Source: a virus. Taken from it: a stretch of DNA of 29,934 bases. The notes under the pieces are model-generated. The model made no database searches. It was not told where the DNA came from and saw only the letters and a list, made by a program, of their open reading frames with translations. Within the stretch, counting starts at the first letter, position 1. Every line of letters starts with the position of its first letter. The translations under genes were made by a program, and so were the position numbers. This document shows, in pieces, positions 1 through 29,934 of this stretch. The DNA lies in the IMG/VR virus record IMGVR_UViG_3300037488_000376, positions 1 to 29,934 of that record. One strand, written 5' to 3'.

Positions 1-127
1 GGTATCTGCCTTGGTCGGGCATGTCAAATGGTCGAGTATTAGCTGTAGCAAAGTCTTTAGCTATATCTTTTAAAGGCATGCCTGCTCTGATTGCTTTTGC
101 TACTGAGATAGGATCAGATGATTCTAA
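1..127. repeat. Left copy of 127 bp terminal direct overlap
   Basis: Bases 1-127 are identical to 29808-29934. Both copies lie inside the portal gene and read in the same frame. The overlap is exactly 127 bases, a common largest k-mer in short-read assemblers, so it most likely marks a circular assembly path and not a packaged terminal repeat. Unit genome length is therefore 29,807 bp. Confidence 0.95.
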
Positions 128-1759
128 ACCATTATCTTTTACAAATCTTCCCTTCTCACGCTTTCTAAAATATACTCTGCGCTCCCAATTATGTTTACAA
201 TTAACTCCGCCTTTATACAACCATACAGAATAGGTAGCTCCATTGTGGCCCATGTTAGGATTCAGCTCATTAGTATCTGATTCCATTTTAGTTAAATCTT
301 CGTAACGGTATACATAACCATTTTGTGCAGCGTTAGCCATTTGTCTACAAAATCTTCTACTCTTAGCGCTTGTATTTTTAGAGTAGGCATAACGCACTTT
401 GTAAAGTCCGCTATCCATTTCAGATGGCTTATCAGGATCTGCGTAGCTTCTAACTGATGCAAGATTAACAGGCTCAGCTTCTATAAGCTGCCACTCTTCC
501 TCATCTACTATCTCGCCCTTATCCTCTAAGAATTCACACCACCATGCCTCATCTTCATCTGTAAAGATTGGAGGCTTCTCTTGCGGATCACTTAAATTAG
601 TCTTTTTTTTTTCTTCAGATAGTTGAGTTGTTGCATTTTGTGCAACAGCTGGAGCAGCAATTTCATCCCCGAATATATCATTAGACTCAATAGATATATC
701 AGCCACAATGCCCATACCCTTAAATATTTCCTCAAGTGAATCTGTAACAATTTGTTGGTATGGCTCAATTATATTCTTATTAAAGATGCGATATGCATTT
801 TTCATCTCATCAGCGTTGCTGCCTAATCCTCCTGCATCTCTAATACCAAATAATAGAGGTGAGGTAACGCGGTGAGCTGCTAAAATGTTCTCTCTTGACT
901 GCACACTAAGCTCCTGCCATTGCTTATCTGCATCAGTCATAGGCACAAGGTCTAAGCGAGGCATTCGGTCCGCAGATTCATTAAATGTAAATACTACTTT
1001 ACCTGCTTTTCTCGCACCCATCAAAGTTTCCCAATTCCTTCTAATAGCCATCTGCTCTTCAGGATCAGGAATGCCATTGTTCATGTGAAGAAAATAAGAC
1101 GGTGCCATACCATTACTTAAGAATGCTCGGTAGAATTCGCTGATTTCTCTTGTAATTTCTATGTAATTGATAGCTGAATAGTAATCAGGCTTAGGATAGT
1201 ATGCGCTACCGGGTGTCATTATCCCCACAAATAGCACCTGAGAAGGCTCATCTGCTTTTGTAGTTGCGTTATACATCGGAATAAATACAGGCGCATTCTT
1301 CTTTTTGCGCATATCATTCCAATCTTTAGAATAATAAACGCCAGGTATAACATCTTCATCATTAGCGACAGCCAAACGAACATTCTCATAGGGCAAATGA
1401 TTAATCTTAGCTACAGTTGTTCTATCTACGCTCCAAATAATTTCTAAGTAATAGCCACCTTGCATCTTAGCATCTAACGTAATAGGCCTTCTAATTGCAT
1501 TTAATTTCAATCGGTCTATCTCACGCTGAGCAGCAGGATTAGTGCTCTTAAACTCTTTGCCTGCTATCATGAAAGCTATGCTCATGGTAAGTGCTGAGTG
1601 CACCGGTGAGCTATAGTACAAATCAATTAAGTAATTGCTAAATAAATTAGCCTCGCCTAATGTTACCCATCCCTTTGGAGTCTCTTTTTCAATAGCTTCT
1701 TGAGGCATTGCTGCGCCAAGATTAACTAGCATTGGTGCTGCGTGTTGTATCTTATCCAT
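1..1759 (-). CDS. Portal protein (N-terminal 586 codons; runs across the circular join)
   Basis: Reading from the ATG at 1757-1759 gives a frame that stays open to base 1 and continues at 29807 to a TAA at 29794-29796, 590 residues in all. Portal proteins form the dodecameric ring at the capsid vertex through which DNA is packaged and ejected. The first ~350 residues have the portal look: an N-terminal region beginning MDKIQHAAPMLVNLG, a motif PYENVRLAVANDED near residue 130, and a helical segment with AAHRVTSPLLFGIRDAGGLG near 310, a motif shared by portals of Bacteroidota phages. The last ~190 residues are an added charged domain containing GGVNCKHNWERRVYFRK. The start overlaps the stop of the upstream gene by 8 bases, implying translational coupling. 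The connector gene follows 11 bases after the stop. The family call is from recognised motifs and position, not a search. Confidence 0.85.
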   Translation of the reverse strand, partial: MDKIQHAAPMLVNLGAAMPQEAIEKETPKGWVTLGEANLFSNYLIDLYYSSPVHSALTMSIAFMIAGKEFKSTNPAAQREIDRLKLNAIRRPITLDAKMQGGYYLEIIWSVDRTTVAKINHLPYENVRLAVANDEDVIPGVYYSKDWNDMRKKKNAPVFIPMYNATTKADEPSQVLFVGIMTPGSAYYPKPDYYSAINYIEITREISEFYRAFLSNGMAPSYFLHMNNGIPDPEEQMAIRRNWETLMGARKAGKVVFTFNESADRMPRLDLVPMTDADKQWQELSVQSRENILAAHRVTSPLLFGIRDAGGLGSNADEMKNAYRIFNKNIIEPYQQIVTDSLEEIFKGMGIVADISIESNDIFGDEIAAPAVAQNATTQLSEEKKKTNLSDPQEKPPIFTDEDEAWWCEFLEDKGEIVDEEEWQLIEAEPVNLASVRSYADPDKPSEMDSGLYKVRYAYSKNTSAKSRRFCRQMANAAQNGYVYRYEDLTKMESDTNELNPNMGHNGATYSVWLYKGGVNCKHNWERRVYFRKREKGRFVKDNGLESSDPISVAKAIRAGMPLKDIAKDFATANTRPFDMPDQGRY

Positions 1760-2162
1760 TGTAGGCTATATCTGAATCTATGGTTAGGTTTGGCTCTGTG
1801 AATCTAGGGGTAGTAATATCTTCTACTATTAAATATCCTTTCTCGATTACTCCCTCTACTACCGCATTGGTAGGATCTAAATTACTGCTGCTATTTTGCC
1901 CGTAAACTATGTACGAAAATCGTGCTGGATAGTTAATTAATAGGCTAGCAGCTAATGGTGTGTTGGCATTTGTGCCGATTTGAATGGTAGTGTACCTATC
2001 ATTCTGTGCTATCTGAGTAGGAATAGCGTAAAGCTTTTCTAATGTCTGCTCGTTAGTTAGTTCTAACAAGTAATGCGTATAGGTATTAGCAAGCAAAAGC
2101 TCCCCTTCCTTAAGACTAAGGTAGAGGAGCTGTGCTGCTGTATTTTTAAGTAAGTAAATCAT
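1752..2162 (-). CDS. Small virion-module protein, conserved in Bacteroidota phages
   Basis: The product has 136 residues and starts MIYLLKNTAAQLLYLSLKEG. This opening, followed by a stretch about a carboxyl-terminal beta-rich domain, resembles a family found in head-tail modules of Bacteroidota phages. I know of no proven function for it. It sits between the likely tail tube gene and the portal gene, and its stop overlaps the portal start (ATGGATAA), so it is probably made together with the portal. Its length and beta-rich composition would fit a neck, head-tail joining or capsid decoration protein, but that is inference from position only. No signal peptide or membrane segment is visible. 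Confidence 0.65.
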   Translation of the reverse strand: MIYLLKNTAAQLLYLSLKEGELLLANTYTHYLLELTNEQTLEKLYAIPTQIAQNDRYTTIQIGTNANTPLAASLLINYPARFSYIVYGQNSSSNLDPTNAVVEGVIEKGYLIVEDITTPRFTEPNLTIDSDIAYNG

Positions 2163-2186
2163 GCTTTAAATATAGCACAATTTTAC

Positions 2187-2735
2187 TTACAATGTAGCTG
2201 CTACTACAGTAACTGTAGCAAAGTCTTGGAATGGAGTATCTCCAGCATCTTGATCTAACAAGTATGCCTTATCTTTCTCTTCGCCTGTGAAGGTAATAGT
2301 GTAACCACTCATATCTCCTTTAGCAGTTCCTGAAGCTGTAGTGAAGGCTGTAACCTCTACACCATCTTTATAGCCACACATCCAAATATTATCATTATTG
2401 TCTTGTACAAAAAGTACATTACGACCTTTAGAAATATTTTGAAGTTGTAGTGAACGTGCAGCAGTCATGCCATGAAACATAGCCACAACAGTTTGAGTGT
2501 AGTAAACAGTGCCATTCTCGATGCTGATAGCAGCCTCTTCTGTGAATGATCCTGTGTGCTTAGGTAGCTCAAATTCGTAAACGCTTCCTGTATTAAGAGC
2601 AGTAACTAAGTTAGTTCCTCCGTTAATAGTAGCAGTGTTCGCGAATGTAGCGTAATCACCTAAGTAGATAGCTTTAATGCCACCTATCGCCTCTTTACAT
2701 GCGATTAAAATTCCTGCGGTAGTTAAACAGCTCAT
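2187..2735 (-). CDS. Probable major tail tube protein
   Basis: The product has 182 residues and no membrane segment. It is rich in beta-strand-forming sequence. The C-terminal half contains the run of features I associate with tail tube proteins of Bacteroidota phages: a segment around VLFVQDNNDNIWMCGYKDG (residues ~107-126), then a GTAKGDMSGYTITFTGEEKD stretch near 137-156. The N-terminus MSCLTTAGILIACKEAIGGI is also typical of that family. Tail tube subunits polymerise into the hollow tube around the tape measure. The gene lies directly after the major capsid gene, separated by a short non-coding segment with palindromes. The tail tube call is inference; a capsid-associated structural protein is the alternative. 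Confidence 0.6.
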   Translation of the reverse strand: MSCLTTAGILIACKEAIGGIKAIYLGDYATFANTATINGGTNLVTALNTGSVYEFELPKHTGSFTEEAAISIENGTVYYTQTVVAMFHGMTAARSLQLQNISKGRNVLFVQDNNDNIWMCGYKDGVEVTAFTTASGTAKGDMSGYTITFTGEEKDKAYLLDQDAGDTPFQDFATVTVVAATL

Positions 2736-2821
2736 AGTTATTTTTTATTAATTAGTTAAATATTCTTTGCAAAGAATGGGCAGCTATTAGCTAACCCACT
2801 CTTTTAACAAAGGAGTATTAT
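2736..2821. promoter_or_regulatory. Short intergenic segment with palindromes between capsid and tail tube genes
   Basis: This 86 bp gap holds a perfect 16 bp palindrome, ATTCTTTGCAAAGAAT (2762-2777), directly followed by a second imperfect inverted repeat, GGGCAGCTATTAGCTAACCC (2778-2797). The second contains AGCTATTAGCTAA, a 13-mer also present in the large intergenic region at 17176-17188. On the transcribed strand both form hairpins just after the major capsid stop, without a clear U-tract. They could protect the 3' end of capsid mRNA, attenuate transcription or bind a regulator. Confidence 0.5.
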
Positions 2822-3745
2822 TTAGTTATCGAATCCAATAACGATGTCGCCTAGTACAGCGTACTGAACGCCAGCGCGGAATCTCATAGCCATTCTCACG
2901 TTATCAGACGCATCAGTAAAGCTCATGTCTACTACTTTCACCTCGTTGAAATCTGATGTCAAATCAGTTCCGAAATTTAAGTTAGCTACAGTAGCTAAGA
3001 TAACAACTGAATCAGAGATACCTGGGCAAACATACACATCATATCCGTTGAAGGTCAATGGGAATTGAGCAGTGCCTTGGAAAGTTTGCAAGTAACCAGC
3101 AGTAGCCAAAGCTTGACGGTATAACTGTGCAGTCTTACGGTTAACGTAGATTTTCAAATCAGGTGAACCTACCAATGTAGCAGGCAAAGCATCTGTACAT
3201 AACTGAAGCTTAGCGATTACGTTAGTAGCATCCAAAGAAGCTGCGAAATCTACATCCGGTGTACCACCTTTACCAGCGTCAATCAAATACTGAAGGCCGT
3301 TGAATCCTGTGAATCCTGAAGATGGCCAGTTACCTTTCCAAATATTGCACTCAATCTCTTGTGCTACTTTAGCAGCCAAGTGAGAGATTAAGAAATCAGA
3401 GAAGTTAGCAGGAACTACATCGTTGATGAATCCTCTTCCTGTTTGAGACGCTTCCCAATCACGTGTAAATTCTGCCTTACAAAGTTGGATATTAACCATA
3501 AGGTCAGTTACAGTCAATACTTGCTCCTGTAGAGTAAGTGCTGATGTAGAGTTGTCAAAGTCGCATCCAGCAGCTTTAACTAATCCTGTTGAAGCCAAGA
3601 TTTTAAGTACAGCTTTGTACTTTACGTTCTCTTTAACAGTGATGTAATTGTTAGCAATAGTATCTCCTGAAAGAACTGCTGCTGCGATGTACGGTAGCGC
3701 TAATTCGCCAGCGTAGGTTGAGGTGATGGTCAAGTTATCAGCCAT
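2822..3745 (-). CDS. Major capsid protein (HK97-type)
   Basis: The product has 307 residues. The N-terminus (ELALPYIAAAVLSGDTI, then ITVKENVKYKAVLK) and the segment LMVNIQLCKAEFTRDWEA near residues 83-100 match the major capsid proteins of Bacteroidota siphoviruses as I know them. The C-terminal RAGVQYAVLGDIVIGFDN suits the end of an HK97-fold A-domain. It follows the protease and scaffold genes in the usual order. The 24 bp leader is made of AAAAAC-like units and no Shine-Dalgarno, which fits strong initiation in Bacteroidota. Capsid proteins of this class form the icosahedral shell after scaffold removal. Confidence 0.85.
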   Translation of the reverse strand: MADNLTITSTYAGELALPYIAAAVLSGDTIANNYITVKENVKYKAVLKILASTGLVKAAGCDFDNSTSALTLQEQVLTVTDLMVNIQLCKAEFTRDWEASQTGRGFINDVVPANFSDFLISHLAAKVAQEIECNIWKGNWPSSGFTGFNGLQYLIDAGKGGTPDVDFAASLDATNVIAKLQLCTDALPATLVGSPDLKIYVNRKTAQLYRQALATAGYLQTFQGTAQFPLTFNGYDVYVCPGISDSVVILATVANLNFGTDLTSDFNEVKVVDMSFTDASDNVRMAMRFRAGVQYAVLGDIVIGFDN

Positions 3746-3769
3746 GTTTTTGTTTTTTTGTTTTTGTTT
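3746..3769 (-). promoter_or_regulatory. A/C-only leader of the major capsid gene
   Basis: On the coding strand the whole interval between the scaffold stop and the capsid ATG is A and C except for the edge: four consecutive units of A5-7 followed by C. There is no purine-rich Shine-Dalgarno. Bacteroidota ribosomes initiate on A-rich unstructured leaders, so this is the expected form of a very strong ribosome binding site for the most abundant virion protein. The repeat pattern itself is notable. Confidence 0.6.
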
Positions 3770-4348
3770 TTAGTTATTTTTATATCTTGCTACTATAGCA
3801 CGAGTTCTATCTTCGATGTTACTCATTGCTGTAATGTTTAAAGGTGCTTGAGGTGCTGCTTGTCTAGACTGCTTTACAGTTGTTGCAGCTGGTGCTTGTG
3901 AAAGCTCAGTGATTTTCTTTTCAGCAGCGCTAAGCTTAGCTTCGAATTCAGAGATTACGTTTTTAAGTAATCCTTCTACTTGCTCCTTAGAGTAAGTCTC
4001 AGCAACTTCTTGCTCTACTTCAATCTCTACAGATGGCTCTTCAGTAATAGCCTCTGCCATTGACTCGATTATACCATTAGAAACAACGATAGTCATACCG
4101 TTATCCATTGTGTATTCTCCATCAGCTAGAGGTACAGGGTTGCCATCAGCATCCATTACGAATACATCTACTCCTTCAGCGAATGCATCAGCATTTGAGT
4201 AGATCATAGTGCCATCAGCTAAAGCTCCTTCTACAGCCATTACTACCTTAGTAGGTTCCGGTGCAGCAGTCTCTTCTACTGATAGTTTTATCCCATGCTT
4301 GCTCAGCATCGGAGTGAATTTGTTTAGAATGTCTTGAATCATGTTCAT
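3770..4348 (-). CDS. Probable capsid scaffolding protein
   Basis: The product has 192 residues and lies between the protease and major capsid genes, the standard place for a scaffold. It is acidic in the middle (EEPSVEIEVEQEVAE near residues 103-117), has a predicted coiled coil at ~118-150 (EQVEGLLKNVISEFEAKLSA) and a basic C-terminus ending ARYKNN. Residues ~38-90 contain a DGEYTMDNGMTIVV beta segment that I associate with scaffold proteins of Bacteroidota phages. The role, guiding shell assembly and then being cut by the neighbouring protease, is known for the class and inferred here from order and composition. Confidence 0.7.
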   Translation of the reverse strand: MNMIQDILNKFTPMLSKHGIKLSVEETAAPEPTKVVMAVEGALADGTMIYSNADAFAEGVDVFVMDADGNPVPLADGEYTMDNGMTIVVSNGIIESMAEAITEEPSVEIEVEQEVAETYSKEQVEGLLKNVISEFEAKLSAAEKKITELSQAPAATTVKQSRQAAPQAPLNITAMSNIEDRTRAIVARYKNN

Positions 4349-4374
4349 TGTGTTATATTAATTAGTGGAAAAAA

Positions 4375-4974
4375 TTACAAATTCATTTCAAGCGCTTTAG
4401 CTAATTCAGCTAATAGCTTCTCTAGGTCCTTCTCTTGCACTTGCGTTTCACTCATTGGAGCAAACCATCCCTCTATAGAGAATCCTTTTACCTCTCCATT
4501 TTTAACAGCCTGCCAAGTAGCCTCATCATCTACCTTTACACCTATCATCCACGTGCCTTCGGGAAGCTCAAAGCCGTAATTCATGCTCTTATCATGTGCT
4601 CCTGTAGTAACCCAAGACTCTACTACTGTGAGATTATTCACAGGCATCTCATGCTGGATAGTATGGTTATGGTGCATGTTACGCTTTAAGAATTCTTGAG
4701 CCGTTTGCTCTATAGTGTCTTTAGAGTATGTGATGTAATACTTTTCGTTATTACCATCATATCTAACTATAGGCTGATTAGGAATTAAAGCAGGGCCGTA
4801 CAGCATGCGCTTCTCTCCATCCTCTACGCGAGCTAATAACAAGTTAGCTTTAGACAGGGCTACAAAGTCTACCATTATGGCAGGCTCGCTTACTAAACTT
4901 ACTGCATAAACGCCCATGTTATCCTCTTCCTCGCCTAAGCCGTATTCAATTAGTTTCAATTTATCTTCGCTCAT
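4375..4974 (-). CDS. XkdF-like prohead serine protease
   Basis: The product has 199 residues. The opening GVYAVSLVSEPAI (21-33) is the hallmark first strand of herpesvirus/HK97-type prohead proteases. A His-rich turn MHHNHTIQHE (100-109) and GFSIEGWF (164-171) supply candidate catalytic His and Ser (S166). Together these match the XkdF putative serine protease family. Such enzymes cut the scaffold and sometimes the capsid N-terminus during maturation. The gene lies upstream of the scaffold and capsid genes and downstream of the tape measure gene. The C-terminal 25 residues are charged and helical. An alternative start at M20 is possible but would leave out conserved sequence just before the first strand. 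Confidence 0.8.
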   Translation of the reverse strand: MSEDKLKLIEYGLGEEEDNMGVYAVSLVSEPAIMVDFVALSKANLLLARVEDGEKRMLYGPALIPNQPIVRYDGNNEKYYITYSKDTIEQTAQEFLKRNMHHNHTIQHEMPVNNLTVVESWVTTGAHDKSMNYGFELPEGTWMIGVKVDDEATWQAVKNGEVKGFSIEGWFAPMSETQVQEKDLEKLLAELAKALEMNL

Positions 4975-5003
4975 ATTTTATAGTGGAAAAAATTAGTTAT
5001 TTG

Positions 5004-7076
5004 TTATAGGTGAGATTGATCTATTATCTTTTGACGTGCCTCTAATGCGTTTGCTACGTTGCCCGCAAGTACATAGGTCTCAGTGCTACCTGGTGCGTTA
5101 ACTTGCATGTTAGCTCCGCTGAAATCTATAGCAGGTGCGTTATTGCCTGTAGGTGCATTTAGATTGCCATTGCCTCCACCTGCGCCACCGCCACCAAATT
5201 GAGTTTGGTTTATCTTAACAATATTAGCTATTCCTGCTGCTGCTACTGCTGCTGCTTTCACGAAGTTCATACCTGTTAAGGTATCTTGTGGTACAGCTAA
5301 CTGCTGAACAATACCCGCAGCCATGGCTATGGTAGCCTGAGCTTTCTGCATTAACTTGTTTCTCTCAAATGTTTTGCGCTGGCTAGCCTCATCTCCCTTA
5401 GCTGCTGCCTGATTTAAATTCATTAAAGCATCTAAGCCAAGCGAAGCCATCTCAAAGTTTGCTGAAATATTAGCCATCCGTAACTCTTGCTCCTCTTCTA
5501 ATTTTTTCTTTTTTTCATCTAAGGCTTTTTGATCTGCTTCTTTTGCCTTTTCATCTGCATCTTTTTTTCTAGCTACTTCTGCATCTGCATATTTCTTTAC
5601 AATTTCTGCCTCAGCTTTGGCTTGAGAATCTATAAATAATAACTGCTGTGCGCTACCTTCCTCAGCAAGATTAATGAGCTCAAAATATTTATTTCGTACT
5701 GCATCTATTTCTTTCTCCTGAGCTGTTAATGTTAATTGATAAGCCTCTTCTGCTAATCTCTCCTCTTCGTTTAATTTATCTTCTCTTGTTTGTTTTTCAA
5801 ATGCAGCTCTTTCCTGATCTCTCTTAAGTTGTTCTGCTGCTGCTGCTTCTCTGTTTTTAGTGGCTTCATCTTGTGCTTGCTTAGCTGTTTTTCTAGCATC
5901 TTCTGCTTCATCAGCTTTAGCTTTGGCAGCATCAGCATCCATTTTTTTAATAGATAATTGCATACCTGCATAATCACTCTCCATTTGCTTAATCTCAGTT
6001 CTTTGTTTATCAAAGGAAGCTTTAAGCTCTGTTTCCTGTGCAGCAGGATCTATGAATAAATTAGCAACCATTTGACTGCCTGCTATAGTTAACTTACTTA
6101 TCTCATCATTTAAATTTAATGCAGTTATTGTTCCAAATCCAAGAGCTTCACTAACTTTATTCGCTGTTGCTAAAATCATATCAACAGGAGCAGCTAACAG
6201 TCTTAATGTTAACGCACCTGCTTCTAGGCCAGCTCTTAATACTTGCTGTATAATTGAATTATTCCGCTTGCTTGCATCAATTTGAGATTTTGCCTGAGAC
6301 TCTTGTATATCTAAATTGACTTTACCATTCTTTATAGATGTTTCAAGCCTCTTCATGTTTATCTGCAAAATCTCTTTCTCACTTTTGCCCTGTAACCTTA
6401 AAGAGTTTTCCTCTAGCTTTCCATTATCATACGCTTTTTTAGATGCATCAGCTTGAGCTTGTGCATTTTTAGCTATGCTTCTTTGCTGCTCATCTATACC
6501 GGTTAACGCATTTTCAAGTGATGGAAAGAGTTTTATTAATGTATCGAAATTCATAGCAATAGCTATAAGTATGGCCGATATTAATAATATTGGATTAGCT
6601 AAAATGGCTTTACCTAATGCTTTGAATGCATTAATTCCTGCATCACTCATTGACTTTAAGCCCTTGCTGATATCCTCGGGCTTAAGCCTTGCTAAGTTAG
6701 CACTAACTAAATTTAATGATTGACTTAAGCCGTCAAAATCTAAGTTCATCATCTGCTCACCCATCATTCCGAATGATGCTCTAGCTCCTTCAATAGCAGG
6801 GCCTGTATTACCTTTAACAGCATCAGCTGCATCATTCATTCTATCCTTAAGCTCACCCATTTGGAGTGAAAGCTTTTTAAACTTCTCAGTGCCTGGATCC
6901 ATCTGATCCTGCTGCTTCTTTAATTCAGCATATTGAGCCTTAAGAGTTTTTGTGGATTTCTCTAATTCAATAGTGGTTTCATCAGTTTTAGTAAGAGCTT
7001 TATTTATATCCTCTAATCCTGTGAATGTGCCCTCATCATCAAATGAGAGCTTTAATATCATATCTTGTGTAGCCAT
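5004..7076 (-). CDS. Tail tape measure protein
   Basis: The product has 690 residues. It has the classic layout: an N-terminal coiled coil (~residues 20-90), a hydrophobic stretch (ALGKAILANPILLISAILIA, ~155-175), a long Lys/Glu/Ala coiled coil (~370-530), a second hydrophobic Ala-rich zone (~590-620) and a Gly/Asn-rich C-terminus (GGGGAGGGNGN). Tape measure proteins set tail length and are ejected ahead of the DNA. At the usual ~0.15 nm per residue the tail would be roughly 100 nm long. The ATG at 7074-7076 shares bases with the stop of the small upstream gene. No lysozyme or peptidase motif is evident. Confidence 0.85.
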   Translation of the reverse strand: MATQDMILKLSFDDEGTFTGLEDINKALTKTDETTIELEKSTKTLKAQYAELKKQQDQMDPGTEKFKKLSLQMGELKDRMNDAADAVKGNTGPAIEGARASFGMMGEQMMNLDFDGLSQSLNLVSANLARLKPEDISKGLKSMSDAGINAFKALGKAILANPILLISAILIAIAMNFDTLIKLFPSLENALTGIDEQQRSIAKNAQAQADASKKAYDNGKLEENSLRLQGKSEKEILQINMKRLETSIKNGKVNLDIQESQAKSQIDASKRNNSIIQQVLRAGLEAGALTLRLLAAPVDMILATANKVSEALGFGTITALNLNDEISKLTIAGSQMVANLFIDPAAQETELKASFDKQRTEIKQMESDYAGMQLSIKKMDADAAKAKADEAEDARKTAKQAQDEATKNREAAAAEQLKRDQERAAFEKQTREDKLNEEERLAEEAYQLTLTAQEKEIDAVRNKYFELINLAEEGSAQQLLFIDSQAKAEAEIVKKYADAEVARKKDADEKAKEADQKALDEKKKKLEEEQELRMANISANFEMASLGLDALMNLNQAAAKGDEASQRKTFERNKLMQKAQATIAMAAGIVQQLAVPQDTLTGMNFVKAAAVAAAGIANIVKINQTQFGGGGAGGGNGNLNAPTGNNAPAIDFSGANMQVNAPGSTETYVLAGNVANALEARQKIIDQSHL

Positions 7077-7273
7077 TATATTACGCTGTAAATTATTAAT
7101 CCTATTAAGCTAATCCCTGTTATTAATATAGTGTAATTAATAGCCTTTATTTGCCACACCTTGCGCCTTGCATGGTAAGTGCCTACAGCCTGCTTAAACT
7201 CTTTGCTCTTGCCCTGCACTCCTGATCTAAGTAAAGTCATACTAAGTATGATGTCATTTTGTGGATTTGTCAT
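7076..7273 (-). CDS. Small tail-module protein with C-terminal membrane segment
   Basis: The product has 65 residues. The N-terminal ~45 are basic and polar, and the last ~20 (INYTILITGISLIGLIIYSVI) form one clear membrane helix with no residues after it, a tail-anchored topology. It overlaps the genes on both sides (4 bases with the upstream large tail gene, 1 base with the tape measure gene), so it is translated with them. I do not recognise a family. Its position right before the tape measure could point to a role in tail assembly or membrane passage, but that is a guess. Confidence 0.6.
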   Translation of the reverse strand: MTNPQNDIILSMTLLRSGVQGKSKEFKQAVGTYHARRKVWQIKAINYTILITGISLIGLIIYSVI

Positions 7274-10200
7274 ATTATAGGTGTACGTTGGAATTTAGAT
7301 TGAGTGTATTGAATCGTTGCGCTTATTACCGCTGTTTTGCCTACTACTTTAGCTGTGATGTATGGTGCTATTTTATTAGATACCACAGGCATGTACAAAT
7401 CAAATAAGCTAGCAGCCCATCCGCTGTTAAATTGGTTTACTAAAATTGGAGTAGAGCTGTATTGAGTTGTTTTATCTTTCCATACCATAGAGCTATACTC
7501 AAGGCTCGCTACCTTGCCTGTAAAATCGGTTACGTTGTAATCATATTCAAGAATAGAAATGTATACCTTAACCATCCATACCGTTTCTGTAGGCATAGCT
7601 ATAGTGCCGTTATCAATGCCGTCTAAGAATAAATCTATGTTAGTTGGATTAGCGTTTAAAGCTTCTAATCCCATCAGCTGTATAAATCCATGCTGGCTTC
7701 TACCGGGTATAGTTGTGCCGAAGTCTGATGTACCATCATACCACGTACCCCCACCAAAGTGCACACCTCTTACATCAGCTTCTGCCCATCGGCCCATTAC
7801 AGTAGTGCCTTCTAAGTTAGGCCTGATAAAGTTGCGATAGCCTAAAGCTTGGCTGTAGTTGTTGTTAGGGCTAATACCATGGCCTAAGCCACTAACTAAT
7901 ATGCGCTCGTTGTTATTTTCTATCTCAGCTCTATTGACGTTACCCATACCGGTAGCGCTTTTCTGATTACCACTAGTGTTAGTGATATTGCTACCGCCTA
8001 CGTTGTTAGGTGAGGTGATTATACCGCCTGTGCCGTTAGTGCCTGTAGTTGCATAGCAAGCCTTTTTATCATCATCCCAAGTGTAGCCGTAAAACTCGCA
8101 GCATTCTTGCGATCCATTGCTTGTGTCTCCATCGTAATCTAAGAATAAAACTTGTCCTGTACTAGCGCTTATAGTAGATGGTGTGTATTGACATAGCGCT
8201 CCGATGTCAAGCAGTCGCATGAGCTTGCACTTAGTTACTTGCTCCTCTGCTACTATGTAATCAGTTAGCTCTATTACCCTCCACCACGAATCCTTTACCC
8301 AAATCTTATCATTAAATTTTAACCCGAATACATCAGTTACTCCTAACTGAAAATAAGCCTCCATGATTTTCTGCTCATCATCGTAAAGCTCTGCAATATA
8401 CTGCCTCCAATATCTATCGAATAGCGTGTGTAATGGCATAACCTCTATTGGATGCGGAGGAATCTCCTGCCCAAAGTTTAGGTCATTAGTTCCTATTGCT
8501 GTTGGAATAGAACGGTAATGGCTAAGTAGTGGGATAATAGTAAACGTACCTTCCTCAGCTACCTCATCATAGACCATTACTACAGCATCCTCAGCTGCAT
8601 CTCTTCGGTAAAGTATGCGAGGCCCTGGCTCCATAAACTCACCCGTTTCATTAAAGTATTTCGGGATGATGTAATTAGTATTAGGAATAAGGTCGCAAGG
8701 TGAAGCTCCAAAATTTAACTCTACTGTGAAATCACTTGTGCTAAAGTCATTGCCTGCATCAGTTAGCCTGAGCTCTCCATAGACTCTCTGAGCTCCACTC
8801 TTATACTTAGCATTAAATACATCTCCCTGCTCTTTGTAGCTCCACTTCAATAATCTCTTTCTTACATCTGAAGCTGGAGTAAGTGTGATGTCTTTAGATA
8901 GGTCTAGTTTAGGTGTCCAATCGTAATCTGCACCGCTACCCAAATACTCTACCATTGGAATAATCTCAACAGCGTTAGGCATGTTAGCATCAGGCACCAG
9001 CACAGCATTAAACATCTTGAGAATATCTCTTAAGAAATCTACTTGCTTCATCTCAGGTGCGTTGCGTATAAAATTAATAGGCTGTGCCTGTAGCTCTCCT
9101 GTTACAAATGTTATACCTATTGTGCTATCTGCATTAATAGTTACATTCTGTGAGCTGCCCGCATGTGCGTAAATAAAAAATCTTATTTCATCTCCTACTT
9201 GTAAAGGTAATTCTAAAGATGCATTAACTGCAAATGGATTGTTTTGTACTATTTGCTGCATATTAGTACCTGCAATCCATTGATTACTTGTAGGCCCGAC
9301 ATTTTGAGCAAATGGAATAGGCAAAATAAAGTCTAATCCGCCTCTTGTAACTCTTAAATTTATGTCGTAATCATGCCATGATTGGTTAGAATAACCTGTA
9401 AAATCTACATCTATTTCTAAATTAACATTAAACGTAGTATTGAAATTACCCTGAGACGTATAGACATCTGATGCAAAGCTGTTAGATGGATCAAATGTTT
9501 CAGTTAATCCTGTAAGCTGTTTGTAATAATAGCCACCATTGCCTTGAGTATCTATAGTTACGTTATGATTTGCAGTGTATTCTGCACTAAACTTGGCTTC
9601 TTCTGCTGCAATATTTCCAAGCGTTAATGGATTCTGAATGTACGGAATGTACATTTCTATTAGCTCCTCATCTAAAGTAGTGCCTGTATAAGTAAAGCCA
9701 GCTTCTGTAATAATCTTATTTAACAGCCACTTAGCCTGTAGCGCTAAGGTTAATTCACCGGTATAGATAGGATTAACAGAGCTGAATATCCTTCGGCTTG
9801 TTACTGTGCTATCCTCGCTCCAGTTCTGCCCCTTATCAGTTAGCGTGTAGCAGATAGCTCCTGAAAATAAAGTACCATCGTTAATTAGATTTACATTCTC
9901 ATAGCTATTCTCATGCGCTAAATCTGTATAGTCTAATTCACTGATAAGCTTATCTCCAATGCTGCGAGCTAAGTCTACTGTCTCACCAAAGAATGAAATA
10001 ACGAATTCATGTATCTTACCCTGATGGGTAACAGCCTGCTTAAATTGTATGTGCCCCTCAGCAATGGGTAAAGTGTTTACTGATAGCGTTGCGTCTATCT
10101 TGCGTAACACATTGATTTGTGTAGTGTCATTATTCAGTAAGCTTGGGCTGTATTGCTGCCCGAAGAAAGCCACGTTATTATCAGTAGCAGGGATTCTAAA

Positions 10201-10344
10201 CTCACGCGAGAAAGCTCCCCTGGTTGTGAACTCAGAAACGCTGTTGAAGTTAGATGAGTAGCTTATGCTCTCATTCTCGTATAGGTCTACTAATGTAGCA
10301 GCTCCATTCGAAGCCGTTACTGTTAACAATACTTCTGCTCTCAT
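7270..10344 (-). CDS. Large tail-tip / baseplate protein with fibre-like C-terminus
   Basis: The product has 1024 residues. The first ~700 are beta-rich and read like a tail hub or distal tip protein: starting MRAEVLLTVTASNGA with an N-terminal segment FTTRGAFSREFRIPAT, later RNAPEMKQVDFLRDILKMFN (~430-450), features seen in tail proteins of Bacteroidota phages. A Cys-bearing linker (QECCEFYGYTWDDDKKACYA, ~745-765) leads to a Gly/Asn-rich zone. Residues ~840-915 hold VMGRWAEADVRGVHFGGGTW and PGRSQHGFIQLMG, typical of trimeric fibre ends with a possible self-folding chaperone. It probably contacts the host surface. Start and stop overlap neighbours. Confidence 0.7.
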   Translation of the reverse strand: MRAEVLLTVTASNGAATLVDLYENESISYSSNFNSVSEFTTRGAFSREFRIPATDNNVAFFGQQYSPSLLNNDTTQINVLRKIDATLSVNTLPIAEGHIQFKQAVTHQGKIHEFVISFFGETVDLARSIGDKLISELDYTDLAHENSYENVNLINDGTLFSGAICYTLTDKGQNWSEDSTVTSRRIFSSVNPIYTGELTLALQAKWLLNKIITEAGFTYTGTTLDEELIEMYIPYIQNPLTLGNIAAEEAKFSAEYTANHNVTIDTQGNGGYYYKQLTGLTETFDPSNSFASDVYTSQGNFNTTFNVNLEIDVDFTGYSNQSWHDYDINLRVTRGGLDFILPIPFAQNVGPTSNQWIAGTNMQQIVQNNPFAVNASLELPLQVGDEIRFFIYAHAGSSQNVTINADSTIGITFVTGELQAQPINFIRNAPEMKQVDFLRDILKMFNAVLVPDANMPNAVEIIPMVEYLGSGADYDWTPKLDLSKDITLTPASDVRKRLLKWSYKEQGDVFNAKYKSGAQRVYGELRLTDAGNDFSTSDFTVELNFGASPCDLIPNTNYIIPKYFNETGEFMEPGPRILYRRDAAEDAVVMVYDEVAEEGTFTIIPLLSHYRSIPTAIGTNDLNFGQEIPPHPIEVMPLHTLFDRYWRQYIAELYDDEQKIMEAYFQLGVTDVFGLKFNDKIWVKDSWWRVIELTDYIVAEEQVTKCKLMRLLDIGALCQYTPSTISASTGQVLFLDYDGDTSNGSQECCEFYGYTWDDDKKACYATTGTNGTGGIITSPNNVGGSNITNTSGNQKSATGMGNVNRAEIENNNERILVSGLGHGISPNNNYSQALGYRNFIRPNLEGTTVMGRWAEADVRGVHFGGGTWYDGTSDFGTTIPGRSQHGFIQLMGLEALNANPTNIDLFLDGIDNGTIAMPTETVWMVKVYISILEYDYNVTDFTGKVASLEYSSMVWKDKTTQYSSTPILVNQFNSGWAASLFDLYMPVVSNKIAPYITAKVVGKTAVISATIQYTQSKFQRTPII

Positions 10345-11624
10345 TATGCTGTGTAATCGTTACTGAATTTTAACATCAATTCTAAATCATTCTTAACGTA
10401 GCTACGTGATTTAATTGCAGTGTAGTTATTGCTATCAATTACTACGGGAGTAGCTTCGCCCTTATTACTAATGATGTAAACTGATTCAGAGTAAATCAGA
10501 TTCTTAAGGTATTCAAATTGTCCTTCAGTTAAGAAGTCAGTTCTAATTCTTAGCATCTTCTCTACAAATGGGCTGCGCTCTGTTAGCCCTCTATCGTACG
10601 TGTTAAATCCAAACGCTGTAGTTTCGTCTGCTGTGCCGTAGTTACCTACTACCTTCCTGTAGCGCTTGCGCTCCACTGAGTAACTTTCCTCAGAGCGTTT
10701 AGTAAAATTGAAATAGTCCCATCCACCTCGGCTGTTAGTCCAGCCTAGTCTCACCTTATCGAATCTGCACTCGTCATCTGCTTTGAATACAGCTATTGAT
10801 CGTGCAGTTGCTGAGCCTCCTGCATTTCTAAAGTTAATTAGGTAGTGATGCCATGTAGCTTGCAAGCCGAAAATATCATCTATGTTAGCAGGTAGTAGGG
10901 GAAGATGGTTAATAGTGCCTGCTGCAATTACACATGCTAGCGTATCGGTTTGGATAGGTGTGCCTGCTGCATTGAATTGCACTATCTGAATGTCATCTAT
11001 AGCATTACCCGTTAAAGTAGAGCCGTCATCAGCAGGAATAGTAAGCACTCCCCAATCATCTTCAAACCCTGTTATGCCTATCGTGTTAGCGCCCAAAGAG
11101 TATTGGCTTAATACATCATCCATTGCATAGGTGCTTCGATATAAATCACTCATGATTTGACTACCGCTGCCGTTTAATGCAAAGTAATCAGATGGATCAG
11201 GATTAAACCCATCACTAATCTGAAAAGCTGCATTGATTAATGCGCTGCCATCTAGTGGATAAGTAGTGGCCTGCACTGTGAATAAGCCTAGCACCTCATA
11301 GCCCTCTTGTATAATTGTGCTAATGCCCAAAATATTACGCGAGGTAGCAGCATCTTGCACCGTTATGGATGCAAATAGAGAAGGTACAGCATCTGTGCTG
11401 TTTACTCCTAAATCCATTGCCTGATTCACTACAGGGTTAAGGTCAAATACTAACGCACCTGATAAGTTAGGCTGCACGTAAAAGATATTAGTAGTAGTGC
11501 CATTGCTTACCGTTATCACATAGCGAAAGCCAGGCTGCCCTATGTTAGTTGACGTAGCCACTACTATAAGCTTTTGCTTTAGTGCTGTAAATATGTAGGG
11601 CTGCTGCTGTATTGTAATAGCCAT
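10344..11624 (-). CDS. Distal tail / baseplate protein
   Basis: The product has 426 residues and no membrane segment. It is beta-rich in the first half (MAITIQQQPYIFTALKQKLI), and the C-terminal third has a basic, aromatic segment (RLGWTNSRGGWDYFNFTKRS, ~292-311) followed by a domain ending LMLKFSNDYTA. Proteins of this kind stand immediately before the large tail-tip protein in many Bacteroidota siphoviruses, and a distal-tail or baseplate role is inferred. Overlap of stop and start with both neighbours (1 base each) suggests tight coupling. I cannot name a precise family. Confidence 0.6.
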   Translation of the reverse strand: MAITIQQQPYIFTALKQKLIVVATSTNIGQPGFRYVITVSNGTTTNIFYVQPNLSGALVFDLNPVVNQAMDLGVNSTDAVPSLFASITVQDAATSRNILGISTIIQEGYEVLGLFTVQATTYPLDGSALINAAFQISDGFNPDPSDYFALNGSGSQIMSDLYRSTYAMDDVLSQYSLGANTIGITGFEDDWGVLTIPADDGSTLTGNAIDDIQIVQFNAAGTPIQTDTLACVIAAGTINHLPLLPANIDDIFGLQATWHHYLINFRNAGGSATARSIAVFKADDECRFDKVRLGWTNSRGGWDYFNFTKRSEESYSVERKRYRKVVGNYGTADETTAFGFNTYDRGLTERSPFVEKMLRIRTDFLTEGQFEYLKNLIYSESVYIISNKGEATPVVIDSNNYTAIKSRSYVKNDLELMLKFSNDYTA

Positions 11625-12247
11625 TATGCTGGTTTAATATTAGTTAGTTTTCTCGTTTGATTTAAGATGTAGATGTAGACAGCTTCGGCCATTGCAGCGT
11701 TCAGCTGAGGCCCGTAATCAGGTAAGGTTTCTAAATAGGCATCTCTCCAATAATATAGCGGAGCAATACCTTTCTTTTCAATACTCTTAGCCATTGCATT
11801 AGCTACTCTTCTACGCTGATCTTCATCTTTGTTAGTTGCGCTCTTAGCAAACTTAGTCATCTTGCCCGTCTCACCCATAGCACGTAGCTTAATCTTCTTT
11901 AGATTCATCCAATTAAGGATAGCTTCTACCGGAGGCTTAGCTGCTCCTGCTGCGAATCTTGTATCTATCCCTTTGTAATTACTCTCCTTACCTTGTCTAC
12001 CATACTCTACCCATGCTGCATAAGCAGCAGTAGAGCCAAAGCCTATAGATGGAGTAGCACCGCTAACATCTAAGTCATAATAAAGGGAAGCTGCTAGCGT
12101 TCCTGTTGTGTTAGCCTTTCTTTTCTTGCCGTATCTCGTTTGCTGGATGCGGATATTTGAGCGTGCGCTTTCTGTTACGGATTCCCCGAAATCTAAAAGC
12201 ACATCGTATAGCGCTCCTTGTTCAAACAGCTCAGCTAAGATGCTCAT
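11624..12247 (-). CDS. HK97 gp10-like head-tail joining / tail completion protein
   Basis: The product has 207 residues. The core segment STAAYAAWVEYGRQGKE (~72-88), followed by AAGAAKPPVEAILNWMNLKK (~100-119) and a helix with RRVANAMAKSIEKKGIAP, is the pattern of HK97 gp10-like proteins: a strand-turn with EYG, a PP-rich helix cap and an Ala-rich helix before a KGI/P motif. Such proteins sit at the neck or tail terminator and stop tail growth. The start shares ATGA with the tiny gene upstream. Family membership is by motif recognition. Confidence 0.7.
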   Translation of the reverse strand: MSILAELFEQGALYDVLLDFGESVTESARSNIRIQQTRYGKKRKANTTGTLAASLYYDLDVSGATPSIGFGSTAAYAAWVEYGRQGKESNYKGIDTRFAAGAAKPPVEAILNWMNLKKIKLRAMGETGKMTKFAKSATNKDEDQRRRVANAMAKSIEKKGIAPLYYWRDAYLETLPDYGPQLNAAMAEAVYIYILNQTRKLTNIKPA

Positions 12248-12366
12248 TCCTCTTCAGGTACTTCTTCAGTTACTGTTGTATAATTTCCCCACTCAATAGC
12301 TTCCGCTTCGTTGAGCGTTTCGATGTAACCGTTTTCGGTTATCATTCTATACTTTGTGATTATCAT
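12244..12366 (-). CDS. 40-residue acidic tail-module microprotein
   Basis: The frame runs from ATG 12364-12366 to TGA 12244-12246 and encodes MIITKYRMITENGYIETLNE then a short acidic end (…VPEEE). It overlaps the stop of the receptor-binding protein gene (ATGA) and the start of the gp10-like gene (ATGA), so it exactly fills the gap between them. That double coupling and its unusually acidic C-terminus support a real gene although it is tiny. The function is unknown; small proteins after fibre genes can be fibre chaperones, which is only a suggestion here. Confidence 0.65.
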   Translation of the reverse strand: MIITKYRMITENGYIETLNEAEAIEWGNYTTVTEEVPEEE

Positions 12367-14816
12367 GTGCGAGGTGTTGTTAATACGTTTTCATATCCTA
12401 AATAGTCGCAAAATACACTTCTACTTGTTGTTCCTATTGTTTTAGCAATGGACTGCTTTACATTAAATCCACGAGGATTATTGGCAGCAAGCCATTTAGG
12501 AATATTGGTTGTATGCGTTGCTGCTAAAGTGCCGTTAATATAGAAAGCAACTGAAGTAGCTGCTGCATTAACTTCTATTCTTAATTTAGTCCAAGCACCA
12601 GCAGTTACTACTGATGTAGTTGTAGTAAGTGTGCGAACAGCACTTACTGAAGTAACACATTGCCAGTTCGGAGTAGCGGCAGTTCCGTTTTGAGTTGCGC
12701 CTTCATCGTATGTAAAAAACGCTCCGTTTGTATCAGCTCCATTTGTCGGTGCATTACCAAAACCACTAACAAATCTAAATCTGTTTGCAGCATCTGATAA
12801 AGTTTCTACATTCACGAATGTTTCAAATACCCAAGAGCCACCTCCAAAGAAAAATTGTGCAGTAATAAATCCTTCGTTTGTGTGTGTAGCGTAAGCCGTT
12901 GCCGTTGTTCCTGTTTGATATTGACAAAATCCTATTTGATTAATTGTTGCATTTGGTATAGTCGTTACTTGTCGAATAACACTTGCGCCTGTGCCACTTG
13001 TAAATTGTGTAAAATTTGGTGTTAAAGTAGCTGTATTATCAAAGTCGGTAAAATACTGAATGCCTCTTTTAAACTTATCAATAAAAGACAATCCATTTAC
13101 CGCGTCAACGGTTGGAAATTTAACGCCTGTACCGTCTACTGCTAACGAGTTCTGTTTGTTAGCTGAATCTTCTTTAGCGTTAAACGCACTCCAATCCGCA
13201 GAACTCAATGCGCCTCTGTTCGCTGCGCTTGCAGTAGGTAAATTGAAGGTGTGTGTACTTGTTGCAGATGAGATAGCGAAGTCTGTTCCACTTGTACCCG
13301 TTGCGAAGTTTTGCACCTGTGCCGTTAAGCCATTCAATGCAGTTAATCCAGTTGAGAATGTAGTAATGACTTGGCATAAATGACTATTCTCAGTGTGAAG
13401 TTTAATCGTTCTGCCTGAGTGCGTGACGTAGATTCTTATTGCTAGTCTATCGGTTGCTGCTAACGTTGTTTGTGGAACTGCTAACGCGCTTACATACAAA
13501 TCTATTGCTGTTCCATTCGTAATGCCTTCTGGAGTAGCTGAGTTAGATGCAATTAAAGATAATGTTGCACCATTCCACTTGTATAACTCCACGTAAAATG
13601 AAGGAGTGCCTCCGTTACTCGAAGCGCTGAAATATGTTTCAAAATTCCAATTCCCTGCGGGTATCTCTAATAAGTTTGGAACGTTTGCATCTGTTATAAA
13701 ACTTTGAATATAACCATTCGCGTTTATTGTGAAATCAGTACCTGCACCAAAGACAGGTGTTCTATCCATTTCTTTGAAAGCCACACCGCCAAATGTACCT
13801 TGTGCTACTGATCCATTTAAGTAGAAAGATAATGAAGCACCGCCGCCTGTTGACGATGGGAAGTTAGCTAAGCTACCATCACCTCTCACATATTGCGATA
13901 CTACACCTGCTCCTGTAACCGCTATATCTCCCGAACTTGTAATGGGACTATTTGCTACACTAAATGCGGAAGGCATTGTTAAGCCTACGCTTGTAACTGT
14001 GCCTGTAGGTAAAGTAGGTAAGTTATCTAAATCATTATAATCGTTGCTAAAAGCAGTAGCTCCTAAATCAGCAGTGTTAGCTTTTAGCGCTATAGTATCT
14101 AACAGATAAACTATATCATCTGTGATAGAAATTATAACAGCACAATCGGGTAAAGTCTCACAAGTAAGGCCGATGTTATCTACTATTGCATACCATCCCT
14201 TTACTCCTGATGCATTAGTACCATAGTAGTAAGAATTACCCGGTGCCTCTTGATCATTATCTAAGCTAACAAATACACCATCTTGGTGCAAGCTCTCAAT
14301 AAATTGCAGCGCTCCGAATCCATCGGATGGCGAATTTGTAGGTGTATTATAGTTCCAACTTGCAGGAATAGAGCATGCGCTCCAATCGTAATCTAAGCTG
14401 AGCTCTATTATCCCCGTAACTCCCGTTAGCGTGTGAGTGTATTGCTCAACGAATGGCTCAGAGTTTACAGGTCTAGTTAGCACTACGTCATCACCGAACA
14501 TATTGCCCAAGTGAATCTCGTTAATTAAATCTTGAAAGATTAATGAGCAGTCAGTAATACTCTCTGCCTGATAGCCTGTCTTATCTTCCTTATCTCTTGG
14601 CAGATCAGAGATAAATATCTCAAAACTGAAAGCTCTTGTACCTGGCGAATAGTTAATGGCTCTTGGCTTAACGTGCATCCATGGCCACTCAGCTTCTTTC
14701 TCTAAATCGGCTTGGCTTATCTCACCATGCGTAAACCTTCTCAGTTGAAAGTGCCCATCTGCGAATTGTCTAAACCTATCTACTATTACGTTGTACGTAT
14801 AATTAATTGTGCTCAT
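12363..14816 (-). CDS. Receptor-binding tail fibre with N-terminal tail-completion domain and C-terminal lectin-like domain
   Basis: The product has 817 residues in three parts. Residues 1-155 (with HVKPRAINYSPGTRAFSFEI and CSLIFQDLINEI) resemble a stand-alone ~150-residue tail protein of Bacteroidota phages, possibly tail terminator-like. Residues ~265-560 are fibre sequence with VTSVGLTMPSAFSVANSPIT, YVRGDGSLANFP and RGALSSADWSAFNAKED, repeats common in phage fibres, interrupted by a beta-sandwich-like segment (~330-485). Residues ~585-817 read like a concanavalin/LamG jelly-roll, with AGAWTKLRIEVNAAATSVAF near the expected strand. It probably recognises surface glycan. The sequential fusion suggests domain exchange in the C-terminus. 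Confidence 0.75.
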   Translation of the reverse strand: MSTINYTYNVIVDRFRQFADGHFQLRRFTHGEISQADLEKEAEWPWMHVKPRAINYSPGTRAFSFEIFISDLPRDKEDKTGYQAESITDCSLIFQDLINEIHLGNMFGDDVVLTRPVNSEPFVEQYTHTLTGVTGIIELSLDYDWSACSIPASWNYNTPTNSPSDGFGALQFIESLHQDGVFVSLDNDQEAPGNSYYYGTNASGVKGWYAIVDNIGLTCETLPDCAVIISITDDIVYLLDTIALKANTADLGATAFSNDYNDLDNLPTLPTGTVTSVGLTMPSAFSVANSPITSSGDIAVTGAGVVSQYVRGDGSLANFPSSTGGGASLSFYLNGSVAQGTFGGVAFKEMDRTPVFGAGTDFTINANGYIQSFITDANVPNLLEIPAGNWNFETYFSASSNGGTPSFYVELYKWNGATLSLIASNSATPEGITNGTAIDLYVSALAVPQTTLAATDRLAIRIYVTHSGRTIKLHTENSHLCQVITTFSTGLTALNGLTAQVQNFATGTSGTDFAISSATSTHTFNLPTASAANRGALSSADWSAFNAKEDSANKQNSLAVDGTGVKFPTVDAVNGLSFIDKFKRGIQYFTDFDNTATLTPNFTQFTSGTGASVIRQVTTIPNATINQIGFCQYQTGTTATAYATHTNEGFITAQFFFGGGSWVFETFVNVETLSDAANRFRFVSGFGNAPTNGADTNGAFFTYDEGATQNGTAATPNWQCVTSVSAVRTLTTTTSVVTAGAWTKLRIEVNAAATSVAFYINGTLAATHTTNIPKWLAANNPRGFNVKQSIAKTIGTTSRSVFCDYLGYENVLTTPRT

Positions 14817-14831
14817 ATCTTATAGTGTAAA

Positions 14832-15095
14832 TTAAGACAGCTTTTGTTGTGCTGAGTTAGCATAGTCCATCGCGTAGGTCAAATGGGTGAATATAGTTGT
14901 GGCTCTTGTGTTGGTTATGGCATCGAACTTAGTTACATCTCTCTCACACATCTCCTCTATTACATGCCACCACTGATAGACGCTTGCTAGTGTTTCACCT
15001 CTTCTGCTAGTTGACTGATCTGAGTCCTCAGCTTCTCCAGCTCCGCTTCTAAATATTCGGGTGTACTGTTCACTAAATCGTTTCTGAGTGTCGAA
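14832..15095 (-). CDS. -1 frame extension of the tail assembly chaperone (gpT-like part)
   Basis: After the T9 run the -1 frame encodes 87 residues, ending at TAA 14832-14834. The total fusion is 246 residues (159 before the shift and 87 after). The first ~35 codons overlap the 0-frame tail of the short product; the last ~50, containing QWWHVIEEMCERD and TIFTHLTYAMDYANSAQQ, look like a folded helical domain of the type seen at the end of such fusion chaperones. No ATG with a plausible role opens this frame independently. Without the shift the stretch 14832-14986 would be non-coding, unlike the rest of this compact operon. Confidence 0.65.
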   Translation of the reverse strand, partial: FDTQKRFSEQYTRIFRSGAGEAEDSDQSTSRRGETLASVYQWWHVIEEMCERDVTKFDAITNTRATTIFTHLTYAMDYANSAQQKLS

Positions 15096-15571
15096 AAAAA
15101 AAGCAGCGCAGCATTAACATTAGCTAGATTCATCTTGCGCATCTGAGGTACGTACTTCATGTGAGTAGTGCTATCATACTCCTCTATCTTGTACTGCAAA
15201 TTAATCTCAGCTGTTACCGGTCTATAAAGAATGCACATTAGCTCAGGCATCTGATGGGGAAAGTTCTTACTAAACTCAGATAGGTCTAACCACTCTCCAA
15301 AGGTCATGCTCTTTAAATCAGGATGAAAGCCAAACTTAACCCCATCTATCTCTATGAATTTAGCAAATATCTTCTCATCGTTACGCAAGCCCTCAGCATA
15401 GGCATTCACTATCTTATCAATAGTAGGCATGTCTATCTTTCTGATGTCATCGCGCTTCAATCCTGTGATAGCAGAAATCTGAGAAACGCTATCTGTGCCT
15501 GCTGCTACAAAGTCTACGTAGGTCCCTAGCGTTTGATCTGAATACTTAGTGCTTATTATCTTCTCGCTCAT
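14987..15571 (-). CDS. Tail assembly chaperone, short (0-frame) product
   Basis: The product has 194 residues, soluble and without membrane segments. Residues ~77-125 (KFGFHPDLKSMTFGEWLDLS, then MCILYRPVTAEINLQYKIEE) fit a tail assembly chaperone family of Bacteroidota phages. A helical region and ALLFFSTLRND follow. Chaperones of this type (as lambda gpG) coat the tape measure while the tail tube forms. A run of nine T at 15094-15102 inside the gene allows a -1 shift into a frame that stays open to 14832, giving a longer gpGT-like product. It is placed ahead of all tail genes, which fits. Its stop is 170 bases before the next gene start, a gap the frameshift explains. Confidence 0.75.
   Translation of the reverse strand: MSEKIISTKYSDQTLGTYVDFVAAGTDSVSQISAITGLKRDDIRKIDMPTIDKIVNAYAEGLRNDEKIFAKFIEIDGVKFGFHPDLKSMTFGEWLDLSEFSKNFPHQMPELMCILYRPVTAEINLQYKIEEYDSTTHMKYVPQMRKMNLANVNAALLFFSTLRNDLVNSTPEYLEAELEKLRTQISQLAEEVKH
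15094..15102 (-). promoter_or_regulatory. Slippery T9 run, probable -1 frameshift site
   Basis: On the coding strand codons read CTG CTT TTT TTT TCG. Nine T in a row satisfy the slippery rule X XXY YYZ as T TTT TTT, and they are also long enough for RNA polymerase slippage. After a -1 shift the ribosome reads TTC GAC ACT and meets no stop for 87 codons. A one-base sequencing error in the homopolymer is the main alternative and would make a single fused gene. Confidence 0.65.
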
Positions 15572-15885
15572 AACTTCTCTATTTCTTGTTTAACTTCTTT
15601 CCAATAATAGCTAAGATTATCTAATGCAGTTTGGATTTCAGAATACTTCTCTAAATAATCTACAGCATCTTGCGTAGGTCTCAAGATTGGTAAGGCATTT
15701 ACTATCTCATCTACTGCTATTAAAGCGCATTGCTTTGCATCTTCTTTAGCCTCCTCATCGTAAAGCAATCCTGCTCGCAGATGTATCCAATACTTATCTA
15801 CTAACTCTTTAGCTGTTTCTGCTGGTGTCATACTTAAATCTTTATGCCGATGGTAATCGCTTATGTATTTATATATTTGTGCCAT
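15568..15885 (-). CDS. Small soluble protein of the late operon, unknown function
   Basis: The product has 105 residues, mostly helical, with no signal or membrane segment. It contains AKELVDKYWIHLRAGLLYDE near residues 26-45 and a helix-rich C-terminus ending QEIEKL. Similar small proteins stand near terminase and tail genes in Bacteroidota phages, but I know of no assigned role. It overlaps the upstream gene by 17 bases and the chaperone gene by 4. A start at M18 (15834) would remove the overlap, so the true N-terminus is uncertain. Confidence 0.6.
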   Translation of the reverse strand: MAQIYKYISDYHRHKDLSMTPAETAKELVDKYWIHLRAGLLYDEEAKEDAKQCALIAVDEIVNALPILRPTQDAVDYLEKYSEIQTALDNLSYYWKEVKQEIEKL

Positions 15886-16309
15886 CTATTGTTATGTTAA
15901 TGCTCTTAATCTCAGTGCTCAGCTCTTGCCTTTCGATGTACCCTCGCTGTTTGCCTTGCGTCTTTAAGTAAAAGATTATAGCTGAAGTGTTAGGTGCATC
16001 CTTAATCGTTACTATCTCCCCATCATGAGTTAAGGCTTGCCTCTCTGCTCCCTCCATTAACTTCTTAAGCTGCGATTCTGCAAAGTCTAAAGCTACATTC
16101 TTAAGTGATGCTACAGCAGCAGAATACTCAGCATCATCTTTGAGCCATTCATAGTGAATAGTTCTGCTTAGGCCCATCTTCTCACACGCCTCAGTTACGT
16201 TACCCAAAGAAGCTGTAAGTGCCTGAATCATAGCTTCCTTTTTAACCGTTAACTTTTGTAAAGGCTCTTCCGAGTTTGGCACTGTTTTGCTTCCGAGTTT
16301 GGCACTCAT
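15869..16309 (-). CDS. Probable small terminase subunit (helix-turn-helix)
   Basis: The product has 146 residues. Residues ~26-56 form a helix-turn-helix of the small-terminase kind (IQALTASLGNVTEACEKMGL, then SRTIHYEWLKDDAEY), followed by a long helix (AESQLKKLMEGAERQAL) and a segment TSAIIFYLKTQGKQRGYIER, which is typical of phage small terminase or terminase-associated DNA-binding proteins. Small terminase subunits bind the packaging site and load the large subunit. The large terminase gene is about 3.5 kb upstream in the transcript, separated by the candidate origin and the sigma factor gene, an uncommon split. A general homeodomain-like regulator is the alternative. Confidence 0.65.
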   Translation of the reverse strand: MSAKLGSKTVPNSEEPLQKLTVKKEAMIQALTASLGNVTEACEKMGLSRTIHYEWLKDDAEYSAAVASLKNVALDFAESQLKKLMEGAERQALTHDGEIVTIKDAPNTSAIIFYLKTQGKQRGYIERQELSTEIKSINITIDGTNI

Positions 16310-16665
16310 GCTAACTTATTCTTAAAGTGTGTTATTAACTGCTCCATCTTGCTATCATAGTATTTAGCAAAGGTAGTAAAACCCTCACTATCAAACTCAT
16401 AAACTCTAAACATTATACCCCTTAATCTTTGTGACGGCTTCTTTAACGTATCTTCTAACTCTGATTTAAGTGATTCTACTGCATTTAACTCCTCACGTCT
16501 AAAGCTCTCATCTTTAAATGCAAGATAGCCGAACTGATTAGCAGTCCCGAACAGTTCAGCAGCTTGTGCTGGTGTGAGCTCGTTGGTGCCAAAGGTAAGT
16601 TTAAGAGTCTTATCTTTGCGAGTGCCTACGCTTTCTAGTTGTGCCGGTACTAATATCATCTGCAA
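16306..16665 (-). CDS. Conserved phage protein with SQRLR motif, unknown function
   Basis: The product has 119 residues. It contains LTPAQAAELFGTANQFGYLA (~30-49) and KKPSQRLRGIMFRVYE (~75-90), a pattern I know from a widespread but uncharacterised family in phages of Bacteroidota, often near replication or DNA-packaging genes. No catalytic motif, membrane segment or signal is seen. The start overlaps the upstream stop by 10 bases and the stop overlaps the small terminase start (ATGA). A start at M3 would also serve. Confidence 0.65.
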   Translation of the reverse strand: MQMILVPAQLESVGTRKDKTLKLTFGTNELTPAQAAELFGTANQFGYLAFKDESFRREELNAVESLKSELEDTLKKPSQRLRGIMFRVYEFDSEGFTTFAKYYDSKMEQLITHFKNKLA

Positions 16666-16892
16666 AGCTCATCTAAATGTATACCATACTCCTCCATAGT
16701 CTCTTTAAGTAACTCATTCATTCTAGACAGTAGTATCTTTTCTTTGCCCGATAGCTCATCATACTTCAGCTGAGATAGTAGTTGAGTATTAAACTCATTT
16801 AGGCACAGTGCTAAGTCTAATGCTTTAGTGCATCTAAGATGGTGAGCTGCATCTTCAGGTGAGTCTAAATCAAATGTTATATTACATTGCAT
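16656..16892 (-). CDS. Small conserved phage protein, unknown function
   Basis: The product has 78 residues beginning MQCNITFDLDSPEDAAHHLR and continuing with LCLNEFNTQLLSQLKYDELS. This matches a family of short phage proteins usually written as ITFDLPEE…LWEMDQWLR…KY. It is helical and acidic with no membrane segment. Its presence beside the 119-residue SQRLR protein is recurrent in such phages as I recall. It comes early in the late block, after the large non-coding region. Confidence 0.6.
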   Translation of the reverse strand: MQCNITFDLDSPEDAAHHLRCTKALDLALCLNEFNTQLLSQLKYDELSGKEKILLSRMNELLKETMEEYGIHLDELCR

Positions 16893-16932
16893 AATTCGGT
16901 TATTTGTATAATTGATTATTGATATTTAGCAT

Positions 16933-17082
16933 TTATGATCCACAATAAAGGCAGTCCTCATCTTCAGCTCCCTCACCAGCATTTAGAATCTTCTCACATT
17001 CTTTATCCACTTGTTCTTCACTCCAGTTAGGATGGAATACTTTTACTTGAGCCTTTAAAAAGTTATATTTATTATCAGTCAT
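16933..17082 (-). CDS. 49-residue acidic protein with C-terminal CxxC
   Basis: The frame from ATG 17080-17082 to TAA 16933-16935 encodes MTDNKYNFLKAQVKVFHPNW then a helical, acidic tail ending EDEDCLYCGS. The closing Cys-Leu-Tyr-Cys is a possible metal or redox pair. The leader is A/T-rich as for its neighbours and codon use matches the operon. It is the first gene I can support after the hairpin-rich intergenic region and so may mark the start of the late operon. The function is unknown. Confidence 0.6.
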   Translation of the reverse strand: MTDNKYNFLKAQVKVFHPNWSEEQVDKECEKILNAGEGAEDEDCLYCGS

Positions 17083-17223
17083 TTATAATTAAGATTAGTA
17101 AGATTAGTAATTAGCTTATGCATTATCTGCATATTGCTTAGTGTAATTAGCTATAAGCTTTTGCTTATTAGCTAAAGCTATTAGCTAATTAACTTAATGC
17201 TTAGAGCTTAGATGCTGAGCTAA

Positions 17224-17277
17224 ATGAGAGATAGAAGTATCCTAGCACAACTATTTCTAATTGTGTTAGGCTCTCAT
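17224..17277. repeat. Nested inverted repeat
   Basis: The outer arms ATGAGAG (17224-17230) and CTCTCAT (17271-17277) enclose the inner arms CCTAGCACAA (17241-17250) and TTGTGTTAGG (17261-17270) with a 10-base loop. The inner arms pair fully, with one G-U, only in a plus-strand RNA; in a minus-strand RNA one pair is A-C. This favours either a DNA-level element or a plus-strand transcript. Confidence 0.5.
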
Positions 17278-17489
17278 CTAAATGACTGTTCTCATGCTTG
17301 TCGCTTGAGTGCTTCGCCATTATGAATTAGTGTCATCAGCAATGTGCACTAACTTGGTATCTACCTTTTAGAGATATTGCCATCCCTAAGTAACCTGGGG
17401 CTTATACCTTAGCCATACCCCTGAGCTGTGTTACTATCCCGCAGTAGCTCAATTCATTCTTTACACTGCTGTTAAACGCTTCCCTCTGT

Positions 17490-17533
17490 AAAAAATATAG
17501 CCCTAAGGATGCAGGGTGAGAACATCCAAAGGG
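17490..17533 (-). terminator. Possible intrinsic terminator for the middle transcript
   Basis: On the minus strand a stem CCCTTTGGATG / CATCCTTAGGG (an A-A/T-T internal mismatch of two) with an 11-base loop is followed within five bases by six U (17495-17490). It lies after the small membrane protein genes and before the late genes. The two-base internal loop makes it weaker than the 22353-22379 terminator. Confidence 0.45.
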
Positions 17534-17624
17534 CGTATAAAAAACCTTAATCAAAGTACTAACAGTAATACCACCCTGTAACAAATCTATAGGTAAAAAT
17601 GTTACGAGATTCATTTGTGCAAAA

Positions 17625-17816
17625 CTATTTCTTTTGTTGAAAACGTAGCACTGTAATGTATACCCAAAAAGGAAGCCATACAAGCCCTGTAAAAGCTACA
17701 CCTAGATAAGCGTACCAATGGTAGTTAGATAGGTGCCTCTGATGTCTGTAAATGTTTAGGCTAAGTATTCCCGTATGCAGGAGGAAGCCAATTAAGTAAA
17801 TGGTTAATAGTGTCAT
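17625..17816 (-). CDS. Small two-helix membrane protein
   Basis: The product has 63 residues with two membrane helices, MTLLTIYLIGFLLHTGILSL at the N-terminus and YAYLGVAFTGLVWLPFWVYI at ~36-55, separated by a polar His/Arg loop, and a basic C-terminus RFQQKK. The gene begins 3 bases after the stop of the 59-codon membrane gene, and the two form a pair. Possible roles include superinfection exclusion or membrane anchoring of replication, but nothing in the sequence decides. The leader has the AATCAT-type A/T-rich form common here. Confidence 0.6.
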   Translation of the reverse strand: MTLLTIYLIGFLLHTGILSLNIYRHQRHLSNYHWYAYLGVAFTGLVWLPFWVYITVLRFQQKK

Positions 17817-17818
17817 GA

Positions 17819-17998
17819 TTATCTAAATTTATTAATGTTATGTTCTATTGTATTCAAACATACTTCTAAACCTAAAATAAAGCAAGCTCTGCTCCAAGGT
17901 ATATCAATTACATCGTAATACTTTAAGGCTATCATTAAAATGCCTATTAAAACAATAATGAAGTTAAGTACATCTAAAGTCTTTCTGAATTTGTCCAT
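17819..17998 (-). CDS. 59-residue single-helix membrane protein
   Basis: The frame from ATG 17996-17998 to TAA 17819-17821 encodes MDKFRKTLDVLNFIIVLIGI then LMIALKYYDV and a polar C-terminal half with two Cys. One membrane helix spans residues ~11-25. It sits between the Cys-rich protein gene (10 bases upstream) and the two-helix membrane protein gene (3 bases downstream). The sequence is open, in frame with operon spacing, and its hydrophobic pattern is not expected from chance. The function is unknown. Confidence 0.65.
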   Translation of the reverse strand: MDKFRKTLDVLNFIIVLIGILMIALKYYDVIDIPWSRACFILGLEVCLNTIEHNINKFR

Positions 17999-18007
17999 GT
18001 AATTTAT

Positions 18008-18523
18008 TTATTTTTTACGTTTAGCTTTTCGTTTCTTTTTTATTGGCTCAGGTGTGAGCTCTAAGTTAGTTAATTCTATCAGTGCTTGAGCTTGTTCTAA
18101 TTTAGTTAGCTCTTCTTCTAATTGCTTGCCTACATCATCTACGTACTTTTTAGCACATGGGCCACAGCTCGTACCTGGATAATCTAAGTTAGTATACTTC
18201 TTTCTAATCTCACCTATCACTTTCATATCTTGGCTCGTTACCCTATTGTTGAGCTTCAGAGTTTTGATGAAGGCTAGCATATTCTCAATTACTAATTTGT
18301 CATCTAAGATAGGCCATTTCTTTGCAGGGCAATCCTTAACAGCATACATAGCTAAGTGATCTATAGGGCAGCCACATGGCTTGAATGTAAAGCCATTAAG
18401 CTCAGTTGGTTTGGCGAAGGGATTAATGGCATTAGTAGGAGGGCCACATGTTTTATATCGCGTATTAAACACAGGGCAGCTATTGCAGATTTCAATTCTA
18501 GCAGCGTAGTTTTCTTTAGTCAT
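18008..18523 (-). CDS. Cys-rich, probably zinc-binding protein with basic tail
   Basis: The product has 171 residues. The first ~70 hold the pairs EICNSCP (C13, C16), KTCGPP, KPCGCP and DCPAKKW, a spacing that suggests one or two zinc sites. A later SCGPCAKKY adds two more Cys. The middle is helical and the C-terminus is strongly basic (PEPIKKKRKAKRKK), fit for nucleic acid binding. Similar Cys-rich proteins are frequent in Bacteroidota phages without known function. It overlaps the sigma factor gene by 4 bases, so a role in transcription is possible. That link is inference. Confidence 0.65.
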   Translation of the reverse strand: MTKENYAARIEICNSCPVFNTRYKTCGPPTNAINPFAKPTELNGFTFKPCGCPIDHLAMYAVKDCPAKKWPILDDKLVIENMLAFIKTLKLNNRVTSQDMKVIGEIRKKYTNLDYPGTSCGPCAKKYVDDVGKQLEEELTKLEQAQALIELTNLELTPEPIKKKRKAKRKK

Positions 18524-19020
18524 ATCTGTAATGAATTACGTAGTGTTGTTTTAGCTTTCTGAATAGTCCGGTAAAGATACGCTAAAGGTATACCCGTCTC
18601 TTTAGCTAGTGCCTGATAAGAGAAGTCGTCTAATGCATACAAAAAGAATAGCTCTCTTTCAAAGTATGGCAGCCTACTGATAAAGATATCTAGCTGCTCA
18701 TTCTCTAAGCGCATGCCTACACTCTTGTTCACATCATCTATGATGTCATCTTTGAGATCGTTGCGTATCTTCTCAAACTTGCGTAGCGTATAGTTGAATG
18801 AGCTGTTAGTACTACGTGCAGAAAGCCTGATAGCATTACTCACGTAATTATTTAGCTTACCTCTGTTGTGGATGTCTTGCATCTTATCCTTATCTGATTC
18901 TAATATCTTAAGTAACGTGTCATGGAGTAACTCATCTGCTACATCAGCACGTACCACGCTATAGGCCACCCTGCGCCACTCTGAATAACACTTATCGAAC
19001 TCAGAGCGCCATGTAGTCAT
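18520..19020 (-). CDS. ECF-type RNA polymerase sigma factor
   Basis: The product has 166 residues. Residues ~25-80 fit sigma region 2 (DVADELLHDTLLKILE, then LNNYVSNAIRLSARS), and ~110-162 fit sigma region 4 with its helix-turn-helix (RLPYFERELFFLYALDDFSY, then LAKETGIPLAYLYRTIQKAK). Regions 1 and 3 are absent, as in extracytoplasmic-function sigma factors. Region 2.3-2.4 is divergent. Such a protein would redirect host RNA polymerase to phage promoters; here the late block beginning near 17082 is the natural target. The start overlaps the nuclease gene end by 20 bases. No anti-sigma gene is seen nearby, though the small membrane proteins downstream are worth considering. Confidence 0.8.
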   Translation of the reverse strand: MTTWRSEFDKCYSEWRRVAYSVVRADVADELLHDTLLKILESDKDKMQDIHNRGKLNNYVSNAIRLSARSTNSSFNYTLRKFEKIRNDLKDDIIDDVNKSVGMRLENEQLDIFISRLPYFERELFFLYALDDFSYQALAKETGIPLAYLYRTIQKAKTTLRNSLQI

Positions 19021-19345
19021 CTATCACTTTTTTAGCTTCATCAAAGCTTTTGCAGGTACATGCGTAGTAGTTGTTAGTAATAAGCTTATACTGCCAATCC
19101 TTTTGGCTTTCACTCATTACACCTTTACTTGTTTTCATTTCTATAGCTAACCCAAAGAATGTGCCTTTAGCCTGATAAATAAATATATCAGGGAAGCCTT
19201 TAACGTATCCTGTTTTCTTCATCTTTACCGCTTGCTTCATAGAAGTTCTTACACCTCCAGCGCTTGCACAATAAAGTAGCCTAGGATATTGAGCATTAAT
19301 ATAGTTAATAACAGCCTCTTGAATTAAAGCCTCTTCGTTCTTCAT
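19001..19345 (-). CDS. VRR-NUC domain nuclease
   Basis: The product has 114 residues, the size of a minimal VRR-NUC (virus-type replication-repair nuclease) domain. It shows the expected pieces in order: E-rich start, ASAGGVRTS (~27-35), GYVKGFPDIFIY with D53, AIEMKTSKG with E69 and K71, and SQKDW with Q81. Together these supply the PD-(D/E)XK active site D53, E69-x-K71. Such enzymes cleave branched or nicked DNA and are common in phages, where they may act in recombination or packaging. It is the first gene after the candidate origin, and a TAATTTTG -7-like element lies at 19351-19358. Confidence 0.85.
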   Translation of the reverse strand: MKNEEALIQEAVINYINAQYPRLLYCASAGGVRTSMKQAVKMKKTGYVKGFPDIFIYQAKGTFFGLAIEMKTSKGVMSESQKDWQYKLITNNYYACTCKSFDEAKKVIDDYMAL

Positions 19346-19480
19346 GTGCTCAAAATTAGTTAATTAACTCAAGTGCTATGAACATCTTGTTAACATACTT
19401 ATTCACATAGTATTTAGATAGTATATTTGACCATCCATTTAGCCTTTTGGTTTAGGTTAACATTGATTATTGATTCTGAG

Positions 19481-19509
19481 ATAGCCTTGCAAACGTGCAG
19501 GGCTATTTT
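19481..19509 (+). terminator. Hairpin with U-tract, plus-strand orientation
   Basis: ATAGCCTTGCA (19481-19491) and TGCAGGGCTAT (19496-19506) pair along 11 bases, with one G-U, around an AACG loop, followed by UUU-A-GUUU on the plus strand. On the minus strand one pair becomes A-C and no U-tract follows. It therefore looks like an intrinsic terminator facing the opposite way from every gene in the genome. Confidence 0.5.
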
Positions 19510-19578
19510 AGTTTATACCCTAATGGGTGTATATTTTCCACAATAAGCCTCATTCTGTAGATTATTTTCCACTACAGC

Positions 19579-19607
19579 TGTCGCAAAAGTCTACTATACT
19601 TGCGACA
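19579..19607. repeat. Inverted repeat 1 of the candidate origin (TGTCGCAA-N13-TTGCGACA)
   Basis: Perfect 8 bp arms TGTCGCAA (19579-19586) and TTGCGACA (19600-19607) with a 13 bp spacer that ends ATAC. It resembles the second repeat 137 bp away (arms GTCACAA and TTGTGAC, spacer also ending ATAC). Such spaced dyads are typical sites for dimeric DNA-binding proteins. Confidence 0.7.
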
Positions 19608-19715
19608 AAGATGTTATTAATAGCATCTAACTCATACTAAAGTATGGTATAACATTCATAACGTGTCTTTTAGCGCACTAATGACTGCTAAATAATACTT
19701 TAATGGGATATTAAT

Positions 19716-19741
19716 GTCACAATTTTTAAAATACTTGTGAC
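19716..19741. repeat. Inverted repeat 2 of the candidate origin (GTCACAA-N12-TTGTGAC)
   Basis: Perfect 7 bp arms with a 12 bp A/T-only core ending ATAC. The shared form with repeat 1 is TGTCRCAA-N12/13-TTGYGAC. It lies 90 bp downstream of the terminase stop in the direction of transcription. Confidence 0.7.
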
Positions 19742-19830
19742 GTAAAATGGATTGCATTACACTTTTAAGTATGAATAAATGTAATTGATTACACTTTAAT
19801 GGAGTTATAAAGGAATCGAATTCTACCCCT

Positions 19831-21150
19831 TTAAATAAAAGCGTACTTGGTATAGTTCCTATTCAGTTCAAAATAGGCTCTCATCATTATAGCATCAGCT
19901 ATATCGGGAGAGATTCCACCGGTGCGCTGGCTTATGGTATCTTTAGACGTTACTCTTAGCTTTCCTTCCTTATCAGGATCTACTCTTCTCACTAGCTCCA
20001 GCTCTTTAATAATGTCCTCTTGGTATCTAACAGGGAAGGTAATCTCATTCTTATCTATTAGCTCACCCAACCTAAAGTAACAGTCTGCTTTTAAATTCAT
20101 GTACTGAGTACCTCTTACTGCTTTACTGCCATTCATAAATTCTCTACATCGTAAGCTGTCAACAAGGCCACCGCCTACCCCATCAGCATCGGCAAGCACG
20201 TTGGATAGCCTAACTGAATGCTCATTCATTAATCTTTGTATCTCTGCCTTTACCTCATCTTGGCGCTTCTGCTTTAGCACTACTATATCTATACAGCTTA
20301 AGCCACGCCATACACAAAGCACAGTTCTATCCTTGCCTAGTCGCGCTATATCTGCTGTAATGTATCCCTCTCCTACATTCATGGGCTCACGAAAGCAGCG
20401 CATTAGCTCATCATACATGTATAGTCTATCTGAGCTGTTATCAAATTCCCAATCTCCCTCTAGCAAGCGCTTTCTATCAGCTTCAGGTAAGCGTGTAAGA
20501 CTTGTTACATAGGAATCGGGTAAGTGTATATTGTCTCCAGGTAGCGCTTGTATGAAAGCAAGATGCTGAGGTAGATTCTGATTCTTATAAGGTAGATAGA
20601 ATTGATTATAAATCCACCCCTTAGATGGATTGCACGTGAGCAGTATCTTAGGCTTTAATCCAAACTCATTTAGTTTATACCTGATACGTGAGCTAACAAT
20701 AGAATAAGCTTTCTCAGTTATTTCAGTAGCTTCATCTAAAAATACATCTGTGAGCTCTAATCCCCCTAGGTCGGTCATCTGAGGATCTGAGGGGTAAAAT
20801 TGCAAGTCGGCAAGTATAATCTCTGAGCCATTGCTGAACTTAACAATGTGAGATTGCTGATTATAGATAAAATCCTCGCCTGCCTTTAAACCTATCTCAT
20901 GAGCTACTTGAAAAAAAGTATTCATGGTAGTTTTCTTAAGCGTGTCTAACTTAGCTCTGCCTATTAGAGATCGTGTACCTGGATACTTTAATCTTCGAAG
21001 TATCTGCCACATGCAGCCTAGCATAGTTTTACCACCGCCTGCTGCTCCTCCATAGAGGATAGTTTCAACGTCTGAATCTACTGAAAGAAATTTAAGTGCC
21101 TCGCTTTGCCTTGTTAGTGGCTTAAAATTATAATCTATTTGTCCCGCCAT
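19831..21150 (-). CDS. terL: Terminase large subunit
   Basis: The product has 439 residues, usual for the family. The N-terminal ATPase shows Walker A YGGAAGGGKT (33-42), Walker B TDVFLDEATE (134-143) and coupling motif LLTCNPSKGW (170-179). The C-terminal RNase H-like nuclease has acidic residues in ADIARLGKDRT (D267), LADADGVGGG (D321, D323) and SPDIADAIM (D416, D419). It drives packaging of DNA into the prohead and cuts it. All key residues are present. The ATG overlaps the phosphoesterase end by 16 bases. The gene lies far from the small terminase (16309) and from the portal, with the non-coding candidate origin directly after its stop. Confidence 0.93.
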   Translation of the reverse strand: MAGQIDYNFKPLTRQSEALKFLSVDSDVETILYGGAAGGGKTMLGCMWQILRRLKYPGTRSLIGRAKLDTLKKTTMNTFFQVAHEIGLKAGEDFIYNQQSHIVKFSNGSEIILADLQFYPSDPQMTDLGGLELTDVFLDEATEITEKAYSIVSSRIRYKLNEFGLKPKILLTCNPSKGWIYNQFYLPYKNQNLPQHLAFIQALPGDNIHLPDSYVTSLTRLPEADRKRLLEGDWEFDNSSDRLYMYDELMRCFREPMNVGEGYITADIARLGKDRTVLCVWRGLSCIDIVVLKQKRQDEVKAEIQRLMNEHSVRLSNVLADADGVGGGLVDSLRCREFMNGSKAVRGTQYMNLKADCYFRLGELIDKNEITFPVRYQEDIIKELELVRRVDPDKEGKLRVTSKDTISQRTGGISPDIADAIMMRAYFELNRNYTKYAFI

Positions 21151-22013
21151 TGTACAAAAGTAGGTACAATAAGATGAGAATCTACAGGTGTACGTACTCT
21201 TTCTAAATCTAACTGTAACAAATACGCACCCAATGGTTTAGGAGGTCGCATTCTTTCCACGTGAAAGCCCATAAAGCCCTCATCATACTCTTCTTTATAG
21301 CTTGCTGTTCTGATGTGATGCACGTATCTCATATTGATTCTATAGCCATTGCCCGGGCTGTAGCTTAACTCCTCTACCATATCAGCATGGTGGTAAAGTT
21401 CATGCACATGGCCGGTCCAAATGCAATCTGCTCCATCTATCATAACGCCCATTCGGTTATTCTGAATTACTCCCTTTGTAACTACTCCTCCTCCTCCTGA
21501 TCCATGGTAGTATTTAGTTTTAAAAGTAAAGCTGCTGCTCTTGCCCTTGCTTACTCTATGTATCCACCATCCACCATAGCCACCTACTAATACATTAGTA
21601 CCTGCCTCTCTATTCAATCCACTTACAAAGCGCTCTATTAAATCAGTCTCACAGTTCTTTATAATAGCAGTCTCATGATTACCATATCCTACAAAAACCA
21701 TCAGGTGAGCGTATGGCTTAAACCAATCTATTGCAGTATTAACTAAAGCATCTAAATAATTAGCTACATTGTGCTCAGGTCTGATGTCATTCTTATTGCG
21801 CCTTGGATCGTACTTGCCCTGCATACAGCAAAACAAATCACCATTAACAGCAAAGTAAATATTTTCCGCTAAGCACTTATCTAAGTGTGCCTTTAAGAGC
21901 TTCCTGTCGCAATGGGGATTATCCCAATGCAGATCACTCATCAATAGGAATTTATCCGCGCTTTCGCACGTTGTAATTATGACATTTCTACCCTCTCGCG
22001 ATGATGTAATCAT
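21135..22013 (-). CDS. Calcineurin-like metallophosphoesterase
   Basis: The product has 292 residues and carries the full set of metal-binding motifs of the calcineurin-like superfamily: SDLHWDN (D27, H29), NGDLF (D59), GYGNHETA (N112, H113), KYYHGSG (H170) and TGHVHELY (H202, H204). It is a soluble two-metal phosphoesterase. Substrates in this superfamily include DNA, nucleotides and proteins, and the sequence does not decide. Its gene runs directly into the large terminase gene (16 base overlap), a neighbourhood seen in other phages, so a role in DNA end processing or nucleotide turnover is plausible. The start overlaps the upstream gene by 26 bases; M25 just before the first motif is a weaker alternative. 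Confidence 0.85.
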   Translation of the reverse strand: MITSSREGRNVIITTCESADKFLLMSDLHWDNPHCDRKLLKAHLDKCLAENIYFAVNGDLFCCMQGKYDPRRNKNDIRPEHNVANYLDALVNTAIDWFKPYAHLMVFVGYGNHETAIIKNCETDLIERFVSGLNREAGTNVLVGGYGGWWIHRVSKGKSSSFTFKTKYYHGSGGGGVVTKGVIQNNRMGVMIDGADCIWTGHVHELYHHADMVEELSYSPGNGYRINMRYVHHIRTASYKEEYDEGFMGFHVERMRPPKPLGAYLLQLDLERVRTPVDSHLIVPTFVQWRDK

Positions 22014-22338
22014 TAGTTATTATATTAGATTTAAGCTCCTGAAAATTCTTTTTGAATTGGTTATAAGGTACGTCTATTACTATTGCATTATCAATGCCCT
22101 GCATAAGCGCTAGAGTGCGCTCACCTACGTAGTAAGTACCATCTTTTCTAAACTCTACCTCTGCCTGAATGCCCACACACTTGCGAGCATCAAACATAAA
22201 AGGAATATCCTCAGCATAAGTAGACTCAAGGCCTATATCTTCGCTGTAGTTCCACTGTATAATCGTGCAGCTGCATAGTTCGGGCAGTAGCTTAGCGTTT
22301 AAATCTATCTGCTCCTTCTTCTTTCTAAATAGATTCAT
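21988..22338 (-). CDS. Protein of unknown function before the phosphoesterase
   Basis: The product has 116 residues, starting MNLFRKKKEQIDLNAKLLPE, with three Cys near the N-terminus (CSC, C55) and a central beta segment AEVEFRKDGTYYVGERTL. No signal, membrane helix or catalytic motif is evident. The start lies only 15 bases downstream of an intrinsic terminator, so this gene may head the middle transcript, though I find no promoter in the gap. Confidence 0.55.
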   Translation of the reverse strand: MNLFRKKKEQIDLNAKLLPELCSCTIIQWNYSEDIGLESTYAEDIPFMFDARKCVGIQAEVEFRKDGTYYVGERTLALMQGIDNAIVIDVPYNQFKKNFQELKSNIITNDYIIARG

Positions 22339-22352
22339 AAGTAAAGGTTAAT

Positions 22353-22379
22353 AAAAAAGCCCAGCGTAGTGCTGAGCTT
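22353..22379 (-). terminator. Intrinsic terminator of the early operon
   Basis: On the minus strand AAGCTCAGC and GCTGGGCTT form a 9 bp stem, with one U-G, around a 5-base loop ACTAC, followed at once by six U (22358-22353, which also extend the stem's A/U base). It stands 43 bases after the stop of the 82-residue gene and just ahead of the next gene. This is the clearest intrinsic terminator in the genome. Confidence 0.8.
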
Positions 22380-22422
22380 CTTAAGTTAGTTACTAACACC
22401 TATTTGTTAGTGGAAGAAATAG

Positions 22423-22671
22423 CTATTCTATTGCTTCGCCTATAGTAATTTGCTTAGTTTCATAGGCTCCTCGGTTATCTAATGGAATAAAGCCACTGCC
22501 GTTACCATGTACTACCTTCATGAAATCTACCTCTACCTTAGCGCTATTTACAATTACTTGCGCTACATCTGCTATAGTCTGAGCTTTATCCATTTCAATT
22601 TCACCATCTTTAAGCGCTTCGATTACTTCAAAGAGGTGATTTCTTAAATCTTCAATTTTGTTCCTTGCCAT
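22423..22671 (-). CDS. Small conserved phage helical protein
   Basis: The product has 82 residues. The first 60 (MARNKIEDLRNHLFEVIEAL, then KAQTIADVAQVIVNSAKVEVDFMK) fit a widespread helical family of phage proteins that lies beside replication and packaging genes and has no settled function. The C-terminus is acidic. It is the last gene before the terminator and its start overlaps the HNH gene end by 20 bases. The leader on the coding strand is AAATCAATA immediately before ATG. Confidence 0.6.
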   Translation of the reverse strand: MARNKIEDLRNHLFEVIEALKDGEIEMDKAQTIADVAQVIVNSAKVEVDFMKVVHGNGSGFIPLDNRGAYETKQITIGEAIE

Positions 22672-23281
22672 TATTGATTTGTTTTTTTAGTTTTTTAAGT
22701 GTTTTCATAGCGAATCTAAGATCCGCTGGGTATCTAACTATACTATTTCTACGCATAGCATCAGCGTAACTCACACATTCAAGGTTACTTAACTCATTAT
22801 TTAACTTGTTGTTATCCTTAAATATAACTTTATGCTTAGCAGGTACCGGACCATTAGCAGCTTCCCATACTAAAACATGCACAGCTCGCCAAGTTTTAGG
22901 ATCAGCAACCTTGCGCTCCAGGTATCCATCCTTAGTTAAACGCTCACTACCTACAGGCCTAAAGTTATGAGGCTTATGCCCTACACCAAACATTGTAGGC
23001 GCTACCTTAGCGTAAATTTCAGCAGGCATTTTCTTACCTTTGTTAGCGGGCTCATGACCTTTAGCGTAACGGTGTATCTTAGCATTTTCTTTTAGCTTTA
23101 CCGAAGTCTTAGCCATTACTCTCTCATGATGCAGTTTGCTCTTTTTTATGTCAAGTGAATAAGCTTTACCATACACTCCGCTAACAGTTCTATTTAAAGC
23201 CTTAGCTACATCTTCAGTAAAGTTATCAGCGTAGTGATTAACCAGATATTGCATTTCTTCTACGGTCCAATCTTTAGCCAT
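22652..23281 (-). CDS. HNH endonuclease with N-terminal Myb/SANT-like DNA-binding domain
   Basis: The product has 209 residues. Residues ~3-45 (KDWTVEEMQYLVNHYADNFT, then VAKALNRTVSGVYGKAYSL) form a tri-helical Myb/SANT-like domain. Residues ~110-170 form an HNH_3-type nuclease with RAVHVLVWEAANGPVP (H135) and KHKVIFKDNNKLNNELSNL (H150, N157/N158), the His-Asn core. The basic C-terminus ends KKQINNGKEQN. The stand-alone layout without intron splicing or an inserted context suggests either a homing (free-standing) nuclease or a recruited replication or packaging enzyme. It overlaps its neighbours by 8 and 20 bases. Confidence 0.8.
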   Translation of the reverse strand: MAKDWTVEEMQYLVNHYADNFTEDVAKALNRTVSGVYGKAYSLDIKKSKLHHERVMAKTSVKLKENAKIHRYAKGHEPANKGKKMPAEIYAKVAPTMFGVGHKPHNFRPVGSERLTKDGYLERKVADPKTWRAVHVLVWEAANGPVPAKHKVIFKDNNKLNNELSNLECVSYADAMRRNSIVRYPADLRFAMKTLKKLKKQINNGKEQN

Positions 23282-24014
23282 TGATTATTTTTTTTATAAT
23301 GTCTATGTAAATTAATCTGCTCAGCTCTATCTTTTGGTAGCCATCAAACTCTTCTTGTGCAGATGGGCCTAACACTACTCTGTTAGAAGCCTTAAACTTT
23401 GCCTCAGTCTTTTGCTTAGCTAAGTCATCAAATCGAGCCCATACCTCTGCATCCCAATCGGATTTTTTATAGATGCCCTGCCTAAATAATCTTTGACAGT
23501 TGTAAGGTGCAGAGATTTCTACCCATGTTTCCTTACCGTCTTGCCATCTTTGAACATCTAAGTTAAGCGCAGTTAGTGGATCAGTAGCCTCTACATGTTT
23601 CGGCTCAGGTTCAGGTAACACAAGCGCTTTGTTAAGCTCTCGCCAAACCTTACTCTTGTATTCCTGATATCGTTTAAATACATCACTCATAAAGGCTACG
23701 CTAAATAAGTTAAACGCATCTACGCGCTCAAAGTCTTTGCCTATCGCGTTGTAAAGGAAGGCATTTTGCCAATCTTTAACTGATGCCCATCGGTAAGCTG
23801 TATCTACTACTTGCTTAAGTAGCGTTACTTCAATATCACTAGGTAAAGATTTAATGCCGTTAACTACAGCAGCTTGAGCTATAAGCTCTCTGAATTCTTG
23901 TTCAGATAGTGAGCGTATCTTAGGTGCGCTCAGGCAGTCTACTAAGTTCATTTCTTCAACGCTTAGTGAACGATTGAAGCTCTGAGGTACTGATGCGGCC
24001 AATTCTTTGCTCAT
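23274..24014 (-). CDS. Replication-module protein of unknown function
   Basis: The product has 246 residues, soluble, mostly helical in the first 140 (LSEQEFRELIAQAAVVNGIK, VKDWQNAFLYNAIGKDFERV). No Walker, primase or polymerase motifs are found. It stands between the replisome-organizer-like protein and the HNH nuclease, so a replication role is inferred. The start at 24014 overlaps the upstream gene by 59 bases; an in-frame ATG at 23949-23951 (MNLVDCLSAP) starts right after the upstream stop and is an alternative, but the longer start keeps a PQSFNRSLS segment that looks native. Confidence 0.6.
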   Translation of the reverse strand: MSKELAASVPQSFNRSLSVEEMNLVDCLSAPKIRSLSEQEFRELIAQAAVVNGIKSLPSDIEVTLLKQVVDTAYRWASVKDWQNAFLYNAIGKDFERVDAFNLFSVAFMSDVFKRYQEYKSKVWRELNKALVLPEPEPKHVEATDPLTALNLDVQRWQDGKETWVEISAPYNCQRLFRQGIYKKSDWDAEVWARFDDLAKQKTEAKFKASNRVVLGPSAQEEFDGYQKIELSRLIYIDIIKKIING

Positions 24015-24279
24015 CTTGTTCTGTTTTTTTAGCGTTAATATCTCTTGCTTTCCACTGATCCGCAGCAGCTCTCCAGCTCTTCATGGAATTCTTACCTACT
24101 TTCCATCCATTGCTCTCATAGTGGCAATAGAATTTTTTAGATAAGACTACATCATCTGTGTAAGCTATGATGTCGGAGAGTGATGGGGGTGTGAATTTGG
24201 TAGAAGGTGAGCGCTTTGTTTCAAGCGCTTTTACCCTCTCCTCAAGCGCTTCTATGCGCTTTAAAAGAATAGTCATCAT
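23956..24279 (-). CDS. Replisome organizer C-terminal domain-like protein
   Basis: The product has 107 residues. A short N-terminal coiled coil (LLKRIEALEERVKALETK) is followed by TKFTPPSLSDIIAY and KFYCHYESNGWKVGKNSMKS then a WRAAADQWKARD segment. The latter is the domain that ends many phage replication initiators (form FTPPT…, FYDYYESNGWKVGKNKMKDWKAA). Here it stands alone with no initiator domain in front. It may bind helicase or loader proteins of the host. A second Met directly follows the first, so the start is either 24279 or 24276. Confidence 0.7.
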   Translation of the reverse strand: MMTILLKRIEALEERVKALETKRSPSTKFTPPSLSDIIAYTDDVVLSKKFYCHYESNGWKVGKNSMKSWRAAADQWKARDINAKKTEQDEQRIGRISTSELQSFTKR

Positions 24280-24291
24280 TTGGTTTAGTGA

Positions 24292-24765
24292 TTAGTGATT
24301 TGCCAAATATAACAGAAATCTCTTCCACCATGGCAATGCTACTGCTTTTTTTGCTATTACCGGATATCTTTTGTTGTAACTACGCTTAGCTTTTACAGGC
24401 TCATTAGATGGCATATTGACTAAGCCCAGCATGTCGGTATCTGCTTTAGGTAGCGGAGTGTAAACGGTTACTAATTTGCTTCTCTTATTTCTTATTTTCT
24501 TTTCGTATTTAGATCTTAAATCACAAAGCCTATAAAAATCTTTGCGCTCAATAACAGGCTTAAGGACTTCTACTTTATGCCCACTTACGCGCCTAATTAT
24601 TAAAGTCTTTTCAAAGAATATAGACCAATTACTACTTAATTGTTTAGAGCGTAAAGCATACGTTGCCTTTTCTCCAGCGTTAATTAAATCTAATGCCTCT
24701 TGTAATCTTTGAATAGTTACAGGCTCTTGCTTTCTTTTCTCAAATTGAATTGTGGTTTGTTTCAT
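24292..24765 (-). CDS. Basic protein of unknown function
   Basis: The product has 157 residues, rich in Lys and Arg (over a fifth of residues by eye), with MKQTTIQFEKRKQEPVTIQR at the N-terminus, a helix EALDLINAGEKATYALRSKQ and a C-terminus WWKRFLLYLANH that could touch a membrane but is too short for a clear span. The strong positive charge suggests nucleic-acid binding. The leader on the coding strand is AATCAATAATC directly before ATG. No family is recognised. Confidence 0.55.
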   Translation of the reverse strand: MKQTTIQFEKRKQEPVTIQRLQEALDLINAGEKATYALRSKQLSSNWSIFFEKTLIIRRVSGHKVEVLKPVIERKDFYRLCDLRSKYEKKIRNKRSKLVTVYTPLPKADTDMLGLVNMPSNEPVKAKRSYNKRYPVIAKKAVALPWWKRFLLYLANH

Positions 24766-24785
24766 GATTATTGATTTGTGATTAT

Positions 24786-24986
24786 TTAGTTAAGTTCAAA
24801 ATTTGTATTGTCTGCTATAAATACTAAAATTTGAAAAGCCTCGCCTGATTTATTATCCTTAAAATCTGCTATAGTAGTTGCTACCGGTTGCAGCTTTAAG
24901 TTAGATTGGCTTTCTATAGCCATTGCAATAGGTGTCTCGCTATCAAACGTGCTTAAAAAATCCATTAATTCTTTGATGTTTTCCAT
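24786..24986 (-). CDS. Small protein of unknown function
   Basis: The product has 66 residues, neutral to acidic, MENIKELMDFLSTFDSETPI then a strand-rich remainder ending ADNTNFELN. It starts 3 bases after the stop of the DnaA-like gene, so it is part of the same transcript and probably coupled. No motifs of known function are seen. It may be an accessory to the DnaA-like protein by position only. Confidence 0.5.
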   Translation of the reverse strand: MENIKELMDFLSTFDSETPIAMAIESQSNLKLQPVATTIADFKDNKSGEAFQILVFIADNTNFELN

Positions 24987-24989
24987 TTT

Positions 24990-25478
24990 TTACTTTGTTA
25001 ATTTATTATACACTCTTTCTAAATTGGCATCCTGTAGCTTATCTAAAATAGACTGCACACATGCTCTATACAATGGATCAGTCTGCAGCATATTCTCTAC
25101 ATGTTTTACAGCGTGCAGCACAGTAGCGTGATGTCTCTGAAATATTAGCCCTACGTTTTGAAAGCTCATGCTGGTGCCGTTGCGAACTATCCACATACAA
25201 ATTTGCCTAATATCATTCACCTCTCTATGCCTGCTCCTGCCCTTAAGCACTTCCCACGTAGCGTAGCCATGCTCAAATATTACTTGGAGCATATCCTTAG
25301 CCTTAGCCTCGTTAAGTGATTCTGCTATACCATTGATTGATTTCCATTTAAGTTCCGGTATATCATTCTCATTAACAGCTCTCACTAAGTTATCCAACCT
25401 TTGACGTGCGAACTGCTGCCCATCTGCAGGAATTAGCAGCAATATATCTGCTATCTTTCTATCTATTACTTTACTCAT
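24990..25478 (-). CDS. DnaA domain IV-like DNA-binding protein
   Basis: The product has 162 residues. Residues ~78-130 fit domain IV of DnaA: GRSRHREVNDIRQICMWIV, then SFQNVGLIFQRHHATVLHAV, which lines up with the DnaA signature GRDHTTVLHA. Domain III (AAA+ ATPase) is missing: no Walker A or B. The N-terminal ~70 residues are helical and unlike domain I. In E. coli DnaA the residues D433, H434 and T435 of the signature contact the box; here they read H, H and A, so the target may differ from TTATNCACA. It likely binds the phage origin or host DnaA boxes and so steers replication. The start overlaps the helix-turn-helix gene by 4 bases. Confidence 0.8.
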   Translation of the reverse strand: MSKVIDRKIADILLLIPADGQQFARQRLDNLVRAVNENDIPELKWKSINGIAESLNEAKAKDMLQVIFEHGYATWEVLKGRSRHREVNDIRQICMWIVRNGTSMSFQNVGLIFQRHHATVLHAVKHVENMLQTDPLYRACVQSILDKLQDANLERVYNKLTK

Positions 25479-25711
25479 GGTTTACTATCCTTCATTAGTT
25501 CTAATATGTATGGTATCTCTTCCTCAGTAACATGCGCTAGCTTGCCTATGTCACTAACCTTCATAGAGCGTGGCTGCTTAATATACTTCTGTGCTGTTGG
25601 GTAACTTACCTCTAGCACCTGCGCGAATTGGCTCACAGTCAAAAAATGACTGCGAACCCACGCGTGGAACGGTGTTAAATTAGAATGGCATTTCATCGTC
25701 TGAACTTTCAT
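25475..25711 (-). CDS. Small helix-turn-helix DNA-binding protein
   Basis: The product has 78 residues, with a helix-turn-helix at about 25-58: LTVSQFAQVLEVSYPTAQKY followed by IKQPRSMKVSDIGKLAHV. The fold fits small XRE/MerR-like phage regulators. It ends YILELMKDSKP. It lies between the SSB and DnaA-like genes and overlaps both (32 and 4 bases), which points to a role in control of the early block or replication. A start at M6 (25696) is possible. It is the only dedicated small regulator I see and so is a candidate for binding the repeats at 27444-27543. Confidence 0.65.
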   Translation of the reverse strand: MKVQTMKCHSNLTPFHAWVRSHFLTVSQFAQVLEVSYPTAQKYIKQPRSMKVSDIGKLAHVTEEEIPYILELMKDSKP

Positions 25712-26309
25712 TTGTTACTGCTTTAATTTGTACTGCCTCTACTGCCTCACCGCTTAACCATGCTAAGAAAATCTCAGCAACATCTAGCACATCACCTGGC
25801 TTCATGCGATCTTTACTTGCGTTGCTAAATAATACTGCATTGTTTAAAGCTACTGATTTACTAATAGACTTTTGAACTTCAGGAGATTCTTTGCGAGGCA
25901 CGTATGAGCTTCCTCCTGATGGAGCTGAGCTGCTACCTCCTCCATTAAATGGATTAGGATTTTGTAACTTAAAGTTAGTAGTCTTTTTACCTGTAGGGCC
26001 TGTGCGCTCTTCGGTAGTGTAATGAATGGTAGCGCCTACTGCTATCTTAGGGCTGTTCATATCCTTTACACCTACTTGACCTACTTCATTTACTCCATTA
26101 CTCTCTACGATTAAATCGAAGTAATAGATATCTCCTTGAGGCCCATTCCATGTTCTAACAAATTTTTGACTTTTAACTGTTCCTTGATTCATAACTGTGT
26201 TGTTTTTATTTATGTATTTATCTAACTTGTTTGCTAACTTTTCTTCTTGCTCATCCCAATCTATTTCGGGCTTGAGCTTTGCCCAATTAGGCTCCCTGCT
26301 GTAATTCAT
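25680..26309 (-). CDS. ssb: Single-stranded DNA-binding protein
   Basis: With the start at ATG 26307-26309 the product has 209 residues. Residues ~40-120 form an OB-fold-like region (MNQGTVKSQKFVRTWNGPQG, then YYFDLIVESNG and ATIHYTTEERT). A Gly/Ser-rich linker follows (GGGSSSAPSGGSS) and the last residues are SSDDEMPF, the acidic tip by which SSB proteins bind partners (E. coli DDDIPF). I chose this ATG because the earlier one (26345) lies well inside the upstream gene; a third Met at 26192 begins the OB fold itself. About 40 extra residues before the OB fold are unusual. It protects ssDNA and recruits host replication proteins. Confidence 0.8.
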   Translation of the reverse strand: MNYSREPNWAKLKPEIDWDEQEEKLANKLDKYINKNNTVMNQGTVKSQKFVRTWNGPQGDIYYFDLIVESNGVNEVGQVGVKDMNSPKIAVGATIHYTTEERTGPTGKKTTNFKLQNPNPFNGGGSSSAPSGGSSYVPRKESPEVQKSISKSVALNNAVLFSNASKDRMKPGDVLDVAEIFLAWLSGEAVEAVQIKAVTNESSDDEMPF

Positions 26310-26448
26310 GGGGGTTATTTTGGAAGTAACTTCGCCAGCTCTCATAGACTACTTTAGAAGCCATTTCGTTGAACTCTAACTCCTCTCCCGGTAGTGAGCT
26401 CTGCACGCAGATGAATCTGCTTTGAGCGCGATCAGATAGCGTAGACAT
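26287..26448 (-). CDS. 53-residue protein of unknown function
   Basis: From ATG 26446-26448 the frame encodes MSTLSDRAQSRFICVQSSLP then GEELEFNEMASKVVYESWRS and a polar C-terminus. It overlaps the upstream gene by 17 bases and the SSB start by 23. The same frame is open further upstream, but that part would lie inside the upstream gene and reads like its shadow (hydrophobic and basic). I do not recognise the family. Confidence 0.5.
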   Translation of the reverse strand: MSTLSDRAQSRFICVQSSLPGEELEFNEMASKVVYESWRSYFQNNPHELQQGA

Positions 26449-26662
26449 CGGATAGAAAATAATCGTGAATATTCTCTTCGCCCTCGCTTTCAAACTGAAA
26501 TAGAAATGTGCCATTATCAGGGAATACTTCCCCATGTTTTTTAGCATTTGTAAAATCAGTTAGTGAGTAACTGTGAGCTGATGTGTACAGCTGCCATTTG
26601 TATCCTTCGGCATCCCACCGAGATACGATTACCTTACCGGTAACATTGTTTGGTTTGTTCAT
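26432..26662 (-). CDS. Small protein of unknown function, possible nucleic-acid-modifier fold
   Basis: The product has 76 residues, MNKPNNVTGKVIVSRWDAEG then WQLYTSAHSYSLTDFTNAKK, aromatic-rich and beta-like, ending DYFLSDVYAI. No known motif is seen. It belongs to the run of small early genes (60-80 residues each) typical of host-takeover proteins in phages. The coding strand shows AATCAATATG at the start, the leader form common in this block. Confidence 0.5.
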   Translation of the reverse strand: MNKPNNVTGKVIVSRWDAEGYKWQLYTSAHSYSLTDFTNAKKHGEVFPDNGTFLFQFESEGEENIHDYFLSDVYAI

Positions 26663-26690
26663 ATTGATTATTAATTAAGTTGCTAATATA

Positions 26691-26927
26691 CTAAATTCTT
26701 TTTATACTAATTACCACCTCGTCATTTTCCCATTCGTAAAGTGCACCTTCGTTATACTCTTCAATCCATACTGGAGTATAATCAAATTTGTAAATCTTCA
26801 TAAGTAGCGGTAGCATCTGCTGAGCTATTTCCCACGTATCTGCTATGAATAGATTAGCAGTGCCTAAGCGCTCAGCTATTGAGATTTGCACCTCGTCTAA
26901 TGGAGTAACTACTACATGGTATTTCAT
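26691..26927 (-). CDS. Small early protein of unknown function
   Basis: The product has 78 residues and is acidic: MKYHVVVTPLDEVQISIAER then FIADTWEIAQQMLPLLMKIY and VWIEEYNEGALYEWENDEVV. Strand-helix-strand content suggests a compact alpha/beta domain. It overlaps the upstream gene by 4 bases (ATGA). No family is recognised. Confidence 0.5.
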   Translation of the reverse strand: MKYHVVVTPLDEVQISIAERLGTANLFIADTWEIAQQMLPLLMKIYKFDYTPVWIEEYNEGALYEWENDEVVISIKRI

Positions 26928-27106
26928 AGCTCTACCTCCTTGCTAACTAACGTGGTAGTAGTCTCTCTGAAGTTGGTAGCTAAAGTAAATTCAGAGAAAG
27001 CTTCATCGTAGCTGCTGAATGATTTGTGGCATGAGCCATCAATGTATAAGTAGTAGCGAGTGCCGTCATACTTACATACCTCTTTAATTTCAAAAAGTGT
27101 TTTCAT
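26924..27106 (-). CDS. Small early protein of unknown function
   Basis: The product has 60 residues, MKTLFEIKEVCKYDGTRYYL then YIDGSCHKSFSSYDEAFSEF. The form strand-turn-strand-helix with DGT…YIDG resembles small antirestriction or host-inhibitor proteins in size, but no specific match is claimed. It is linked to both neighbours by 4-base overlaps. Confidence 0.5.
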   Translation of the reverse strand: MKTLFEIKEVCKYDGTRYYLYIDGSCHKSFSSYDEAFSEFTLATNFRETTTTLVSKEVEL

Positions 27107-27333
27107 TTGTTTAACGTATTAGGGGTTGGTAATTCTTTGTAATCCGATTCATCAAATTTGCTAAGCACAACATTTAACTCATCAATTCTTTTTTGACAAT
27201 ATGCATCCCAGCGAGCTGTTCCATTTTTCTCATCATTAAAATAACTTTGAGTAATAAAAATAGCTTCTTTAATATACGCAATATCTTCAGGAAACAAAAA
27301 GACATTTTTGTAAAGATGTAATTCTTGGCTCAT
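27103..27333 (-). CDS. Small early protein of unknown function
   Basis: The product has 76 residues, mostly helical: MSQELHLYKNVFLFPEDIAY, IKEAIFITQSYFNDEKNGTA and DAYCQKRIDELNVVLSKFDE. It lacks signal or membrane segments. It shares ATGA with the 37-codon gene before it, so translation is coupled. Confidence 0.5.
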   Translation of the reverse strand: MSQELHLYKNVFLFPEDIAYIKEAIFITQSYFNDEKNGTARWDAYCQKRIDELNVVLSKFDESDYKELPTPNTLNK

Positions 27334-27443
27334 TTGCTTATGTGATTTGGTTGTGATTCTAGTTCGGCTGTCTGTGCATCGAATGTGCCCGCGATTAACA
27401 TGCCTGCGATTAACATCGCGATAAAGAGTAGTTGTTTTTTCAT
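27330..27443 (-). CDS. 37-residue secreted or membrane peptide, first gene of early block
   Basis: The frame from ATG 27441-27443 to TGA 27330-27332 encodes MKKQLLFIAMLIAGMLIAGT followed by FDAQTAELESQPNHISK. It is a near-ideal Bacteroidota signal peptide (KK, hydrophobic core, a likely cleavage at or after FDAQ). The core contains an in-frame tandem duplication LIAGM-LIAG, from a 15 bp repeat (GCGATTAACATGCCT / GCGATTAACATCGCG). It is the first gene after the early promoter and overlaps the next gene by ATGA. The residual mature peptide is only ~14-17 residues. Too short for usual gene callers, but well placed. Confidence 0.6.
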   Translation of the reverse strand: MKKQLLFIAMLIAGMLIAGTFDAQTAELESQPNHISK

Positions 27444-27465
27444 TTGCTTATTGATTTAATTTTAG

Positions 27466-27496
27466 CAAATGTACTACAATATTTTAGATATGCAAA
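27466..27496 (-). promoter_or_regulatory. Early promoter (TTTG-N19-TACATTTG)
   Basis: On the minus strand TTTG (27496-27493) is followed by 19 bases and TACATTTG (27473-27466), an exact match to the Bacteroidota housekeeping form TTTG-N19-21-TAnnTTTG. The transcript would start near 27460, leaving a ~15 base leader before the 37-codon gene. Confidence 0.75.
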
Positions 27497-27524
27497 AGAA
27501 ACCTTACTAATTTTAGCAAAGTTA

Positions 27525-27542
27525 TTAACAATGATTTGTTAA
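27525..27542. repeat. Perfect inverted repeat TTAACAA-N4-TTGTTAA
   Basis: Seven-base arms around TGAT. It stands two bases past the stop of the last lysis gene and ~30 bases upstream of the early -33 element, so it may serve as operator, transcription end or both. Confidence 0.65.
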
Positions 27543-27543
27543 T

Positions 27544-27942
27544 TTAGAAAAGTAGATTGAAGATAATACCCCCTACAAATGAGATAGGTATACCTATAAG
27601 CGCTGCGCTGCGCCAAGATTCTTTACGTGCAGATTCTTTGTATAGCTGCTCCTGTGCTTTAACTAAATCTTGAGAAGTCTTTTCATTAGTGATGGCCCAT
27701 GCATCTATAGTCTTAGCCTGATCCTTAATGACAAAAGATGAGATACTATCACTTTTTGTCAATAAGCCTACATGAGCTTTGAGATAATCGCGCTCGGCCT
27801 TTAGCTTTAGTAGTGCTCTTACTTCGCTAGTCGTTAGACTCACCAGCGTATCTTTCACCGGCAAGGCTTGTGAGTAGATTGTGCATGGCACGCTTAAGGC
27901 CATTGCGGTCAAGAGAATCAATAGCGCTGATGTTAGCTTCAT
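27544..27942 (-). CDS. Lysis-module envelope protein, signal peptide plus C-terminal membrane helix (spanin-like)
   Basis: The product has 132 residues. The N-terminus MKLTSALLILLTAMALSVPC is a signal peptide (C20 sits where a lipobox Cys could be, but the Pro before it does not fit a standard lipobox), with TIYSQA as a possible signal peptidase I site. The middle is a helical periplasmic stretch (KLKAERDYLKAHVGLLTKSD) and residues ~113-132 (AALIGIPISFVGGIIFNLLF) form a membrane helix. Outer and inner membrane ends bridged by a helix is the plan of single-protein spanins. It overlaps the preceding TM/coiled-coil gene by 116 bases, like nested spanin pairs. Spanin function is inferred from architecture and position. 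Confidence 0.6.
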   Translation of the reverse strand: MKLTSALLILLTAMALSVPCTIYSQALPVKDTLVSLTTSEVRALLKLKAERDYLKAHVGLLTKSDSISSFVIKDQAKTIDAWAITNEKTSQDLVKAQEQLYKESARKESWRSAALIGIPISFVGGIIFNLLF

Positions 27943-28183
27943 ATCTTTCTGTATTTCTTTCTAGTTGCACATTTAGTTGTTCAATCTCTATCATGCGCTG
28001 GGCATTAGTTGCCTCTAATGAATCTATCACATGCGTAGCTCTATCAGCTCTTCTCTCATAGCCCTGTAAAGCTTTCTCATCTTCCTTAATCCGAATGTAC
28101 ATGAGCTGCATTAGAATGCAGATGAATACAGCTGATGTGAATACTACAGCTATTTTAATTTGTGTCTTGGTTTGGTGTGTCAT
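27827..28183 (-). CDS. Inner-membrane coiled-coil protein (i-spanin-like)
   Basis: From ATG 28181-28183 the product has 118 residues: MTHQTKTQIKIAVVFTSAVF with a membrane helix at ~9-30, then a long coiled coil (EDEKALQGYERRADRATHVI, RMIEIEQLNVQLERNTERYE). This N-in, single-helix, periplasmic coiled-coil plan is that of Rz-type inner-membrane spanins. I prefer this Met to one ten codons upstream, since the upstream extension lies in the holin-like gene. The 3' 116 bases overlap the next gene in another frame, as in Rz/Rz1 arrangements. Confidence 0.65.
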   Translation of the reverse strand: MTHQTKTQIKIAVVFTSAVFICILMQLMYIRIKEDEKALQGYERRADRATHVIDSLEATNAQRMIEIEQLNVQLERNTERYEANISAIDSLDRNGLKRAMHNLLTSLAGERYAGESND

Positions 28184-28400
28184 TTGATTTCTTTTTATCA
28201 AAGATAGACTCAATAACTGTTAATCCCAATCCACCCCCTGCTAAAATTAGCAACCCGTCAAACATGTATTCAGGAGTTTTATACTCAGTGAATGTACCGA
28301 TGTAACTTAAGTTAATGCACACAAGTAAAGCTAAGATAGATGCAACCCGCTTAGAGCTCGCGTCCCCTTCGTTACTAAATACGCTCTTAAGCCATTTCAT
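28155..28400 (-). CDS. Probable holin (two membrane helices)
   Basis: The product has 81 residues: a charged N-terminus MKWLKSVFSNEGDASSKRVA, membrane helices at ~20-38 (ASILALLVCINLSYIGTF) and ~49-66 (GLLILAGGGLGLTVIESIF), and a Lys/Asp-rich C-terminus. Size, topology and place next to the endolysin suit a class II-type holin, which forms the lesion that releases or activates the endolysin. The start overlaps the small membrane gene by ATGA. Confidence 0.7.
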   Translation of the reverse strand: MKWLKSVFSNEGDASSKRVASILALLVCINLSYIGTFTEYKTPEYMFDGLLILAGGGLGLTVIESIFDKKKSNDTPNQDTN

Positions 28401-28573
28401 CTCTTGCTCTTACGCATCTTATAGATCGTAAAGATAGAAGCCACAGCTGATAGCAATAAACAAAATATCTTTAATGCAAATTCTACATCTACCATCCATG
28501 CAGGCACGCTTAATAAAATACTGCTAACTGTACCCGTTATTCCCTCTGCTACTTGCTGCTGATGATTGCTCAT
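28397..28573 (-). CDS. 58-residue single-helix membrane protein of the lysis cassette
   Basis: The frame from ATG 28571-28573 to TGA 28397-28399 encodes MSNHQQQVAEGITGTVSSIL then LSVPAWMVDV and a membrane helix FALKIFCLLLSAVASIFTIY with basic end KMRKSKR. It lies between the endolysin and the holin-like gene, with ATGA overlaps on both sides. A second holin, antiholin or pinholin-like role is possible; topology is consistent with one (or a second weak, ~12-25) membrane helix. It is easily overlooked for its size. Confidence 0.7.
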   Translation of the reverse strand: MSNHQQQVAEGITGTVSSILLSVPAWMVDVEFALKIFCLLLSAVASIFTIYKMRKSKR

Positions 28574-29115
28574 AATTCGTGTAGTAATGTATAGGTAAAT
28601 GACTTCTTACCTGATTTAATGCAGGCTTGGATAAGCTCTTTAAACTGCTTAGGATTATTTAGTACTTGGCATCCAGCACTCCACTTATCTACATTCTTAG
28701 ATTCAGCAGATTCATTAGCGCGATGGATGTTAATTCCAAATAGGCCTGTATCTTCTTTCCCCTGCTCCTCAGCAACGCTATCTTTATCAGCATCGCGAAA
28801 TACAGTTACTTTCTTTGACTGCTTTAATGCAGTGTATTTGCCCTGATGCAAGCCAATAACATAAGTGTCTACGTATTGTCCTACCTTAAGTACTGCTGTG
28901 CCTAAAGAATTCATAGGGCTATTAAGCCAAAATGTACCTGGATTAGTTGTTCCGGTGTACCAATTTACCTGATCACCTTGCACCAATCCGATGAGATCAT
29001 CAAATTTGTTAGGCTCGTTAGCTTTACTTCTAATACCTACCACGTGAATAGTAGGCCACTTATAGCCAAGCTCTGTAAATTGAGCTTTAAGCTCTTCGAT
29101 TGTTGGTGCTTTCAT
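28570..29115 (-). CDS. Probable endolysin with L,D-transpeptidase-like active site
   Basis: The product has 181 residues. The C-terminal half has FGINIHRANESA (H131) and VDKWSAGCQVLNN (S146, C149), which matches the His…S-x-G-C catalytic pattern of the YkuD/L,D-transpeptidase fold with Ala in place of the usual His before Gly. The N-terminus has no signal peptide, so it needs the holin. The middle contains VGIRSKANEPNKFDDLIGLV and is beta-rich. It likely acts on peptidoglycan peptides. The lysis cassette around it (membrane proteins, spanin-like genes) supports the lytic role. The start overlaps the 39-codon gene by 29 bases. Catalytic chemistry (hydrolysis or transpeptidation) cannot be read from sequence. 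Confidence 0.75.
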   Translation of the reverse strand: MKAPTIEELKAQFTELGYKWPTIHVVGIRSKANEPNKFDDLIGLVQGDQVNWYTGTTNPGTFWLNSPMNSLGTAVLKVGQYVDTYVIGLHQGKYTALKQSKKVTVFRDADKDSVAEEQGKEDTGLFGINIHRANESAESKNVDKWSAGCQVLNNPKQFKELIQACIKSGKKSFTYTLLHEL

Positions 29116-29206
29116 TCTTTCTTAATTCTTTATCTCGTTTAGTTAAGTAGACTTTTAGCTTACGCTCATAGTCTTTACGTGTTTGCTCTTCCTTTGTTAT
29201 CTTCAT
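29087..29206 (-). CDS. 39-residue highly charged peptide
   Basis: The frame from ATG 29204-29206 to TAA 29087-29089 encodes MKITKEEQTRKDYERKLKVY then LTKRDKELRKNESTNNRRA. It is a single charged helix, strongly basic. The ATG follows directly on the stop of the connector gene, and its end overlaps the endolysin start by 29 bases. The tight fit supports translation, but such a charged low-complexity frame could also be chance. The function is unknown. Confidence 0.5.
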   Translation of the reverse strand: MKITKEEQTRKDYERKLKVYLTKRDKELRKNESTNNRRA

Positions 29207-29782
29207 TTAGTTAGTAAAGTTTCTAATACTAAATCTATTCCATGGATTTGCTGAATCGTTAGCACTTCTGCTAAATGCGATTTGGCTCTGTCTATTTACT
29301 ACACGAATGGGTGTAATATCAGGGCTAGTATTATTGCTATATTCAGGATAGTCTGAGTTATTAGCGCAAAGGTAATCTACTAAGCGCTGCGTATAGTAGT
29401 TAGCATTCTCACGTGCCATATCTCTTAGAGATGATAGCTCACTTTGAGAGATAGCTGTAGTGTTCTCAGATTGTCGCGTAACTAAGTTACCGTTATCATG
29501 CTTATACATCAGCATAGGATAGAGCTCCACCATGGTCCACCATGCTGTAGGCTTAACTATGTATTCATTTAGCAAAGTCTCATAGACTCCAGCTAACGTG
29601 CCGTTCTCTATCTCATTCTTAATCTTATTAGTTAGATTAGTACCTAGCCATAAAGTAATATACTTATCTTGAGCTAAGTAAATTGCAGGTCTAATTAAGT
29701 TAGTATCTACAGCCTCATTCAGCTGAGTATATTTCTTTAAGAATTCCTCGTTAATGAAAAGTATTTCGGGTGCTATTGCCAT
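29207..29782 (-). CDS. Head-tail connector (adaptor) protein
   Basis: The product has 191 residues. MAIAPEILFINEEFLKKYTQ then AVDTNLIRPAIYLAQDKYIT and LGTNLTNKIKNEIENG recall the gp6/gp15-like adaptor family of Bacteroidota phages, in which a helical bundle N-terminus is followed by a helical segment VKPTAWWTMVELYPMLMYKH. The C-terminus is Asn/Ser-rich. It begins 11 bases after the portal stop, the expected neighbour for a ring that attaches to the portal. It has no membrane segment. Call by motif and position. Confidence 0.7.
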   Translation of the reverse strand: MAIAPEILFINEEFLKKYTQLNEAVDTNLIRPAIYLAQDKYITLWLGTNLTNKIKNEIENGTLAGVYETLLNEYIVKPTAWWTMVELYPMLMYKHDNGNLVTRQSENTTAISQSELSSLRDMARENANYYTQRLVDYLCANNSDYPEYSNNTSPDITPIRVVNRQSQIAFSRSANDSANPWNRFSIRNFTN

Positions 29783-29793
29783 GTTCTTTTAGT

Positions 29794-29934
29794 TTAATTT
29801 GTTCCTGGGTATCTGCCTTGGTCGGGCATGTCAAATGGTCGAGTATTAGCTGTAGCAAAGTCTTTAGCTATATCTTTTAAAGGCATGCCTGCTCTGATTG
29901 CTTTTGCTACTGAGATAGGATCAGATGATTCTAA
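29794..29934 (-). CDS. Portal protein, C-terminal end (same gene as 1-1759)
   Basis: This is the other side of the cut in the circular map. The portal reading frame enters from base 1 (equal to 29808), ends in residues DQGRYPGTN and stops at TAA 29794-29796. Bases 29808-29934 are the duplicated copy of 1-127, so only 14 bases of this piece are new sequence. An open frame through the join, followed 11 bases later by the next gene of the same operon, is the best internal evidence that the genome is circular or circularly permuted. Confidence 0.85.
   Translation of the reverse strand, partial: LESSDPISVAKAIRAGMPLKDIAKDFATANTRPFDMPDQGRYPGTN
29808..29934. repeat. Right copy of 127 bp terminal direct overlap
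   Basis: Exact duplicate of bases 1-127. It falls within coding sequence and not at a gene boundary, which argues against a biological direct terminal repeat and for an assembly overlap of a circular molecule. Confidence 0.95.

Follow-up and report, generated by a model that had tools for sequence, protein, structure and literature searches.

A deeply conserved -1 recoding site at a run of nine or ten T in a morphogenesis gene of Bacteroidota phages

Organization of the recoded locus

The DNA analyzed in this work (hereafter the window) is the complete stretch of 29,934 nucleotides of the IMG/VR record IMGVR_UViG_3300037488_000376, which belongs to a virus of Bacteroidota bacteria. A gene on its minus strand is written in two overlapping reading frames. 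The features of this gene and of its surroundings are as follows:

15571-14832, minus strand: recoded gene, two overlapping frames, 0 then -1
14987..15571, minus strand: 0-frame ORF, short form of 194 aa, stop TAG at 14989-14987
15094..15102, minus strand: candidate T9 slippage site, codons CTT TTT TTT TCG, T9 or T10 in all 288 relatives
15101-15095, minus strand: ribosomal heptamer T_TTT_TTT within T9
14832..15101, minus strand: -1 frame, adding the C-terminal part of the 246-aa long form, stop TAA at 14834-14832, with a -1-frame codon signature in 51 relatives
14987..15093, minus strand: dual-coding overlap of the 0 and -1 frames, variant density 0.41 per site versus 0.71 before and 0.60 after
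14937..14978, minus strand: tryptophan-rich helix YQWWHVIEEMCERD of the -1 domain, with an invariant Trp, corresponding to the WGWY motif in relatives
12363..14816, minus strand: next gene, 817 aa, fibre-like C-terminus (SO2946-like_C), start 18 nt after the first base of the -1 stop
11624..12247, minus strand: HK97-gp10-like / Neck1-type protein, in conserved synteny with P12024L_43 and L195
5004..7076, minus strand: probable tape-measure protein, 690 aa, assigned by position and composition, ~7.8 kb downstream of the recoded gene

The T run had been proposed from inspection of the DNA letters alone, and re-reading of the minus strand confirmed its coordinates (15102-15094) and its register, which extends to CTG CTT TTT TTT TCG; it is the sole T run of at least 8 in the minus-strand sense within the window. 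Equally exact were the 87 codons for which the -1 frame stays open past T9, down to 14832, occupying the 170-bp gap ahead of the gene that starts at 14816, and the lengths of 194 and 246 aa for the short and long forms, which have their N-terminal ~159 residues in common. The tryptophan-rich helix described for the new C-terminus was recovered in the relatives as the WGWY motif. The statement that the second frame has no dedicated start needs a qualification: an in-frame ATG does exist at 14951-14949 (minus strand), but this codon falls within the tryptophan helix and would yield only ~39 aa.

Conservation among relatives

Relatives were collected from IMG/VR using as queries the window protein, P12024L_40, a full-length alignment, and an alignment of the N domain only, the last being free of bias towards the slip site; GTDB genome contigs were also searched (4 Bacteroidota MAG contigs). 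Together, the IMG/VR and GTDB contigs contain 296 loci with the N domain, 288 of them with both halves of the gene. The -1 offset is present in all 288, with an uninterrupted T9 in 268 and T10 in 20, and the loci with short T runs are those that a contig end cuts before the slip site. The complete genes (n = 274) fall into 76 lineages below 80% identity, 35 below 60% and 14 below 50%, and every one of these carries T9 or T10. This set includes an isolate, Nonlabens phage P12024L, whose gene is 28.8% identical and has the register CTT TTT TTT TAT with the -1 frame open. In the T10 versions within the T9 clade the extra T sits inside a codon change, and the offset is kept. The length of the fused product is tight (231-272 aa, s.d. 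5.7) and that of the 0-frame product looser (167-265, s.d. 13.9); the 0 frame is open for at least 16 codons in 76 of 76 lineages, often for 54-57.

Because all 288 relatives share the -1 offset together with a run of at least 9 T, chance is excluded, and the -1 recoding site is real, deeply conserved and previously unannotated. The original prediction of a programmed -1 frame change that would produce a short and a long form is supported by this comparison with related phages, all 288 of which keep the T run and both frames.

Coding signatures of the two frames

Variability by codon position was determined for 51 distinct sequences of the window clade. Before the run, it amounts to 0.109, 0.042 and 0.348 at the three positions of 0-frame codons, the third being the highest. 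After the 0-frame stop it peaks at the third positions of the -1 frame (0.325 versus 0.077 and 0.028), and in the overlap it is low at all codon positions. Changes silent in the 0 frame number 212 before the run, with 76 expected, and changes silent in the -1 frame number 60 in the -1-only part after the 0-frame stop, with 19 expected. Within the overlap, -1-silent changes are favoured (16 versus 9.8 expected), and changes silent in the 0 frame only are 7 versus 10 expected in the window clade. Since variant density drops to 0.41 in the overlap and -1-silent changes are in excess, the -1 frame is the more constrained frame there; the amino-acid sequence of the 0-frame tail is weakly constrained in the window clade, yet this tail is open in all lineages. 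In 66 of the 76 lineages scanned, the next gene begins with an ATG located -8 to +18 nt from the -1 stop, in 37 of them as ATGA; in only 8 of the 76 is this ATG near the 0-frame stop. At the level of sequence comparison, these patterns establish both the 0 and the -1 frame as coding. The T run itself is subject to nucleotide-level selection.

Single-frame homologues and evolution of the offset

Outside the T9 clade, a one-frame protein of 259-301 aa is encoded by the isolates Flavobacterium FPSV-D15 and laban6-1, Cellulophaga Ingeline_1, Polaribacter Leef_1, Microcystis Mea-Yong924-1 and Bacteroides BT-TP2. The hhalign comparison of the T9-clade profile with these single-frame homologues gave a full-length alignment (probability 98.7, E 3.8e-16), and at the junction in laban6-1, Ingeline_1 and the Microcystis phage L-F-F is read in frame with only T6. 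Since the distant homologues align over their full length, the long form corresponds, judging from these alignments, to the complete protein, which the T9 clade encodes one base out of frame. The same protein family is represented by three PHROGs, all labelled as of unknown function: phrog_32199 (the N domain) and phrog_38404 (the -1 part), to which P12024L_40 and P12024L_41 belong, and phrog_25418, which covers the full length in one frame in the single-frame homologues of Duneviridae. The two pieces in P12024L are annotated as separate genes and the recoding was not noted. Automated annotation splits or truncates the recoded gene, and the conserved domain is either missed or called a separate small gene, as in P12024L.

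That annotation implies that translation of the -1 part starts separately, at a codon of its own that is coupled to the stop upstream, and P12024L indeed has TAATG at the 0-frame stop. We consider such a two-gene organization very improbable: only 8 of 76 lineages have an ATG among the 40 opening codons of the -1 frame (24 if GTG and TTG are counted), the window clade has no start codon close to the 0-frame stop, the -1 frame is conserved right from the T run onward (the FFLSFR motif), and the distant homologues are one continuous protein. Separate initiation of the -1 part was rejected on the lack of conservation of its start codon. Homopolymers are also error-prone, and a sequencing or assembly error, or phase variation at the DNA level, could in principle generate an apparent offset; the homologue in Flavobacterium phage 6H seems to carry errors of this kind. 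However, all 288 relatives, P12024L included, are out of frame by the same amount, and both frames evolve as coding sequence according to their codon signatures. Moreover, a scan of 2.9 million viral contigs with two flanking contexts revealed no family member with an in-frame T8 or T10: the T10 matches keep the offset and the T8 matches are unrelated. The constant offset and the absence of in-frame T8/T10 members argue against error or phase variation, both of which we reject as extremely improbable, and for selection that keeps the gene out of frame. The case that would have contradicted the original prediction, a family contig with 8 or 10 T and a continuous frame, was looked for in these two contexts and not found; one continuous frame is likewise absent from relatives within the T9 family and is found in the distant homologues, where it occurs without a long T run.

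Phage 6H was also considered as an example of a relative with another frame arrangement and was set aside, FPSV-D15 and other close relatives having a continuous frame of 293 aa. Its homologue (L297:10353-10927) and its tape-measure gene look frame-broken against the near-identical FPSV-D15, 2A and 23T, and the 6H record probably contains sequencing errors.

Mechanism of the frame change

The arrangement is best explained by two forms made from one gene, most likely through polymerase slippage, and working in the manner of lambda gpG/gpGT; we assign this combined reading a probability of about 0.6. RNA polymerase would slip on the T9/U9 tract and add one U, giving U10 in a fraction of the mRNAs. 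Ordinary translation of this fraction would yield the 246-aa long form and plain reading the 194-aa short form, the long form adding the conserved Trp-containing C-terminal domain reached from the -1 frame at the uninterrupted T9. Slipping of the ribosome by -1 on U_UUU_UUU may also play a part, or may be the sole cause.

The last option, in which both forms arise purely by -1 ribosomal frameshifting as in a lambda-type G/GT gene, appears possible but doubtful. The run contains, in register, an X_XXY_YYZ heptamer, the textbook -1 heptamer T_TTT_TTT, and this heptamer is perfect in L197 as well as in the usual registers of T9 and T10. In E. coli, both U_UUU_UUU and U_UUU_UUC rank among the better ribosomal heptamers (PMC4066793), and low-level, unstimulated -1 shifting is used by tail genes of tailed phages (PMC5009743). 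These heptamer efficiencies are E. coli values, which may not hold in Bacteroidota. In E. coli, U_UUU_UUU is far less shift-prone than A_AAA_AAG (PMC5009743). The behaviour of the run also speaks against the ribosome alone. The run is never shorter than 9 T in the 288 loci, whichever of three codon registers it occupies. In L197 the following codon begins with C, yet the run is again nine long, a T on the other side being supplied by the codon before it, TTT. At the last base of the heptamer, where the change from TTT to TTC is silent in both frames and would leave U_UUU_UUC, on which the ribosome should still shift, T is found in 65 of 65 lineages and C in none, whereas the other doubly silent sites of the overlap show 64 T and 29 C (29/93 C; Fisher p = 2.8e-8, uncorrected for ancestry and overstated, as the lineages are related). 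The constant minimum of nine and the missing C favour slippage of RNA polymerase from U9 to U10, although the encoded amino acids, in one frame or in both, also hold several T's of the run in place, which makes conservation of length less than fully independent evidence. T runs longer than 8 lie in the documented range of transcriptional realignment (PMC3711429; PMC5009743), and programmed cases are characterized by a T or A homopolymer without interruption, at least 8-9 long, which is present here as 9 or 10 T in the 288 loci, in several registers.

On these sequence patterns, we infer that RNA polymerase somewhat more probably than otherwise takes part in the slipping. The frame change of the original prediction was upheld and its attribution to the ribosome is less certain, as a run of 9-10 in several registers fits polymerase at least as well. 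For the Bacteroidota phage clade as a whole, the odds seem about even that polymerase slippage, not the ribosome, sets the short:long ratio and that a run length of 9-10, never in frame, is the selected element.

No stimulatory RNA structure was detected around the run in 46 lineages (mean z +0.28 downstream and +0.30 upstream). This result does not discriminate between the two machines, because low-level tail-gene sites need no 3' stimulator and lambda-type tail sites are likewise without one. Elsewhere, long T runs showed no depletion; roughly half of the remaining T9-T10 runs resemble intrinsic terminators and, in some lineages, lie just upstream of the gene. In L162, L164, L169, L170, L172, L209 and L212 a hairpin followed by T9-T10, resembling an intrinsic terminator, is located ~40-57 nt upstream of the recoded gene, which, given this element directly upstream, probably starts its own transcript in these lineages.

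Homopolymers of at least 9 T or A that give two length variants, as in the window, are known in Shigella mxiE/spa13, Thermus dnaX and Citrobacter tssM1 (PMC5009743, PMC4256274). The Citrobacter gene is a close analogue: its frame change restores a C-terminal domain that homologues encode in a single frame, and the ratio of the forms matters (PMC4256274). These are bacterial genes, whereas the window gene is a phage morphogenesis gene that is conserved across a large clade.

Possible function of the recoded protein

The morphogenesis module has the order terminase, recoded gene, phrog_30964, HK97-gp10-like protein, two larger proteins, tape measure and XkdF-like protease. Gene order in the window is of the same kind, with the fibre-like 817-aa gene next to the recoded gene, which is the first of the module after terminase; the tape measure follows four genes on. 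The 690-aa ORF at 5004..7076 had no match in the PHROG search, and the genes at the equivalent place in P12024L and L195, where the tape measure is the last of the module, match tape-measure PHROGs. In Cellulophaga Ingeline_1 the homologue follows the portal/DUF6712 adaptor and precedes the tape measure, from which two genes separate it.

The likeness to gpG/gpGT stems from the two length variants in a morphogenesis setting. Both systems have a short form and a -1-frame extension, lie ahead of the tape measure within the morphogenesis region and show no obvious stimulator; the conserved -1 change with short and long forms typical of lambda-type G/GT genes is found in 288 of 288 loci, with the dual-frame coding signature. 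Lambda-type G/GT chaperones are absent from virions, their G part binding the tape measure and their T part the tail tube, and the two forms described here would similarly act as a non-virion tail-assembly factor for which the short:long ratio matters. The systems differ in the slippery element (T9/T10 rather than the GGGAAAG of lambda G/GT), in the continuous long frame of the distant homologues, and in position: in lambda-type phages the gene stands between the major tail protein and the tape measure, lambda T abutting H, whereas the window gene does not adjoin the tape measure. The expectation that the gene holds the same relative place as lambda G/GT is therefore borne out for the upstream location and not for adjacency.

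No homology between the recoded protein and lambda G or T was detected (probabilities 0.3% and 0.1%), nor any match to annotated PHROG or Pfam families. The best Foldseek match to an annotated tail chaperone had only E = 0.19, sequence and fold searches of the PDB returned nothing, including for the N domain, and the BFVD fold search found unnamed relatives only. AlphaFold modelled the short form with 41 relatives at a mean pLDDT of 85.8, with beta strands in the N domain, and the -1 domain alone poorly (pLDDT 60). Since lambda-type chaperones are themselves highly divergent, the absence of sequence or fold similarity to known chaperones is weak evidence.

It is quite conceivable that the frame change is real and the product is instead a connector, neck or head-completion factor. 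In the T9 clade the gene is flanked by terminase and neck-type genes, in Ingeline_1 it follows the DUF6712 adaptor, and in the window it is far from the tape measure; similarity to known chaperones is lacking, and homologues in other phages form one long frame. On the other hand, two length variants in a fixed arrangement across a clade are typical of G/GT genes, and in those examined isolates that have an annotated tape measure near by, this gene precedes it. Of the chaperone proposed originally, the short/long arrangement holds, and the chaperone identity is less certain. A gpG/gpGT-like mode of action is slightly favoured as the leading functional idea, and an assembly role is plausible by analogy; we do not file the gene as a member of that family.

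Implications and additional observations

In tailed phages, the balance between two forms of a tail-assembly protein is usually adjusted by slipping of the ribosome. The signature described here suggests that the problem of the short:long ratio may be solved at transcription in a clade of Bacteroidota phages. In the literature covered, only general reviews and surveys turned up on tail chaperones with transcriptional slippage, and the novelty of a polymerase-slipped tail-chaperone-like gene is provisional because coverage of the literature was incomplete. The 76 natural variants and the single-frame relatives provide material for testing which factors determine the ratio and why the phages require it.

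Several other features of the window were observed. The portal gene (2-1759) continues beyond the low end of the window, and the DUF6712 adaptor is found at the high end (29207-29782), so the genome is probably circular and the IMG/VR record opens it between these two genes. A stretch of ~0.9 kb (16900-17800) that separates the small-terminase region from the gene at 18.0 kb contains only short ORFs. Another possible site of polymerase slippage is an A10 run at 603-612 on the minus strand (SEEKKKTN), inside the portal-like ORF 1759-2.
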